From NCBI GenBank assembly GCA_030626025.1, contig DAOUPT010000002.1, forward strand, positions 69,118-133,117: a DNA stretch of 64,000 bases, written 5' to 3'. The notes below the pieces were generated by a model that saw only the letters and a list, made by a program, of their open reading frames with translations, was not told where the DNA came from and searched no databases. This DNA comes from Anderseniella sp. (GTDB lineage: Bacteria; Pseudomonadota; Alphaproteobacteria; Rhizobiales; Aestuariivirgaceae). The position numbers and the translations under genes are program-made. Position 1 is the stretch's first letter, and every line of letters begins with the position of its first letter. Below, one piece after another: positions 1-64,000 of the stretch.

Positions 1-106
1 CTTCTGGCGCTGGCTTGTTGTCCAGACTTTCCAACAAGGAGCTGTATTGCTCTTTGGAAATGACGCCAGATTCCAGCATTCGGTTCAAACGTTCTTCATG
101 CTCCAT
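1..106 (-). CDS. SHOCT-like short-domain protein, 3' end outside window
   Basis: Only the first 35 codons are in the window; the reading frame is open to base 1. It starts at an ATG (106-104) that overlaps the last codons of the upstream DUF2089 gene by 11 bases, so the two are translationally coupled. The visible N-terminus is a short amphipathic helix pair (ERLNRMLESGVISKEQYSSL) of the type seen in SHOCT-like domains, where a helix is followed by a 'G.Is.eey..ll' turn. DUF2089 genes are often followed by such a gene in a small envelope-stress-type operon. Function cannot be told from this fragment. Confidence 0.55.
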   Translation of the reverse strand, partial: MEHEERLNRMLESGVISKEQYSSLLESLDNKPAPE

Positions 107-479
107 TTTTCAGCTCCTTTATTCTTCTGGTGCCTTCATGCGAGGACAGCTTCCGGCTTTCCATATCGCCGAGGATTTTTTCAATTTTCTGCTCGTCTGC
201 GACCCGCAATGCCGTGAGAGAACCGATCAGACAATCCAGACGTTTGCGCAGGGTGGGATAGGTAATGCCAATCTCGTCAGCCAGCGATTTGAGGTTACCG
301 CCATGCAAAATCAATTGCTCTGCCAGCAGGCTGTCCTGGATACCGAGCCGCTTGAGCGGCGGCGTTTCCAGAGTCCCTTCAAAATCCACACCACACTCAC
401 AGCAATGAAGTTGTCTAACCTGCAAATGTTGATTTTCACATATGGGGCACTGATTCATTTTCATCTCCTGTACTTTCAT
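96..479 (-). CDS. DUF2089 family zinc-ribbon/helix-turn-helix protein
   Basis: A 127-residue protein. The N-terminus has a zinc ribbon made of a CPIC motif and a later CCEC motif (residues about 11-30). It is followed by a helix-turn-helix-like segment (SLADEIGITYPTLRKRLD, about 65-82) and a charged C-terminal helix. This arrangement is that of the DUF2089 family, small putative transcription regulators with no settled target. The TTG/ATG-rich N-terminus allows a start at residue 7, but the first ATG is kept. The downstream partial gene overlaps its stop. The family call is from the motif layout; the regulatory role is inferred. Confidence 0.7.
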   Translation of the reverse strand: MKVQEMKMNQCPICENQHLQVRQLHCCECGVDFEGTLETPPLKRLGIQDSLLAEQLILHGGNLKSLADEIGITYPTLRKRLDCLIGSLTALRVADEQKIEKILGDMESRKLSSHEGTRRIKELKNGA

Positions 480-787
480 AATACGAAAATATAAAGATGT
501 AAATTTTTAATATTATTAAAATTCAAACAAGATTAATAGCCAGTAAAAGCTGATGACGGCTTTGGAACCGTTATGGCCACCACACCTGATCTCTAGAGAA
601 CCTTTCACGAGGATCTCACACAGTCGGGTTGCAGAGACTGAAAGGTCAGGCCCTGTGTATAACGAAAAACCGACGGTCGGAAGTTTCGGCAGCAGGAACG
701 AGGCTGGCAACGGACCCAATTTTTCGCTGAAAGAATTTGTCGTGCGCACGGTTATGACGGGCAAACGCAAAAGGCACGTGCTAACGC
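480..787. other. intergenic stretch without a supported gene
   Basis: About 300 bases between the DUF2089 gene start and the end of the dioxygenase gene. Open frames exist on both strands (516-800 minus, 553-891 plus), but neither has a ribosome binding site or a recognisable protein, and the plus-strand one runs into the dioxygenase gene. The first 60 bases (480-540) are AT-rich and probably hold the promoter of the DUF2089 gene. I see no terminator or repeat. Confidence 0.5.
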
Positions 788-1624
788 TTAGCAAGGACAA
801 AGCCGGTTACCGTCACCGTCACACCGCCCGCCATAAAATTTTTCCTGCGTATAGGCATTCATTTGCTGGTCCGGTTTTTCGTCATAGGTGAGAATAGCGA
901 TCATTCGGGTTTTATCGCCCTTTACCGGGGCCACACGGTGGATGGAGTGGCGTCCCTGAAACAGGGCAAGAGTGCCCGGTTCCGCCTGCAATATTTCCAC
1001 GTCACGGCTATCACCATCAAGCAATCGCCCCACTCGCTCATAGGCCGGATCAACCTCATTGCGGGTGCGCGGGATGTATTCAAAGGCACCACCCTCTTCT
1101 GCCGCTTGCAATAGTAATGTTGTGGCAAAGTCTGAGGTGTCGAAATGCCAGGCAAGGGTTTCGCCGGGGCGCGATATGCCGATGTTGAGTGGTGAGAGTT
1201 GATCCACATAAGGATAAATCCCCGCTTTGCCGGTAACATAGGCAATGAAGTGATGCAGCCCCTTGCAATGATACAGCGCTCGCAACGGCGCATCGGTTTG
1301 AATATCGGCATAGCTGATAGTCGAATTTGTGGTGGTCAATTGCCGGTTGCGCGGATGATCATCGCCAAAGGCGCGATCAGTATCAAGCAGATAGACATTG
1401 TGGTGCTTTTCTTGCTTGAAGGACAAATGTTCGACATCTGCCGCATCCCGAGCCATACGTTCAAGCGCTGCCGGTAAAATAAACCCGGGCAAGGCCAGCG
1501 CCCCCTGCTCCACATAGGTCTTTCGGCTTGCTGCAAAGAACGCGACAGACTCTGCACTCGAGCGGTCAAATATCGGATAAGCATCGGTATTTATCAGGGA
1601 TTGAGCATTTAACATTTTTTCCAT
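788..1624 (-). CDS. Fe(II)/2-oxoglutarate-dependent oxygenase, HalD/ArpA-like
   Basis: A 278-residue soluble protein with the jelly-roll facial triad: H160-x-D162 in the segment AWHFDTSDF, a distal histidine in GRHSIHRVAP (H229) and R240 as the likely 2-oxoglutarate ligand. Because the second ligand is Asp, not Gly/Ala, it should hydroxylate or desaturate and not halogenate. The overall pattern, with an N-terminal region mentioning LALPGFI and a late HRVxPV...R motif, resembles the HalD/ArpA group that acts on free amino acids. It is the second gene of a two-gene operon, 12 bases after a PLP dehydratase, so its product may be that enzyme's substrate. The substrate is unknown. Confidence 0.7.
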   Translation of the reverse strand: MEKMLNAQSLINTDAYPIFDRSSAESVAFFAASRKTYVEQGALALPGFILPAALERMARDAADVEHLSFKQEKHHNVYLLDTDRAFGDDHPRNRQLTTTNSTISYADIQTDAPLRALYHCKGLHHFIAYVTGKAGIYPYVDQLSPLNIGISRPGETLAWHFDTSDFATTLLLQAAEEGGAFEYIPRTRNEVDPAYERVGRLLDGDSRDVEILQAEPGTLALFQGRHSIHRVAPVKGDKTRMIAILTYDEKPDQQMNAYTQEKFYGGRCDGDGNRLCPC

Positions 1625-1636
1625 CCTTCTTAACCG

Positions 1637-2566
1637 CTATTTTCCAAACAGTGTCGGGTCCGTATTACCACCGCAAATCACCACACCGACACGCTCACCC
1701 CCGGCAACCTTGTAGGCACCGCTTAACAAGGCGGAGAATGCCGTTGCTCCGCCCGGCTCCGCGATAATCCGCAGGTTTCTCCACAGCCATTCCTGCGCTT
1801 TCCGGATATCCTCATCTTCAACCAGAGTAACCACGGAAACGTATTTTTGTGCCAGTGGAAACATTAATTCACCTATCTGCGACGCGCCAAGCGAGTCCGC
1901 CGCCAGCCCTTGCGGTGTAATCTGTACCGGCTCACCCGCGGCAAGTGCATTGTGCAACGTCGGACAGCCCTCGGTCTCAACCCCGACCAGTTTCACCGCC
2001 CCTTCATACCAGGCCGCCGCCCCGCCAATCAGCCCACCACCGCCAACCGCCATCAATACTGTATCAACACCGTCAAACACCTGCGTTTCAAATTCCGCTG
2101 CCATCGTCCCCTGACCGATTATCGTTGCCGGTGCATCATAGGCATGCAGCGACAAAGCCCCGGTTTCCGCCAAAAACTCCTGACAATTAGCCAGCGCCGC
2201 GCCATAGTTTTCACCGTCAACCACCACCTCAGCTCCATAGGATTTAATCTTGGCAATTTTTGCCGGTGCACTGATCTCAGGCACAAAAATCCGGGCCGGA
2301 ATACCCAGTACCCCCGCCACATAAGCCACTGCCGCCCCGTGATTGCCCCCCGAAGCCGCCGCAACACCCGCATCAGGCACCGAGGCACCCAGCAGATTGG
2401 CAAAAGCCCCACGCGCCTTGAACGAGCCCGAATACTGCAACAACTCCAACTTAACCGCCACCGGCACTTCAATGCCGGGAACTTCAACATCAATAACCGG
2501 CGTCCGGCGAACAAATGGCGTGAGATTTTCAAAGGCTTCAGCAATGGTGGCTTGTGAGATTTTCAT
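1637..2566 (-). CDS. serine/threonine dehydratase-like PLP enzyme (fold type II)
   Basis: A 309-residue PLP enzyme of the threonine/serine dehydratase family. K50 in YSGSFKARGA is the Schiff-base lysine, SGGNHGAAVA (about 72-81) binds the substrate carboxylate, and the glycine loop GGGGLIGG (about 170) holds the PLP phosphate. There is no C-terminal ACT domain, so it is the short catabolic form without isoleucine feedback. Such enzymes deaminate serine, threonine or other 3-hydroxy amino acids to 2-oxo acids. It is first in an operon with the 2-oxoglutarate oxygenase, which suggests that the substrate is a hydroxylated amino acid; this is inference. A plain threonine dehydratase remains possible. 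Confidence 0.8.
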   Translation of the reverse strand: MKISQATIAEAFENLTPFVRRTPVIDVEVPGIEVPVAVKLELLQYSGSFKARGAFANLLGASVPDAGVAAASGGNHGAAVAYVAGVLGIPARIFVPEISAPAKIAKIKSYGAEVVVDGENYGAALANCQEFLAETGALSLHAYDAPATIIGQGTMAAEFETQVFDGVDTVLMAVGGGGLIGGAAAWYEGAVKLVGVETEGCPTLHNALAAGEPVQITPQGLAADSLGASQIGELMFPLAQKYVSVVTLVEDEDIRKAQEWLWRNLRIIAEPGGATAFSALLSGAYKVAGGERVGVVICGGNTDPTLFGK

Positions 2567-2622
2567 TCGAACGAGTTTAGCTCAATTGACAAAAACTGCA
2601 CCACATTTTTAAACCGCTTAGA

Positions 2623-3138
2623 TCACCCAAACAGTTTATCATCAAAGAAGGTGAAATTGATGTAGCCAATCAGCGCGGCAACAACCAAAACCACTATGAT
2701 CAGTAAAATCGGCGCCAGCACCCCACCGAGAAATCCAAGGCTTTCAATCCACATTACCGGTTTTTTTGTTATGTTTGCCGTTTCTTCAACATCAAGGTGT
2801 TTTGGCTTTGCATCGCGCTCAACCAGTGGATATTGCCGGTGCTTTCGCAATTGAAAAATTGTCATAAGCGGCAGGACAGAAACAACACCTGCCAGAACCA
2901 CGATCTGCACCGGTCCCGGCCAACTGCCATGATCATCCATAAACAGGAACCAGATAGCCACCGCAAACAACAATCCTATGGTTGTCTGCACGCCAAGACT
3001 GCCCGGTGGAACAAGCTCCACCTCGTGCTGACAATTTGTACATTTATAACTATAAACTGAGTTATAAATTTCCATTTTACGCTCAACCGGCTCAAGAGTC
3101 GGCTCACCACATTTGGCACATTTTCTCATTTGCGGCAT
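2623..3138 (-). CDS. zinc-ribbon membrane protein of unknown function
   Basis: A 171-residue protein. The N-terminus carries two CxxC knuckles (CAKC near residue 7 and CTNC near residue 33), a typical zinc ribbon. Two hydrophobic helices follow (about 52-68 and 78-96), then a polar stretch and a third strong membrane helix near residues 131-160. The cytosolic ribbon is thus attached to a three-helix membrane part. Its ATG shares one base with the stop of the preceding MORN gene (TGATG), so the two are coupled. I do not recognise the family and propose no function. Confidence 0.75.
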   Translation of the reverse strand: MPQMRKCAKCGEPTLEPVERKMEIYNSVYSYKCTNCQHEVELVPPGSLGVQTTIGLLFAVAIWFLFMDDHGSWPGPVQIVVLAGVVSVLPLMTIFQLRKHRQYPLVERDAKPKHLDVEETANITKKPVMWIESLGFLGGVLAPILLIIVVLVVAALIGYINFTFFDDKLFG

Positions 3139-3872
3139 CAGCGATAACAGTTGGAGCGCGGGCCAACAGCTTTTCTTTTTGAGGTGACTTTACCCATCGA
3201 CATAACCACACAATATCTCTTGAGACTGGGGAAAAGTTGCAGCTCGCCTCGCCCGTCCGGTTTGTTACGGGTAAACCGGCCGATATAGGTGTATTTGGTT
3301 CTCCCGTTGTCTTTTTTTCTGAGCACACCTTCCTGTCCGGCCGATGTTTGACGTTTGCCGCTTACCCATGGCCCGTTATAAGTTGTACCAGATCTGTAGC
3401 GCATCTCACCACGGCCATGCTTGATTCCATTTTTCCAGCGACCACTATAGACACTGCCGTTTTTGTAATGCAGCGATCCTGAATTGTGCCGCTGATTGTT
3501 TCGCAGATTACCGACATATCGTGAACCGTTGGCGTATCGGCACTCGGCCCCGCCATTAATCTTTGTTTTGCTGTTAAATTGCCCGACACAATAACCGCCT
3601 TTGCGGAAAAAAACCGTGCCATATCCCCTAATCTTTCCACGCATGAAATTACCTTTAAAACGCGAATACTTACCAGTATTCCAGGAAAAGACACCCTGAC
3701 CATGTGGCACTGGTTTGCGGTTCTTGTTATAGGTAAACTGACCATTGTAGACACCGCTCTTGTAACGGATTTCTTTGGCTTGCACTGTTGTGGAAAAAGT
3801 CAGTCCGCCAGTCAAAACAGCTAATACGAAACCTGCAGTTAAAAATGCCTTGTTCTTTTTAGTAATGTTCAT
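3138..3872 (-). CDS. secreted MORN-repeat protein
   Basis: A 244-residue protein with a signal peptide (positive start, hydrophobic core about 9-28, cleavage near VQAKE at 33-34). The mature part is built of MORN repeats of about 23 residues, each with a Y-x-G-x-(W/F)-x-x-G-x-x-x-G-x-G core, for example YSGRWKNGIKHGRGEMRY. At least six repeats are visible between residues 40 and 215. MORN repeats form elongated beta surfaces, and exported bacterial ones are usually unexplained. It is coupled to the zinc-ribbon membrane gene. A 57-bp repeat with a palindrome lies about 105 bases upstream of the start. Confidence 0.8.
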   Translation of the reverse strand: MNITKKNKAFLTAGFVLAVLTGGLTFSTTVQAKEIRYKSGVYNGQFTYNKNRKPVPHGQGVFSWNTGKYSRFKGNFMRGKIRGYGTVFFRKGGYCVGQFNSKTKINGGAECRYANGSRYVGNLRNNQRHNSGSLHYKNGSVYSGRWKNGIKHGRGEMRYRSGTTYNGPWVSGKRQTSAGQEGVLRKKDNGRTKYTYIGRFTRNKPDGRGELQLFPSLKRYCVVMSMGKVTSKRKAVGPRSNCYR

Positions 3873-3977
3873 TTCCTGTTTCTCTTATTTCGATTTTTTT
3901 GCAAAGCCGTGAATTAACCCCGAACACCAACACTTCAGTGCGCTAACGTAAAAGTCAAGTTTTTATACACATCAGCC

Positions 3978-4034
3978 CTCACCCAAAAGTCCACTTACTT
4001 TATGCGTTGCGGCAGATATATTGCAACGCAATAG
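3978..4034. repeat. direct repeat copy 1 flanking the agmatinase gene
   Basis: A 57-bp element whose first 19 bases, the 13-base core gcagatatattgc and the final eight bases are shared with a second copy at 5101-5158. It contains the 15-bp near-palindrome TATTGCAACGCAATA (4019-4033). It lies between the agmatinase stop and the MORN gene, about 105 bases upstream of the MORN start. Confidence 0.75.
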
Positions 4035-4068
4035 GTTTGTGACTCTGTCACCATGGTGGTTTTGGTAA

Positions 4069-5025
4069 TCAATTCCGCGATACTCCCGGCAGTACGCACA
4101 ACATTTCATAAAGTAGATTTGCCCCCACAAGGGCAGTATTACCGCTTGGATCATACGGAGGAGAAACCTCAACCAGATCGCAACCAACGATGTTCAATCC
4201 GGCACCCCCCCGGATAATTTCAAGACCTTGCCAGATTGTTAAACCGCCAATTTCCACCGTGCCAGTACCCGGCGCAAATGCCGGATCAAGGCTGTCAATG
4301 TCAAAACTGATATAAACCGGCGCATCACCAATATTTTTCCGTACCCGCTCCATCAGCGGGCTAAGTGATTTATACCAGCATTCCTCGGCTTGAATAACGT
4401 TAAAGCCCTGATTGCGCGACCAGTCAAAATCATCCGATGAATAGCCAGTTCCGCGCAAACCAATTTGATAGACCTTGTCACAAATCAACAACCCCTCCTC
4501 GACCGCCCGGCGAAAAGGTGTCCCGTGAGCAATTTTTTCACCAAACATTTCATCATTTATGTCGGCATGTGCATCAACATGAACCAGAGCCACCGGCCCG
4601 TGTTTCTTTTTCATCGCCTGCAAAATTGGATAGGTCAGCGTGTGGTCGCCACCCAATGTCAAAGGCACGCAGTCATGCAGCAAAATACCATCATAGTGAT
4701 CAGAAATAATCCCGACAGATTTTTTCAAGTCAAACGTGTTAATCGCCACATCACCGATATCAGCCACCTGCAAATCATCAAATGGAGATGCACCCGTTGC
4801 CATATTGTAAGGTCGCAGCATACAGGACTCAGCCCGGATCTGACGCGGACCATGCCGGGTGCCGGATCGGTTTGACGTCCCGATATCCATTGGTACACCA
4901 ACGAAACATGCATCAAGCCCGGCTGCATTAGGTTGTGATGGCAAACGCATCATCGTTGCCATTCCACCAAAGCGTGGCATTTGATTTCCGCCCAACGGCT
5001 GATTAAATTTCGAAGACATCCCCAT
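4069..5025 (-). CDS. speB: agmatinase / ureohydrolase family protein
   Basis: A 318-residue arginase-fold hydrolase. The binuclear Mn ligands are visible: H128 in LGGDHTLTYP, D151-x-H153-x-D155 in HVDAHADIND, and two aspartates in SFDIDSLDPA. The family hydrolyses agmatine to putrescine and urea; guanidinobutyrase and guanidinopropionase share the same motifs, so the exact guanidino substrate is not fixed. Two ATGs are possible; the second (5019) gives the N-terminus MSSKFNQPLGGN, which looks like that of related agmatinases. The gene stands alone, divergent from the CoA-ester lyase gene, and is bracketed by two copies of a palindrome-bearing repeat that may be its control site. Confidence 0.85.
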   Translation of the reverse strand: MGMSSKFNQPLGGNQMPRFGGMATMMRLPSQPNAAGLDACFVGVPMDIGTSNRSGTRHGPRQIRAESCMLRPYNMATGASPFDDLQVADIGDVAINTFDLKKSVGIISDHYDGILLHDCVPLTLGGDHTLTYPILQAMKKKHGPVALVHVDAHADINDEMFGEKIAHGTPFRRAVEEGLLICDKVYQIGLRGTGYSSDDFDWSRNQGFNVIQAEECWYKSLSPLMERVRKNIGDAPVYISFDIDSLDPAFAPGTGTVEIGGLTIWQGLEIIRGGAGLNIVGCDLVEVSPPYDPSGNTALVGANLLYEMLCVLPGVSRN

Positions 5026-5100
5026 TTTCCCGAACTGTTATTTCCTTTTTCCTTTTACCCTCATACTATTTATCAGATTCAGTTTACATTCAAAATTTAT

Positions 5101-5158
5101 CTCACCCAAAAGTCCACTTGGCATGTTGCGCTGCAGCAGATATATTGCGGCGCAATAG
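5101..5158. repeat. direct repeat copy 2, with 15-bp perfect palindrome
   Basis: The second copy (58 bp) of the repeat at 3978-4034. It carries the perfect palindrome TATTGCGGCGCAATA (5143-5157) with seven-base arms around one central base. It sits in the divergent region between speB and the CoA-ester lyase gene, ending 28 bases before the latter's ATG. An operator role for one or both genes is likely, but the regulator is unknown. Confidence 0.75.
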
Positions 5159-5186
5159 TAAAAGCCGTTAGCAGGGATGGAACCAA

Positions 5187-6035
5187 ATGACTATAAAACC
5201 GCGCCGCAGTGTTTTGTATATGCCCGGCTCAAATGCCCGCGCGCTTGAAAAAGCCAAAACCTTGGGCGCTGACTGTTTTATTTTTGACCTTGAAGATGCC
5301 GTTGCGCCCGAAGCCAAACAGGATGCCCGAACTCAGGTGTGTCAAGCTGTCTCCAATGGCGGTTATGGCAAACGCGAACTGGTTATCCGCATCAATGCGC
5401 TCGCCAGCGAGTGGGGCAAGGATGATCTGGCAGCCGCGATCAAAGCCAAGCCTGATGCTATTCTCGTTCCAAAAGTCAACACTCCGGACGATCTCTCCCC
5501 CCTCCAAAACACGGGCACACCTATTTGGGCAATGATGGAAACCCCGCTGGCTATGTTTAACGCCAAAGACATCGCATTTGCATCAAACCTTGAAGCTTTT
5601 GTGATGGGCACCAATGATCTGGCCAAAGAAACCGGAGCCAGCCTGCAACGAGGCCGCCATGCCATGGTGCCGTGGCTGATGACATGTGTCGCCGCGGCTC
5701 GCGCCGCCGACATCTCTATTGTCGATGGCGTTTACAACGATTTCAAAAACGATGACGGTTTGCGCACCGAAGCCTTGCAGGGCGCAGATTTTGGCATGGA
5801 CGGCAAAACCATCATTCACCCCGGCCAGATCGCTGCCTGCAATGAGATTTTTGCCCCCTCACTGCAAGAAATCGACACTGCACAAACCATCATAGAGGCA
5901 TTCTCATTGCCGGAAAATCAGGGCAAGGGAGCCATCAATCTCAATGGGCGTATGGTCGAACTTCTTCATTGTGAAATCGCAAAAAAAACCATCGCCATCA
6001 ATGATGCCATTAAAGAAAAGCAGACCGACCAATGA
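5187..6035 (+). CDS. HpcH/HpaI-type CoA-ester lyase, malyl-CoA thioesterase/lyase-like
   Basis: A 282-residue TIM-barrel protein of the CitE/malyl-CoA family. RRSVLYMPGSNARALEKA (about 6-23) is the CoA-binding start, FIFDLEDAVAP (about 33-43) holds the metal and substrate acids, and MMETPLAMFNA and GTNDLAKE follow. It overlaps the next gene by ATGA. Next to a mesaconyl-CoA hydratase it fits the (3S)-malyl-CoA thioesterase (Mcl2) or beta-methylmalyl-CoA lyase step of the ethylmalonyl-CoA pathway. At about 280 residues it is nearer the shorter Mcl2 type than the roughly 320-residue lyase. The assignment between these two is inference. Confidence 0.75.
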   Translation: MTIKPRRSVLYMPGSNARALEKAKTLGADCFIFDLEDAVAPEAKQDARTQVCQAVSNGGYGKRELVIRINALASEWGKDDLAAAIKAKPDAILVPKVNTPDDLSPLQNTGTPIWAMMETPLAMFNAKDIAFASNLEAFVMGTNDLAKETGASLQRGRHAMVPWLMTCVAAARAADISIVDGVYNDFKNDDGLRTEALQGADFGMDGKTIIHPGQIAACNEIFAPSLQEIDTAQTIIEAFSLPENQGKGAINLNGRMVELLHCEIAKKTIAINDAIKEKQTDQ

Positions 6036-7084
6036 CCCAAACCACCAGCGGTAAAACCAACGCCGGTAATTTTTTCGAAGATTTTTCAGTCGGCCAGATT
6101 ATCACCCACGCCACCCCGCGCACCGTCTCGAGTGGCGATCAAGCGCTGTACACTGCTCTTTACGGCTCACGCTTTGCCGTACAATCAGCCACGAGCTTTG
6201 CCCGCGCCATCGGCTATCCGCAAAGTCCTGTAGATGACATGCTGGTTTTTCACATCGTGTTCGGTAAAACCGTTGCCGATATTTCCCTGAACGCCATTGC
6301 CAATCTTGGGTATGCTGATTGCCGCTTTCTCAAAGCCGTCTATCCCGGCGACACATTAAACACCGTATCAGAAGTCATCGGCGTTAAACAAAATTCCAAC
6401 GGCAAAACCGGCGTGGTTTATGTCCGCTCCACTGGCAAAAACCAAAAGGGTGAAATCGTCCTGCAATACACCCGCTGGGTCATGGTCAGAAAACGTGACA
6501 ACGATAGTCCGGCACCTGAAACGCAATTGCCTGATTTGCCCGAAAGTGTCGAGGCCACCGCTCTTGGTGATGCTTGCCCAACCATAGAAAGTGGTGCTTT
6601 TGATACAGCCCTCTCAGGCTCCGCCCACCGGTGGGGAGATTACAAGTCAGGTGAAAAAATCGATCATGTTGACGGTATGACGGTCGAAGAATCAGACCAC
6701 ATGCTCGCCACCCGACTTTATCAGAACACCGCCAAGGTGCATTTCAATCAACACACTGAAGGACAAGGCCGCTTCGGCCACCGCCTGATCTATGGCGGAC
6801 ACGTTATTTCCCTTGCCCGCGCCCTGTCTTTTAATGGTCTTGGCAATGCTTTTCATATCGCTGCCATTAACGGTGGCCGCCATATCGCACCGCTATTTGC
6901 CGGTGATACTGTTTATGCATGGTCGCAAATCCTTGACCACCAATCCATCGCTGGCAGAAACGATGTCGGCGCCCTACGCATTCGCACCATCGCCACCAAA
7001 GATCATGCCTGCAACGACTTCCCCGACAACAAACACCAAGCCGCCATTCTGGAGTTGGATTATTGGGTGATAATGCCGAAATAA
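6032..7084 (+). CDS. MaoC-type mesaconyl-CoA hydratase-like protein
   Basis: A 350-residue double hotdog protein of the MaoC dehydratase family. The first half (FEDFSVGQIITH, about 11-22) and the second half (HFNQHTEGQGRFGHRLIYGGHVISLA, split across about 231-257) each look like one hotdog unit, and the length matches the two-domain mesaconyl-CoA hydratases. These add water to mesaconyl-CoA to give beta-methylmalyl-CoA, which the neighbouring lyase family cleaves to glyoxylate and propionyl-CoA. Its start overlaps the lyase stop by four bases. The pair lies directly upstream of sdhCDAB, which suggests a shared role in C2 or C4 acid use. Confidence 0.75.
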   Translation: MTQTTSGKTNAGNFFEDFSVGQIITHATPRTVSSGDQALYTALYGSRFAVQSATSFARAIGYPQSPVDDMLVFHIVFGKTVADISLNAIANLGYADCRFLKAVYPGDTLNTVSEVIGVKQNSNGKTGVVYVRSTGKNQKGEIVLQYTRWVMVRKRDNDSPAPETQLPDLPESVEATALGDACPTIESGAFDTALSGSAHRWGDYKSGEKIDHVDGMTVEESDHMLATRLYQNTAKVHFNQHTEGQGRFGHRLIYGGHVISLARALSFNGLGNAFHIAAINGGRHIAPLFAGDTVYAWSQILDHQSIAGRNDVGALRIRTIATKDHACNDFPDNKHQAAILELDYWVIMPK

Positions 7085-7177
7085 GCCCTTTAAATCTGTC
7101 GCTTACGTGGTATAGAATGCCGCAGGGCACTACTATGCCGCTCCCACCCTCAAACATCCGCTAATCAGGTTGAAAAT

Positions 7178-7567
7178 ATGAGCACTAAATCCGAGCGTCC
7201 TCTCTCTCCGCATCTGCAAATCTATAAACCGATGCTGACAATGACCATGTCCATCGTCCACCGCATCACCGGCACCATGCTGTTTTTTGCCACCATCCTG
7301 CTGGCTTGGTGGCTGGTTTCCGCCGCTGCTGGCCCTCATTATTTTGATTTTGTCGAAGGACTTCTCACCTCAATCATCGGCCGGTTGATTTTGCTTGGTT
7401 GCACCTGGGCTCTTATCCAGCACGCCCTTGGCGGCCTCAAACACCTGCTATGGGATACCGGGCGCGGATATGATCTTGATGTAATCGAAAAACTGGCCAA
7501 AGGCTCCCTTGTTTTATCTGTCGTCCTGACCGTTGCCGTCTGGGCCATCGCCTATGGAGTGAGATAA
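7178..7567 (+). CDS. sdhC: succinate dehydrogenase cytochrome b556 subunit
   Basis: A 129-residue membrane subunit with three helices (about 29-52, 62-84, 106-127). The N-terminal RPLSPHLQIYKP and the MSIVHRITG segment are signatures of SdhC, and the histidine in HALGGLKHLLWD is the usual haem b ligand region. It anchors the catalytic SdhAB dimer and takes part in ubiquinone reduction in complex II. It is the first of four tightly spaced genes (sdhCDAB), three bases before sdhD. The 93 bases upstream probably hold the operon promoter (a TATAGA-like box lies near 7110), but I cannot fix it. Confidence 0.93.
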   Translation: MSTKSERPLSPHLQIYKPMLTMTMSIVHRITGTMLFFATILLAWWLVSAAAGPHYFDFVEGLLTSIIGRLILLGCTWALIQHALGGLKHLLWDTGRGYDLDVIEKLAKGSLVLSVVLTVAVWAIAYGVR

Positions 7568-7570
7568 ACC

Positions 7571-7951
7571 ATGACCCTTCGCACCCCTCTAAATAAAGTC
7601 CGCCTTTATGGCTCAGCCCGATCCGGCACCGACCATTTCTGGCATCAGCGGCTTACCTCCATTGCCAATATCCCGTTGACCATTTTTCTGTTGTGGCTGG
7701 TCATTCCGCTCTCAGGCGCCTCTCATGCAGAGGTCGTTACCAACATCAAGCATCCGCTGATCGCCTTTGGTTTGATTGCCGTCATCATTTCATTTACCTG
7801 GCACATGCGCCTTGGCATGCAGGTCATCATTGAAGATTATGTTCACAGCGATGGTCGCAAATTGATGCTGGTGGTTGTTAACAATCTATTCTGCAGCATG
7901 ATTGCCCTGATGTCGATCTTTGCCATTCTCAAAATCAGTTTTGGAGCTTGA
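7571..7951 (+). CDS. sdhD: succinate dehydrogenase membrane anchor subunit
   Basis: A 126-residue protein with three membrane helices and the N-terminal [20 protein letters not shown], which is typical of alphaproteobacterial SdhD. The segment [18 protein letters not shown] contains the haem-ligand histidine and the quinone-site aspartate-tyrosine pair (DY). Together with SdhC it forms the anchor of complex II. It follows sdhC by three bases and precedes the sdhA ATG by seven bases, so the operon is continuous. Confidence 0.93.
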
Positions 7952-7958
7952 TGCAACC

Positions 7959-9815
7959 ATGACGAAGAACTCAAAAAGTCAGGCCGACCAAACCTTTGGT
8001 GCTGCCAAAAGCTTTTCCATCGCCGGTCGTTCCTACGATATCATCGACCACACCTTTGATGTGCTTGTCGTCGGTGCCGGTGGAGCCGGTCTGCGCGCTG
8101 TTGTTGGCTGTGCCCAGGCTGGTTTGAAAACCGCCTGCATCACCAAAGTTTTCCCGACCCGCTCCCACACTGTTGCCGCTCAGGGCGGCATTGCCGCTTC
8201 ACTCGGCAATATGGGCGAAGATAACTGGCGCTGGCATATGTATGATTCGGTCAAAGGATCTGACTGGCTCGGCGATCAGGACGCCATCGAATATCTGGCC
8301 CGCGAAGCCCCGCAAGCCGTTTATGAACTTGAGCATTGGGGAGTACCTTTCTCGCGGACCGAAAAGGGCCAGATTTACCAACGCGCTTTCGGCGGCATGA
8401 CCACCAAATTTGGCGAAGGCCCGGCCGCCCAGCGCACCTGCGCTGCTGCTGACCGTACCGGCCACGCCATCCTGCACACCCTATATGGCCAGTCCCTCAA
8501 GCACGATGCCGAATTTTTTATCGAATACATCGCCCTTGATCTGATTATGGAAGATGGTGCCTGTCGCGGCATCATGGCCCTGTCTCTGGAAAACGGCACT
8601 CTACACCGCTTCAAAGCTCACAAAACCATTCTTGCTACTGGCGGGTATGGCCGGGCTTATTTCTCCTGCACCTCGGCTCACACCTGCACTGGTGATGGCA
8701 ACGCTATGATCTTGCGGGCCGGATTGCCTTTGCAGGATATGGAATTTGTACAATTCCACCCGACCGGCATTTACGGTGCCGGCTGCCTTATCACTGAAGG
8801 GGTGCGCGGCGAAGGCGGTTATCTGGTCAATTCTGAGGGCGAGCGCTTTATGGAGCGCTATGCACCTTCGGCCAAAGACCTCGCCTCACGCGATGTGGTC
8901 TCGCGCGCCATGACCATGGAAATTCGTGCCGGACGCGGCGTTGGTGCCGATGGTGATCATATTTACCTCCATCTCGATCATCTGGGTGCTGACCTGCTGG
9001 CCAAACGCCTGCCAGGTATTTCAGAATCCGCCAAGATTTTTGCCGGTGTTGATGTTACCCGCGAACCCATTCCGGTTATCCCGACTGTCCACTATAATAT
9101 GGGCGGCATACCAACCAATTATCATGGCGAAGTTATCGCCGGAGACAAAGCTAAACCGGACGCCATCGTGCAAGGCCTGATGGCCATTGGCGAAGCTGCC
9201 AGCGCTTCGGTCCATGGTGCTAACCGCCTGGGCTCAAACTCTCTGACCGACCTTGTTGTCTTTGGCCGCGCCGCCGGTTTGCGCTGTGCAGAAACCATCG
9301 ACAAGGAAGAAAAGCACAAGGATTTGGCCGCTGATGCCGGTGAGGCCGCTATCGCCAGACTGGACAAGTTCCGTTATGCCAGTGGTGGCACACCCACCGC
9401 AGAGTTCCGCCGGAAAATGCAGCGTGACATGCAGGATTATTGCGCCGTTTATCGCACCGGCGAAACCCTCAAGGAAGGCGTTGAAAAAATCTCTGATCTG
9501 TGGTCGAACATCAGCGATATCGCCACCTCCGACCGATCTCTAGTCTGGAACTCTGACCTTGTAGAGACGCTCGAATACGACAATCTCATTACCCAGTCTG
9601 CTGTGACGATTTATGGTGCTGAAAACCGCAAGGAAAGCCGCGGTGCTCACGCCCGTGAAGACTACCCTGATCGCGATGACAAAAAATGGATGGTCCACAC
9701 CCTGGCCTGGTCAGACGATGCCAGCCAAGAAATCACCCTCGGGTCCCGCCCGGTACACAGCTATACGATGACCGATGAAATAGATTATATTGTACCCAAA
9801 GCGAGGGTTTACTAG
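7959..9815 (+). CDS. sdhA: succinate dehydrogenase flavoprotein subunit
   Basis: A 618-residue flavoprotein that oxidises succinate to fumarate. [13 protein letters not shown] is the FAD Rossmann motif; [15 protein letters not shown] contains the histidine that binds FAD covalently; [21 protein letters not shown] and the [12 protein letters not shown] segment form the active site. The C-terminal helical domain has the conserved [13 protein letters not shown]. The frame is open further upstream (from 7920), but that would overlap sdhD. The ATG at 7959, seven bases after the sdhD stop, gives a normal SdhA N-terminus. The stop lies one base before the sdhB ATG. Confidence 0.96.
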
Positions 9816-9816
9816 A

Positions 9817-10593
9817 ATGGTTGAACTTAACCTCCCCAAAAACTCCCGCGTTCAAGACGGCAAGTCATGGCCTGAACCAGACGGTGCCCGGATCAAGGAA
9901 TTTCGTGTTTACCGCTGGAATCCTGACGATGGTAAAAACCCGCAGGTTGACACCTACAAAATCGATCTCGATAAATGCGGGCCGATGGTGCTTGATGCGA
10001 TTATCAAGATCAAGGATGAGCAAGATCCGTCTTTGACTTTTCGGCGCTCCTGCCGTGAAGGGATTTGCGGCTCTTGCGCGATGAATATTGATGGCACCAA
10101 CACGCTGGCCTGCACCAAAGCGATTGAAGACGTCAACGGTCCGGTAAAAATTTACCCGCTGCCTCATATGGAGGTGGTTAAAGACCTGGTCCCTGACCTG
10201 ACCAATTTTTATGCCCAGCACCGTTCCATTGAACCGTGGCTGCAAACCACCACAGCAGAACCTGAACGCGAATGGCTGCAATCATCGGAAGACCGCGAAA
10301 AGATCGACGGACTTTACGAGTGTATTTTGTGCGCCTGTTGTTCCACATCCTGTCCGTCATACTGGTGGAATGGTGACCGCTATCTCGGCCCGGCAGTTCT
10401 TCTGCAAGCCTATCGCTGGTTAATCGACAGTCGTGACGAATTTACCGGTGACCGCCTCGATAATATTGAAGACCCGTTCAGGCTCTATCGCTGTCATACC
10501 ATCATGAATTGCGCCAAAGCCTGCCCCAAAGGTCTCAACCCGGCCAAAGCTATTGCCGGTATCAAGAAGATGCTGGTTGAGCGGCGGGTGTAG
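9817..10593 (+). CDS. sdhB: succinate dehydrogenase iron-sulfur subunit
   Basis: A 258-residue ferredoxin-like subunit that passes electrons from FAD to ubiquinone. The [2Fe-2S] ligands are in [12 protein letters not shown] plus a later Cys (TLAC); the [4Fe-4S] ligands are in [12 protein letters not shown]; the [3Fe-4S] ligands are in [14 protein letters not shown]. The start is the ATG one base after the sdhA stop; an upstream in-frame ATG (9790) lies inside sdhA. It ends the sdhCDAB operon, and an ArsR-type gene follows after 40 bases. Confidence 0.96.
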
Positions 10594-10633
10594 AAGCAGT
10601 TGACAAGAATCACATTTCCATAAATACAAAACC

Positions 10634-10942
10634 ATGGAATCAGAACAAGCTGCACATATCTTTTCAGCCCTGGGTCAACCAACCCGCCTGGAAATTCTAA
10701 AACTCATCGCCCCGCACTCTCGGGGCGAAAATCCACGCGGCTTACCAGCTGGCGAAATCGGCGAAGCACTTGACCTGCCACCGGCCACCTTGTCTTTTCA
10801 TTTAAAAGACATGAACTACAAAAGTCTTGTTGTGACCCGCCGTGAAGGTCGCAAAATCTATTATCGGGCCAATCTGGAGGTTCTTCTCAACACTCTCGAT
10901 GAACTTATAACCCATGTGCTTGAACCGGCCGGTGCAGCATGA
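10634..10942 (+). CDS. ArsR-family winged-helix regulator
   Basis: A 102-residue protein of the ArsR/SmtB fold. FSALGQPTRLEILKLI (about 10-25) is the first helix pair, LPPATLSFHLKDMNYKSLV (about 48-66) the recognition helix, and REGRKIYYRAN the beta wing. No metal-binding Cys cluster is seen, so it is not an obvious arsenic or metal sensor. A TTGACA (10600-10605) lies just upstream, and little room is left between any promoter and the ATG, so the mRNA may be nearly leaderless. It sits between sdhB and mmsA, and either could be a target. The effector is unknown. Confidence 0.85.
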   Translation: MESEQAAHIFSALGQPTRLEILKLIAPHSRGENPRGLPAGEIGEALDLPPATLSFHLKDMNYKSLVVTRREGRKIYYRANLEVLLNTLDELITHVLEPAGAA

Positions 10943-11075
10943 CATTTTACTGGCCTGATCAATGGGGCAAAACTGGTTCAAACATAACCAAACGCATATT
11001 GCTAAAACACCTCATCAACGATACGCTAAAACACAACATTCAAAGCTCCAGCAATTCAGATAAGGATAAAAACCC

Positions 11076-12572
11076 ATGAAAGAATACGGCCACTTTATTG
11101 GCGGCGAGCACGTCGCCGGAACTTCAGGTCGCACCAGCGATGTTTTCAACCCCAACACCGGTGAAGTTCAGGCAACAGTAGCTCTTGCAACATCAGCCGA
11201 AATGCGCGCTGCTGTAGAAAACGCCAAGCAAGCTCAAATCGGCTGGGCCGCAAAAAACCCGCAAGTGCGTGCCCGCGTCATGGTTAAATTCATCGAACTG
11301 GTAAATGCCGAAAAAGACGAGTTGGCTCAAATGTTATCCATGGAGCACGGAAAAACCATTCCTGATGCTCACGGCGATATTCTGCGCGGTATTGAAACCT
11401 GTGAATTTTCAACCGGTGTCGCCCATCTGATGAAGGGTGAATATACTGAGGGTGCCGGTCCTGGCATCGACATGTACTCCATGCGCCAACCGCTTGGCGT
11501 TGTCGCTGGCATTACCCCGTTCAATTTTCCGGCAATGATCCCGATGTGGAAGTTTGCCCCGGCCATTATGTGCGGCAATGCTTTCATCCTTAAACCTTCC
11601 GAGCGTGACCCGGCGGTGCCCATGCGCCTTGCTGAACTAATGATCGAGGCTGGTCTTCCCGCCGGTATTCTCAATGTCGTTAATGGCGACAAGGAAAGTG
11701 TTGATGCCATTCTTGATGATCCCGACATTCAGGCTGTTGGTTTTGTTGGCTCAACCCCTATCGCTCAATATGTCTATTCACGCGCCACCGCAAATGGCAA
11801 ACGGGCCCAAACCTTTGGTGGTGCCAAAAACCACATGATTATCATGCCTGATGCCGATATGGACCAGGTTGTTGATGCCCTCATCGGTGCCGGTTACGGA
11901 TCAGCCGGTGAACGCTGCATGGCCATTGCTGTAGCCGTTCCAGTTGGCAAGGAAACTGCCGACAAACTGATTGAAAAACTCGCACCACGGGTTGAGTCGC
12001 TGAAAATCGGCCCTTCAACTGATCGCGAGGCTGACTACGGCCCGATGGTCAATGCCGACGCGATTACCCGCGTATCCGGTTATATTGATCAAGGTGTTGC
12101 AGAAGGTGCCGATCTTGTCGTTGATGGTCGCGGCTTTAAAATGCAAGGTTATGAAAACGGCTATTTCATCGGCGGCTCATTATTTGACAACGTAACGCCA
12201 GACATGTCGATCTACAAAGAAGAAATCTTTGGCCCGGTTGTCTCGGTTGTGCGCGCCAATGACTATGAAGATGCTCTTGCATTGCCCATGAAGCATGCCT
12301 ACGGCAACGGTGTTGCCATCTATACCCGCGATGGTGATGCGGCCCGCGATTTTGCCAAGCGCATTAACATCGGTATGGTTGGCATCAATGTCCCAATTCC
12401 GGTGCCATTGTCTTATTTCACCTTTGGTGGCTGGAAAGACTCCGGCTTTGGCGATCTCAATCAGCACGGACCTGACGCATTCCGTTTTTATACCCGTACC
12501 AAAACAGTAACCTCTCGCTGGCCGTCAGGTATCAAGGATGGTGCAGAGTTTACCTTGCCCGTTATGAGCTAA
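11076..12572 (+). CDS. mmsA: CoA-acylating methylmalonate-semialdehyde dehydrogenase
   Basis: A 498-residue aldehyde dehydrogenase of the MmsA/IolA type. It converts methylmalonate semialdehyde (valine, thymine breakdown) to propionyl-CoA, or malonate semialdehyde (inositol, beta-alanine) to acetyl-CoA, with NAD and CoA. The catalytic cysteine is C281 in GSAGERCMAIA; the cofactor segments PFNFPAMIPMWK and FVGSTPIAQYVYS are typical. Unlike ordinary ALDHs it lacks the general-base glutamate (the GGAKNHM segment takes its place), which is the CoA-dependent signature. The ATG follows a good AAGGA site. The gene stands alone and ends at a strong terminator. Confidence 0.93.
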   Translation: MKEYGHFIGGEHVAGTSGRTSDVFNPNTGEVQATVALATSAEMRAAVENAKQAQIGWAAKNPQVRARVMVKFIELVNAEKDELAQMLSMEHGKTIPDAHGDILRGIETCEFSTGVAHLMKGEYTEGAGPGIDMYSMRQPLGVVAGITPFNFPAMIPMWKFAPAIMCGNAFILKPSERDPAVPMRLAELMIEAGLPAGILNVVNGDKESVDAILDDPDIQAVGFVGSTPIAQYVYSRATANGKRAQTFGGAKNHMIIMPDADMDQVVDALIGAGYGSAGERCMAIAVAVPVGKETADKLIEKLAPRVESLKIGPSTDREADYGPMVNADAITRVSGYIDQGVAEGADLVVDGRGFKMQGYENGYFIGGSLFDNVTPDMSIYKEEIFGPVVSVVRANDYEDALALPMKHAYGNGVAIYTRDGDAARDFAKRINIGMVGINVPIPVPLSYFTFGGWKDSGFGDLNQHGPDAFRFYTRTKTVTSRWPSGIKDGAEFTLPVMS

Positions 12573-12592
12573 AACAACAACAAGCCTCTAAT

Positions 12593-12621
12593 AAAGCCGC
12601 CCTTCACCGGGCGGCTTTTTT
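12593..12621 (+). terminator. intrinsic terminator after mmsA
   Basis: Seven perfect GC pairs (GCCGCCC / GGGCGGC, 12596-12602 with 12609-12615), a six-base loop and six T residues. Confidence 0.9.
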
Positions 12622-12782
12622 GTTACTTACAAGATTCACTTTCAAGATTCATCGTCCAAAAATGATACACCACATGAATACTTCATGAACCAGTTGTTAA
12701 GTTAACAAAAAGGTTACCCGTGCTATTGCTATCTCAGGGGTGATCAAGTAATAGAAGGCTTTCTCGGGGGAGACTTAAAGAT

Positions 12783-12947
12783 ATGACAACTCAGACAGCA
12801 GACATAAAATTTCTCAAACGCATCCTTTTTGGCCTTGTCGCGGCAACACTGACCGCCGGTACGCTTGCCGGTGTCGCAACCGTGAACGCCGGACCGCAGG
12901 CAACAAACGTTGCGATTTTTGATTACCAGCCAAATCCCAATCAGTAA
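12783..12947 (+). CDS. small secreted or membrane peptide, unknown
   Basis: A 54-codon frame that is easily missed. It starts with a purine-rich ribosome site (GGGGGAGA, 12765-12772) and encodes a polar start, a lysine/arginine pair (FLKRILFG) and a hydrophobic alanine/leucine-rich helix with a plausible signal-peptidase site (VNAGPQ, about 36-41). That would leave a mature tail of about 16 residues ending QPNPNQ. It lies between the mmsA terminator and the metallopeptidase-like gene. No family is recognised. The frame, ribosome site and signal-like composition support a real gene, but it is short. Confidence 0.5.
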   Translation: MTTQTADIKFLKRILFGLVAATLTAGTLAGVATVNAGPQATNVAIFDYQPNPNQ

Positions 12948-13014
12948 GCACGTCAACAGCGGACTCTGAAAAAACGCTGTCATCACGCACGATTCCACGG
13001 TATATCTTTTTGTT

Positions 13015-13473
13015 ATGGCAATCAAATATACGGCGTCACCGTGGGCATCAGCCGTTTCACCCACCACAGAAGATATCGGAAAACTAGCCGAACAGGCCTA
13101 TCGCGCCCTGCCGGAAAACTTCCATGCCATGTGTGGTGACATAATCATTCGGGTTGAAGATTTTGCCGACCCTGAACTCATCGAATTTCTTGGCGGATCA
13201 TCCTCGTATGATCTCATGGGGCTTTTTCATCCAGCCGGTGAAAGCCTGATCGACAATATTGAAACCGCCCTGGAAACCCATGCTGTAATTGTGTTTCGCC
13301 GGGCAATTCTGGACTATTGGGCCGATTCTGATGAAACTCTCGGTAATATTATCACTCACATCATCGTCCATGAAATCGGTCGCCAATTTGGCCTTAACGA
13401 AGATGAACTGGAACAGGTTGAAATCGCCACGCTGGATGAAGCAGAGCGCGAAGCAAAAAGTATGGTGCAGTAA
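13015..13473 (+). CDS. metallopeptidase-family protein with altered zinc motif
   Basis: A 152-residue protein of the small zincin-like family found in many alphaproteobacteria (the family with the N-terminal ALPENF...V.V.VED segment). The active-site helix usually reads HExxHHxG. Here it reads HEIGRQFGLNEDEL, so the third zinc or catalytic residue is R123 in place of His; H119 and E120 remain. It may therefore have lost peptidase activity. It ends immediately before the next gene's ATG, so the two probably form an operon. The family call is by pattern; loss of activity is inference. Confidence 0.75.
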   Translation: MAIKYTASPWASAVSPTTEDIGKLAEQAYRALPENFHAMCGDIIIRVEDFADPELIEFLGGSSSYDLMGLFHPAGESLIDNIETALETHAVIVFRRAILDYWADSDETLGNIITHIIVHEIGRQFGLNEDELEQVEIATLDEAEREAKSMVQ

Positions 13474-13695
13474 ATGAGAAAACAAGATCAGGACGATCAG
13501 GTCCGTCGCGCCAAAGCCGCATTAAAACGGGTTGAACAGGAATCTGAAAAACTCCTTGGTGCGGGCGCAACGCAGACACCATCTGACGAGGATGATCCGA
13601 TTGTAATACTGGGTAAACGCATTGGTCGCGGCATCGGTTATTTCTTTGTAGCCATTTTACTGTGGCACCTCACGACTACCTACCTGATGGGTTGA
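13474..13695 (+). CDS. small membrane-anchored protein, unknown
   Basis: A 73-residue protein. The first 35 residues are highly charged and helical (RRAKAALKRVEQESEKLL), followed by an acidic linker (SDEDDP) and one C-terminal membrane helix (about 52-72). It begins at the base right after the stop of the metallopeptidase-like gene, so it is translationally coupled and may act with it. I do not recognise a family. Confidence 0.65.
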   Translation: MRKQDQDDQVRRAKAALKRVEQESEKLLGAGATQTPSDEDDPIVILGKRIGRGIGYFFVAILLWHLTTTYLMG

Positions 13696-13707
13696 TCAAC
13701 GACATCT

Positions 13708-13899
13708 TTAAATGGATGCAAAATATCCCAGAATTCGGTCATAGACATCCACAAGATTCGTTTGGACTATCGGTAACGTAGCAGCCAAAGCAAGGCCGGT
13801 AGTTGCGGCAATCAATGCATACTCAATAGCAGTTACACCACGCTCATCCCTTAAATACGTGCCAACAAAACGAACCACCTTCAGTTGCTTTTTCTTCAC
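13708..13899 (-). CDS. Flp/Fap-type type IVb pilin
   Basis: A 63-residue prepilin-like protein. A short basic leader is followed by RGVTAIEYALIAATTGLALA (about 20-39), the hallmark of Flp pilins: cleavage is expected after the G of RG, and the Glu-Tyr pair follows at positions 5 and 6 of the mature protein. Flp pilins are assembled by Tad systems for surface adhesion. No tad/cpa gene is in this window, so this is an isolated copy, probably an extra pilin or pseudopilin. It is convergent with the small membrane gene upstream. Confidence 0.85.
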   Translation of the reverse strand: MKKKQLKVVRFVGTYLRDERGVTAIEYALIAATTGLALAATLPIVQTNLVDVYDRILGYFASI

Positions 13900-13954
13900 A
13901 TCAAAACCTTTCTTTCTTCAGCTACCCTGTAACGGGCACCTCTTACCTCCAGAA

Positions 13955-14362
13955 CTAGAGCACATCGATCAGATGTGGCACCAACGGGATATCTGCCGCC
14001 GGCATTTCATATTCTCTTAACTGCAACGGGCGCACCCATTTTAGTTCCTGGTTCTCACTGGCTCTTGGTATTCCCTGCCATTTCCTGCAGATAAAAAGTG
14101 GCATCAACAAATGAAATCGCTCATAAGAATGACTGGCGAACGTTAATGGTGCCAGGCAGGGGGCTTTTACCTCGATTGCCAATTCCTCTCTCAATTCTCG
14201 AATAAGAGCTGCTTCCGGCAACTCTCCTTCATCAATTTTTCCGCCCGGAAACTCCCATAATCCCGCCATCGATTTCCCTGACGGTCGCCGGGCAATTAAC
14301 ACCCGCTGATCCTGATCAACAAGCGCGCACGCAACAACAAGCACAATAGGTAGTGAACTCAT
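13955..14362 (-). CDS. mutT: MutT-type NUDIX hydrolase (8-oxo-dGTP diphosphatase)
   Basis: A 135-residue NUDIX protein. The NUDIX box GGKIDEGELPEAALIRELREEL appears in two parts (GGKIDEGELPEAA, then LIRELREELAI) and has all metal-binding glutamates. LWEFPGG before it and the C-terminal EYEMPAADIPLVPHL are typical of MutT, which removes mutagenic 8-oxo-dGTP. The start at 14362 has an AGGA site at proper spacing; the longer frame to 14398 has none. It stands alone on the minus strand. Another NUDIX substrate is possible but less likely. Confidence 0.88.
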   Translation of the reverse strand: MSSLPIVLVVACALVDQDQRVLIARRPSGKSMAGLWEFPGGKIDEGELPEAALIRELREELAIEVKAPCLAPLTFASHSYERFHLLMPLFICRKWQGIPRASENQELKWVRPLQLREYEMPAADIPLVPHLIDVL

Positions 14363-14398
14363 GTGCATCCTTTCTTTATCAAGCCCAAAGGTTAACAA

Positions 14399-14637
14399 TA
14401 TTTACCAAATGCCCGATTTCTGCTACATTTCCTTCAATTGACAACATACAGTTACAAATCCATTAAGATTTCGGTATTCACAGACCAAAATAAAACACCA
14501 AAACTGTAAATTGCGGCGTAAAGGTACTGGATATTTTGCGCCAAGCACGCTATAAGCCGCCTTCAGAACCGGCTCAAGTCTTATTGGGCACAAATAAATA
14601 CAGAAAATTAGCAGATATTTTAGTTTGGAGAATTACC
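14399..14637 (+). promoter_or_regulatory. divergent leader and promoter region of mutT and rpmF
   Basis: A 239-base region without a supported gene; the in-frame upstream extension of rpmF (from 14536) does not match ribosomal protein L32. A TTGACA (14438-14443) could be a -35 box for rpmF with CATTAA or TAAGAT downstream, but spacing is not ideal. That would leave a long mRNA leader. Confidence 0.35.
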
Positions 14638-14823
14638 ATGGCCGTCCCAAAAGGCAAGATTTCGCGGATGAAACGTGGTTTCCGCCGCTCAGGTCACACA
14701 ACAGAAAAATCAACTTACGTTGAAAACAAGCAAACCGGTGAATTGCACCGTCCGCACCATATTGACCTGAAAACAGGCATATATCGCGGCCGGCAAGTGC
14801 TGGAAGCTAAAAACGAGTATTAA
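14638..14823 (+). CDS. rpmF: 50S ribosomal protein L32
   Basis: A 61-residue basic protein. [20 protein letters not shown] and the C-terminal [16 protein letters not shown] identify L32 of the alphaproteobacterial cysteine-free type. It is a structural protein of the large ribosomal subunit. The ATG at 14638 follows a GGAG site; the longer frame upstream is not used. It is not linked to plsX/fabH here, and ends at its own terminator. Confidence 0.96.
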
Positions 14824-14861
14824 GATTTCCAGTCAGGACACGTTCCTGGTGTAAGCTTTTA

Positions 14862-14895
14862 CAAAGGCCGGTGTATTTCACCGGCCTTTGTTTTT
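14862..14895 (+). terminator. intrinsic terminator after rpmF
   Basis: A 12-bp perfect stem (CAAAGGCCGGTG / CACCGGCCTTTG) with a five-base loop and a T-rich tail. Confidence 0.9.
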
Positions 14896-14973
14896 GCCAA
14901 CCTTTGATTTTCTCTGCCAACACGCTATAGCTTAGGGCCTGTTGACGATCAATTTTAACAGAAAGACCAGAAG

Positions 14974-15387
14974 ATGCGCATTTTTGCTGCTTTCCCATTT
15001 CTCGCTCTGGCGCTGATTGCCTATAACGTATTTGCCTTTGCCGGCAACCTCAATCTGGAAGCAGACATGTTTGTCTATGATATGATGTCGGGGGCAACCT
15101 TTGCCCTGACCGGAGGCGATGTTCTTATCATTGCCGGATTGCTGTTACTGTTTCTGGAAGTCATTAAAGCAGCCAGCGTTGGCGCGGCAACCATTCTCGA
15201 CCACATCCTTTCAACTGGCGTATTTATCGCTGCCTTGATCGAATTTCTCCTTGTTAAGCAAGCTGGAACAGCAGTTTTCCTTATCCTGGTTATAATGTGC
15301 CTGATCGATGTGGTTGCCGGTTATTCCGTCTCGATCCGCTCGGCCCGCCGTGATGTAAACTTTGGCAACGGCGGTAATCCGTTTTGA
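14974..15387 (+). CDS. four-helix inner-membrane protein, unknown
   Basis: A 137-residue very hydrophobic protein with four predicted membrane helices (about 3-24, 47-67, 73-93, 97-117) and a short polar tail (SIRSARRDVNFGNGGNPF). The second helix begins after a TGGDVLII segment. It looks like a conserved alphaproteobacterial membrane protein whose function is not known. Its TGA stop overlaps the TTG start of the MarC gene (TTGA), so the two are coupled. Confidence 0.7.
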   Translation: MRIFAAFPFLALALIAYNVFAFAGNLNLEADMFVYDMMSGATFALTGGDVLIIAGLLLLFLEVIKAASVGAATILDHILSTGVFIAALIEFLLVKQAGTAVFLILVIMCLIDVVAGYSVSIRSARRDVNFGNGGNPF

Positions 15388-16043
15388 TCTGGGAACTTTG
15401 GGGCAATGTTGCAATACCCGCCTTTGCCACGCTATTTGTGATTATTGATCCCATCGGTTTAGTACCGCTGTTTATTGCACTCACGTCAAAAATGGACGAC
15501 AAGGCGCGTAAAATAACAGCCTGGCGCGCCACAATCTTTGGCTTTACTGTTTTGCTGGTATTTGCTCTTGCAGGGCACGCTGTTTTGAATTTTCTTGGCA
15601 TTTCACTTGCCGCCTTTCGTATCGCTGGCGGTCTGTTATTGTTTTTAATGGCTCTTGAGATGCTTTTTGAAAAGCGTTCTGAACGACGCCGGAAAAATGT
15701 CGAGCAATCATCCATTGAGCATGACGTGGCCGATGATCCAGCTGACGACCAATGGGTTTTCCCGCTTGGCACCCCTTTAATAGCTGGTCCCGGTGCAATC
15801 GCTTCTATTATACTTTTAATGAGCAACAACAGTCACGGCATTGCCGGGCAAGCTGTTGTCATAGGTGTGTTGTTTACTGTCATTGCCATAACGCTGGTTT
15901 TGTTTTTAATAGCAGGCAGGCTTGGTCGTTTTGTCGGCCCTACAGCTTCGCGTGCAATGTCGCGCATTTTAGGAATGATCCTATCGGCATTGGCCGTTCA
16001 GTTTGTTTTGACCGGGCTAACCTCGGCCGGATTTGGAGGATAA
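15384..16043 (+). CDS. MarC/UPF0056 family membrane protein
   Basis: A 219-residue protein with about six membrane helices. VIIDPIGLVPLFIAL near the N-terminus and FPLGTPLIAGPGAIASIILL in the middle are the two signature segments of the MarC family. The transport role once proposed for MarC in antibiotic resistance has not held up, so function is unsettled. It starts at a TTG that overlaps the upstream gene's stop by four bases. The DUF924 gene follows four bases after its stop. Confidence 0.85.
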   Translation: MIWELWGNVAIPAFATLFVIIDPIGLVPLFIALTSKMDDKARKITAWRATIFGFTVLLVFALAGHAVLNFLGISLAAFRIAGGLLLFLMALEMLFEKRSERRRKNVEQSSIEHDVADDPADDQWVFPLGTPLIAGPGAIASIILLMSNNSHGIAGQAVVIGVLFTVIAITLVLFLIAGRLGRFVGPTASRAMSRILGMILSALAVQFVLTGLTSAGFGG

Positions 16044-16047
16044 CGAA

Positions 16048-16623
16048 ATGCCAGAGAACAACGAGACAGAAACAAAAAAGAAACTCCTTACCCCCCGCGA
16101 TATCACCGGCTTCTGGCTCGGCTTGGAAGAACAGGCCTATTGGCAAAAAGATGACGAATTTGATGCTCTGATATCACGCGATTACGGCAATGTCCTAAAA
16201 CAGGCCAAACTTGGTGCGATGGACCATTGGTGCGATGACCGCGAAGGTGTACTGGCCCTAACCGTTGTTCTTGATCAATTCAGCCGCAACATTCATCGCG
16301 GCACTCCAGAAATGTTTGCCGCCGACGAACACGCCCGCACCGTGGCCAACTATGCCATGAGAACCGACATGATCGAAAGCTTTAACGAAGATGAGCGCCG
16401 CTGGTTTATCATGCCATACATGCATACCGAAACCCTGCGTGAGCAGCGTTTTTGCGTTGCCATGTGCAAGCGCTACCAGCTAAATGCGACCTTGCCTCAT
16501 GCCGTCGAGCATATGGAAATCGTCAAAAAATTTGGCCGTTTCCCCCATCGCAACGAAATTTTGGGCCGCCAGTCCACCCCGCAAGAACTCGAATTTCTGG
16601 CATCTGGAGGTTTCGCCGGTTAG
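16048..16623 (+). CDS. DUF924 family protein
   Basis: A 191-residue soluble helical protein of the DUF924 family. FWLGLEEQAYWQKDDEFD near the start, VLDQFSRNIHRGTPEMFAAD in the middle, and FIMPYMHTE and FPHRNEILGR later are all family signatures. The fold is TPR-like and the function unknown. The ATG at 16048 has a GGAGGA site at ideal distance, in preference to an in-frame ATG at 16033 inside marC. It closes a three-gene run with the two membrane proteins. Confidence 0.88.
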   Translation: MPENNETETKKKLLTPRDITGFWLGLEEQAYWQKDDEFDALISRDYGNVLKQAKLGAMDHWCDDREGVLALTVVLDQFSRNIHRGTPEMFAADEHARTVANYAMRTDMIESFNEDERRWFIMPYMHTETLREQRFCVAMCKRYQLNATLPHAVEHMEIVKKFGRFPHRNEILGRQSTPQELEFLASGGFAG

Positions 16624-16751
16624 CTTCTGTTAACCATTCTTGAAACTCCCGGTTTCCTAAAACATAATTTTAGGAATTTTCCCCTATTCTGACCGCCAAA
16701 ATAGAAGGGCAAGCATGTCGTTAACCGGCCTGTAACCCAATGGGGTGCGAA

Positions 16752-18137
16752 ATGACCGTTTCGAAACTGCTAAAATTCCTGCCCGAAGCCGTACGGCAAA
16801 AGGTAGAGGGCATCTTGAACGGTGGGGGTGACCATGGTCAATCCCAGCGTAGCGCCCTGTTGGCTTTTAGCATCCGAATAGCTTCAGCCGCTATCGCATT
16901 TTTATCTCAGGTTTTACTGGCCCGCTGGATCGGCGCCCATGAATTTGGCGTTTTTACCTATGTCTGGGTATGGGTGAACATCACCGGCACCCTGTGTGCG
17001 GCCGGTTTTGCAACAAGTGTAGTTCGTTTTGTTCCCGAATATCGCGAAGCTGGCAAGCATGACCTGGTTCGCGGGTTTTTACGCACCGGGCGACTATTCT
17101 CATCTACTATGGGACTTGCCGCCTCAATTGGCGGTTTGATTTTTTTATATACATTCAAAGAATCGATTGCCGAATATTACCTGGTTCCTGCCACTGTTGC
17201 CCTTATTGCCCTTCCAGCCTTTTCCCTGACTGATTTTCAGGATGGTGTCGGGCGTTCACAAGGCTGGATAGATCTGGCTCTTGTGCCACCCTACATAATT
17301 CGCCCCTTTCTGCTTTTTACATTTATCGGCGGCGCTGTCGCCATCGGTTGGGCCCAGAGCGCTGAAACTGCCATTTATGCAGCAATCGCAGCAACATGGA
17401 TAACCGCGATTCTGCAGTATTTTATGCAAAAGAAACGTATGCGTGAGGCCGTTCCTGCCGGTCCACGAAAATACAAATTTGGTTTTTGGTTAAAAGTATC
17501 CCTGCCAGTCATCGCCATTGAGAGCTTTGCCTTGATGATGACCAATATGGATATTCTGCTGCTTGATCTTTATGTGACCCCGGATCAAATCGCCATATAT
17601 TTTGCTGCTGCACGCACCATAGCACTCATCGCATTTGTTCATTTTTCTGTCACAGCGGCAGTAACACCAAAATTTACCACTCTTTATACCAATGGCGACA
17701 TGGAAGGGCTGGGTAGTTTTCTAAAAGAAACCCGAAAATGGACTTTCATTCCTTCCCTCATTGGCGGCGGCGTCCTGTTGACTTTAGGAAAACCGATTTT
17801 GTGGCTTTTTGGACCTGAATTCATGACCGGTTACCCGGCTATGTTTGCACTCGTTGTTGGTTTACTTGCCCGCTCATTTGCCGGCCCTTTGCAAGGTTTA
17901 ATGATCGCAACCGGTCAGCAAAACACCGCCGCTTTGGCCATGGGGGCTGCCGTACTTGTCAATATAGCATTCAATGTTTTACTGATTCCAAAATTCGGCC
18001 TTGTTGGTGCTGCCGCTGCCACCGCAATTTCCTTTAGCGTCGAATCACTCCTTTTGTATGTGACGGCAAAAAGAATTATCTCTGGTCCCGGCCCCTTTAA
18101 AACCCACGGAGAACCTGGTGCAGCATCTGCAAAATAA
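16752..18137 (+). CDS. Wzx-type polysaccharide flippase (MOP superfamily)
   Basis: A 461-residue protein with about 12-14 membrane helices. SRQ-type N-terminal segment RSALLAFSIRIASAAIAFLS, then LLARWIGAHEFGVFTYVW, is the classic start of polysaccharide-biosynthesis flippases that move lipid-linked oligosaccharides across the inner membrane. The C-terminal LLIPKFGLVGAAAATAIS is also typical. The start at 16752 has GGGG at suitable spacing; another ATG lies at 16740. The acyltransferase gene begins inside its 3' end, so the two are translationally coupled. No glycosyltransferase lies in the window. Confidence 0.85.
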   Translation: MTVSKLLKFLPEAVRQKVEGILNGGGDHGQSQRSALLAFSIRIASAAIAFLSQVLLARWIGAHEFGVFTYVWVWVNITGTLCAAGFATSVVRFVPEYREAGKHDLVRGFLRTGRLFSSTMGLAASIGGLIFLYTFKESIAEYYLVPATVALIALPAFSLTDFQDGVGRSQGWIDLALVPPYIIRPFLLFTFIGGAVAIGWAQSAETAIYAAIAATWITAILQYFMQKKRMREAVPAGPRKYKFGFWLKVSLPVIAIESFALMMTNMDILLLDLYVTPDQIAIYFAAARTIALIAFVHFSVTAAVTPKFTTLYTNGDMEGLGSFLKETRKWTFIPSLIGGGVLLTLGKPILWLFGPEFMTGYPAMFALVVGLLARSFAGPLQGLMIATGQQNTAALAMGAAVLVNIAFNVLLIPKFGLVGAAAATAISFSVESLLLYVTAKRIISGPGPFKTHGEPGAASAK

Positions 18138-19233
18138 TGCCCTGCAAAACAGCGATTGGGATGTTTTAAGCAAGAACAGCTTGTTGCCAAGTGCCAGCCA
18201 CGCCCGCCGTTGGCTTGCCCCGATGTTTGAACATTTCCACGAAAAAAGTGCACAGCTAATCAGCACCGGCACCTCCCCCTTGCAAGCCATAGCAGTCTTG
18301 ACAAAAATGACGTTGCCTCCCGGTTTTCCAGTCCCCATCGCCCAATCATGGGACAATGGGTTTTTGTTCTCAGGCATTCCCCTGATTGGCCGCGATGACC
18401 CGCAAACTGCAATTTCCGACCTGCTGATCAACGCCCGCCAGGAACTGGGTGTAAAAGCTGTTCTTTTCAAAAAAGTACAATGTCACAGCAGTTTCGATTT
18501 GGCTCTTACCCAATTGCGTCAGAACAACATCGCAGACCATCACCTTTTCAATGTCCACGAAAGAGCAGCTCTTGATTGCAATCAGGATTACGACAGCTGG
18601 TTCGGCGAAAACTTCTCCCGTAAGCGTCGCAAAGAATATCGCCGAATGCGCAATCGCCTCGCTGAAATGGGAACCTTGCAATCAAGAGTCCTGCAACAAG
18701 GCGATCCGGTGGAACAATGGGTAGAAGAATTCCTGAAACTTGAAAAATCCGGATGGAAAGGCCGCAAAGGCACAGCAATTGCATGTAGCAAAGAGAAAAC
18801 GGCCCATTTAAGGCATGCGTTGCCCGAAATGGCCCAAAATGGATCGCTGTTGTTCTGGACGATAACACTGAATGACAAACCGGTCGCTTCGTTGTTCGGC
18901 TTTCTTGAACACAATCAGGTATGGCTTGGTAAAATGGCATTTGACGAAACATTGGCGCAATACTCACCCGGTGTCCTGGTGATTCTGGATGCCAGTAAAG
19001 ACCTGTTTGCCAGAGAGAATATCACTATGGCCGATTCCAGCGCCGACCCGGATCATCCTATGATCAACAATATCTGGCGCGATCGGATTCGCATTGCTGA
19101 TTATTTGATCGCAACCCCCGGCACCAACCAGGCAACATTCAACTCACTCGTGGTGTTTGAACAGGCTAGAAGAAAAGCCCGGCACATAGCCAAGACAGCT
19201 TATTACAGGCTTCGCAAAGGATTGAAAAAATGA
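18118..19233 (+). CDS. BioF2/CelD-like GNAT acyltransferase
   Basis: A 371-residue protein of the FemAB/BioF2-like GNAT group (acetyltransferase type 6). The first part is variable; ENFSRKRRKEYRRMRNRLAE (about 161-180) is the conserved basic segment, and FWTITLNDKPVASLFGFL (about 243-260) plus KMAFDETLAQYSPGVLV are the acyl-CoA fold strands. Such enzymes acylate cell-surface polysaccharides or transfer amino-acyl groups. It starts with GTG 20 bases before the flippase stop and ends with an ATGA overlap to the next gene. The link to the flippase suggests surface-glycan modification; the substrate is unknown. Confidence 0.75.
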   Translation: MQHLQNNALQNSDWDVLSKNSLLPSASHARRWLAPMFEHFHEKSAQLISTGTSPLQAIAVLTKMTLPPGFPVPIAQSWDNGFLFSGIPLIGRDDPQTAISDLLINARQELGVKAVLFKKVQCHSSFDLALTQLRQNNIADHHLFNVHERAALDCNQDYDSWFGENFSRKRRKEYRRMRNRLAEMGTLQSRVLQQGDPVEQWVEEFLKLEKSGWKGRKGTAIACSKEKTAHLRHALPEMAQNGSLLFWTITLNDKPVASLFGFLEHNQVWLGKMAFDETLAQYSPGVLVILDASKDLFARENITMADSSADPDHPMINNIWRDRIRIADYLIATPGTNQATFNSLVVFEQARRKARHIAKTAYYRLRKGLKK

Positions 19234-20150
19234 GCATCATTCAACTCGATAAAAGCACTGCTGCCGACAATCTGCATAAATCGCCGTTTTCAATTAAACA
19301 CAGCCTTGCAGATCATCCATTGTTTACTCTGCCCAAACTGGTGGACCTTGCCAAAACCATGCCCCGAGACAAGATCGAATTCAGCGGCGGTGATATCGAA
19401 ATTGGCCAAACCGCCGAAACAACACCAAAACTGAACATGACACCTCAAGAGGTCATCAACCGGATTGAGGAACACAACGCCTGGATGGTTATCAAGCGGG
19501 TCGAAGAGGTGCCGGAATATCATGCGATATTGAAAGAGTTTGTCGATGATCTGTTTGCAGTAGCTGGCAAGGCCGGTCAGGAATACTCTCATCTGGAAGG
19601 ATACATATTTGTATCTTCAGCCAAAGCCGTAACATCTTTTCATGTCGATGCTGAAGAAAACATTCTGGTCCAAATCAGGGGTGATAAAGCCGTTCATATT
19701 TTTGAAAATGACGATCGCACTCTGGTCAGTGAGGAAGCGATGGAAATTTCTCCCTCCAAATATCGCAACCAGACCTATGACCCTGCTTTCGAAGACCGGG
19801 CTGCTATTTTCAACTTGCAACCGGGCGATGGCGTTCATATTCCCTACCTTCTGCCGCACTGGGTTCAGGTGGAAAACGATTACTCGGTTTCCATGGCCAT
19901 GACCTGGAAAACCCCTGAAGTTGAGCGGCTCAACAAAATCCGCTTGATGAACGGCACCATGCGCCATTTTGGCTGGCCGCAAAAGGCTCCGGGTGTTTCT
20001 CCGGTTATGGACAGTTTCAAAGTCGGTGCTCATGATGCCATGCGCATGATCCTTGATCCATTGCGTAAATCTGAAAAGATCCGCAGCCTGTTACGTGGTT
20101 TGATTTACGGTAAAAAAGCCAATTACTATTATAATGAGCCAGCTGAATAG
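19230..20150 (+). CDS. JmjC/cupin-8-like non-haem iron protein
   Basis: A 306-residue protein with a cupin core. H138-x-D140 in TSFHVDAEEN and H210 in LLPHWVQV form a plausible Fe(II) facial triad, and LQPGDGVHIPYLLPHWVQ matches the JmjC-like cupin-8 family of 2-oxoglutarate hydroxylases acting on proteins or small molecules. It overlaps the upstream acyltransferase gene by ATGA, making a flippase-acyltransferase-hydroxylase trio. A hydroxylation step on the exported product is inferred, not shown. Confidence 0.72.
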   Translation: MSIIQLDKSTAADNLHKSPFSIKHSLADHPLFTLPKLVDLAKTMPRDKIEFSGGDIEIGQTAETTPKLNMTPQEVINRIEEHNAWMVIKRVEEVPEYHAILKEFVDDLFAVAGKAGQEYSHLEGYIFVSSAKAVTSFHVDAEENILVQIRGDKAVHIFENDDRTLVSEEAMEISPSKYRNQTYDPAFEDRAAIFNLQPGDGVHIPYLLPHWVQVENDYSVSMAMTWKTPEVERLNKIRLMNGTMRHFGWPQKAPGVSPVMDSFKVGAHDAMRMILDPLRKSEKIRSLLRGLIYGKKANYYYNEPAE

Positions 20151-20195
20151 AATTTCCGGTAATTTGTTGCCAAAAGTTCATTAACTCTTTAATTT

Positions 20196-20241
20196 CTCCC
20201 GATAAATACTATATACCTTAGGTCAATACATTTATCGGGAG
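20196..20241 (+). promoter_or_regulatory. 12-bp inverted repeat over the start region of the AAA+ cluster
   Basis: CTCCCGATAAAT (20196-20207) and ATTTATCGGGAG (20230-20241) are perfectly complementary, separated by 22 bases that contain TATATA. The right arm includes the GGGAGGA ribosome binding site of the first cluster gene. It is either an operator across the promoter or an mRNA hairpin hiding the ribosome site. Confidence 0.7.
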
Positions 20242-20251
20242 GACGTTTTTT

Positions 20252-21337
20252 ATGGTCGAAACCAAAACGCTGGACAAGGAAATCGAAAAGACGCGCAAGC
20301 TTGTTATCAACATGCGCGATAAAATTCACAGCAGTAGTGATCTCCTTGAAAAAATTGCAAAAGCCGACAGTTTTGGTGATGTAAATTTCGACATTGAAAA
20401 TGCTCGTATAGAAGACGTTCTGACCCAGCAAAAGGTGATGGAATCAAACATCGCCGATCTTATTATCGGCCTTGAAGATGTCACCGACAGTTTCGGCGCT
20501 GAATTCAACAATATGAAAACCTTTTCGGTTTCAGAAAAACTCATCGGTATTTTTTCAAAGAAAAAAGCCCAGGCCATGCGCAATGAACGGGTTCGCAGCA
20601 CCTCTCTGTCCAGCAATTTGCAGGACTTGCTGGCCAAATCCGACACCATCGTCGGCATATTGAAAGATCAGAAATCTGTTCTCAAAGAGCGCTATGGCAA
20701 TTCTGAAGACAGTTTGAAAACCGTAATTAGCCGCCGCGAATCAGTCACGACCGAACTCAAATCCGTTCAAACCCGCATCGAGGAACTGAACCCTATGCTG
20801 CTTGATATGGAAAACCGCATGGCCGCCTCGACCAATCAGGCCGAGCGCACCAAACTTGAAGCTGAACGTTCTGAACTGGCCACCGAATACAATCAGGCCC
20901 AGGCTACCGAACAGGAACTGCTGGCCGGGTCACAAACCCTTGAGCGCTACACCTCAATGTTCCAGACCTTTGTTGACAGTTTGAACAATCAGATCGCCGC
21001 ACAAAATACCCTGATCAACAAGTTGTCCATCGATACCGAACAGCGCATCGTCCTTTATAAAGCGCTAGAAGATTCTCTCAAAACCGCCTCCCAGCAGGAA
21101 GTCGCCCACCAGATCAACACCATGGGCACCAAGGTCGATACAGCGGCCGAAGAAACCATGGCCGGTATCGGTGCCGCAGCCCAGCGTCATATTGCTGACC
21201 TGCTCGAACTGCATGAATCAAACATGGTCAACACGGCTGAGATTCAACGCCGCAAAAAACTGGCCGATGATGCCTTTGCGCGCCGCTTCTCTGATGTGAT
21301 GGAAAAACACGAAGCGTCAAACTACACTGCGGGCTGA
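20252..21337 (+). CDS. long coiled-coil protein, first gene of AAA+ cluster
   Basis: A 361-residue cytoplasmic protein without signal or membrane segment. It is almost wholly helical with heptad-like stretches (about 1-40, 95-230, 240-345), for example RRESVTTELKSVQTRIEELN and TKLEAERSELATEYNQAQAT. Its size and all-helical build recall TelA-type tellurite-resistance proteins, but I see no diagnostic motif and do not assign it. The GGGAGGA ribosome site lies in one arm of an inverted repeat. The next gene starts five bases after its stop, so it is first in a five-gene operon. Confidence 0.75.
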   Translation: MVETKTLDKEIEKTRKLVINMRDKIHSSSDLLEKIAKADSFGDVNFDIENARIEDVLTQQKVMESNIADLIIGLEDVTDSFGAEFNNMKTFSVSEKLIGIFSKKKAQAMRNERVRSTSLSSNLQDLLAKSDTIVGILKDQKSVLKERYGNSEDSLKTVISRRESVTTELKSVQTRIEELNPMLLDMENRMAASTNQAERTKLEAERSELATEYNQAQATEQELLAGSQTLERYTSMFQTFVDSLNNQIAAQNTLINKLSIDTEQRIVLYKALEDSLKTASQQEVAHQINTMGTKVDTAAEETMAGIGAAAQRHIADLLELHESNMVNTAEIQRRKKLADDAFARRFSDVMEKHEASNYTAG

Positions 21338-21342
21338 CCTCC

Positions 21343-22500
21343 ATGTCCGCTACCAAGTCCAAACAGCACCATGCAACCCGGCATTACTTTCAAGCCGTTG
21401 ATGCCGCTTTTGATGCTCTCGATCAGATTTTTGAAACCGAGGGTATCTGGGTCAGAAAACACAATTTGATTTACGAAGTTGTCAATCTGCACCTTGGCCA
21501 TTTGCGCTGGGCTTTTGAGTGCTGGAAAAAGAATGTCTGGTTTCTCGACAAGTTCAATATCGATCTGGTCGACTCCGGCATGCCGAGCTTTCAGCATATT
21601 ATGCAAATCGAAAATGACCGTGCCCGCATTGAAGAACGCCTTGACGAATTACCTGAACCCGGTCAGATCAAAAACGAAATGGCCGAATTGTTGTTAAAGT
21701 ACAAACAGTTTCCCGATGTCTTGCAACAGACCATGGGTGAAAGAATGTATTTTGAAGCATTGGACAAGGGGCCAGCTTTTCGCCCCTTTACAGCCCCGGC
21801 CACTGTCCGGCATTCATACAACCCGCGCTCAAAACGCCCCTATTACGTTGTCCATTGGGCCGCCTATGATGGAACCCAAAATATTCCGGTGGTCTATCTG
21901 GCTGTCATAGAAGATTCATCACCCGATGCCCCGCGTCCAATTCCTAAAAAAACCGGCCCATGGGGCGATGTCGGCGGCGACACCCTGCTTGGCGACGGCC
22001 TGCCCAACAAAGACCTGTCCGACGAATTTACGCAATTTGTTCAGGGTCATTCGCAATATTCTCTGACATTAACCTCCATTGCAACGGCCATGGACAAGGA
22101 CTTTGCAACCCTGCACCCAAAACAACTACGCCGCTTTGTTCTCGGCCCGCTTTATATCGGTGGCATCACCAGTCACCATAACCGGGTTGAAACCGTCTTA
22201 AGCGGGATAAGCAATCCCGATGACAACTGGTTGCTCAACTGGACGCTGCAGGAATTGTTTTCCAAAGAAGAGGTTTCAGCAAAACACGGATTGTGGGGGC
22301 GGGCCGTATCAAAAGAGATTTATCACATCGATACCGGTAACGTTGATGCAGCCCGAAACGGCGTCAGTTCACAGGAAAAACACGCTTTGGTGCCCCATGA
22401 AGCTTTTCAAAAAGCCTACGCAACAGGCCTGGCAGACAGTATTTTTGACGGTTACCAGTGCTATGTGGCCAGCGGCGACCACATTATCAGACATGTATAA
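21343..22500 (+). CDS. conserved protein of unknown function, AAA+ cluster
   Basis: A 385-residue protein of no family I know. The N-terminal half is helical and aromatic-rich (LRWAFECWKKNVWFLDKFNI, about 54-73); the middle has beta-like segments (RPYYVVHWAAYDGTQNIPVV). Glycine-rich GDVGGDTLLGDGLP (about 207-220) may be a loop. The C-terminus has AKHGLWGRAVSKEIYHID. There is no signal peptide or membrane helix. It lies five bases after the coiled-coil gene and 11 bases before the ATPase gene, so it is probably a soluble partner of the ATPase. Confidence 0.72.
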   Translation: MSATKSKQHHATRHYFQAVDAAFDALDQIFETEGIWVRKHNLIYEVVNLHLGHLRWAFECWKKNVWFLDKFNIDLVDSGMPSFQHIMQIENDRARIEERLDELPEPGQIKNEMAELLLKYKQFPDVLQQTMGERMYFEALDKGPAFRPFTAPATVRHSYNPRSKRPYYVVHWAAYDGTQNIPVVYLAVIEDSSPDAPRPIPKKTGPWGDVGGDTLLGDGLPNKDLSDEFTQFVQGHSQYSLTLTSIATAMDKDFATLHPKQLRRFVLGPLYIGGITSHHNRVETVLSGISNPDDNWLLNWTLQELFSKEEVSAKHGLWGRAVSKEIYHIDTGNVDAARNGVSSQEKHALVPHEAFQKAYATGLADSIFDGYQCYVASGDHIIRHV

Positions 22501-22511
22501 AAGGTTTTAAA

Positions 22512-24425
22512 ATGGATACCGGACTAACCACACTTTCAGAAAAAGACATTTTAAAGCACCTGACCACGGCCCAGTCGCTGATTGAGCGCGCCACCGTTAT
22601 TGTTAAAAGTGACAACAGCCGATCCAAAACCGAACTGGCTGGCACCCGTCGCCGCTTTGTATCCACTGTATCGACAGGCCCGTCGACCAATACCGTCAAT
22701 GTAAAAATTTCTGAAACCATTCAAGCCATTGTCCCCGGTGATGGGATGTTGTCCATCGCCCAGCATACCCTGAAGTTCCGCCTGCGCCGCGGCCTTGCCG
22801 TTGCCCTGGCGGTGCAGGATGTATTTGCCCGCCAAAGTGATCTGGAAAGTCTGGCTGCTGAAAACAAAAGCGCGCCTCTATCGGGCGACAAAGCCAGCCG
22901 CTTTCATAATCTGCTGGCTGCCGGCAGTTTCGTTGCCGCCTTTACCGCCGCCTCTTTCATTGTCCAGACCATCGAAACCAGCAATGACCCGAGCAACGAC
23001 TTGCCCGAACCGGTATTTTCTTTTGACTCACCGCACGAAGCCCTCAAGCACTTTTTATACGGCCTTGACACTGCGATCGCAGATGCACCCGATGATGCCC
23101 AAATGATGGCCAGGGCCAAAGGCTTTGCCCGCAGCGTACTCGAAGGCCTTTCTGCCCGTCAGGCTCGTTTCGATGTGCTGAACTCTTTTGAGCAAAACCA
23201 CATCCGCCTTGATGCCGATGACTTCGAACTCAACGGTTTTGATATTCGCGAACGCGGCAAAAGCAAAAAGCTGGTGATGAATTTCAAAAAGCCCAATGAA
23301 CTGATCGGCAATCACATCGCCAAATATCAGGCCATCAAGCTGACCAAAATGATGATGGCTTATGATTTTGACCGCCAGCTCAATCCCTTTGTTGATCTTG
23401 GCGGGTTTCTGTTTACTTTCATCGGCGATGGCAATCCCGGCACCGGCAAAACCACCCTTATTCAAATGATCGCCGGTCTTATCAAAGACTATTGCGAAGT
23501 TGCCAACTATCCCTTTCATTATGAAAATTTCGGCGTCGACCAGATCAGTTCCTATCAGGGCAAATCCGGCCAGAATTGCAAGCAATTCATCACCAATGTT
23601 CTCAACCCGAAAGTAATCGGTTTTGGCACTGTCGATGATATCGACCAGATCGCCGCCAAACGCTCTGATGATCGCGCCTCTGCCGGTCAGCAGGAAATTA
23701 CCGCCGTTTTAATGGAAGGTTTTTCAGGCTCGGGCACCGTCATTCGCGGCAATTGTTCGTTCGGCATGTTCTCCAACTATCCCGAAAATGTTGATGACGC
23801 CCTGCGCCAGCGTGCCAGCGCCCGCTGGCTTGTCGATGGTCCCCAAACCATGAACGACTACATCGATATCTTTGCCTTGCTACTCGGCAAGAACCATGAC
23901 ATTGCGCTGGGTGATCATGATCTCTATGCGGCGCAGGAAATCAAACAGGCAGTTTCCAGTGCCTATCAACAGCACGCAAAACCCCAGGAAGACGCTCTTC
24001 TTAAGGTCTTTGATAAGTTCGGCAAAGCTAACGGCGAGTTGAAAAACCTCAAAGACATCGGCGTGTATCTGCACGCCATCAAACAGGCCGAGCCGCGTTT
24101 CACCGGCCGGGCAATTAAAAACATCACCGATGCGGTTAAAATGCGGGCGATGGATATTGAGCTGCCCGATGAATGGTTCGAGAACCCCGAACACTTTATG
24201 CATAAGGGCTTTGATGAAAAGCGCAACATGATTGCCGAACTGCGCTCGCCCATCACTCTTGAAATGATCACCCAGGAAGTCAACCGCTACGCCGATTCAG
24301 AATTCCGTTACACTGACAAGTCAGATTCAGCTGCTGTCGAAAATATCATCCGCGACTTGCGGGTGCGCGAGCGCGCCGCAGTAGAAATCACCGAAATGAA
24401 AGAACGGGGCCAATGGAACGCCTGA
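22512..24425 (+). CDS. AAA+ family ATPase of the cluster
   Basis: A 637-residue ATPase. Residues 1-290 form a family-specific domain. Walker A is GNPGTGKT (307-314); the Walker B-like strand reads VIGFGTVDDID (368-378), with Asp-Asp where most AAA+ have Asp-Glu; GNCSFGMFSNY is a sensor-like strand; DDALRQRASAR (R432, R434, R438) supplies arginine-finger candidates. The C-terminal part is helical. The ATG at 22512 follows AAAAGG; the frame upstream (22458) lies in the preceding gene. It should form a ring that remodels a partner, perhaps the cluster's coiled-coil or DUF2333 protein; that is inference. Confidence 0.85.
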   Translation: MDTGLTTLSEKDILKHLTTAQSLIERATVIVKSDNSRSKTELAGTRRRFVSTVSTGPSTNTVNVKISETIQAIVPGDGMLSIAQHTLKFRLRRGLAVALAVQDVFARQSDLESLAAENKSAPLSGDKASRFHNLLAAGSFVAAFTAASFIVQTIETSNDPSNDLPEPVFSFDSPHEALKHFLYGLDTAIADAPDDAQMMARAKGFARSVLEGLSARQARFDVLNSFEQNHIRLDADDFELNGFDIRERGKSKKLVMNFKKPNELIGNHIAKYQAIKLTKMMMAYDFDRQLNPFVDLGGFLFTFIGDGNPGTGKTTLIQMIAGLIKDYCEVANYPFHYENFGVDQISSYQGKSGQNCKQFITNVLNPKVIGFGTVDDIDQIAAKRSDDRASAGQQEITAVLMEGFSGSGTVIRGNCSFGMFSNYPENVDDALRQRASARWLVDGPQTMNDYIDIFALLLGKNHDIALGDHDLYAAQEIKQAVSSAYQQHAKPQEDALLKVFDKFGKANGELKNLKDIGVYLHAIKQAEPRFTGRAIKNITDAVKMRAMDIELPDEWFENPEHFMHKGFDEKRNMIAELRSPITLEMITQEVNRYADSEFRYTDKSDSAAVENIIRDLRVRERAAVEITEMKERGQWNA

Positions 24426-25705
24426 TTGATAACGCCCTGATTTACGGTGCCATGTTTCAGGTCGCTGATCCCTATATGATCAAGCGCTACAACACCGCGC
24501 TTGAGGGCTTTGGCCTGCAAAAAACCAGGTTGAAAAAATTTGTCATTGATGCCGCCGGTTATTCACCCGAAGTTGCCAAAGAATTCAAAGACGAAGATTA
24601 TCTCAACCCCTACGGCATCAACCGCCGCTTTATCATCCTGTCTCCCGAGCAGGAAAGTCTGCCAGTTGTCTATCATCAGTTTTCTTCAACCTATGACCTG
24701 ATGATGGCGTTTTTTCAGAAAAATGCCGAAAGCCTGCGAACCCTGACCCTAAAAGATGTGGTTTTTGGCGAAATAGAAAACTCAACCTTTCGCATTGAAA
24801 CCATCGATGACATTCTCTCCATTCGCGAAGTGGAGTTCAAACTGCGCACCGGCGGTCAGTTATTTGAAAAAGCCGGTGAACTGCAAGACTTGCTCAATCG
24901 ATTTTTTGCCGTAAAAGATAGCTGGCAAGACAATGACCTGATGCACGAAATTCTGGATCGCGGTAAACTGGTTGGCGACATTCGCTATAACAATATTGTT
25001 CCCCGTCACACCGGTTTCGAGCTACCATCTTTTTGGACCCGTTACTTTGATGGCATTTACGTTTTTCGCGACAACAATGGTGATGTAACCGTTATCGCTG
25101 AGCCGGAAACACCTGATTTTCTGTCATCACAACTGGGCGATTTTTCATACATTTCCTTAAATGATTCCGAAGCAGTCTACGAATTTCTGATCAGCAGTGG
25201 CCGGATAACCGGCTTTGAACCTGAGTGGCTCAAATCATCCGGTCTGGTTGATCTGCGCAGTGAAATTCTGGTGCGGTCATCCATCGGTAAAACTGATAAA
25301 AAAACCGATTTGATCACCCTGAACCAGAATCAGGTGCGCAACTGGATACACAGAAATCTTGATGATCTGTCGCAAGATGGCGTCTTTCCATTTTTGACCC
25401 GTGTTCAAAAAGGACTGCTCAATGACGTATTGCCGGGCTTGAAAAATACCGCCGCAGCCCTTAAGTTGATGATCGTAAGAGCAAATCCTGGCCACGAAGA
25501 CCGGGTTCTGGTGGCGCGTCTGCTGTCGCAGTTTGCTCCCTTTGATTTCTACACAAAGTTTGCCGTAAACAAACAAGCCTTTTATGACGACTATGCCACC
25601 CTTGAAGATAATATACGCGACTACGTCGTAAACAAAATCACCAGAACGTATTTTCCCAAGCGAAAACAATATTGGGAAAACCTGTTTGCAGAACCGGAGG
25701 ATTGA
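24413..25705 (+). CDS. conserved protein of unknown function, AAA+ cluster
   Basis: A 430-residue soluble protein without signal or membrane helix. It starts inside the last codons of the ATPase gene (13-base overlap), which shows coupled translation. Visible features are INRRFIILSPEQESLPVVYH near residue 70, an aromatic stretch ELPSFWTRYFDGIYVFRDNN (about 204-223), and a helical C-terminus with many aromatic and acidic residues. No catalytic motif is recognised. Its fixed place between the ATPase and the DUF2333 membrane protein suggests an adaptor, but that is inference. Confidence 0.72.
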   Translation: MERLIDNALIYGAMFQVADPYMIKRYNTALEGFGLQKTRLKKFVIDAAGYSPEVAKEFKDEDYLNPYGINRRFIILSPEQESLPVVYHQFSSTYDLMMAFFQKNAESLRTLTLKDVVFGEIENSTFRIETIDDILSIREVEFKLRTGGQLFEKAGELQDLLNRFFAVKDSWQDNDLMHEILDRGKLVGDIRYNNIVPRHTGFELPSFWTRYFDGIYVFRDNNGDVTVIAEPETPDFLSSQLGDFSYISLNDSEAVYEFLISSGRITGFEPEWLKSSGLVDLRSEILVRSSIGKTDKKTDLITLNQNQVRNWIHRNLDDLSQDGVFPFLTRVQKGLLNDVLPGLKNTAAALKLMIVRANPGHEDRVLVARLLSQFAPFDFYTKFAVNKQAFYDDYATLEDNIRDYVVNKITRTYFPKRKQYWENLFAEPED

Positions 25706-25708
25706 TCA

Positions 25709-26845
25709 ATGTTAGACCCCTTTTTTGACTGGATCAAAAAACTGATTGCCTTGATCGTCGCTGCCATAAGAGGCGGTATTCGCTGGCTTCTCGCACCATT
25801 TGTATATCTCTATACTTTATACAAAACCTCTGGCTGGATTCTCCGTGGCATTTTACTTGTTCTCCTGATCCCTTTATTTTTCGTCTATGGCTGGTTCATC
25901 TGGAGCGCGCTGTGGATACGCGGTTACGATATAAATTATGTCGATAACTACAAGCTCGATGAACTGAAAACCACCGCTGGCGAACAGGTCACCATTGAAG
26001 GTGGTTCAGATACCACAAAAACCTGTGGCCGGTCGGCCATCGCCAGAGTTACAGCAGATCTGATCGATTTTAACGTCAACCAGAATTCATGGATATCCTC
26101 CATGCCAGCCTACAAAGGCGGCTTTTTCGGTTATAGTTGGGACAACACCCCATGGCTTGACAACAAGGCAAGCTTCCAGCGCGGTGTTCATCAGGCCGTT
26201 CAGCGTACAGCCGTCGAGTTGACCGACACCATGGGCCGTATACGCGGAACATCCGAAGTCAACAAAGACCTGCAGGGCGCCCGAAGTGCTGTGCAGTTTG
26301 ACGAGTTTACCTGGTACTTCAACCCATTTGATTCGAAACGCCCTTTCGGCCCAACCACCAAAACACCGACCTATTACCGCGGCGCTATTGCCCAATTGCA
26401 AAGCTTCAACACCGATCTGGCAAAGTGTCAGGCCACTTTTGATGCCCGCGCCGACAATCTGCGCACTTTGCTTGATCGTATTGCCAAAGACATCGGCTCG
26501 ACTTCAGCTTCAATCAAAAAGCGCTCAGAAGCCAGTAATGCCGGCTGGTTCGACTTTCACGCCGACAACCAGTTTATGTATGCCAAAGGCCAATTGTATG
26601 GCTATTACGGCATCCTGCGCGCCGCTCATGCTGATTTTCGCGGCATTATCAAAAAACGTAATCTGGAGGACATCTGGTCCAACATGGAAAGCCAGATCCA
26701 CTCTGCCCTTGAACTCGACCCGATGATCATTTCCAACGGCAAGGAAGACGGCTGGCTGATGCCAACACACGTAACCACCATGGGCTTTTACATCCTGCGG
26801 GTGCGCTCCAATCTGGTTGAAATCCGGTCGGTGCTGGATCGCTAA
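25709..26845 (+). CDS. DUF2333 family inner-membrane protein
   Basis: A 378-residue protein. An amphipathic N-terminus is followed by one strong membrane helix (about 43-70) and a large domain, probably periplasmic. WDNTPWLDNKASFQRGVHQA, AVELTDTMGRIRGTSEVNKDLQ, the FYARADNL-like segment FDARADNLRTLLDRI and FMYAKGQLYGYYGILRAAH are features of the DUF2333 family. The family has no known function. It ends the five-gene unit, three bases after the preceding gene. As the only membrane protein of the set, it is the likely anchor through which the ATPase acts at the envelope (inference). Confidence 0.8.
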   Translation: MLDPFFDWIKKLIALIVAAIRGGIRWLLAPFVYLYTLYKTSGWILRGILLVLLIPLFFVYGWFIWSALWIRGYDINYVDNYKLDELKTTAGEQVTIEGGSDTTKTCGRSAIARVTADLIDFNVNQNSWISSMPAYKGGFFGYSWDNTPWLDNKASFQRGVHQAVQRTAVELTDTMGRIRGTSEVNKDLQGARSAVQFDEFTWYFNPFDSKRPFGPTTKTPTYYRGAIAQLQSFNTDLAKCQATFDARADNLRTLLDRIAKDIGSTSASIKKRSEASNAGWFDFHADNQFMYAKGQLYGYYGILRAAHADFRGIIKKRNLEDIWSNMESQIHSALELDPMIISNGKEDGWLMPTHVTTMGFYILRVRSNLVEIRSVLDR

Positions 26846-26859
26846 GGCAAACACTTCCA

Positions 26860-27303
26860 TCACCCCAACTGCCGTAGCGCTTCCCCGGTTATCATGGCAA
26901 CTGACACTGCAATATTGAGCGACCTTGCCTCAGGTCGTATCGGAATCGTAATCCGCTGGCTAATCGCTTCATGCACCTCATCAGGAACCCCGGCACTTTC
27001 GCGGCCAAACATGACAATGTCACCGGCCTGAAACTCAAACGATGTATAGCCAAGCAATGCCTTGGTGGTGGCCAGAACGACTCGTTTATCACCCATCGTT
27101 TCCATAAACTGTGGATACGAATCATGACGGGTTATCTCCACCTGATCAATATAATCCATCCCGGCCCGTCGAAACGACTTCAACGACCACTGAAAACCAG
27201 CTGGCTCAATAATATGCACCGGCACGCCCAAACAGGCCGCCGTTCGCAGGATTGTACCGGTGTTTTGTGGGATATCTGGCTGATAAAGGGCAATTTCGAT
27301 CAC
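26860..27303 (-). CDS. trmL: tRNA (cytidine(34)-2'-O)-methyltransferase
   Basis: A 147-residue SPOUT methyltransferase. IALYQPDIPQNTGTILRTAA is the N-terminal signature, MFGRESAGVPDEVHE and the IPIRPEARSLNIAVSVAM knot segment are the SAM-binding trefoil. TrmL 2'-O-methylates the wobble cytidine or uridine 34 of tRNA-Leu. Most relatives read RPG or RPEM in the knot loop; here it is RPEA, which still fits. It is convergent with the AAA+/DUF2333 operon (14 bases apart) and divergent from petA. Confidence 0.9.
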   Translation of the reverse strand: MIEIALYQPDIPQNTGTILRTAACLGVPVHIIEPAGFQWSLKSFRRAGMDYIDQVEITRHDSYPQFMETMGDKRVVLATTKALLGYTSFEFQAGDIVMFGRESAGVPDEVHEAISQRITIPIRPEARSLNIAVSVAMITGEALRQLG

Positions 27304-27408
27304 AGATTCTTGTCTCTCAATTGAATGTGAAATTTGCTAATTGGTTTACATCACTAATTATGGCGTTTTTGTCGCTAAACTGCGACATATCATGGCTGGA
27401 CATTCGGG

Positions 27409-27441
27409 CCTTGCGGTGCCAAAACACCGCGAGGGATTTTT
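27409..27441 (+). promoter_or_regulatory. terminator-like hairpin in the petA leader
   Basis: CCTTGCGGTG (27409-27418) pairs with CACCGCGAGG (27425-27434) with a single G-U, around loop CCAAAA, and is followed by GATTTTTATT. It has the form of an intrinsic terminator but lies 40 bases upstream of petA and no plus-strand gene ends before it, so it may be a leader attenuator. Confidence 0.5.
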
Positions 27442-27481
27442 ATTGAACTCTAATGTTGAGCGAACCTGAAGGATAAGTAAA

Positions 27482-28054
27482 GTGTCCACAGTAGAAGAAG
27501 TTAACCAAGACGATGATAGCACCCGTCGCGATTTTTTATATATCGCTACTGCTGCCGTTGGTGCGGTAGGTACAGGGGCTGCAATATGGCCATTTATTGA
27601 TCAGATGAACCCCGATGCTTCGGTACGAGCGCTGTCATCGGCGGAATTTGATCTGGCCCCGATTGAAGAAGGTCAGGGCATCACCGTTGTCTGGCGCGGC
27701 AATCCGGTTTTTATTCGTCACCGCACACCTAAAGAAATCGAAGAAGCCAAAGCTGTTCCGATGAGCGATCTTAAGGATCCTATCGCGCGAAACCTCAATG
27801 CACCGGAAGGGGCTGAAGCTACAGACGTGAACCGGGTTGTTGATGGCAAGGAAAACATTCTGGTCATGATGGCAATTTGTACACACCTTGGTTGTGTACC
27901 GGTTGGTGAAGCTGGCGAATTTGATGGCTGGTTCTGCCCCTGTCACGGATCACATTATGATACCGCTGGACGCATTCGCAAGGGACCTGCACCGACCAAT
28001 CTTGAGGTGCCGCCCTATAAATACATCGACGATAACAAAATCGTTATCGGATAA
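27482..28054 (+). CDS. petA: ubiquinol-cytochrome c reductase Rieske iron-sulfur subunit
   Basis: A 190-residue Rieske protein of the bc1 complex. It starts at GTG after a GAAGGA site. The twin-arginine-like start STRRDFLYIATAAVGAVGTG gives the single membrane helix. The [2Fe-2S] ligands are C133-T-H135-L-G-C138 and C152-P-C154-H155 (CTHLGC, CPCHGSH). It carries electrons from ubiquinol to cytochrome c1. It is first in petABC, 13 bases before petB. The 178-base leader contains a hairpin followed by a T run. Confidence 0.96.
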   Translation: MSTVEEVNQDDDSTRRDFLYIATAAVGAVGTGAAIWPFIDQMNPDASVRALSSAEFDLAPIEEGQGITVVWRGNPVFIRHRTPKEIEEAKAVPMSDLKDPIARNLNAPEGAEATDVNRVVDGKENILVMMAICTHLGCVPVGEAGEFDGWFCPCHGSHYDTAGRIRKGPAPTNLEVPPYKYIDDNKIVIG

Positions 28055-28067
28055 GGAAATTTAAGCG

Positions 28068-29309
28068 ATGAGCGGACATTCAACAAATTACGAATTTAAA
28101 AATCCGGCGGTAAAATGGCTGGATTCAAGACTGCCGATTTTCTCCCTGATGAAAGGCCAGGCGATGGATTTTCCAACGCCGAAAAACCTTAATTACTGGT
28201 GGACCTTCGGCGGCATTCTGGCCATCATGCTGGTTATTCAGCTGATCTCGGGCATTGTTCTGGCCATGCATTACACACCAACGGCTGATCTGGCCTTTAA
28301 TTCAGTTGAGCACATCATGCGTGATGTCAACTATGGCTGGTTGCTACGTTATATGCACGCTAACGGTGCTTCGATGTTCTTTATCGCCGTTTACATCCAC
28401 ATTTTCCGTGGCATGTATTACGGTTCTTATAAAGAGCCCCGCGAAGTGCTTTGGATGATCGGTGTCTTTATCTTTATCGCCATGATGGCTACAGCCTTTA
28501 TGGGCTATGTGTTGCCATGGGGCCAAATGAGCTTCTGGGGTGCTAAAGTTATTACCAATCTGTTCTCGGCAATTCCATTTGTTGGCGACTCTGTTGTGAC
28601 CTGGCTGTGGGGCGGCTTTAACGTTGCTGATCCAACCCTGAACCGGTTCTTCTCACTGCACTATCTGTTGCCGTTCGTTCTGGCCGCACTTGTCTTCCTG
28701 CACATCTGGGCGCTTCACATACCGGGTAATAACAACCCGACCGGCGTTGAACCCAAATCAGGGGCAGACACCATTCCGTTCCATCCTTATTACACCATGA
28801 AAGATCTGTATGCGATTGTAGTGTTCCTGATGGTGATGGCAGCGTTCATGTTCTTTGCCCCCAACTATATGGGACACGCAGACAATTACATTCCGGCCAA
28901 CCCGCTGGTAACACCGACTCACATTGTGCCTGAATGGTACTTCCTGCCATTCTATGCAATTTTGCGGTCTGTTCCAGACAAGCTGCTCGGCGTTATCGCG
29001 ATGTTCTCGTCATTGCTGATCCTGCTGGTCTTGCCTTGGCTGGACTCATCAAAAGTGCGCTCGGGCAAATATCGGCCAATGTTCAAATGGATGTTCTGGA
29101 TATTTGTATTTGACTGCCTTGTACTTGGTGTTGTTGGCGGTAACCCGGCTGAAGGTCACTGGTTGATCATCGGACGCATCGCAACCTTCTACTATTTCTT
29201 GCATTTCATCATTTTGCTACCGCTTGTCGGGCTTATGGAAAAACCCAAGCCCCTGCCAGCTTCCATCAGTGAAGACGTACTGGCCAAAAGCGACGCGAAA
29301 AGTTCATGA
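28068..29309 (+). CDS. petB: cytochrome b of the bc1 complex
   Basis: A 413-residue membrane protein with eight helices. [29 protein letters not shown] and [20 protein letters not shown] carry the four haem-ligand histidines; [14 protein letters not shown] and the PEWYF motif ([15 protein letters not shown]) form the quinol-oxidation site. It spans the inner membrane and moves electrons between the Qo and Qi sites. Its stop overlaps an ATG upstream of petC, and the operon order petABC is standard. Confidence 0.97.
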
Positions 29310-29323
29310 GGAATATAAAGACA

Positions 29324-30157
29324 ATGAAAAAACTTTTTAAAAGCCTTGCCATAGCAGGCATTCTCGGCGCCCTCATGTCACCCCAAGCAATGGCATCGGG
29401 TGATGGTCCCAAAAACGCTAAAAACTATTCTTTCTCGTTTGAAGGTATTTTTGGCACTTTTGATCGGGCACAACTAAAACGCGGCTTTCTTGTTTACCAG
29501 GAAGTTTGCGCCGGTTGCCATGGCCTCAAATTGGTTAATTACCGCAATCTGGCCGAACCGGGCGGACCGGAATTTACCAAAACCGAAGCAAAAGCAATTG
29601 CCGCAGAAGCTGAAGTAAATGATGGACCAAATGCCGAAGGTGAAATGTTTGATCGCCCCGGCAAACTGTCTGACAAATTTGTCTCACCATACCCCAATGA
29701 TGAAGCGGCAAAAGCCGGTAACAATGGTGCACTGCCACCAGACCTGTCGTTGATTACCAAATCACGTTCAGGCTGGCATGGTTCATTAAAATCCTTGTAC
29801 CTGTATTCCCTGTTCAACGGTTCAGGTGGTCCTGAATATATAACATCATTGCTGGCGGGTTATGCTGATGATCCTCACGGCGAAGAAAAAGAAGGGTTGA
29901 ATTACAACCCGTACTTTACCGGCAACTGGATTGCCATGCCTTCGCCCCTGAGTGATGATGGTGTTGAATACGCCGATGGCACCAAAGCCACGGTTGAGCA
30001 ACAAGCCAAAGACGTCGCCGTGTTCCTGGCTTGGGCTGCAGAGCCCAAAATGGAAGAGCGTAAAAAACTCGGCTTCATGGTTTTGCTCTATATGCTTGTT
30101 TTCAGCGTCCTGCTTTATTTGGTGAAAAAGGCCATCTGGAGAAACGTCAAGCATTAA
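29324..30157 (+). CDS. petC: cytochrome c1 of the bc1 complex
   Basis: A 277-residue precursor. A signal peptide (MKKLFKSLAIAGILGALMS, cleavage near AMASG) leads to a periplasmic domain with one haem site, C62-A-G-C65-H66. The C-terminal helix (MVLLYMLVFSVLLYLVKKAI) anchors it. The ATG at 29324 has a GAGGAA site; an upstream ATG at 29306 lies in the petB end. The sequence GYADDPHGEEKEGLNYNPYF and IAMPSPLSDDGVEY are typical of alphaproteobacterial c1. It ends at a terminator. Confidence 0.96.
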   Translation: MKKLFKSLAIAGILGALMSPQAMASGDGPKNAKNYSFSFEGIFGTFDRAQLKRGFLVYQEVCAGCHGLKLVNYRNLAEPGGPEFTKTEAKAIAAEAEVNDGPNAEGEMFDRPGKLSDKFVSPYPNDEAAKAGNNGALPPDLSLITKSRSGWHGSLKSLYLYSLFNGSGGPEYITSLLAGYADDPHGEEKEGLNYNPYFTGNWIAMPSPLSDDGVEYADGTKATVEQQAKDVAVFLAWAAEPKMEERKKLGFMVLLYMLVFSVLLYLVKKAIWRNVKH

Positions 30158-30191
30158 TGCGTTGATCACTCGATCATAAACAATCAAAATG

Positions 30192-30224
30192 GCCCGCATA
30201 TTTCTTTATGCGGGCTATTTTTTT
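30192..30224 (+). terminator. intrinsic terminator after petABC
   Basis: Nine perfect pairs (GCCCGCATA / TATGCGGGC), a six-base loop and the tail TATTTTTTT. Confidence 0.9.
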
Positions 30225-30241
30225 AATCTAGAGAAGTAATT

Positions 30242-31108
30242 ATGACAGACACAGTTTTAGGCATCATTGGCGGATCGGGCATCTATAACCTTGAGATGGA
30301 TGATGCCCATTGGCAGACGGTCGAAAGCCCCTGGGGGGAACCTTCAGATGAGGTTCGCAAAGGGTCCATCGATGGCCTACCGGTGGTGTTCCTGCCCCGC
30401 CATGGCCGCGGTCACAAAATCACCCCCTCTGATATCAATTACCGTGCAAATATCGACTGCCTCAAACGGGCCGGTGTCACCGATCTGATTTCCATATCAG
30501 CCTGTGGCTCGTTCCGCGAACACCTGCCACCGGGAACTTTCGTTATTGTCGATCAATATATCGACCGCACTTTTGCCCGCGAAAAAAGCTTCTTCGGCAA
30601 AGGTTGCGTCGCCCATGTCTCGGCTGCCGACCCTATTTCCCCGGCTCTTGCCGACATTGCCGAAACCGCCGCAAAAGCTGAAAACATAGCCCATCATCGC
30701 GGCGGTACTTTCCTTGTCATGGAAGGTCCGCAATTTTCTACCAAAGCTGAAAGTCACATGTACCGGTCATGGGGTTGCGATATTATCGGTATGACCAGCA
30801 TGCCCGAGGCTAAACTGGCCCGCGAGGCCGAGATTTGTTATGCTAATATCGGCATGGTGACAGATTTCGATTCATGGCATCCCGAACATGGCAGCGTCGA
30901 TATCACTTCAATTCTTGAGGTCATGCACGCCAATGTCGATCACGCCCAGGCGCTGGTGAAACGCATTGCCAAAGATATGCCCCGCCAGCATCCGCCCTGC
31001 CCGATCGGTTCAGACAAGGCTCTTGAGTTCGCCATCATCACAAAACGCGAAGACCGCGATCCCTCGCTGGTCCACAAGCTTGATGCTATTGCTGGACGTG
31101 TATTGTAG
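30242..31108 (+). CDS. mtnP: S-methyl-5'-thioadenosine phosphorylase
   Basis: A 288-residue enzyme of the PNP/MTAP family. GIIGGSGIYNLE opens the phosphate site, LPRHGRGHKITPSDINYRAN is the MTAP signature, and MEGPQFSTKAES and GMTSMPEAKLAREAEICYA bind the ribose and base. It splits 5'-methylthioadenosine into adenine and methylthioribose-1-phosphate, the first salvage step after polyamine synthesis and other uses of SAM. It stands alone between the petABC terminator and a convergent small gene. Purine nucleoside phosphorylase is less likely given the conserved MTAP motif. Confidence 0.92.
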   Translation: MTDTVLGIIGGSGIYNLEMDDAHWQTVESPWGEPSDEVRKGSIDGLPVVFLPRHGRGHKITPSDINYRANIDCLKRAGVTDLISISACGSFREHLPPGTFVIVDQYIDRTFAREKSFFGKGCVAHVSAADPISPALADIAETAAKAENIAHHRGGTFLVMEGPQFSTKAESHMYRSWGCDIIGMTSMPEAKLAREAEICYANIGMVTDFDSWHPEHGSVDITSILEVMHANVDHAQALVKRIAKDMPRQHPPCPIGSDKALEFAIITKREDRDPSLVHKLDAIAGRVL

Positions 31109-31114
31109 TAACGA

Positions 31115-31396
31115 CTACCGGTATTTCGGTATCGGGTATTGCACCGGCCAGCCATTGTCTTTCAGGCAGTAATTATACTTTTTCCACATGGAAATCGCCC
31201 GTCGGCGATACTTGGCAACGCCGGGGTTGGCACGGGCCTTGCGACCGGCATACATGGCGCGGGTTTTGTAAAAGTTACAATAGGCAATGGCATAGGGCTC
31301 ATCGCCACCATGCCGATAGAACCCGGCACTGGCCGGTGATGATAAAACCGTAGCACCAAAGACTGCTAAAACAGCAACAGTAAGTGATTTATACAT
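31115..31396 (-). CDS. small secreted basic protein, unknown
   Basis: A 93-residue protein starting at an ATG with an AAGGAG site; the longer frame (to 31429) has no ribosome site. A signal peptide (about 1-24, cleavage at SASAGF) leads to a mature part of about 70 residues rich in Arg, Lys and Tyr with two cysteines (YCNFYKTR and YNYCLKDNGW) that could pair. No family is recognised. It is convergent with mtnP and precedes, on the same strand, the end of the prenyl synthase gene's neighbour region. Confidence 0.65.
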   Translation of the reverse strand: MYKSLTVAVLAVFGATVLSSPASAGFYRHGGDEPYAIAYCNFYKTRAMYAGRKARANPGVAKYRRRAISMWKKYNYCLKDNGWPVQYPIPKYR

Positions 31397-31465
31397 TGTC
31401 GGCTCCTTTCCCGCAAAAAGTGTCGTCACACACTCATATATAGGTATGGCAGGGCCACAATGTGA

Positions 31466-32353
31466 CTATTTTTTACGCTCGACAATGAACCGCGCCGCTG
31501 CATACAGGTTTTCAGCTTTTGCCCCGAACAGGGCCAAAGCCTCACAAGCCTCATTCGACAGGTCGGCCGCTCGCTGTTTTGCCCCCGCAAGACCATAGAG
31601 ATCAATAAAGGTCGACTTGCCCGCATCAGCATCTTTCTGGGTTGCTTTGCCCAGTTCTTCCGGTGAAGATTCAACATCAAGAACATCATCGGCAATCTGA
31701 AATGCCAGCCCGACTTTCTCGGCATAAGTTCCCAAAGCGCCAAACTGCTCCACTGTCCCCTGTGCCAGAATAGCCCCTGATATCAGGGAAAAATGAAATA
31801 GCGCCCCAGTTTTCAAATTCTGGATTTTGATGATTTCTTCAAGACTTTGTCCGGTATGTTGTTCAGCCTCAAGATCAAGCATCTGTCCACCAACCATGCC
31901 ATTGTGGCCCGATGCTTTTGCCAGCTCAAGCACCAGCTTTGCCCGCACTGCAGGATTGTCATGGGTTAGCTCATCAGCAACAATCTCAAAAGCATAGGTC
32001 AGCAATCCATCACCAGCCAAAATCGCTGTTGCCTCATCAAAAGCTATATGATTGGTAGGCTTGCCACGGCGCAAATCATCATCATCCATCGCCGGTAAAT
32101 CATCATGAACCAGCGAATAACAATGAATACATTCAAGTGCTGCACCAACCCGCAGGGCATTTTGATGATCCGCCCCAAGCAGCCTGGCGCTTTCACAAAC
32201 AAAAAACGGCCGCAGGCGTTTTCCCTGTCCCAGCGCTGAATAGCGCATTGCTTCTCCAATACGCGGCGCTGAAAAGTTCTTCAACGCCAGCAAATCATCC
32301 AGCATTTTCTCAGTTTCATCTGCGGTCGTTTTAAGCGTTTCAAGAAAGGACAT
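31466..32353 (-). CDS. ispA: polyprenyl (farnesyl-type) diphosphate synthase
   Basis: A 295-residue trans-prenyltransferase. The first aspartate-rich motif is in HDDLPAMDDDDLRRGKPT, with LGQGKRLRPFFV before it, and the second in FQIADDVLDVE. The length and the FARM sequence fit the short-chain FPP/GGPP synthase group (IspA type), which condenses IPP with allylic diphosphates in the cytosol. The frame is open far upstream (to 32701), but that part would overlap imuA and its promoter; the ATG at 32353 gives the normal MSFLETLK start. The chain length made is not certain. Confidence 0.88.
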   Translation of the reverse strand: MSFLETLKTTADETEKMLDDLLALKNFSAPRIGEAMRYSALGQGKRLRPFFVCESARLLGADHQNALRVGAALECIHCYSLVHDDLPAMDDDDLRRGKPTNHIAFDEATAILAGDGLLTYAFEIVADELTHDNPAVRAKLVLELAKASGHNGMVGGQMLDLEAEQHTGQSLEEIIKIQNLKTGALFHFSLISGAILAQGTVEQFGALGTYAEKVGLAFQIADDVLDVESSPEELGKATQKDADAGKSTFIDLYGLAGAKQRAADLSNEACEALALFGAKAENLYAAARFIVERKK

Positions 32354-32452
32354 TTTCAAGGCTTCATTCAATTGGTCTGTGTTGGTCTGTCTTATATAAG
32401 TCTGCTTATGAACATCAATAGCAATCTTATCAAAGACTCTATTTGACAATAA

Positions 32453-32467
32453 GAACAAAATATGAAC
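32453..32467 (+). promoter_or_regulatory. LexA (SOS) box upstream of imuA
   Basis: GAAC-AAAATAT-GAAC is an exact match to the alphaproteobacterial LexA consensus GAAC-N7-GAAC. It lies 35 bases before the imuA ATG, where it would block the promoter of the mutagenesis operon. Confidence 0.88.
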
Positions 32468-32501
32468 ATTTAGTTGTTTTGATTGAATTGACAGTATCGC
32501 C

Positions 32502-33317
32502 ATGAATGAAAACCGACAACAAAAAATTATCGATCTGCAACAGCGACTGGCCACTGCTGGTGTGGTTTTTGGTGTGCGGAACTCTCTCAAACAACCATCA
32601 GCCTCCAGTGAAATCCACCATGACTTTCCGCCCGATTTCCCCGTAGATCTGGTGCAAATGGCGGTGCTGAACGAGATCTCAACAACAACATATGGCGACA
32701 TAAGCTCTTACGGATTTGCCCTTATGATTTTGCGCCAGATAGCAATGGCTCAAGATGAAAAGTTTTTATGGTGCATGGCCGGTCGTCAGCCTCTCGAAAG
32801 CGGTCAGCTGTTCGCCCTGGGATTAAGCGCCATTGGCATTGACCCGGCAAAAATCATCCAGCTTGAGGTCCGCCGGACAATCGATGTTTTGTGGGCCATG
32901 GAAGAAGCGGCCCGCAGCGGTGCTCTCAAAGCGGTTGTTGGCATCATCGACAATCTGACCTTCACCCAAAGTCGCCGCCTGTCACTGGCCGCCGCCCGGG
33001 GCCAGACACCAGTCTTTATGCTCCGTCCATATAATAACGATGGCGCCAGCACCGCCTTCAGCCGCTGGCGGCTTTCCAGCCGTCCAGGTCAGGTCAATAT
33101 TTATAACCCCCGCACGCCCTCTGGCATTCAGGGACCGGGACGCGCCGCCTTTGAGGTCGAGCTTTACCAGTGCCGTGACGGGCGCAGGGGCAAATGGGTA
33201 TGTCATTATGAAAACCAAAAACACCAAACGGCGCATCGCCTGTCTGTGGTTGCCACAACTGGCAATCGAACGCCTGTATCGCACTTCCCCCAGCGGGCAA
33301 AAAAACGTAACCGATGA
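32502..33317 (+). CDS. imuA: ImuA, RecA-like partner in SOS mutagenesis
   Basis: A 271-residue protein. The RecA-like core has YGFALMILRQIAMAQDEKFLW, a degenerate P-loop region without a true Walker A, and VVGIIDNLTFTQSRRLSLAAARG. The C-terminal AFEVELYQCRDGRRGKWVCHYE is the usual ImuA end. The frame then runs 36 residues further, over 110 bases of imuB, a longer overlap than is normal; those residues are probably dispensable. ImuA helps recruit ImuB and DnaE2 for error-prone bypass. It is first in the operon under a LexA box. Confidence 0.88.
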   Translation: MNENRQQKIIDLQQRLATAGVVFGVRNSLKQPSASSEIHHDFPPDFPVDLVQMAVLNEISTTTYGDISSYGFALMILRQIAMAQDEKFLWCMAGRQPLESGQLFALGLSAIGIDPAKIIQLEVRRTIDVLWAMEEAARSGALKAVVGIIDNLTFTQSRRLSLAAARGQTPVFMLRPYNNDGASTAFSRWRLSSRPGQVNIYNPRTPSGIQGPGRAAFEVELYQCRDGRRGKWVCHYENQKHQTAHRLSVVATTGNRTPVSHFPQRAKKRNR

Positions 33318-34776
33318 CCGCCCTTTTGCCCTGATTGAGACCGACGCAAAAGGCATGCGCATTTTTGCCACCAACAGCGCTGCCCATATCGCAGGCATCA
33401 AACCGGCGATGCGCCTCAGTGATGCCAGAGCCATCTGCCATCAATTGCAGGTGCGCCAGCATCAAGCCAAAGCAGACACTGATGAAATGTCCCGTATAGC
33501 CTGCTGGCTGGAACGCTATACCCCCTCAGTGCAAATACATGGCCCTGATACGATCCTGCTTGATATTACCGGAAGCGCCCATTTATTCGGTGGCGAAAAC
33601 CCCATGCTCACCAACCTGCGCCACCGGCTGGTACAAATCGGCTATACAACAAGGCTTGGTCTGGCCGATACAATCGGGGCAGCTTTTGCACTGGTTCGTT
33701 ATGGCGAAAAAGACATCACCATAATCGCCCCGGACAAGTTGCATCAAGGCCTTGCCTTTCTGCCGGTCCGCGCCTTGCGCCTGTCACCGGAACAGGCCGA
33801 CAGCCTTTACGGTCTGGGGCTAAAAACCATCGGCAATCTGTTTGACATCCCCCGCGCCAGTCTGGCCCGGCGCTTTTCCGGGGTGCGAGATGGCGCGTCG
33901 GTATTAAAACGACTGGATCAAGCCCTCGGCCTTTGCCACGAACCATTGCAACCCCAAAGGCACCCGCCATCCTTGCGGTTTTCACTGAACCCGGCTGAAC
34001 CGTGCCTGCATCATGACGGCATAAAAGCGGTCTTTGACATATTGCTTGACCGCCTGCTCGCAAAGCTGGAGCGGGAAATGCAAGGCTTGCGAAAGTTAAG
34101 TTTCAGGTGTTTTTACACCGATGGTGGCGAGAAATGTCTTTCAGCCAGCTTTGCCAAACCCTGCCGGGTGAAAAAACATATCGAAATTCTTTTTAACGAT
34201 CAGTTAATCGATATCGACCCACGCTTTGGCCTTGACGGATTTGTCCTGTCGGCTGATCTCACCGATAAAGTGCAAGCCTTCCAGAACGGTTTGCTTGAAG
34301 AAGGCCACCATCAAACTGGCAAGCTGTCCGAACTGATTGACCGGCTTGTCAATCGCCTCGGCAAAGACGCCATCTTTCAGGTCGAAGGCTATCAGAGCCA
34401 TTTACCGGAACGGGCCCAAAACCGGGTTCCCGTCTTGCAACAAGCCGTCAACAAACCCAAACCACCACACCACCCCCGTCGCCCGATTACCATTTTTACC
34501 CACCCCGAAACTATTGAGGTCATCGCCGAAATTCCCGAAGGCCCACCCATGCGATTTCACTGGCGCCGGGTTTTGCGGCAGGTCACCCGTGCCCGTGGTC
34601 CTGAGCGCATCGCCCCGGAATGGTGGTCCGGCGGCTCCGGCACTGCCAGAACACGTGACTATTACGAAGTCGAAGATATCGGCGGCCAGCGTTATTGGCT
34701 GTTTCGCGCCGGTCTTTATGATGAACCCGTTCCTGCCTCTCCACCCCATTGGCACATCCACGGATTATTCCTGTGA
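33208..34776 (+). CDS. imuB: ImuB, inactive Y-family polymerase-like mutasome hub
   Basis: A 522-residue protein with the Y-family fold. The catalytic acids are absent: the first site reads IACLWLPQLAIERL where polymerases have hxxDxDxFF, and the second reads ILLDITGSAHLFGGE in place of SxDE. This matches ImuB, which ties DnaE2 to the beta clamp and does not polymerise. The C-terminal part holds the PERIAPEWW segment typical of the family. The start at 33208 (MKTKNTKRRIACLWLP) overlaps imuA. Its stop overlaps the dnaE2 GTG (GTGA). Confidence 0.9.
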   Translation: MKTKNTKRRIACLWLPQLAIERLYRTSPSGQKNVTDDRPFALIETDAKGMRIFATNSAAHIAGIKPAMRLSDARAICHQLQVRQHQAKADTDEMSRIACWLERYTPSVQIHGPDTILLDITGSAHLFGGENPMLTNLRHRLVQIGYTTRLGLADTIGAAFALVRYGEKDITIIAPDKLHQGLAFLPVRALRLSPEQADSLYGLGLKTIGNLFDIPRASLARRFSGVRDGASVLKRLDQALGLCHEPLQPQRHPPSLRFSLNPAEPCLHHDGIKAVFDILLDRLLAKLEREMQGLRKLSFRCFYTDGGEKCLSASFAKPCRVKKHIEILFNDQLIDIDPRFGLDGFVLSADLTDKVQAFQNGLLEEGHHQTGKLSELIDRLVNRLGKDAIFQVEGYQSHLPERAQNRVPVLQQAVNKPKPPHHPRRPITIFTHPETIEVIAEIPEGPPMRFHWRRVLRQVTRARGPERIAPEWWSGGSGTARTRDYYEVEDIGGQRYWLFRAGLYDEPVPASPPHWHIHGLFL

Positions 34777-37700
34777 ACAATTCAGACACATCATATGCCG
34801 AACTACAGGCAACCAGTAATTTCAGCTTTCTGCGTGGCGCATCACACCCGGCAGAACTGGTTGAAGTCGCGGCCAAAAAAGACCTCAAAGCCCTTGCCAT
34901 TGTTGACCGCAACTCCTTTGCCGGTCTGGTCCGTGCCCATCTGGCGGCAAAGTCTCATGACCTCAAACTGGTCATCGGTTGTCGGCTTGATCTGACCGAT
35001 GGCCCATCCCTGCTGGCTTACCCAACCAACCGCAAAGCCTATGGTCGCCTGTGTGCCCTGCTCAGCCGGGGCAAATTGCGCGCTGCCAAAGGTGCCTGTG
35101 AACTGACATTGGATGATGTATTTGAACACGCTCAAGATAGTTTGTTCGCAATCATTCCTCCGCCACAGATTACCACCGGACTGGCCGATCAATATCAATT
35201 CATCACAGCCCGGCTGCCGCACAACACCTACCTTGTTGCCAGCCATTCCTATCGCGGTAATGATCGTGAATATATCGCCTGGCTGGATCAATTGGCCAAC
35301 CAGACCGGTAGCCGGTTACTGGCCACCAACAATGTCCATTACCACGAACCATCACGTCGCCCCTTGCAGGATGTCATCAGCTGCATTCGCGAAGCAAAAC
35401 TGGTCAGCAAAGCCGGATTTTTGCTGGCCGCAAACAGTGAGCGATACATCAAAACACCAACCCAAATGGCCCATCTGTTCAAAGGTTTTGAACACGCCCT
35501 TAAAGCCTCACTCGAAATCATTCATCGCTGTACCTTCTCTCTTGACGAGCTGCGTTACGAATATCCGCTTGAACCGATCCCCAAAGACAAAACCGCCCAG
35601 CAACATCTCGATGACCTGGCCTGGGCAGGTGCCCACTGGCGCTATGGTCAAGACATTCCAGCCAAAGTAACTGCCAGCCTGCGCAAGGAATTGGCAATGA
35701 TTGAGGAACTCGAATACGCACCCTATTTCCTGACCGTGCACGACATTGTCGATTACGCCCGCACCCCGCAACCACAGCTTGGCCGCCATGACCCGATTCT
35801 CTGTCAGGGCCGCGGCTCAGCGGCTAATTCTTGCGTTTGTTACTGTCTTGGCATCACCTCGGTTGATCCAACTGAAATAGATCTGTTATTCGAACGCTTT
35901 GTCACCAAAGAACGAAACGAGCCACCTGATATTGACGTGGATTTCGAACACGAACGGCGCGAGGAAGTCATCCAGTATATCTACCAGCGTTACGGTCGCG
36001 ATCGGGCCGGAATAGCTGCAACCATCGTCACCTATCGCTCGCGCAGTGCCATTGCCGAAGTCGGCAAGGTGATGGGCCTGACGCCCGATGTAACCTCACT
36101 AATTGCCAAAACCGTCTGGGGTTCACACGGTCGCGAAGTCACCGACCGACAGGTTGAAGAAAGCGGCCTTGATTTAAACGATCCCCATTTATCCCTAATC
36201 ATCGACCTCACGCACCAATTGATCGGCTTCCCCCGCCACCTGTCTCAACATGTAGGCGGCTTTGTCCTGACCCGTCACCTGTTGACCGAAACCGTCCCGG
36301 TCGGCAATGCCGCCATGAAGGACCGCACCTTTATTGAGTGGGACAAGAACGATATTGATGCTCTCGGCATTCTAAAAGTTGATGTATTGGGCCTTGGCAT
36401 GCTGACCTGCATTCGCCGCGCTTTTGATCTGCTGCACCAGCATTATGGCATCCGTCACACCCTGGCCAGCCTGCCGCAAAACGATCAGGCTGTATACGAC
36501 ATGATCTGCAAGGCCGACACTCTTGGTGTATTTCAAATCGAAAGCCGGGCTCAGATGAGCATGCTGCCGCGTTTGCAGCCCCGCTGTTTTTACGATCTGG
36601 TCATTGAAGTGGCTATCGTGCGCCCCGGCCCCATACAGGGCGACATGGTCCACCCCTATCTGCGCCGCCGCAAGGGCCTCGAACCTGTCATCTTTCCATC
36701 CCCCCGCCCTGATCAGGGACCGGCAAATGAACTGGAACAAATCCTCGGCAAAACCAAGGGCGTGCCGCTGTTTCAGGAACAGGCCATGCGCATCGCCATG
36801 GAAGCGGCAAAGTTCTCGCCATCCGAACTCAACCAGCTACGCCACGCCATGGCCACCTTCCGCCGCAATGGCACCATTCATACACTGGAAGAAAAAATGA
36901 TCACCCGCATGACCTCGCGCGGCTATAGCAGCGACTTTGCCGAACGTTGCTTTAATCAGATCAAGGGCTTTAGCGATTACGGTTTCCCTGAAAGCCACGC
37001 CGCCAGCTTCGCCCTGCTGGTCTACATTTCCTGCTGGCTCAAACACCATTACCCCGCCGTATTTGCCTGCGCCCTGCTCAATTCACAACCCATGGGCTTT
37101 TACGCCCCGGCCCAGATTATCCGCGATGCCCGTCAGCATGGCGTCAAGGTCTACGATGCCGACATCAATTATTCTGACTGGGATTGTACCATTGAAGGTC
37201 AAGCCTTGCGCATCGGCCTGCGCCAGATACGCGGACTGGCAAAGGAGCGCGCCTTCGATCTGGTCACCAGTCGCGATAAACCTTTCACATCTCTGCACGA
37301 CCTTCAACAACGTACACAATTGCGCATTTTTGACATCGAAAGACTAGCCCTGGCCGATGCCTTTCGCTCCATCGGTTTAGACCGCCGTCAGGCACAATGG
37401 CAGGCGCGGGCATTATCAAGCCAAAGCAAATTCCCCCTGTTCGTCCATGCCGATGCGCCACAAGAAGGTTTTGAAGAACCGGTGCAATTGCCACTAATGC
37501 CATTGTCTGAACACGTAATCGCCGATTATCAGAACCTGCGCTTCTCGCTTAAAGCCCACCCGGTCACCTTTCTGCGCAATGATTTGACCCGCGTCAAAAT
37601 CATCACCACCGTACAAATGGCCAGTATGAAAAACCGCGCCTGGGTGCGCGTTGCAGGCCTTGTACTCGTCCGCCAAAGACCGGGGTCGGCCAAAGGCGTG

Positions 37701-37937
37701 GTGTTCATGACCATTGAAGATGAAACCGGCGTTGCCAATATTATCGTCTGGAAAACCGTTAAAGAACAATACAACAAAGTGGTTATGTCAGCAAAGCTGG
37801 TCGAAATTTACGGCCAGATACAAAGCCAGGACAACGTCATGCATCTGGTTGCCAAAAAACTGACCGACAGAACCCCAATGCTGGCTCAATTAGCAGGCGC
37901 GCAGCCAACAATGCCCGCCTCGCGCGACTTTCATTAG
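34773..37937 (+). CDS. dnaE2: error-prone DNA polymerase DnaE2 (ImuC)
   Basis: A 1054-residue C-family polymerase. The PHP domain is at 1-210 (YAELQATSNFSFLRGASHP); catalytic aspartates lie in PPDIDVDFEHERREEV; GRGSAANSCVCYCLGIT and PLFQEQAMRIAMEAAKFSP follow; an OB-fold sits near the C-terminus (WVRVAGLVLVRQRPGSAKGV). It carries out translesion synthesis after DNA damage together with ImuA and ImuB. The GTG at 34773, overlapping the imuB stop, is preferred over a TTG at 34749. It ends the SOS operon; a hairpin-rich region follows. Confidence 0.95.
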   Translation: MNNSDTSYAELQATSNFSFLRGASHPAELVEVAAKKDLKALAIVDRNSFAGLVRAHLAAKSHDLKLVIGCRLDLTDGPSLLAYPTNRKAYGRLCALLSRGKLRAAKGACELTLDDVFEHAQDSLFAIIPPPQITTGLADQYQFITARLPHNTYLVASHSYRGNDREYIAWLDQLANQTGSRLLATNNVHYHEPSRRPLQDVISCIREAKLVSKAGFLLAANSERYIKTPTQMAHLFKGFEHALKASLEIIHRCTFSLDELRYEYPLEPIPKDKTAQQHLDDLAWAGAHWRYGQDIPAKVTASLRKELAMIEELEYAPYFLTVHDIVDYARTPQPQLGRHDPILCQGRGSAANSCVCYCLGITSVDPTEIDLLFERFVTKERNEPPDIDVDFEHERREEVIQYIYQRYGRDRAGIAATIVTYRSRSAIAEVGKVMGLTPDVTSLIAKTVWGSHGREVTDRQVEESGLDLNDPHLSLIIDLTHQLIGFPRHLSQHVGGFVLTRHLLTETVPVGNAAMKDRTFIEWDKNDIDALGILKVDVLGLGMLTCIRRAFDLLHQHYGIRHTLASLPQNDQAVYDMICKADTLGVFQIESRAQMSMLPRLQPRCFYDLVIEVAIVRPGPIQGDMVHPYLRRRKGLEPVIFPSPRPDQGPANELEQILGKTKGVPLFQEQAMRIAMEAAKFSPSELNQLRHAMATFRRNGTIHTLEEKMITRMTSRGYSSDFAERCFNQIKGFSDYGFPESHAASFALLVYISCWLKHHYPAVFACALLNSQPMGFYAPAQIIRDARQHGVKVYDADINYSDWDCTIEGQALRIGLRQIRGLAKERAFDLVTSRDKPFTSLHDLQQRTQLRIFDIERLALADAFRSIGLDRRQAQWQARALSSQSKFPLFVHADAPQEGFEEPVQLPLMPLSEHVIADYQNLRFSLKAHPVTFLRNDLTRVKIITTVQMASMKNRAWVRVAGLVLVRQRPGSAKGVVFMTIEDETGVANIIVWKTVKEQYNKVVMSAKLVEIYGQIQSQDNVMHLVAKKLTDRTPMLAQLAGAQPTMPASRDFH

Positions 37938-37968
37938 AGCGTTTCATGTTTACATGGAACCGCTCAAG

Positions 37969-38002
37969 CGGAGCGATGCGCTTGGCGCATCTTGCGTGAG
38001 CG
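37969..38002. repeat. short repeat with variable hairpin, copy 1
   Basis: CGGAGC, then a GATGCGC-TTG-GCGCATC hairpin, then TTGCGTGAGCG. The flanks are identical to those at 41450-41485, while the stem sequence differs yet still pairs. Confidence 0.6.
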
Positions 38003-38010
38003 GAGTAAAC

Positions 38011-38045
38011 CTAGACTGTTTCAGTCAAAGAATGAAACAGTCTAG
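38011..38045. repeat. 13-bp perfect inverted repeat
   Basis: CTAGACTGTTTCA and TGAAACAGTCTAG, nine bases apart, 73 bases after dnaE2. No T run follows on either strand. Confidence 0.8.
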
Positions 38046-38228
38046 AAGGTGTAGCAATTTGAGATTTGCTGTTAACAAATCAACCCAATAACAATAATTT
38101 TCCCACCTCACAATTGTGTTTGAAAAGTCTCAAACCACAACATCTCGTAGGGAACAAAAACAGAATCTCGTCAAGTCAGCGATTCGGTCACCATCTGTTC
38201 CCGTTTGATTCCAAACGTTAACAACAAT

Positions 38229-38276
38229 AAAAAAAGCCAGCCATCACGCGAGGGGAAAGCGTGAATAGCTGGCTCT
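38229..38276 (-). terminator. intrinsic terminator of the candidate small RNA
   Basis: The minus-strand stem AGCCAGC/GCTGGCT with an inner CACGC/GCGTG stem is followed by seven T residues. On the plus strand only four T residues follow, so it works mainly leftward. Confidence 0.8.
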
Positions 38277-38341
38277 TTTAGAACAAGGCCCGAACTATTG
38301 AGGGTCAGGGAGCGGATCAGCGCGTAGTCCGAACCTTGCAA
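38229..38341 (-). ncRNA. candidate trans-acting small RNA with CU-rich loops
   Basis: A transcript of about 112 nt on the minus strand. A perfect TATAAT (38353-38348) lies just upstream. The 5' stem pairs 38338-38326 with 38296-38284 over 13 continuous positions. On the minus strand three of these are G-U wobbles; on the plus strand they would be A-C mismatches, so the strand is clear. The loop holds CCGCUCCCUGACCCUC. A second hairpin (GAGCCAGC.../GCUGGCU, inner CACGC/GCGUG, loop UUUCCCCUC) ends in seven U residues. Two CU-rich, anti-Shine-Dalgarno-like loops recall the alphaproteobacterial regulatory RNAs of the AbcR/alpha-r type. Targets and family are not known. Confidence 0.65.
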
Positions 38342-38347
38342 AACTAA

Positions 38348-38353
38348 ATTATA
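38348..38353 (-). promoter_or_regulatory. TATAAT -10 box of the candidate small RNA
   Basis: A perfect -10 hexamer on the minus strand about seven to ten bases before the proposed RNA start. No good -35 box is seen at the usual distance. Confidence 0.5.
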
Positions 38354-38467
38354 AGAAACGCCTCTTTTTGTTTGTTGTTATTTTGTTTCTTCATGCGGTT
38401 AACTTGATATGAGTTCTAGCAAGGTATGGCTGAACCAAATCTGAGTGGGCTGTTCATATTGGGTTCA

Positions 38468-39412
38468 TCAATATCCAGCTGTTCGGTCCACCGTTTCAGG
38501 CATATCCCCGTCTTCAAAAAACCTGACAATATTTCCCGCTGCCAACGCCGAAGCTGTCTGATAATTGGTCCGTGCAGAAATATGCGGCAGAATTGTAACT
38601 TTGGCATGGTTCCACAACGGATCATCCTGCGGCAATGGCTCGATATCAAACACATCCAGAACAGCATGACTCAAATGCCCGCTATCAAGCGCCTTAATCA
38701 AAGCGCGATTATTGATTACCGGCCCACGGGCAAAATTGATCACGCCTGCCCCATGCGGCAAAAGCCCCAATGTCTTCTCATCCAACAAATCACGAGTCTG
38801 GGCTGTAAGCGGCACCAGAATGATCAGGATATCCGAACGCTTTAAAATTTTACCCAATCCCTCTGGCCCGGCAAAGGTCGCCACCCCGTCGATATCAGCT
38901 TTCGACCGGCTCCAGCCGCAGACATCAAAGCCATTATCGAGCAGTCGCCTCGCCGCAACGGTGCCCAATTTGCCAAGTCCGAGAAAACCGACACAGCGCT
39001 GTGATGGCAAAGGCAACTCGCAATGTTGCCAGATTTTCTTCTCCTGCTGTACTCGATAGGCGGGCATATCGCGATGTAGATAAAGCGTCCAGGCAAGCGC
39101 TGCCTCACTCATGTCAGCGGCCAATTGCGGATCGGTCAGCCGGACAATATCAAAATTAGCATCCGGCAATTCAACCATCAACCGTTCAACCCCGGCCCAA
39201 AGACTCTGCACCCATTTCAGCTTCGGCAACAAGGCAAGATCAGCCGGATCAGGATCAGCAATAATCGCCACCTCAACCCCAGCCCGTTGTTCATCACCGA
39301 CCTGATCAAACGCCACCACCTGATAATCAGGCAAAGCATCCTGCAGAACCTTCAACCACAATTGCGTTTCATCACCGTCCAACCGGGCAACAAATGGGAT
39401 CATTTTTTTCAT
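38468..39412 (-). CDS. glyoxylate/hydroxypyruvate reductase A-type dehydrogenase
   Basis: A 314-residue D-isomer 2-hydroxyacid dehydrogenase. GFLGLGKLGTVAARRLLDNG is the NAD(P)-binding Rossmann motif; NFARGPVINNRALIKAL holds the catalytic Arg; VFDIEPLPQDDPLW the Glu and ILPHISARTNYQTA the His. The N-terminal MIPFVARLDGDETQLW and overall length fit the GhrA group, which reduces glyoxylate or hydroxypyruvate. The long frame upstream (to 39676) is not used; the ATG at 39412 gives the normal start. It is a single gene; the small RNA lies about 130 bases beyond its stop. Confidence 0.85.
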   Translation of the reverse strand: MKKMIPFVARLDGDETQLWLKVLQDALPDYQVVAFDQVGDEQRAGVEVAIIADPDPADLALLPKLKWVQSLWAGVERLMVELPDANFDIVRLTDPQLAADMSEAALAWTLYLHRDMPAYRVQQEKKIWQHCELPLPSQRCVGFLGLGKLGTVAARRLLDNGFDVCGWSRSKADIDGVATFAGPEGLGKILKRSDILIILVPLTAQTRDLLDEKTLGLLPHGAGVINFARGPVINNRALIKALDSGHLSHAVLDVFDIEPLPQDDPLWNHAKVTILPHISARTNYQTASALAAGNIVRFFEDGDMPETVDRTAGY

Positions 39413-39574
39413 AGCACAAACACTCAATCTTTTTTCTAAAGCCAACATCATTTTCATTAATCGGGAACCACAGCCCTTACTTGCATCATCAACCCTTGAC
39501 CTTGCAACCGATTGCCGCCAAAAAGAGCGATAAATTACTTTTTCCTCATTCAAGATACCGTGAAAGCTCTTCCC

Positions 39575-40180
39575 ATGGAAAAATTCACCAAACTGACCGG
39601 CGTTGCAGCTCCAATGCCACTGCCCAATATCGACACCGATATGATCATCCCCAAGCAGTTTCTCAAAACCATTCATCGCACTGGTCTTGGCAAATCACTG
39701 TTTTATGAAATGCGTTACCATGAAGATGGTACAGAGAACGAAGATTTCGTTCTCAACAAACCAGCCTGGCGCAAAGCTGAAATCCTTGTTGCTGGCGAAA
39801 ACTTTGGTTGCGGATCATCGCGCGAACACGCCCCCTGGGCCATTGCCGATTTCGGCATACGCTGTGTGATCTCCACCAGCTTTGCTGATATTTTCTATTC
39901 AAACTGTTTCAAGAACGGCATTTTGCCGATCAAGCTGCCACAGGAAGACATCGACAAGCTGATGGATGATGCCGAGCGCGGTGCAAATGCCACGGTCAGC
40001 GTTGATCTGGAAAGCCAGACCATCACCGGCCCTGATGGCGGCACCATCAATTTCGAGGTCGATGCCCACAAAAAACATTGCCTGCTCAACGGCCTTGATG
40101 ACATTGGCCTAACCATGGAAAAACAATCCTCGATTAAAGCCTTTGAAGCAAAACAAGCTGCAACCCAGCCCTGGGTTTAA
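39575..40180 (+). CDS. leuD: 3-isopropylmalate dehydratase small subunit
   Basis: A 201-residue swivel-domain subunit. [19 protein letters not shown] near the start and [21 protein letters not shown] (split as [24 protein letters not shown]) are the LeuD signatures. With LeuC it isomerises 2- to 3-isopropylmalate in leucine synthesis; leuC is not in the window. The frame is open from 39512, but the ATG at 39575 ([15 protein letters not shown]) matches the family. leuB follows after 29 bases, so they form an operon. Confidence 0.94.
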
Positions 40181-40209
40181 TGCCGATCTAAGATATACGG
40201 AAATCAATT

Positions 40210-41319
40210 ATGATAAAAAAACTGTTTTTACTGCCCGGTGACGGCATCGGCACAGAAGTAATGACCGAAGTTGAACTGCTGATTCAGTGGTTCAATGATC
40301 GCGGCATCGCCAGCTTTGAAACCGAAAGCGGCCTGGTTGGCGGTTCCGCCTATGACGCTCATGGTGAAGCTATTTCCGACAGCGACATGGCACTGGCCAT
40401 GGCTGCCGATGCAGTTATTTTCGGCGCGGTTGGCGGTCCCAAATGGGACAGCGTTCCCTATGACCAGCGCCCCGAAGCCGGCCTATTACGCCTGCGCAAG
40501 GACATGGAACTGTTCGCCAATCTGCGCCCGGCCATTTGCTATCCAGCCCTGGCCGGTGCCTCATCGCTCAAAAAAGAGCTGGTCGATGGCCTTGATATTC
40601 TCATTGTTCGCGAGCTGACCGGCGGGGTTTATTTCGGTGAACCCAAAACCATCACCGATCTCGGCAACGGCCAGAAACGCGCCATTGATACGCAAATTTA
40701 TGACACCTACGAAATCGACCGCGTCTCGCGGGTTGCTTTCGAAATGGCCCGCACTCGCTCAAACCTCGTTCACTCAGCTGAAAAACGTAATGTGATGAAG
40801 TCCGGTGTTTTGTGGAACGAAGTCGTTACCCAGGTTCACAAAGAATCCTACAGCGATGTCAAACTCGAACACATTCTGGCCGACAATTGCGGCATGCAAC
40901 TGGTCCGCGCCCCCAAGCAATTCGACGTCATTGTTACCGACAATCTATTCGGCGATATCCTGTCTGACGTCGCCGCCATGCTGACCGGCTCGCTCGGCAT
41001 GCTGCCGTCTGCTTCGCTTGGTGCTGAAGATGAAAAAACCGGCACCCGCAAGGCTCTTTATGAGCCTGTCCATGGTTCTGCCCCCGACATCGCCGGCAAA
41101 GACTACGCCAACCCCATCGCCACCATAGGTTCCTTCGGTATGGCCCTGCGCTATTCCTTTGGCATGGGCGACTGGGCCACAAAACTCGATGACGCCATCG
41201 CCGCCGTGTTGGACAAGGGCCTACGCACCCGCGACCTCGCACAAGAAGGCGACAAGGTTATTTCGACAGCTGAAATGGGCAAAGCGATTATCGCGGAGTT
41301 GGACGCCATCGCTGGTTAA
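40210..41319 (+). CDS. leuB: 3-isopropylmalate dehydrogenase
   Basis: A 369-residue NAD-dependent decarboxylating dehydrogenase. [16 protein letters not shown] opens the fold; [30 protein letters not shown] and [27 protein letters not shown] are the substrate and metal segments (LeuB signature). It oxidises 3-isopropylmalate to 2-oxoisocaproate, the third step of leucine synthesis. It follows leuD in an operon. After its stop there is a repeat-bearing gap and no clear terminator. Confidence 0.96.
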
Positions 41320-41322
41320 TAC

Positions 41323-41401
41323 CTCTCACGGCGCTGGTTTTATTTCTCTCACGGCGCTGATTTTATACCCCTCGCGGCTGATCCTCACTCCGTTCGGGCC
41401 T
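41323..41401. repeat. tandem 23-bp units merging into a dispersed repeat
   Basis: Two near-identical 23-bp units (41323-41345, 41346-41368) are followed by 41361-41401, a 41-bp sequence found again at 50413-50453 with 34 of 41 identical bases. Confidence 0.65.
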
Positions 41402-41449
41402 CCGGGAGGGCGGCCTGACCGGCCGGGGCGCTTAATAGCGCCGCCCCCG

Positions 41450-41485
41450 CGGAGCATTTTTGCAAAGCAAAAATTTGCGTGAGCG
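41450..41485. repeat. short repeat with variable hairpin, copy 2
   Basis: CGGAGC, an ATTTTTGC-AAA-GCAAAAAT hairpin, and TTGCGTGAGCG. The flanks equal those of 37969-38002, with a different but fully paired stem. Confidence 0.6.
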
Positions 41486-41805
41486 CACCCCAATCCTCTC
41501 CGTATTCACCCCGCCAAACACTCAAATCTCTCCGTATTCATTTACCCATTCCCATCTCTGCCACCTTCGTCATTCCAACGCACGCCGGAAGAGGCTTGCA
41601 ATAGCTTCATTCTTCACGAGCCAAAAAATTACGAAAATGTGACCAATTTTTCTCTCTTGTCGGGGAATAAACCTGCTCGTGCGGTGTTGTAGTTGTATCG
41701 CGGTTCGCGATCAAAATTATCTGTCATCAAACAGCTAAACGTTCAGTTAGTGCAAATTCATTTTTCTGAACCTTAGCCATTGAGCAACAAACAAGGAAAC
41801 TGCTT

Positions 41806-42327
41806 ATGAAATATCATGGTCTAATTCTCGCTCTTGGAATAGTCGCAACAACCGGGCTTGCCTGGCAACAAGGCGCCTTGGCGCAAGGGGAACGCCCGGC
41901 ACCTGCTCCAAATGGCATCGAAATTCCGCAAGGCTATAAAGACTGGCGGGTCATCGCTCCCTCCCATCGCACTGACAACAATAGTCTTCGCGTCATTCTG
42001 GGCAACGATATTGCAATCAAAGCCGCCCGCGCAGGTAAAACAAACCCATGGCCCGATGGTGCTTCACTGGCAAAGCTCGTATGGAAAGACCGCATTGATG
42101 AAAACTGGGAGGATGCAACCGTACCCGGCAAGTTCATTCATGCAGAATTCATGCTCAAGGATAAAGTGAAGTACGCCAAGACCGGCGGTTGGGGATATGC
42201 ACGCTGGCTGGGCAAAGACCAGAAACCCTATGGCGATGACGCTGATTTCGCCGAGGAATGCGTTGCCTGCCATACACCGGTAAAATCACGGGATTATGTT
42301 TTTACCACCCCGGCCCCGCTGCCTTAA
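41806..42327 (+). CDS. cytochrome P460 family protein
   Basis: A 173-residue secreted protein. A signal peptide (about 1-27, cleavage near ALAQG) leads to a beta-rich domain with IEIPQGYKDWRVIAPSHRTD, LRVILGNDIAIKAARAG and GWGYARWLG, typical of cytochrome P460. The haem c site C152-V-A-C155-H156 is at the C-terminus. Characterised members oxidise hydroxylamine or bind NO through a lysine-crosslinked haem; whether the crosslink lysine is present here needs a structural alignment. It heads a group with a membrane protein and an ECF sigma/anti-sigma pair. Confidence 0.85.
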   Translation: MKYHGLILALGIVATTGLAWQQGALAQGERPAPAPNGIEIPQGYKDWRVIAPSHRTDNNSLRVILGNDIAIKAARAGKTNPWPDGASLAKLVWKDRIDENWEDATVPGKFIHAEFMLKDKVKYAKTGGWGYARWLGKDQKPYGDDADFAEECVACHTPVKSRDYVFTTPAPLP

Positions 42328-42349
42328 ACCGACAGGAAATTATTCTATC

Positions 42350-42748
42350 ATGAAAATAGCAATCGCATACGCCTGCGGCAGTTTTGGTGGCATTGCAGCT
42401 GCTTTGCTCATCTGGCTGTTTGGCTTTTTGCAAATAACCGCCTTTTTTGGCGTTGCGATAGCCCCTGACCTCACCCCGGAATGGCTCTACTCCCGTGCCG
42501 TCTGGGGTGGGCTGTGGGGAGGTCTTTTCCTGTTGCCACTATTAGCACGCCAGCCATGGTATAGTAGGGCAATGCTTTTCAGTTTTGCACCAACGCTCGT
42601 GACATGGTTTATTGTTTTCCCCCTCAAATCTCAGGCTGGACTTTTGGGCTTGGAACTTGGAAATCTCACACCCTTTTTCGTTATTGCATTCAACATGAGC
42701 TGGGCTTTTGTAACAGCCGCAGCCATAAAATGGATTCCTGGTGAATAG
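42350..42748 (+). CDS. four-helix membrane protein next to P460
   Basis: A 132-residue hydrophobic protein with four predicted membrane helices (about 4-30, 43-62, 72-88, 100-126). AVWGGLWGGLFLLPLLARQPW resembles small membrane proteins of unknown function that occur near c-type cytochromes. The ATG at 42350 lies 22 bases after the P460 stop; a longer frame upstream overlaps P460. It is probably co-transcribed with P460 and the sigma factor. Confidence 0.7.
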   Translation: MKIAIAYACGSFGGIAAALLIWLFGFLQITAFFGVAIAPDLTPEWLYSRAVWGGLWGGLFLLPLLARQPWYSRAMLFSFAPTLVTWFIVFPLKSQAGLLGLELGNLTPFFVIAFNMSWAFVTAAAIKWIPGE

Positions 42749-42771
42749 GCAAAACAAATGAAAATTTCTCT

Positions 42772-43293
42772 ATGACTAAATTTCTGGACGAGATCGAAGC
42801 CTGTATTCCGGCACTTCGACGCTATGCGGGGGCATTAACCGGCAACTGGGAACATGCTGATGATCTCGTTCAGGACGCTCTTGAGCGTGCCATACGCAAA
42901 CAAAGACTTTGGTCGCCTTCCGGTTCCTTGCAAAGTTGGTTGTTTAAATTGCAGACCAATATTTACCGCAATGATCTGCGCAGGCAGAAACGGCGACCTC
43001 CCTTGACTCTGATTGATGATTTGACAGTGGATCCATCAATCCCCCCTGATCAACCCGCCAGACTGGCTCTTGCCGAAACAAAGCGGGCTTTGGCATATTT
43101 ACCCGATGAGCAAAGGCAAGCTTTGTTGCTCGTAGCGCTTGAGGGATTTTCATACAAGGAAGCAACGGTTATCCTTGATATTCCGCAAGGAACTTTGATG
43201 TCGCGGCTAGGGCGAGCTCGCAAGAATTTACGGCAAATCATTGATGAAGGCTTGCCACCAAAAGGGAAAAAGCACTTGAGGAGCGCAAAGTAA
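42772..43293 (+). CDS. ECF-type RNA polymerase sigma factor
   Basis: A 173-residue sigma-70 factor with only regions 2 and 4. HADDLVQDALERAIRKQRLW and SWLFKLQTNIYRNDLRR are region 2 (core and -10 binding); EGFSYKEATVILDIPQGTLMSRL is the region 4 helix-turn-helix (-35 binding). It shares one base (TAATG) with the anti-sigma gene, so the two are made together. The group with P460 suggests that it responds to haem, nitrosative or oxidative stress, which is inference. Confidence 0.92.
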   Translation: MTKFLDEIEACIPALRRYAGALTGNWEHADDLVQDALERAIRKQRLWSPSGSLQSWLFKLQTNIYRNDLRRQKRRPPLTLIDDLTVDPSIPPDQPARLALAETKRALAYLPDEQRQALLLVALEGFSYKEATVILDIPQGTLMSRLGRARKNLRQIIDEGLPPKGKKHLRSAK

Positions 43294-44105
43294 TGCACAA
43301 GACAGACAAAATAAATGATGCTGACCTTCACGCCTATGTTGACGGAGAGCTCGATGAACAGCGCACGCTCGAAGTGGAGATTTATTTACGCGAACATCCT
43401 GAAAAGGCACGCGATGTAGCAGTCTGGCAGCAGCAAAATGAAACGTTACAGGCGCTCTATAACACCATCATCGATGAGCCTGTACCCTCACGCCTTGACC
43501 CACACCAGATCGCTGCAAACAACGGCAAATCAACCAAGAGCAAAAACCAATGGTTTGGCTGGCAATCCATGGCCGCCATGTTCGCCCTGTTCACCATCGG
43601 CGTAACATCAGGCTGGCTTGGCCATGGCGCAATCACCAAAACACCTCACTCGCCTGCACAACAACTATTGGCAGCGCACAGGCCGATGGTTCGCCATGCC
43701 CTAGTCGCCCATACCACCTATGCGGTTGAAGTGCTTCACCCTGTCGATGTGAGCGGCGAAAACGAACAACATTTGGTTTCCTGGCTGTCAAAACGGCTGG
43801 AGGTCTCGATCAAAGCCCCGAAACTGACCAAACAAGGCTTTACTCTCGTTGGAGGACGGCTTCTTCCACGTGATGAGGGCATTGCAGCGCAATTTATGTA
43901 TGAAGATGCTCATGGCAGTCGTATTACCCTCTATGTTATCCGCAACCAAAAGCCCGAAACATCTTCCTTTCGGTTTGCGTCTTATAAAAAAATGAATGCC
44001 TTTTACTGGCTTGACCATAAAATCAGCTATGTGCTGGTTGGCAATGTTACAAAACAGGAACTGTCACCTCTGGCGCACAACATCTACAGCCAACTTGAAA
44101 ACTAA
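43293..44105 (+). CDS. membrane-bound anti-sigma factor
   Basis: A 270-residue protein. The N-terminal cytoplasmic domain (DADLHAYVDGELDEQRTLEV, about 9-28) is the anti-sigma helix bundle seen next to ECF genes, here without the zinc HxxxCxxC motif. One membrane helix lies at about 89-110. The rest (about 111-270) is periplasmic and could sense a signal; GFTLVGGRLLPRDEGIAAQFMYED is a beta-rich conserved segment. It starts at the last base of the sigma gene stop. It would hold the sigma factor inactive at the membrane. Confidence 0.87.
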   Translation: MHKTDKINDADLHAYVDGELDEQRTLEVEIYLREHPEKARDVAVWQQQNETLQALYNTIIDEPVPSRLDPHQIAANNGKSTKSKNQWFGWQSMAAMFALFTIGVTSGWLGHGAITKTPHSPAQQLLAAHRPMVRHALVAHTTYAVEVLHPVDVSGENEQHLVSWLSKRLEVSIKAPKLTKQGFTLVGGRLLPRDEGIAAQFMYEDAHGSRITLYVIRNQKPETSSFRFASYKKMNAFYWLDHKISYVLVGNVTKQELSPLAHNIYSQLEN

Positions 44106-44435
44106 CGCAACATGCAGCACCACCCCTGCCACCGAAATCTTTCGTCGCAGAACTCCCCCCTTTAACTTCTGCTCATTGCGTGCTAAGAAACCCGCCAACC
44201 AATTCTTTACATTTGTATAGAGAAAATAACGCATGACCATGTACGCAACATCAAAAACGACAACCACCATTGGTGGTCGCTTTGTCATGCGCGCAACAAA
44301 GACACCAGTGTCAAAGACCACCAAGACAGTTTAACGCTTCCCCCGGCCATTTACCCCGCGGGGTGAGGCTGAAACGAAAACGTCTGGTGGCTTACGGGGC
44401 AGACATACACAAATATCCTGAAGGAAATTAAGATA
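44106..44435. other. intergenic region between anti-sigma gene and asd
   Basis: About 330 bases. It contains one short frame (44233-44334), a small ACCACC-att-GGTGGT hairpin near 44261-44275, and CCCCGCGGGG (44352-44364 area). The last 20 bases hold the AAGGAA site of asd. I see no terminator with a T run. Confidence 0.45.
44233..44334 (+). CDS. possible 33-residue Thr/Lys-rich peptide
   Basis: A 34-codon frame from ATG to TAA coding for a small basic peptide rich in Thr and Lys (TSKTTTTIGGRFVMRATKTP). A purine-rich AGAGAAAAT lies upstream. There is no family match and the region is short, so it may be chance; the antisense frame is also open. Confidence 0.2.
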   Translation: MTMYATSKTTTTIGGRFVMRATKTPVSKTTKTV

Positions 44436-45479
44436 ATGGGTTACACTGTAGCAGTCGTTGGCGCGACCGGAAATGTTGGCCACGAAATGTTGAATATCCT
44501 GGCCGAGCGCGAGTTTCCGGCAGATAAAGTCCACGCCATCGCCTCGCGCCGCTCACTGGGTCGCGAAGTCTCTTATGGCGACAAGGTTTTGAAATGCGAA
44601 GACCTTGAGCAGTTTGATTTCACCGGCATTGATTTCTGCCTGATGTCTGCCGGTGGCGACATTTCCAAGAAATGGTCGCCAAAAATTGGCCGAACCGGTT
44701 GCATTGTTATCGATAACTCATCGGTCTGGCGCTATGATCCCGAATGCCCGCTGGTGGTGCCAGAAGTCAACGCCGATGTGCTGGTGGATTACATGGCCCG
44801 CACCGACCGCAAAAACATCATTGCCAACCCCAATTGTTCCACTGCCCAGCTGGTCGTTGCCCTCAAACCCCTGCACGATGCTTACGGCATCAAGCGCGTG
44901 GTGGTTTCAACTTACCAGTCCGTATCGGGTGCCGGTAAAGCGGCCATGGATGAATTGTGGACCCAGACCAAAGGCATTTTCGTTACCGACCCGCCAACCC
45001 CGGAAAAATTCACCAAGCAAATCGCCTTCAACGTCATCCCCCATATCGATGTTTTTCTCGATGACGGCTCCACCAAGGAAGAGTGGAAAATGAAAGCTGA
45101 AGTGAAAAAAATCCTTGATCCGAAAATCAAGCTGACCGCCACTTGCGTGCGCGTACCGGTTTTTGTCGGCCACTCTGAAGCGGTCAATATTGATTGCGAA
45201 AAAGAAATTTCTGCCGATGAAGCCCGGGACCTGCTGCGCGAATCCCCCGGCCTGATGGTCATCGACAAGCGCGAAGACGGCGGCTACATCACCCCGGTAG
45301 AATGTGTCGGCGAATTTGCCACATTCATCTCCCGCATCCGCGAAGATTCCACCATCGACAACGGTCTCGATTTCTGGGTCGTCTCGGACAATCTGCGCAA
45401 AGGCGCTGCCCTAAACACCGTGCAGATTGCCGAAACCCTGATCAATCGCGGGTTGATGGCAAAGAAGGTAGCAGTTTAA
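44436..45479 (+). CDS. asd: aspartate-semialdehyde dehydrogenase
   Basis: A 347-residue enzyme. VAVVGATGNVGHEMLNIL is the NADP-binding motif, IANPNCSTAQLVVAL carries the catalytic cysteine C134, and VPVFVGHSEAVNID has the active-site His. It reduces aspartyl phosphate to aspartate semialdehyde for lysine, diaminopimelate, threonine and methionine synthesis. The ATG follows an AAGGAA site. The gene is alone and convergent with priA; no T-run terminator is seen in the 76-base gap. Confidence 0.96.
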   Translation: MGYTVAVVGATGNVGHEMLNILAEREFPADKVHAIASRRSLGREVSYGDKVLKCEDLEQFDFTGIDFCLMSAGGDISKKWSPKIGRTGCIVIDNSSVWRYDPECPLVVPEVNADVLVDYMARTDRKNIIANPNCSTAQLVVALKPLHDAYGIKRVVVSTYQSVSGAGKAAMDELWTQTKGIFVTDPPTPEKFTKQIAFNVIPHIDVFLDDGSTKEEWKMKAEVKKILDPKIKLTATCVRVPVFVGHSEAVNIDCEKEISADEARDLLRESPGLMVIDKREDGGYITPVECVGEFATFISRIREDSTIDNGLDFWVVSDNLRKGAALNTVQIAETLINRGLMAKKVAV

Positions 45480-45555
45480 ACGCTGCGCCTCTCCACGCGC
45501 CAGCCGGTCGGGAGTTTTTATTCCAGACCGGTGTGGCATGCAATAATTTCGTATT

Positions 45556-47745
45556 TTATAAAAAACTATACGGATCAATATCCACTGACAGCCGCAAACT
45601 CCCCTTCGGTTGCACATCCTTTAGCCACTCACGGATAAACCCCTGAATATCCTGCTCCCGCGTGGTCTTGACCAGAAACCGGAACCTGAATCGCCCGCGG
45701 ATTTGGGCCAGCGGGGCCGGGGCGGGGCCGAGGACTAAGATATCTGCCACTCGTGGCACGCGCCGGGCGAGACTCATGGCAAAACTTTCCGTTTGCATCT
45801 GGTCATTGCCTGACACCACAATCCCGGCCAATTGCCCAAAGGGCGGCATGCCGGCGGATTGGCGGATTTCTTTTTCATGGGTCAGGAAGCCTTCGCGATC
45901 ACCTGCCTCGAGCGCCTCCAGCAGGGGGTGGTCGGGCATGTAGGTTTGGATCAGGGCGCGGCCGGGTTTTTCGCCGCGTCCGGCCCGGCCTGCGACTTGC
46001 GCCAATAATTGCCAGGTGCGCTCACCGGCCCGCGGGTCGCTGGTTTCAAGGGCGAGATCAGCATCTACCACACCGACCAGCGTCAGGTCGGGAAAGTGAT
46101 GCCCCTTGGCAACCAATTGCGTGCCGATGATCAAATCATATTTGCTTTGGGCGATGTCGCGGATTTTTTCATGCAGGCTCTCACCGCGCGAAATATCCGA
46201 CGACAGCACAACGATTTTCGCTCCCTCAAACCGCGCCTCTGCCTCTTCGGCCAATCGCTCGATGCCCGGTCCGCACGGTACCAGCGAATGCTCGTCACCA
46301 CAGGCCGGACACTTTTGCGGCACCGACTCGGTGTGGCCGCAATGATGACACATCAGATGCTTTTTAAACCGGTGCTCAACCAGCCAGCTTGAACATTCAT
46401 CACACTGCAACCGATGTCCGCAGGTCCGGCACAAGGTCAGCGGCGCATAGCCGCGCCGATTCAAAAACAACAAAGCCTGATTACCTGCCGCCAAAGTCTC
46501 CGCCACTGCATCCACGAGTGGGTCGGACAACCACTGGCCCGATTGTGGCGGTATCTGTCGCATATCAAGTAACTCGATTTGCGGCAGCTCGGCCCGCCCG
46601 TGGCGGTTTTTAAGCGTCACATGAGCGTACTTGCCAACGTCGACATTGACCAGCGATTCCAGCGATGGCGTCGCCGAGGCCAGTATAACCGGAAAATTGC
46701 CCAGCGAACCATAAACCACCGCCATATCACGACCATGATAAGAGGTGCCATCACCCTGCTTGTAAGCCGGTTCATGCTCTTCATCGACCACCACCAGCCC
46801 GAGATTATGCCAGGGTAAAAACAGTGCCGAGCGCGCCCCGACAACGATTTTGGCCTCACCCGATGCTATCGCCCGCCACACCCGCTCACGTTCACGAGGC
46901 CGCATTTGCGAATGCCATTCTGCCGGTGCCGCGCCAAAACGTTCTTCCACCCGATTAATAAAAGTCGTGGTCAGGGCGATTTCCGGCAGCAGCAACAGCA
47001 CCTGTTTTCCAGCCACCAGTGCTGTTGCCATCGCCTCGAAATAAACCTCGGTTTTGCCAGACCCGGTCACCCCGTCGAGCAAGGTAACTGAAAATTTTCG
47101 CGCCGTTACCGAGCCCCGTAAAGCTGCTGCCGCCACCCCTTGCGACTTTGATAATTGCACCAGCAGTGCCATCGGATCAGGTTTGGCAAAGGGCGCAAAG
47201 GGCGGCAAATCCACCGCCTCAAACACCCCCTGCCCGGCCAGGCCTTTAACCACCGAAACCCCGACCCCTGCCTCATCGGCCAACTCACGCGCTTTCATCA
47301 CCGGCAGGTCACGCGCCGCCTCAATCACCCGCTGGCGTTGCGGCGTCATCCGCTGCGGTTCAATATCTGTAAGCCGATAAGCCACCTTCATCCGCGGTGG
47401 TTCAAAAATCCCTTTGGCCCGCAAGCAACCACGCAACACCATGCCCAACGGCGCCATATAATAATCAGCGATCCAGTCAATAAATTTACGTTGAATAGCC
47501 GACATCGGCGACAAATCAAATTTTTCGCGGACATCACGCAGGCGCATACCGGCAGGTGCCGCAACGCCGATTTCCCACACTACCCCGGTGACCAGTCGCG
47601 GCCCAAGCGGCACATTGACATAATCACCAGCCTCAAGCGCCATCGCCAAAGGCACCGTATAAGAGTACGCCGCCTCCAATGCCAACGGCAAAACCACCGA
47701 GACGACAGATTTCGGTAGTGGTTTTTTGGGAGAATCATCAAACAT
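45556..47745 (-). CDS. priA: primosomal protein N' (PriA helicase)
   Basis: A 729-residue replication-restart helicase. The N-terminal DNA-binding domain runs to about 180; Walker A is GVTGSGKTEVY, the DEAH-type box VVDEEHEPAYKQGDG, and the zinc site has four CxxC pairs (CRTCGH, CDEC, CHHC, CPAC). HLP-type VVDADLALETSDPRAGERTWQLL lies in the helicase end. It reloads DnaB at stalled forks. An in-frame TTG is two codons upstream, but the ATG at 47745 (MFDDSPKK) is chosen. It diverges from the transaldolase gene, as in rhizobia. Confidence 0.95.
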   Translation of the reverse strand: MFDDSPKKPLPKSVVSVVLPLALEAAYSYTVPLAMALEAGDYVNVPLGPRLVTGVVWEIGVAAPAGMRLRDVREKFDLSPMSAIQRKFIDWIADYYMAPLGMVLRGCLRAKGIFEPPRMKVAYRLTDIEPQRMTPQRQRVIEAARDLPVMKARELADEAGVGVSVVKGLAGQGVFEAVDLPPFAPFAKPDPMALLVQLSKSQGVAAAALRGSVTARKFSVTLLDGVTGSGKTEVYFEAMATALVAGKQVLLLLPEIALTTTFINRVEERFGAAPAEWHSQMRPRERERVWRAIASGEAKIVVGARSALFLPWHNLGLVVVDEEHEPAYKQGDGTSYHGRDMAVVYGSLGNFPVILASATPSLESLVNVDVGKYAHVTLKNRHGRAELPQIELLDMRQIPPQSGQWLSDPLVDAVAETLAAGNQALLFLNRRGYAPLTLCRTCGHRLQCDECSSWLVEHRFKKHLMCHHCGHTESVPQKCPACGDEHSLVPCGPGIERLAEEAEARFEGAKIVVLSSDISRGESLHEKIRDIAQSKYDLIIGTQLVAKGHHFPDLTLVGVVDADLALETSDPRAGERTWQLLAQVAGRAGRGEKPGRALIQTYMPDHPLLEALEAGDREGFLTHEKEIRQSAGMPPFGQLAGIVVSGNDQMQTESFAMSLARRVPRVADILVLGPAPAPLAQIRGRFRFRFLVKTTREQDIQGFIREWLKDVQPKGSLRLSVDIDPYSFL

Positions 47746-47922
47746 GATCAAAAAAATGGCCTATGGCGCCGCAACAATCAATAAACTCTACATTTTTTCG
47801 CGATAATATGGCAGAAAATACGATACACACCACGTCTTGTCAGGACCTGAGCCAATAAACCGACGTTAGGGTTTGTGTCTTAAACCAACAACTACCACAT
47901 CCATTAAGTTCAGGGGATAGAA

Positions 47923-48573
47923 ATGAAATTTTTTGCTGATACTGCCGAGATTAAAGAAATTGCCGAGTTGGCCGAAATGGGCCTGCTGGACGGCGTTACC
48001 ACCAACCCTTCGCTGATCGCCAAATCTGGTCGCGATTTTAAAGAAGTCGTTGCCGAAATTTGCCAATTGGTCGAAGGCCCGGTTAGTGCCGAAGTCATCG
48101 CCCTCGACTGCGCTGGCATGCTGGCCCAGGCCAAAGACCTCACGGCCATTGCCGATAATGTTGCCATCAAGGTCCCGTTGACCTGGGAAGGCCTGAAAGC
48201 CTGCCGGGCGCTGTCTGACCAGGGCACCATGGTCAATGTTACCCTGTGCTTTAACGCCAATCAGGCATTGCTGGCGGCAAAAGCCGGTGCTGCTTTCATC
48301 TCGCCGTTCATTGGCCGCCTTGATGACATGGGCATTGATGGCATGGAAGTAATTGAGGAAATTCGTGCAATTTACGACAATTATGGTTTCACAACTGAAA
48401 TCCTCGCCGCCTCCATCCGCTCGGCCAACCATGTAAAATTCGCGGCCATGGCCGGTGCCGATGTGGCAACGGTTCCGCCAAGCGTTTTGCAAGGGCTGGT
48501 CAAACATCCCCTGACCGACAAGGGGCTCGAAGGCTTTATGGCCGACTGGAAGAAAACCGGCCAGAGTCTTTAA
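47923..48573 (+). CDS. transaldolase / fructose-6-phosphate aldolase-type protein
   Basis: A 216-residue single-domain TIM barrel of the short transaldolase subfamily (Tal/Fsa). [20 protein letters not shown] and [13 protein letters not shown] open it; the Schiff-base lysine is K83 in [24 protein letters not shown] and [10 protein letters not shown] follow. It moves a dihydroxyacetone unit in the pentose phosphate pathway or cleaves fructose-6-phosphate. I cannot separate the two activities by sequence. The xerC gene follows after nine bases. Confidence 0.92.
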
Positions 48574-48582
48574 GGTCAAGCT

Positions 48583-49530
48583 ATGTCCGCCCCAGACTAC
48601 ATAAGCTTTAACGCCAGGCCCGAGGTGGCTGAAAAAATCACCTCGTGGCTCAAGCTGATGCTGGTTGAAAAAAATGCCTCGCGCCACACGATCGAAGCCT
48701 ATGCTCGCGACCTGTCACAATTCGGCAGCTTCCTGCGGCACCATCTCGGCGATGCCGCCAGCCTTAAGGATCTTGAAGAACTGCGGACCATGGATTTTCG
48801 CGCCTTTCTGGCCGACCGTCGCAAGCAAGGGGTTGAAAGCCGTACACTGGCCCGGCAACTTTCAGCAGTCCGCTCCTTCTTTCGCTATCTCGAACGCAAC
48901 GAAATTCTCGCCAATCCGGCCCTTTCAGCCCTGCGCGCACCCAAACGTCCGCACGCCATTCCAAAACCGTTGGATGTAAAAGCCGCTAAAGCCGTGACCA
49001 GCGATAAAGACTCATCTCCTGTCGGTTGGGTCGCTGCCCGTGATGCGGCGGTGATGACGTTGCTTTATGCCTGCGGCCTGCGCATTTCCGAAGCCCTCAA
49101 TCTTAATCGTCAGGACGCACCACTTGACCCCGCTGACCAGACCCTGATCATCACCGGCAAAGGCGGCAAAACCCGCATGGTTCCCATCCTGCCAGTGGTG
49201 CGCCAGACCATCGCTTCATATTTGCAGCAATGCCCCTTCGAGCTTGATGTCGATGGTCCTCTGTTCGTCGGCGTGAAAGGTGCCCGCCTAAACGCCCGCA
49301 ACATCCAGCTGGTGATGCAAAAACTGCGCGGTGCCTTCAGCCTGCCCGACACCGCCACCCCGCACGCCCTGCGCCACAGCTTTGCCACTCATTTATTGAG
49401 CAGCGGCGCCGACCTGCGCACTATCCAGGAACTCCTCGGCCATGCCAGCCTGTCGACAACGCAGATTTACACAGAGGTAGACGGCGCCCATTTGCTAAAA
49501 CAATACGCCAAGGCGCACCCTCGAGCTTAG
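48583..49530 (+). CDS. xerC: tyrosine recombinase XerC
   Basis: A 315-residue recombinase. The N-terminal SAM-like domain (ITSWLKLMLVEKNASRHTIE) binds DNA; the catalytic domain has Arg in YACGLRISEALNL, Lys in ITGKGGKTRMVP, HALRHSFATHLLSSG (His and Arg), LGHASLSTTQIYTEVD (His and the nucleophile Tyr). It resolves chromosome dimers at dif with XerD. Its position after the transaldolase gene and its normal composition mark it as the housekeeping Xer protein, not a phage integrase. It overlaps the convergent SRPBCC gene end by three bases. Confidence 0.93.
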   Translation: MSAPDYISFNARPEVAEKITSWLKLMLVEKNASRHTIEAYARDLSQFGSFLRHHLGDAASLKDLEELRTMDFRAFLADRRKQGVESRTLARQLSAVRSFFRYLERNEILANPALSALRAPKRPHAIPKPLDVKAAKAVTSDKDSSPVGWVAARDAAVMTLLYACGLRISEALNLNRQDAPLDPADQTLIITGKGGKTRMVPILPVVRQTIASYLQQCPFELDVDGPLFVGVKGARLNARNIQLVMQKLRGAFSLPDTATPHALRHSFATHLLSSGADLRTIQELLGHASLSTTQIYTEVDGAHLLKQYAKAHPRA

Positions 49531-49949
49531 AGCGTGTCGCGCAATTTGGTCATGTGCTTGGCCCAGCCAGCATCAAGAGCCAGAAGCAAATTCATTGCCG
49601 CCTCGCCTGCCGCTTGATCTATTCCTTCATGGGTGAGAGACAGTTTTGTGCCGCCATGCACTTTCTGTAAATCCCAAATAACCGTTGTCATCGCACCGCC
49701 CAGAGGTTTGATGGTGAAGGTATAAACCAGCCTGCCTGGCCGCTCCATTTCCAGCACCTTGCCCCAAATTATCTTTTGGGTTGAACCATCTCCATTTTGC
49801 TCAATCAGCGCAAAATCCTTGCCCTGTTCCAAATCGGCTTCTGCCGGATGAAACCAACGCCCGAGCTTTTCTGCATCGGTCAAATATTCCCATACGGTCT
49901 CGCGTGTCGCCGCCAGTATCACCGATTTTGTAATTGTTGTATCAGTCAT
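49527..49949 (-). CDS. SRPBCC/AHSA1-type protein
   Basis: A 140-residue protein of the START/Bet v1-like fold (AHSA1 family). ITKSVILAATRETVWEYLTD opens it and EAEKLGRWFHPAEADLEQG, IIWGKVLEMERPGRLVYTF and TKLSLTHEGI are typical. The ATG at 49949 has an AAGGAAAGAG site; the longer frame overlaps the regulator more. The pair with an ArsR-type gene upstream, overlapping by eight bases, is common in proteobacteria, and the SRPBCC protein may bind a hydrophobic ligand. Its function is not known. Confidence 0.82.
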   Translation of the reverse strand: MTDTTITKSVILAATRETVWEYLTDAEKLGRWFHPAEADLEQGKDFALIEQNGDGSTQKIIWGKVLEMERPGRLVYTFTIKPLGGAMTTVIWDLQKVHGGTKLSLTHEGIDQAAGEAAMNLLLALDAGWAKHMTKLRDTL

Positions 49950-50289
49950 TGCTCTTTCCTTGTCTGTTCTCTTTTTCAATTGCAGTTTGTAATTTTCCAA
50001 GGCGAGCATCCCAGAACTGGTCAAAGAAGCTCATCCATTCAGAAACCGGTTTCAGGCCGGCAGGATTAAGCCGGTTGATCCGCTCGCGGCCCTGCGTCCG
50101 CACTTTAATGAGGTCGCCCTCAGCCAGAATCGTAAGATGTTTTTTAATCGCCCCACGGGTGACATTGAACTTGTCAGAAACCTGGGCAATGGTCATTTCT
50201 CCATCAGCCAGATAGCTAAGTATTTGCCGCCGTGTGGGGTCGGCCAAAGCACGAAACGCGCCTTGCGGAGAATGATGAGTTGAATTCAT
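49942..50289 (-). CDS. ArsR-family regulator paired with SRPBCC protein
   Basis: A 115-residue winged-helix protein. FRALADPTRRQILSYLADGE and MTIAQVSDKFNVTRGAIKKH (recognition helix), then LTILAEGDLIKVRTQGRER, are the ArsR fold. There are no metal ligands; ArsR proteins paired with SRPBCC genes usually respond to organic ligands. A 19-bp inverted repeat (50305-50350), each arm itself a small palindrome, lies 16 bases upstream of the ATG and is the probable operator for self-repression. Confidence 0.87.
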   Translation of the reverse strand: MNSTHHSPQGAFRALADPTRRQILSYLADGEMTIAQVSDKFNVTRGAIKKHLTILAEGDLIKVRTQGRERINRLNPAGLKPVSEWMSFFDQFWDARLGKLQTAIEKENRQGKSND

Positions 50290-50304
50290 ATCGGCAACCT
50301 CTTT

Positions 50305-50350
50305 ATAGTACCAAAAGGTATCACATATATATGATACCTTTTGGTACTAT
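50305..50350 (-). promoter_or_regulatory. double palindromic operator of the ArsR/SRPBCC operon
   Basis: Arms ATAGTACCAAAAGGTATCA and TGATACCTTTTGGTACTAT (19 bp, perfect) are eight bases apart. Each arm has the internal dyad GTACC-AAAA-GGTAT, giving two adjacent ArsR-like half-palindromes over the promoter. Confidence 0.85.
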
Positions 50351-50612
50351 GTCAAGGGGTTTTCTACCGATGATATCCGGGTAACCAGATATATTCAGTT
50401 ATGCTGCCCTAGTTTTATTCCGTTCACGGCATATCCTCACTACGTTCGGGCCTGCATCGTGCTGAAAGTGCGTCTTCGACACAACGGCGCGGCGCAGTGG
50501 CGCCAGGACAGCGCTTGCTGCCCGGGCGGTTCAATTTAAACCGAAAATACTCTAAATCTTGAATGTAACGGCGGGCCGGCCAAAATATAAACCGACCCGC
50601 CGGTGCCGCCGG
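50351..50612. other. intergenic region with dispersed repeat
   Basis: No gene is seen. It contains a copy of the 41-bp repeat (50413-50453), a GC-rich tract to about 50530, and an imperfect GCCGGCC-rich stretch before the cytochrome gene end, which may form the terminator of that gene although no T run is present. Confidence 0.45.
50413..50453. repeat. dispersed 41-bp repeat, second copy
   Basis: It matches 41361-41401 at 34 of 41 positions, with the last 21 bases nearly identical (ATCCTCACT-CGTTCGGGCCT). Confidence 0.65.
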
Positions 50613-51458
50613 TCATTTCTCAGGTAGGGTTCTAATGTAAGTTAGAATGTCTACAGCTGTTTCCATGGGGAAGGGGCGCATTGCAACCATTTCATGACCC
50701 GGGTGACCATTGCGAATTTTGTGCAAGACTTCCCACGGATTTGCATTGGCTTCAGTCCCGACAAATGCCACATCGTCACCTTTACCCCAATTCAGCTTGG
50801 TGCCTTGAAAACCATGACAGGATGCGCAAATATTCTGGAATATTTTTGCGCCCCGCGAGGCAACCCCGTTGGTTTTTCCGGTTTTACGATCGATATAGGC
50901 ATCTGTATCATGCAGGCCACGCGAAATGAACATGCCCAGCCGTGTGGCATTGACATCGGAGATCATTTCAGATGTGTATCGGTGCGTATCATCTCGTAAA
51001 ATCGTCACCATTTTGCTTGGTGTCGTTCCGTGCATTTGGGTAACACCTTTAATGCCGGTCTTCCATGATCCGCTGGCATACTTGCCACTTACACCTTTAT
51101 AATCCCAGCCATGGCATGCTTTACAGCGCCAGGTATTGGCCCCTTGTTTCTTGGTGTTGGATGCGGGCCAGGCCGGGTGATTCCCCTCGGGTGCTTCCTT
51201 ATCCAGGGCATTCATCCAGTTATCATACAGTCGCCCGCCTGATGACATTACCCACTCAGCAGTCGGAACATCGGGAACGCCATAAACGTATTCGCGATGC
51301 CGTTCACCCAGCTTGTGTTGCTTTGCTTCATATGCTTCTTCTTCGTCACTGCTAGCTAAGGCGCTCTGATTCAGACCACCAATGTTTGCAATCGAAAAAG
51401 CAACGGCCAGCCCTACCAGGCTTACCGAATTGACGACGTATTTCAGTTTGTTTTTCAC
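50613..51458 (-). CDS. diheme c-type cytochrome
   Basis: A 281-residue secreted cytochrome. A signal peptide (about 1-35, cleavage near ALASS) precedes two haem c sites, C112-K-A-C115-H116 and C211-A-S-C214-H215. The two-domain form and GLHDTDAYIDRKTGKTNGVA recall diheme cytochromes of the thiosulfate-dehydrogenase or cytochrome c oxidase-linked type, but the partner is not defined. It acts in the periplasm in electron transfer. It is divergent from a membrane LuxR-type regulator that may control it. Confidence 0.82.
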   Translation of the reverse strand: MKNKLKYVVNSVSLVGLAVAFSIANIGGLNQSALASSDEEEAYEAKQHKLGERHREYVYGVPDVPTAEWVMSSGGRLYDNWMNALDKEAPEGNHPAWPASNTKKQGANTWRCKACHGWDYKGVSGKYASGSWKTGIKGVTQMHGTTPSKMVTILRDDTHRYTSEMISDVNATRLGMFISRGLHDTDAYIDRKTGKTNGVASRGAKIFQNICASCHGFQGTKLNWGKGDDVAFVGTEANANPWEVLHKIRNGHPGHEMVAMRPFPMETAVDILTYIRTLPEK

Positions 51459-51739
51459 AGGTACCCCTCCCTTTTATGTTTACGGTTGAAATGAGTAAAT
51501 TCACCCGGATCAATTACTCATTTCCCCACGCTTGTTTTAGTTTTGTGGAGCCACAGCCACTTTGTTATTCAAGCGTTTTGCCGTTGTTAAACGCACAGGA
51601 ACTTAAAGGCTGCTCCGGCCCGCCAACCAAAACAATAAACCAAAGTGATAAACCGGCGTTTTTAAACTAAGGTGATACACGATTGATTTTGCCATTTCCC
51701 GTGCTAGACTTGTTTGTGGGAACACAGGAGGATGGCGAA
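51459..51739. other. divergent region between cytochrome and LuxR-type regulator
   Basis: A 281-base gap with no supported gene. It includes a plausible promoter for the regulator at 51683-51710 and, near 51470, a pyrimidine tract that is the cytochrome's ribosome site on the minus strand (GGGAGGGG). No strong palindrome is seen. Confidence 0.5.
51683..51710 (+). promoter_or_regulatory. probable sigma-70 promoter of the LuxR-type gene
   Basis: TTGATT (51683-51688), 16-base spacer, TAGACT (51705-51710) with an extended TG. It lies 30 bases before the chosen ATG and makes the longer upstream reading frame unlikely. Confidence 0.45.
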
Positions 51740-52267
51740 ATGCACAGGAGGAAACCAGCCTGGCGATTTGCTTTGGTGGGAGTATCATTCCTCATTCTGG
51801 CAGCAAGCGAAATATTGCTGATCTGCGATATCATGTCAGAATTCTATGGCTTTGAGATCGCATTTTTCGCCGACTATCACATTGAGCTGGAGTCGCTGGC
51901 TGTTTTTGCTCTTGGCGTTTTCCTGTTCGTTGTCGGCACCAATTTCTGGCAGATGCGAAACGAAAACAGCCAATTCCGCGCCACCGTAAAACTGACATCC
52001 GGAGAATTTTTAAATGAGATCGACAAGGAATTCCTCGAATGGAAACTGTCAGATTCTGAAAGGGAGGTAGCCCTGTTGTTGATCAAAGGCCTTACCATTC
52101 AGGAAATCTGCCAGGTAAGAAACACCCAGCCGGGAACCATCAAGAGTCAGTGTAATGCGATCTATCAAAAGGCGGCGCTAAACGGTCGAAACGAACTCTC
52201 AGCTTATTTTATTGACGACCTGCTTGGCGGAAAGGATTTTACCACTACCCAGAATATTGCCACCTGA
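51740..52267 (+). CDS. membrane-anchored LuxR-type regulator
   Basis: A 175-residue protein. Two membrane helices (about 9-31 and 45-68) are followed by a LuxR-type helix-turn-helix: LSDSEREVALLLIKGLTIQE, ICQVRNTQPGTIKSQCNAIYQKA. The DNA-binding domain is on the cytosolic C-terminal side. The ATG at 51740 has AGGAGG eight bases upstream; the frame from 51683 covers the promoter. Membrane-bound LuxR proteins of this form are known in alphaproteobacteria without clear ligands. It may respond to an envelope signal and control the divergent cytochrome (inference). Confidence 0.8.
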   Translation: MHRRKPAWRFALVGVSFLILAASEILLICDIMSEFYGFEIAFFADYHIELESLAVFALGVFLFVVGTNFWQMRNENSQFRATVKLTSGEFLNEIDKEFLEWKLSDSEREVALLLIKGLTIQEICQVRNTQPGTIKSQCNAIYQKAALNGRNELSAYFIDDLLGGKDFTTTQNIAT

Positions 52268-52339
52268 CAACCGGTTGCCCAGATTAAAGCAACAACCTGC
52301 CTGGCAAAACTCTTGACAGTCAACTTGTCTTGCCTTTTG

Positions 52340-53656
52340 ATGGTTCAAATGGCCCCTCACCCCACCCCTGTCACCAGCGACGAAAACCTGCCAACCCAAA
52401 CCAACGTCGTCATCATCGGCGGTGGCATCATTGGCGTGACCACGGCACTTGAGCTGGCCGAGCGTGGCATCGCCGTTACCCTGCTGGAAAAGGGCATCAT
52501 TGCCGGAGAGCAATCCAGTCGCAATTGGGGTTGGGTACGGCAGATGGGACGTGATCCTTCGGAAATTCCTCTCATCGTCAAATCAACCGAGCTTTGGAAA
52601 GGCCTGTCCAAGCGCATCGGCGCTGATGTCAAATACCAGCAATGCGGCATCACCTATCTACTCAATGACGACAAGCAGATTGCCCATTACAGCCATTGGA
52701 GCAAGCACCACGCCACCCCTGGCGGCATCATCTCGCAGATCATCGGCCAGGAAAAAATCAACCAGCTTTTCCCCCACAACACCGCCCGCTGGAAAGCCGG
52801 TTTATACACCGCCGATGACGGCCGGGCCGAACCACAGCTGGCTGCGCCTGCCATCGCCGAAGCAGCCCGCCAACACGGCGCCCGAATTTTTACCAATTGT
52901 GCAGTGCGCGGCATTGAAAAAGCTGCCGGTCGTATCTCTGGTGTGGTGACCGAAAAGGGTATCATCGAATGCGATACGGTATTGCTGGCCGGCGGGGCCT
53001 GGTCACGCCATTTCTGTGCCCGTCTCGGCCGCGCTCTGCCACAGCTGACCACCATATCCTCAGTCCTGCGCACCAAGCCGCTGGAGGGGCCTGAAATTAC
53101 CGCATCAGGCGATGATTACACCTTTCGCAAACGGGCCGATGGCGGCTATACCATTACCCCTGATGTCTATTCCTACAGCCAGATCACCCCGGCCCACTTC
53201 AGGCACTTTTTAGACTTCCTGCCTCTTGCTCTGAAAAACCACCGAAAAGTCAGACTCAGTTTCGGCAAGCGGTTTTTTGATGAATTGAAATACGCCTTCA
53301 ACACTGACCTCGATGCTATCTCGCCCTTCGAGCAGGTCCGCATTTTCGACCCCGCCCCAATCGGCTGGATGCTCGACCGGGCGTTGAAAAATCTCAAAAG
53401 AGACTTCCCAGTTTTCGGTCCACTCGAAGTGGTTGAACGCTGGGCCGGGTGCATTGATGTTACCCCCGATGAAGTGCCGATCATCGACGCGGTTCAAAGC
53501 CTGCCCGGCTTCCACATTGCCACCGGTTTTTCCGGTCACGGATTTGGTATTGGCCCGGCAGCGGGAAAACTGGCCGCTGATATCATCACCAGCGACAGCC
53601 CTTGCGTTGATCCAACCCCTTTCCGACTAGGTCGGTTCAAATATAGTCGCTTCTGA
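52340..53656 (+). CDS. FAD-dependent amine/amino-acid oxidoreductase (DAO family)
   Basis: A 438-residue flavoenzyme. VVIIGGGIIGVTTALELAER is the FAD Rossmann motif; SSRNWGWVRQMGRDPSEIPL and the C-terminal GFHIATGFSGHGFGIGPAAG are those of the D-amino-acid oxidase/sarcosine-oxidase-like group. It probably oxidises a secondary amine or D-amino acid; the substrate is not known. The start is uncertain: ATGs at 52340 and 52349 are possible, and a TTGACA just upstream argues against 52313. The EamA gene overlaps its stop by one base. Confidence 0.85.
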   Translation: MVQMAPHPTPVTSDENLPTQTNVVIIGGGIIGVTTALELAERGIAVTLLEKGIIAGEQSSRNWGWVRQMGRDPSEIPLIVKSTELWKGLSKRIGADVKYQQCGITYLLNDDKQIAHYSHWSKHHATPGGIISQIIGQEKINQLFPHNTARWKAGLYTADDGRAEPQLAAPAIAEAARQHGARIFTNCAVRGIEKAAGRISGVVTEKGIIECDTVLLAGGAWSRHFCARLGRALPQLTTISSVLRTKPLEGPEITASGDDYTFRKRADGGYTITPDVYSYSQITPAHFRHFLDFLPLALKNHRKVRLSFGKRFFDELKYAFNTDLDAISPFEQVRIFDPAPIGWMLDRALKNLKRDFPVFGPLEVVERWAGCIDVTPDEVPIIDAVQSLPGFHIATGFSGHGFGIGPAAGKLAADIITSDSPCVDPTPFRLGRFKYSRF

Positions 53657-54567
53657 TGGGCCTCGACCGGACCGGCGTCATGCTCGGCATCATCGGTGCT
53701 GCATTGTTCTCCACCAAGCCTATATTGATTAAATTCATTTACGAATATGGCGTCGATACATCGGTGCTGATGGCGTTGCGGATGGGGTTTTCTTTACCGT
53801 TCTATCTGGTCTTTGGCACACTGGCATTCTGGCAACGCCAGCGCAACAACACACCGACAGATTATTCAACCCGCACCTTGCTGATCACCGCCCTGATCGG
53901 TGTAAACGGTTACTACGTCGCCAGTTTCCTTGACCTTGAAGGGCTGACCCGCATTACCGCCCAGTTTGAACGCCTGATCCTGTTCACCTACCCGATATTC
54001 GTTGCCATCCTCAGCGCGGTCTTTATGGGTATCAAATTCACCCGCCCCACCGCTATTTCACTGACCTTGACCTATCTCGGCCTGGCCGTCATTTTCACCA
54101 ATGACTTTCAGGATTTCGGCACCGAGATTGTATCCGGTTCGCTACTGGTTCTTGCCGCAGCTGCAATTTTTGCCGGTTATGTGGTTTTCTCCAAAACCCC
54201 TATCGAAAAGCTCGGCTCACGACTTTTCACCTGCTTTGCCATGATCGCTGCAAGTGTCGCCATTCTTGTCCATTTTCTGGTCAGTAACGGCATCGGCGAT
54301 TTGCATCAACCCTGGCAGGTCTATGCTCTGGCTCTGGCCATCGCTGTTTTTGCCACCGTATTGCCGACATTTTTTCTGGCTGAATCCATCGCCCGCATCG
54401 GCCCCGGCCCAACCAGCATAATGGGCAGCGTCGGCCCAATTTTCACCATTCTGATGGCTGTGATAATTCTAGGGGAAAAATTTGGTGTGGCTCATTTTAT
54501 CGGCACAGCCCTTATTGTTGCCGGCGTCATCTGGCTCACCCGAAGCAATAATCAGCGCTCAATCTGA
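53656..54567 (+). CDS. EamA/DMT-family transporter
   Basis: A 303-residue membrane protein with ten helices, in two EamA repeats (about 6-145 and 155-298). LGIIGAALFSTKPILIKFIY opens it; ARIGPGPTSIMGSVGPIFTI is the second-repeat signature. The ATG shares a base with the upstream FAD oxidoreductase stop (TGATG), so the pair is coupled. It may export a product or take up a substrate of that enzyme. Its substrate is unknown. Confidence 0.87.
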   Translation: MGLDRTGVMLGIIGAALFSTKPILIKFIYEYGVDTSVLMALRMGFSLPFYLVFGTLAFWQRQRNNTPTDYSTRTLLITALIGVNGYYVASFLDLEGLTRITAQFERLILFTYPIFVAILSAVFMGIKFTRPTAISLTLTYLGLAVIFTNDFQDFGTEIVSGSLLVLAAAAIFAGYVVFSKTPIEKLGSRLFTCFAMIAASVAILVHFLVSNGIGDLHQPWQVYALALAIAVFATVLPTFFLAESIARIGPGPTSIMGSVGPIFTILMAVIILGEKFGVAHFIGTALIVAGVIWLTRSNNQRSI

Positions 54568-54761
54568 CGACTTTCCCACAAGCGCCGCACGGCAAAAGCC
54601 ACCACCATAATAAACACCGCCGCAGCACCATAGCCCGAAACATCAGATTTGGTAGCATTGGAAACCACGTCATAGAGCACCAGTGTAATACCCGCCACAC
54701 AGGCCAGGCAAAGCAATGAGAAACCAATCAGAACAATCTTTTTTAAGGGGCTATTTTCCAT
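54552..54761 (-). CDS. small membrane protein, unknown
   Basis: A 69-residue protein with two membrane helices (about 8-29 and 42-60) and a charged tail. It overlaps the end of the convergent EamA gene by 16 bases. A shadow frame exists in another phase (54536-54727) but has no ribosome site. No family is recognised. Confidence 0.5.
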   Translation of the reverse strand: MENSPLKKIVLIGFSLLCLACVAGITLVLYDVVSNATKSDVSGYGAAAVFIMVVAFAVRRLWESRQIER

Positions 54762-54837
54762 GCTGACATAATGGTGTCAGCAAGCCCCACCTACAAGACA
54801 AATCTCAGTTTTCACCGATATTTGATAAGGAAAAATT

Positions 54838-54975
54838 ATGATCGATCTCTGCATTGAACTGGTTGTCTACAAGGTTACAAATGCTAAGGCTGCCCTCTCG
54901 GCCCGCCATGAGGTGATGCCAATCATTGAGAAAATAATTTCTTTTCACCACTACAAAACGACTGATCAAAAATAG
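54838..54975 (+). pseudogene. short ABM/stress-barrel-like fragment (45 residues)
   Basis: A 45-codon frame with a good AAGGA site. IDLCIELVVYKVTNAKAALS resembles the first strand and helix of antibiotic-biosynthesis-monooxygenase-like (dimeric alpha/beta barrel) proteins of about 100 residues, but the frame stops at residue 45, before the second half. A terminator follows directly. It may be a decayed gene or a real short protein. Confidence 0.4.
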
Positions 54976-54981
54976 ACACAA

Positions 54982-55015
54982 AAAACCCGGAGATGAATGA
55001 ACATCTCCGGGTTTT
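54982..55015. terminator. bidirectional intrinsic terminator
   Basis: AAAACCCGGAGATG / CATCTCCGGGTTTT form a 14-bp perfect stem with a six-base loop; T runs serve both the small plus-strand frame and the convergent minus-strand gene. Confidence 0.88.
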
Positions 55016-55036
55016 GTTTAATTTGTATTGTGCGGC

Positions 55037-55399
55037 TTACAGATAACGAACGCTGTAAATATATCCCGAACGTGATTTAATCCGCAGTTTGAACCATTCA
55101 CCGTGGCGTTTTGCATGGAAGGTATAGCGTGAACCTGAGCAATCGACGGCACGAATGCGGCGGTAACCGCGATTGCGAATTTTGCGACGTACCTGGCCAC
55201 ATGACATGCGATAACGGCGAACCGGACGATAGTAGCGATCACTATGACCGTAATAACCATGACCATATCCACCGCCATAATAACCGGGAAGGCCAATGCC
55301 AATGCCGATGTTTACTCTGGCTTCTGCTTGCTCAACCGGTTGAAATGCAACAAAGCTTGCAACAAGTGCGGTAGCGGCGATAATTGTTTTCTTGAACAT
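55037..55399 (-). CDS. secreted Gly/Tyr-rich protein, unknown
   Basis: A 120-residue precursor. A signal peptide (about 1-27, cleavage near AEARV) is followed by a Gly/Tyr/His-rich segment (about 31-60) and a basic C-terminal domain with two cysteines (MSCGQVRRKIRNRGYRRIRA and VDCSGSRYTFHAKRHGEWFK). The C-terminal motif GY..I..VDCSG..Y.F.A...G....L.I is common in rhizobial secreted proteins of unknown role. It ends at the bidirectional terminator. Confidence 0.75.
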   Translation of the reverse strand: MFKKTIIAATALVASFVAFQPVEQAEARVNIGIGIGLPGYYGGGYGHGYYGHSDRYYRPVRRYRMSCGQVRRKIRNRGYRRIRAVDCSGSRYTFHAKRHGEWFKLRIKSRSGYIYSVRYL

Positions 55400-55573
55400 A
55401 ATGTTTCCTCCTAAAATCGGCCCTCAAATGCTTGGCCGTGATCAACGATGGATACACAATGCCCCGAACGCCCTGAACCAAACCTGTAAGGCCTGTTCAT
55501 ACTCCGTTCATGTGGACAATTATCGATGTAAGTATATGTTTTTACACTATATTATTTTTCAAATTAATTTGAA

Positions 55574-56980
55574 TTAGGCATGAATAGCCCGCTTGGCAAC
55601 CGCCATTGCCGCCTCTTTAACCGCCTCGGACAAGGTCGGGTGAGCATGACAGGTGCGGGCCAAGTCTTCGGCTGAACCACCAAATTCCATCAAAACCGCT
55701 GCTTCATGGATCATCTCACCGGCCTGGGCACCCAGAATATGAACACCCAAAACCTTGTCGGTCTTGGCATCGGCAATCACTTTAACAAAACCATCAGGCG
55801 TCTGGTTGGCTTTAGCCCGGCCATTACCCATGAACATGAACTTACCAACGTTATAGGCAACACCGTCAGCTTTGAGGTCATCTTCGGTTTTACCAACGCA
55901 CGAGACTTCCGGCATGGTGTAAACCACACCGGGAATGACGTCATAATTCACATGACCTGATTGACCGGCCAGAATTTCAGCAACGGCAATGCCTTCATCT
56001 TCGGCTTTGTGGGCCAACATCGGACCGCGCACGCAATCACCAATGGCATAAATACCATCAACAGAGGTTTTGAAATGATTATCAATTTCAACCTGCCCGC
56101 GCTCACTGACTTTAACGCCCGTTTCCGCCAGCCCAAGGCCTTGGGTATAGGGTGTCCGGCCAATAGCAACCAATACGATATCAGCCTTGATGTCCTCACC
56201 ATCACCGCCCTTGGCCGGTTCAATACTGACGGTAACACCAGATTTTGCGGCTTTAACGCCGGTGACCCTATGGCCAAGTTTGAATTCAATGCCCTGTTTT
56301 TTCAAAAGCCGTGGGAATTGCTTGGCAATATCGCCATCCATGCCCGGCAATATCCGGTCAAGAAATTCGACAACCGTAACTTTTGCCCCAAACCGGGCCC
56401 AAACCGAGCCAAGTTCCAGGCCGATAACACCGGCGCCAACAACAATTAGATGCTTTGGCACTTTGGCAAGTTCCAGCGCACCGGTCGACGACACCACCTG
56501 TTTTTCATCAATCTCGACACCGCGAAGATTTGCAACATCAGAGCCGGTGGCGATAACGATATTTGTCGTTTCAATGCTTTGGCTGGAGCCATCATCTGCG
56601 GTAACTTCAACCTTGCCCTTGCCAGCTATCTTGCCGGTGCCCCGAAAAACGGTGACCTTGTTTTTCTTGAATAGAAAATCAATGCCCTTGGTATTGCCGT
56701 CAATCACCTCAGACTTAAAAGCCATCATTTGGGTGATGTCTATTTTTGGTTTACAACCGCCAATACCCATTTTCTCAAATCCGTGCCCGGCTTCAGCAAA
56801 AGACTCAGAAGCGTGCAACAAGGCTTTTGAGGGAATACACCCGACATTAAGACAGGTGCCGCCATGGCTGGCACGTTTTTCAACCACCGCAACTTTCAAT
56901 CCGAGTTGGGCAGCCCGTATCGCACAGACATAGCCGCCCGGGCCGGTGCCGATAACAGTAAGATCGAAAGTATTGGTCAT
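55574..56980 (-). CDS. lpdA: dihydrolipoyl dehydrogenase (E3)
   Basis: A 468-residue flavoprotein. [20 protein letters not shown] binds FAD, the redox disulfide is C43-L-N-V-G-C48 ([13 protein letters not shown]), the NAD motif is [19 protein letters not shown], and the base is in HAHPTLSEA. It reoxidises dihydrolipoamide of the 2-oxoglutarate dehydrogenase complex, and maybe of others. It is the last gene of the mdh-sucCDAB-lpdA operon, one base after sucB. A 16-bp AT palindrome (55558-55573) follows the stop. Confidence 0.96.
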
Positions 56981-56981
56981 A

Positions 56982-58205
56982 TTACAAATCCAGAATCATG
57001 CGTTTGGGATCTTCAAGGGTTTCTTTAACCCGCACAAGGAAGGTTACAGCTTCCTTGCCATCGACAACCCGGTGGTCGTAAGACAGAGCCAGATACATCA
57101 TCGGACGGGCAACAATTTCACCATTTACCACCATCGGCCGCTGAACAATGTTGTGCATGCCCAAAATGCCTGATTGCGGCGCATTAAGAATCGGCGTCGA
57201 CATCAACGAGCCGTAGATACCACCATTGGAAATCGTAAACGACCCGCCTTGCATATCGGTCATCGACAATTTGCCATCACGTGCTTTGGCACCAAGGGCA
57301 TTAATGCCCTTTTCGATACCGGCCAGCGACAGTGTCTCGGCATTGCGCAGAACCGGAACAACCAACCCTTTGTCTGTGCCGACAGCCACACCGATATGGC
57401 AGTATTTTTTGTAAATCAGATCATCGCTATCAATCTCGGCATTGACCGCTGGAACATCATGCAAGGCCTGACAAACCGCCTTGGTGAAAAAGCTCATAAA
57501 GCCCAGCTTCACACCATGTTTTTTCTGGAACAGGTCTTTATATTCTGACCGGGTTGCCATCACATTGGTCATGTCCACCTCATTAAAGGTGGTCAGCATG
57601 GCCGCGGTATTCTGTGCATCTTTGAGGCGGCGGGCAATAGTCTTGCGCAACCGCGTCATCCGCACCCGCTCTTCACCGGCACTGTCATCACCCGATACCG
57701 CTCTGGCTGCCGGTGCAGGTGTCGCAACCGGCGCAGGAACGCTAGCTTCAGGGGCAGCCGTGATATGGGCCAGCACATCGCCCTTGGTCAAACGCCCGTC
57801 CTTGCCGGTGCCGGTAATGGTTGCCGGATCAATATTGTTTTCATCAACCAGTTTGCGAACCGCCGGTGACAACGTTGTATCAGATGCCGCCGCTACAGGT
57901 TCAACAACCGCTGCTGCCGGTTCTGCCTTGGCCGCCGGTGCAGCACTCGCACTAGTACTGGTACTGGCGTTCTCGTCAATCACACACAACAGCGCGCCGA
58001 TTTCCAGCGTATCGCCGACATTAACAGCTAACTCGGTCAGCACGCCACCAACCGGTGCCGGTAATTCCTGGGTCACCTTATCGGTTTCCAACTCGACCAG
58101 CGGTTCTTCGGCAATAACCATTTCACCAGGTTGCCTGAACCATGTCGCCACAGTGACTTCGGTCACAGATTCACCCAGCGGTGGTACACGAACTTCGGTT
58201 GCCAT
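56982..58205 (-). CDS. sucB: dihydrolipoyllysine succinyltransferase (E2o)
   Basis: A 407-residue E2 subunit. The lipoyl domain (1-80) has K43 in [14 protein letters not shown]; an Ala/Pro-rich linker follows (about 85-105); the peripheral-subunit-binding domain ([20 protein letters not shown]) at about 115-150; the catalytic domain ends with [19 protein letters not shown], the active His-Asp pair. It transfers the succinyl group to CoA. The GTG/ATG start is 11 bases after the sucA stop, in the usual operon order. Confidence 0.96.
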
Positions 58206-58216
58206 AATCTATTTCC

Positions 58217-61186
58217 TTACTTTTTCGGGCTGTCGCCCAAGGCGTCATCTAAAAATACTTGCAATTGTTTCAGGTGCCTACTCATCAAACCGGTGGCAGG
58301 CGATGCAGCTGCCGGTCGACCAGTGTAACGAGGGCGGGTATGTTTGGCATTGATGTAATTGAGCACCCATTCAATATTGGGCTGCACAAACATCCATGCC
58401 CCCATATTGTAAGGTTCTTCCTGACACCAGACAAACTCGGCATTTTTAAACCGGGACAGATCCTTGACCAGCGCCTTGGCCGGAAACGGATAAAGCTGCT
58501 CAACCCGCATCAGATAGATATCATCAATGCCCTTTTTCTCGCGCTCTTCGAACAGGTCAAAATAAACCTTGCCGGTACACAGCACCACCCGGCGGATTTT
58601 TTCATCCTTGACCAATCCATTCTTACCATAGCCGGGATCATTGTGGTCCCAAAGGATACGGTGGAAAGTTGAGTCCAGATCAAAGTCGGTCATTGGTGAC
58701 ACGCACTTTTTATGCCGCAATAAGGATTTCGGAGACATGACGATCAAAGGTTTACGGAAATCACGCTTCATCTGGCGACGCAGGACATGAAAATAATTGG
58801 CCGGTGTCGTACAATTGACCACCTGCATATTGTCTTCAGCACACATTTGCAGATAACGCTCAAGCCGCGCCGATGAGTGCTCGGGTCCCTGACCTTCATA
58901 GCCATGTGGCAGCAAACAAACCAGCCCGGACATCCGCAACCATTTGCGCTCCCCCGACGACAGGAACTGGTCAAAGACCACCTGTGCCCCATTGGCAAAA
59001 TCACCAAATTGGGCTTCCCACAAAACCATGGTATTTGGCGCTGACAGTGAATAGCCATACTCAAAGCCAAGAACCGCTTCTTCCGACAGCATCGAATTGA
59101 TGACTTCTATCTGGGCATCATTATCCTTTTCGAGATAATTAACCGGTGTGTAGCGCTCCTCATTAACCTGATCAATCAAGGTGATATGGCGGTGGGAAAA
59201 CGTCCCGCGTTGCACATCCTGTCCTGACAGGCGGATCGGATAACCTTCATTGAGCAAAGTGCCAAAAGCCATTTGCTCGGCCATGGCCCAATCAATGCCC
59301 TCGCCGGTTTCAATCATTTTAGCCCGCTTGTCGATCGCCCGCTGCAAGGTTTTGTGAACGGTAAAATTGTCAGGCAGTGTGGTAATGGTATTGCCGACCT
59401 TGATCAGTGTCTCGGTTTTCACACCGGTCATACCGCGCCGTGGATCATCCTGATCGTTGGATTTCGACAAACCGGACCAGTGTCCGTCCAGCCAGTCGGC
59501 CTTGTTGGGTTTATAGGTATCCGCAGCAGTAAAGTCTTCATCCAGTTGCTGTCGGTAATCAGCCAACATCTGGCCAAATTCTTCGTGGGTTAAAACACCT
59601 TCCTCCATCAGCCGATTGGCATAAATTTTGGCAACATTGGTGTGTTTTCTGATCTCGGTATACATATGAGGCTGGGTAAAGAACGGCTCATCAGCCTCAT
59701 TATGACCGTGTCGGCGATAACAAAACATATCGATAACTACCGGCTTGCCGAAAGTCTGGCGATATTCAGTAGCAACTTTTGCCGCATAAACCACAGCTTC
59801 GGGATCATCACCATTACAGTGAAAAATCGGTGCCTCAATCATTTTGGCCACATCCGATGGATAGGGCGACGAGCGGGCCCAGATCGGGCTGGTGGTAAAA
59901 CCGATTTGATTGTTGATAATAAAGTGGATCGAACCGCCGCAACGGTGGCCCCGAAGGTCCGACAGCCCGAAGCATTCGGCAATCACGCCCTGGCCAGCAA
60001 AGGCCGCATCGCCGTGGATAAGCAGTGGCAGACAGCTGCTGCGGTCCGTATCATTCTTGTTACGATCCTGTTTGGCCCGCGCTTTGCCCAATACCACCGG
60101 GTCGACAATTTCAAGGTGCGAGGGATTTGCAGTTAAAGACAGGTGGACGTTATTATCATCAAACTGCCGGTCTGAAGAAGACCCCAGATGGTATTTCACA
60201 TCACCGGATCCTTCAACCTCTTCCGGTGTTGAGGAACCGCCTTTGAACTCATTGAAAATCGCCGCAAAGGGTTTTTCCATCACATTGGCCAGCACATTCA
60301 ACCGGCCACGGTGGGCCATACCCAATACAATTGAGTCAACGCCCATCGCACCGCCGCGTTTGATGATCTGCTCAAGGGCCGGGATCATAGATTCACCGCC
60401 ATCAAGGCCAAAGCGTTTGGTGCCGGTATATTTGATATTCAAAAACTGCTCAAAGCCTTCACCGACCACAAGCTTGCGCAGGATGGCTTTTTTGCCCTCT
60501 GGGGTAAAAGTGATTTCCTTATCCTTGCCTTCAATGCGCCGTTGAATCCAGCCCTTTTGCTCCGGGTTGGAAATGTGCATGAATTCCACACCCAGCGTTG
60601 AGCAATAGGTGCGTTTAAGGATTTCGACAATCTCGCGCAGGGTGGCATTTTCCAGACCCAAGACAAAATCGATAAAAATCGGCCGGTCCATATCAGCCGG
60701 GGCAAAACCATAACTAAGCGGGTCAAGTTCCGGCTGAATTTCTTCATCACGCAATTTCAGCGGATCAAGATTAGCCGCCAGATGACCCCGCATCCGGTAA
60801 GCCCTGATCATCATTAATGCCCGCACTGAATCCAGCGTTGCCTTTTTCAGTTCTTCAACCGAAAGCCCGTCGCCTTTACTTTTCCCCTTAGAGGCGATTT
60901 TCTTTTCAATATCTTTTTCAGCCGCAGCCCAATCACCATCCATGGCTGAAACATATTCGCCATTTCCAGCAATCGGCCAGTCAGGGCGCTTCCAGGATGC
61001 TCCACGCGCCTCGGCTGTAACCTCTGATGGCGCATCGCCCAGTCCGGCAAAATAATCTTGCCATTCCGGATCCACACTATCGGGGTCATTTTGGTATTGG
61101 GCATAAAGCTGTTCGAGAAATTGGGCGTTGCCGCCATAAAGAAATGAGGTGCGATCAAACACTTCGTTCTCGTCAGTCTTGGTCAT
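58217..61186 (-). CDS. sucA: 2-oxoglutarate dehydrogenase E1 component
   Basis: A 989-residue thiamine-diphosphate enzyme. SFLYGGNAQFLEQLYAQYQN is the N-terminal E2-contact segment; GMAHRGRLNVLANVMEKPF and VIDMFCYRRHGHNEADEPFF bind substrate and cofactor. It decarboxylates 2-oxoglutarate in the TCA cycle. The ATG at 61186 is preceded directly by AAGGAG with no spacer; a GTG at 61219 is equally close to a GGGAGG, so the start is uncertain. Rhizobial homologues begin near the ATG. It follows sucD and precedes sucB. Confidence 0.95.
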   Translation of the reverse strand: MTKTDENEVFDRTSFLYGGNAQFLEQLYAQYQNDPDSVDPEWQDYFAGLGDAPSEVTAEARGASWKRPDWPIAGNGEYVSAMDGDWAAAEKDIEKKIASKGKSKGDGLSVEELKKATLDSVRALMMIRAYRMRGHLAANLDPLKLRDEEIQPELDPLSYGFAPADMDRPIFIDFVLGLENATLREIVEILKRTYCSTLGVEFMHISNPEQKGWIQRRIEGKDKEITFTPEGKKAILRKLVVGEGFEQFLNIKYTGTKRFGLDGGESMIPALEQIIKRGGAMGVDSIVLGMAHRGRLNVLANVMEKPFAAIFNEFKGGSSTPEEVEGSGDVKYHLGSSSDRQFDDNNVHLSLTANPSHLEIVDPVVLGKARAKQDRNKNDTDRSSCLPLLIHGDAAFAGQGVIAECFGLSDLRGHRCGGSIHFIINNQIGFTTSPIWARSSPYPSDVAKMIEAPIFHCNGDDPEAVVYAAKVATEYRQTFGKPVVIDMFCYRRHGHNEADEPFFTQPHMYTEIRKHTNVAKIYANRLMEEGVLTHEEFGQMLADYRQQLDEDFTAADTYKPNKADWLDGHWSGLSKSNDQDDPRRGMTGVKTETLIKVGNTITTLPDNFTVHKTLQRAIDKRAKMIETGEGIDWAMAEQMAFGTLLNEGYPIRLSGQDVQRGTFSHRHITLIDQVNEERYTPVNYLEKDNDAQIEVINSMLSEEAVLGFEYGYSLSAPNTMVLWEAQFGDFANGAQVVFDQFLSSGERKWLRMSGLVCLLPHGYEGQGPEHSSARLERYLQMCAEDNMQVVNCTTPANYFHVLRRQMKRDFRKPLIVMSPKSLLRHKKCVSPMTDFDLDSTFHRILWDHNDPGYGKNGLVKDEKIRRVVLCTGKVYFDLFEEREKKGIDDIYLMRVEQLYPFPAKALVKDLSRFKNAEFVWCQEEPYNMGAWMFVQPNIEWVLNYINAKHTRPRYTGRPAAASPATGLMSRHLKQLQVFLDDALGDSPKK

Positions 61187-61234
61187 CTCCTTGTGGTGCC
61201 GCGTTATGACCGCGATCACCCTCCCTAATTGAGA

Positions 61235-62107
61235 TTATTTGATTAAATCAATCATTGTAGTTCCAAGTTGAGCAAGAGAATCCGCAACGCGAACGCCTGC
61301 TGACTGCAAAGCTTCGATTTTGCCTTCGGCGCCACCCTTGCCACCCGAAACAATGGCACCAGCATGGCCCATGGTCCGGCCCGCAGGGGCTGTGCGTCCG
61401 GCAATAAAGCCGACAGTTGGTTTTTTTATTTTATGCGATTTAAGAAATTCCGCTGCTTCTTCTTCAGCCGAGCCGCCAATTTCACCGATCATGATAATCT
61501 GCTTGGTGGCATCATCAGCCAAAAACATTTCCAGCATATCAATAAATTCGGTGCCCTTAACCGGATCACCACCGATACCCACACAGGTGGTCTGGCCAAG
61601 TCCGACATCACTGGTCTGCTTGACCGCTTCATAAGTCAGCGTACCCGAGCGCGAAACAATCCCGCATGAACCGGGCATATGAATATGACCGGGCATAATG
61701 CCGATTTTACATTCACCGGGCGTAATTACACCAGGGCAGTTCGGTCCGACCAAACGACTTTTTGAGCCGCACAAGGCCCGTTTGACCTTGACCATGTCCA
61801 GCACCGGAATGCCTTCGGTAATACAAACGATCAGCTCAATTTCCGCATCAATCGCTTCCAGAATAGCGTCCGCTGCAAAGGGCGGTGGCACATAAATCAC
61901 CGTTGCGGTTGCCCCGGTTGCTTGGCTTGCCTCGCCAACCGTATCAAACACTGGCAAATCAAGATGAGTAGTGCCACCCTTGCCCGGTGTAACGCCACCA
62001 ACCATTTGGGTGCCATATTCAATCGCCTGTTCGGAATGAAATGTGCCGGTTGCGCCAGTAATGCCCTGACAGATAACCTTGGTATCTTTACCAATTAGAA
62101 TTGACAT
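61235..62107 (-). CDS. sucD: succinyl-CoA synthetase alpha subunit
   Basis: A 290-residue subunit. [20 protein letters not shown] opens it, [20 protein letters not shown] holds the CoA-binding region, and [20 protein letters not shown] includes the phospho-histidine segment. It makes ATP or GTP from succinyl-CoA with SucC. Its ATG starts at the base right after the sucC stop, and the sucA gene follows after 48-127 bases. Confidence 0.97.
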
Positions 62108-63277
62108 TTACGCGGCCTCCTTCACGGCCTTGACGACCTTTTTGGCCGCGTCATCCAGATTACTTGCTGAAATAACATTCAAACCGGATTCATCAATAAT
62201 TTTCTTGCCTTGCTCCACATTGGTGCCCTCAAGACGAACCACCAGCGGAACCTTCAATCCAACTTCTTTTACTGCTGTAATCACACCTTCGGCAATCACA
62301 TCACAGCGCATGATACCACCGAAAATATTGACCAGAATACCTTTTACATTGGCATCAGAAGTGATGATCTTGAACGCGGCAGTCACTTTTTCAGCCGTCG
62401 CCCCACCACCAACATCAAGAAAGTTAGCCGGTTCGGAACCATACAATTTGATAATATCCATGGTCCCCATGGCCAGCCCGGCCCCGTTAACCATGCAGCC
62501 GATTTCACCATCAAGGGTGATGTAGCTGAGATCATATTTAGACGCTTCAAGTTCCTTGGCATCTTCTTCGGTTTCATCACGCAATTCCATGATGTCTTTA
62601 TGACGGAACAGCGCATTGTCATCAAAACCGACCTTGGCATCAAGACAGATCAGATCACCATCACCATTGACAACCAGCGGATTGATTTCCAACAGGCTCA
62701 TATCTTTTTCAGTCATGGCCCGATAAATCTGGCCGATCATTTTTACGCACTGCCTGACCTGTGCGCCTTCAAGTTTGAGCGCCGCAGCAATATTGCGACC
62801 CACATAAGGAGCGTAACCAGCGGCCGGATCGACATGGAATGTGTGGATTTTTTCCGGTGTTTCCGCGGCCACTTCCTCAATATTCACGCCGCCTTCTGTC
62901 GAGGCAACAAAGGCAATCCGTGAAGTTTCACGATCAACCAGACAGGACAAATATAGCTCGCGCTCAATGCTCGATCCTTCTTCGATATAAATCCGGTTGA
63001 CTGTCTTACCAGCCGGACCCGTTTGGTGGGTTACCAGCGTCATACCAAGCATCCGTTCAGCTTCAGCTTTAACCTCTTCGATGGATTTAACCACCTTGAC
63101 GCCACCGCCCTTGCCGCGGCCACCGGCATGGATTTGTGCTTTGACAACCCAAACCGGTCCGCCAAGTTCCTCAGCCGCCTTAACTGCTTCATCAACACTA
63201 AAGGCCGGAATGCCATGGGCCACCGGGACGCCGAATGATTTCAGAACCTGCTTGCCCTGATACTCATGAATATTCAC
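62108..63277 (-). CDS. sucC: succinyl-CoA synthetase beta subunit
   Basis: A 389-residue ATP-grasp subunit. [20 protein letters not shown] opens it; [20 protein letters not shown] binds nucleotide; [20 protein letters not shown] and [19 protein letters not shown] are typical. The start is GTG at 63277 with GGGGGAG six bases upstream; no ATG fits better, and the frame upstream lies in the 3' end of mdh. It abuts sucD with no gap. Confidence 0.96.
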
Positions 63278-63290
63278 TGGTAACTCCCCC

Positions 63291-64000
<710 letters not shown>

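Follow-up and report, generated by a model that had tools for sequence, protein, structure and literature searches.

A candidate C-rich-loop small RNA and its conserved promoter box near leuD in Anderseniella

The locus and its minus-strand RNA

The window, by which we mean the whole 64,000-nucleotide stretch of Anderseniella sp. DNA analyzed here, carries leuD and a ghrA-like gene on opposite strands and, downstream of the latter, a short interval that folds into two hairpins (Table 1). On the far side of this interval lie an apparent imuA-imuB-dnaE2 translesion cassette (32502-37937, plus strand) and, after dnaE2, a palindromic block (37938-38050, plus strand; AGCGTTTCATGTTTACATGGAAC... and AGACTGTTTCA...TGAAACAGTCT). 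A close DnaE2 is absent from the three other species of the genus, to which we refer as the congeners (G001, locus L114; G002, L113; G003, L115); in G006 (L118), dnaE2 adjoins leuD. Because G001 has a similar ...AAACATGAAACGCTCTAG palindrome, the block is probably an interspersed repeat. For the ghrA-like gene the congeners have distant members and no close ortholog. Its closest relatives, at 55-60% identity, belong to other families and even to other classes (the named ones include Roseibium and Rhizobiaceae), and judging from such comparisons it was probably acquired.

Table 1. Features of the locus and of the other box sites discussed in the text
Feature	Position	Strand	Remark
Proposed sRNA transcript	38229..38407	-	~179 nt; 5' end placed by the distance to the -10, 3' end by the U run
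Hairpin 2, intrinsic terminator	38229..38281	-	loop UUUCCCCUC, U7 tail; loop recurs in G001
Hairpin 1	38282..38339	-	CCGCUCCCUGACCCUC in the CU-rich apex; congeners share a CUGACCCU-type element
5' leader (AACAACAAACAAAAAG)	38342..38407	-	A-rich, weakly structured; partly conserved in congeners
TATAAT of the preliminary description	38348..38353	-	no -35; conserved box lies upstream
Proposed -10, TAGAAC	38413..38418	-	11 nt after the box
Promoter box, TGAAC-N6-TGAAC-N7-TCAGA-N2-TGGTTCAG	38430..38467	-	38 bp; invariant core in all four species
ghrA-like 2-hydroxyacid dehydrogenase gene	38468..39421	-	NCBIfam GhrA match below cut-off
leuD, leucine-synthesis gene	39554..40180	+	syntenic anchor; congener sRNA homologues upstream, on the opposite strand
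Second box copy in the window	55473..55510	-	upstream of the 120-aa protein, ATG at 55399
120-aa small secreted protein (MFKKTIIAATALVASFVAFQPVEQAEA...)	55037-55399	-	downstream of the second box; relatives recur in the genus
L163, second box-driven RNA	own genome, C21:28976-29013	-	counterparts L253, L254 and L255 in the three congeners

The two hairpins formed by the minus strand of 38229-38341 have a folding energy of -50.2 kcal/mol (z -6.75), and none of 200 shuffles was as stable, whereas the plus strand gives a weaker fold (-40.2 kcal/mol, z -3.10); the structure is thus far stronger on the minus strand, and the feature is real, beyond chance. The whole proposed transcript (38229-38407) folds with a z of -3.96. 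The 13-pair stem formed by 38338-38326 with 38296-38284 contains exactly three G-U or U-G pairs on the minus strand, all of which become A-C mismatches on the plus strand, just as the preliminary description had it. Given these minus-strand hairpins, the G-U-containing stem and the seven U residues, an RNA of the minus strand ending in an intrinsic terminator is the natural reading: stable hairpins and a U run on one strand are what is expected of a trans-acting sRNA with an intrinsic terminator, and both occur at 38229-38341 on the minus strand. The preliminary description had reached the same strand and the same type of sRNA, both of which are supported, and its CU-rich loop and its second hairpin with terminator are found as loop 1, which contains CCGCUCCCUGACCCUC, and as hairpin 2, with its loop UUUCCCCUC and seven U residues after the stem. 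The automatic terminator scan left hairpin 2 unflagged, its loop being longer than the limit of 8 set in that scan. The A-rich leader may offer a contact for Hfq.

That description had also recognized no known family, and a search with the Rfam models agreed, in that none matched the window RNA, including AbcR / ar15 and the other alphaproteobacterial sRNA models. The ar14 / NfeR1 model (RF02344) gave no match in 37930-38500 of the window even at E values up to 10, and nothing above its gathering score (58.8 bits) in the window or the congener loci.

The promoter box, its conservation and its outputs

A 38-bp box, defined here from sequence, which includes direct repeats spaced by 11 bp and a CTCA-N7-TTCA core, lies upstream of the RNA and is the best conserved part of the locus among the four species, better conserved than the RNA body; its expected number of chance occurrences, from shuffles of the window, was 0. 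At 71 of 108 box sites, the dinucleotide TA (often CTA) occurs exactly 11 nt past the box, compared with at most 13 sites for any other offset. This fixed spacing suggests a -10 element, which would place the start of the transcript near 38407 and give an RNA of ~179 nt.

By blastn against its own genome and 60 relatives, the sRNA found only itself, the remainder being short chance matches. When a covariance model made from this one sequence was run over 100 relatives and 397 order genomes, it too returned the window RNA alone. The best other match of the model (E 0.009, in L107) and further ones were rejected as GC-rich or simple hairpin coincidences. The 31 named genomes inspected for synteny around GhrA held no sRNA downstream of that gene. 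Through synteny with leuD, we found a diverged minus-strand counterpart of the RNA, with CU-rich tracts, upstream of leuD and on the opposite strand in all three congeners. Only in this genome is the sRNA promoter separated from leuD by the ghrA-like gene, and here the box stays with the sRNA and not with leuD. The position downstream of a GhrA-type gene, by which the feature had first been described, is thus true of the window but incidental, as the congeners carry the sRNA and its promoter upstream of leuD without ghrA.

The bodies of the congener RNAs drift fast and align poorly; their C-rich elements stay while the stems around them are replaced. In hairpin 1, the element CUGACCCU(C/U) is kept across the congeners, in G002 as CUGGCCCUU. 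The loop UUUCCCC(C)UCG, carried in the window on the stem CACGC/GCGUG, is carried in G001 on an unrelated but fully paired stem, UGCCUGAC/GUCAGGCA. The loop of hairpin 2 appears in G001 as UUUCCCCCUCG, on an unrelated paired stem, and both G001 and G002 have a second hairpin downstream with a CCCCCUC loop. In G003, hairpin 1 is C-rich and the loop of the second (terminator) hairpin is not CU-rich. Stability was far above that of shuffles in three of the four RNAs, the window RNA included, the exception being the first body in G002 (z 0.63). Given the exceptions in the G003 loop and the G002 stability, it is the design that is conserved and not every part of it. As for the comparison of homologous regions and their covariation proposed at the outset as a check, the regions exist in all three congeners and keep their C-rich loops while their stems change, and formal covariation is weak because the bodies align poorly, the G002 body shows no excess stability and the second hairpin of G003 lacks a CU-rich loop.

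When two mismatches at most were allowed, 133 of the 397 genomes of the order proved to have the box, whereas the same pattern reversed, which served as the control, was found in 0. Beyond the order the box, in a stricter form, is almost lacking: of about 285 other genomes in the class, 3 had it. At 105 box sites where we inspected the DNA downstream, 90 had a signal-peptide-like ORF (a few of these assignments look spurious) and 15 had none, and the ORFs mostly encode small secreted proteins. About eight box sites (the window RNA, L163, L175, L178, L183, L184, L190 and L225) precede an sRNA-like transcript with a terminator hairpin and, mostly, C-rich unpaired tracts, and have no signal-peptide-like ORF, the one called at L190 being probably spurious. 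Such transcripts also follow box sites in further families of the order, one of which includes G094. There the box drives two RNAs in tandem, L175 and L178, which have UCCUCCC loops and score weakly against ar14 (34.7 bits, E 0.0016), short of the gathering score. The six box sites of the window's own genome precede the window sRNA, L163, three secreted proteins (one of them the 120-aa protein of the window) and one output that is unclear, so that two of the six are noncoding.

The L163 RNA family is present in all four species, the window species included, and L163 itself matches no Rfam sRNA. A UCCCCUGCAAA element is conserved in the family, and its terminator combines a constant UCUCCC loop with stems that differ but stay paired (CCCCACAC/GUGUGGGG, CCCCACAUU/GAUGUGGGG and CCCCCGCAU/AUGCGGGGG). 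In this genus, one and the same box would thus serve two sRNA families that are unrelated to each other.

In G006 and G014, a box that lies upstream of leuD and is likewise oriented divergently from it precedes a small secreted protein. Protein and RNA output may have traded places one or more times at a comparable promoter; alternatively, the two sites may be of separate origin. Since the box mostly drives small secreted proteins in related bacteria, the RNAs that it drives are probably part of a response to cell-surface stress that has been overlooked. More tentatively, and with confidence somewhat short of even, we suggest an order-wide envelope regulon, defined by the 38-bp box and its fixed -10, with a fast-evolving RNA arm: depending on the lineage, promoters of this kind would yield a small secreted protein or an sRNA with C-rich loops, in one case at the same locus beside leuD, and the window RNA would be one of the two unrelated box-driven sRNAs of the genus.

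Alternative origins of the hairpins

The small secreted proteins driven by the box at the leuD-divergent position in G006 and G014 raise the alternative that the locus is a decayed gene for such a protein, in which the promoter persists, the coding sequence has been lost and the hairpins are a terminator plus drift. The leader, which has AUGAAGAA near its start and then early stops in G001 and G002, would fit such a history. However, all four species keep the box without a long signal-peptide ORF, the C-rich loops stay while other paired stems are substituted for the old ones, the excess stability is retained in three of the four RNAs, and the same design is found at a second locus, L163. We regard a decayed gene as unlikely.

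A different start for the sRNA was implied by the preliminary description, which had taken as its promoter the TATAAT at 38353-38348 on the minus strand, giving an RNA of ~110 nt. The TATAAT is present, its hexamer is perfect, and a start there would fall immediately before hairpin 1, but it has no consensus -35 hexamer (a sigma-70 scan returned nothing) and is unconserved in the congeners, whereas the box upstream is conserved. The conserved promoter element spans 38467-38413 and predicts the longer RNA, with a start probably ~66 nt further upstream, and the TATAAT probably lies inside the transcript rather than acting as its promoter; we find a start at this hexamer quite unlikely.

Since ghrA shares the strand of the hairpins and its stop codon lies immediately next to the box, the hairpins could also close the ghrA mRNA, as its 3' end or terminator, or form an sRNA derived from its 3' untranslated region, without a promoter of their own. 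This reading is distinctly improbable, given that the congeners, which lack this ghrA at the locus, still keep the box and the RNA and that the box has a promoter-like -10 at a fixed distance. A plus-strand leader or attenuator of leuD, suggested by the conserved position upstream of that gene in the congeners, is scarcely credible, because the plus-strand fold is weaker, the opposite-strand ghrA separates the structure from leuD here and a CTTGAC-type promoter sequence remains leuD proximal.

Candidate regulator, proposed action and known systems

Direct repeats spaced by 11 bp are typical of the sites of OmpR-family response regulators. The core of the box, CTCA-N7-TTCA, is one base off TTCA-N7-TTCA, which a study of Sinorhizobium meliloti describes upstream of FeuP-dependent genes and proposes as the FeuP site, promoter Motif 3 (PMC3616915), and FeuPQ is reportedly activated under osmotic stress (PMC12486126). 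ChvI and CenR were rejected as regulators: the published ChvI sites (TTGC-N3-GCAA and GCC-N8-GCC; PMC9731502) are unlike the box, and the published CenR site differs from it. FeuP or a FeuP-like regulator of the OmpR type would be the best candidate, the link to FeuP itself being hypothetical. A known FeuP target is ndvA/chvA; sought in this genome as a check on the regulon, it gave nothing above the cut-off, which counts against a firm assignment to FeuP.

Taken together, these results make it reasonably likely that the locus encodes a trans-acting sRNA of ~179 nt, controlled through the box by an OmpR-type (FeuP-like) regulator and ended by a U7 terminator, whose C-rich loops repress mRNAs. 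The structure, strand and terminator, the conservation of the box and of the C-rich loops, and the other members of the regulon are results of computation; we infer its expression, the identity of its regulator, its action by base pairing and its targets. Envelope or osmotic stress would activate an OmpR-type two-component response regulator, which would bind the box and start transcription near 38407, in parallel with that of the small secreted proteins, and transcription would end at the U7 terminator. The loops CUCCCUGACCCUC and UUUCCCCUC, which resemble anti-Shine-Dalgarno sequences, would then pair with G-rich ribosome-binding sites and repress translation, most plausibly that of envelope or transport mRNAs. 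When the loops were paired with the start regions of the 47 genes in the window, 48 of 100 shuffled loops did as well as the loop of hairpin 1 and 9 of 100 as well as that of hairpin 2, a pairing not clearly better than that of the shuffles. NfeR1 is described as repressing mRNAs by covering their ribosome-binding sites (PMC10746234), and such blocking has been suggested for other C-loop sRNAs (PMC3927594). The locus supplies concrete promoters and RNAs for testing, and a poorly described box (Motif 3, the candidate FeuP site) would become a search handle for sRNAs whose bodies change so quickly that blast and covariance models miss them.

The window RNA shares with NfeR1 / ar14 of rhizobia its hairpins, its unpaired, C-rich, anti-Shine-Dalgarno-like motifs and its terminator, but it does not match ar14 at an E value of 10, and whereas NfeR1 of S. 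meliloti reportedly has LsrB as its activator and NtrC as its repressor (PMC10746234), the window RNA has the box described here. With the Cuckoo-type RNAs (SmelA075 and SmelA099; PMC3927594) it has in common repeated hairpins whose stems change freely around C-rich loops that are conserved; the loop that defines those RNAs, CCUCCUCCC, is absent from it, however, its own loops being CUCCCUGACCCUC and UUUCCCCUC. The box is longer than Motif 3 (PMC3616915), from which it also differs in its TGAAC direct repeats; the excerpted text of that study names 12 genes as members of the motif's candidate FeuP regulon, no sRNA among them. We take the order to be Rhizobiales/Hyphomicrobiales, on the grounds that the box is an extension of this S. 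meliloti motif, that it is found with an ar14-like RNA and that Roseibium and Rhizobiaceae are among the named GhrA relatives. A parallel in regulation may be ChvR, which is described as specific to Caulobacter crescentus, is controlled by ChvI-ChvG and acts through base pairing of a stem-loop with the mRNA of an outer-membrane receptor (PMC6237742). ChvR is an sRNA under a conserved envelope two-component system, as we propose for the window RNA, although the ChvI consensus sites (PMC9731502) do not resemble the window box. If our reading is true, the system would be an alphaproteobacterial counterpart of the enterobacterial design in which one envelope regulator governs both surface proteins and repressor sRNAs.
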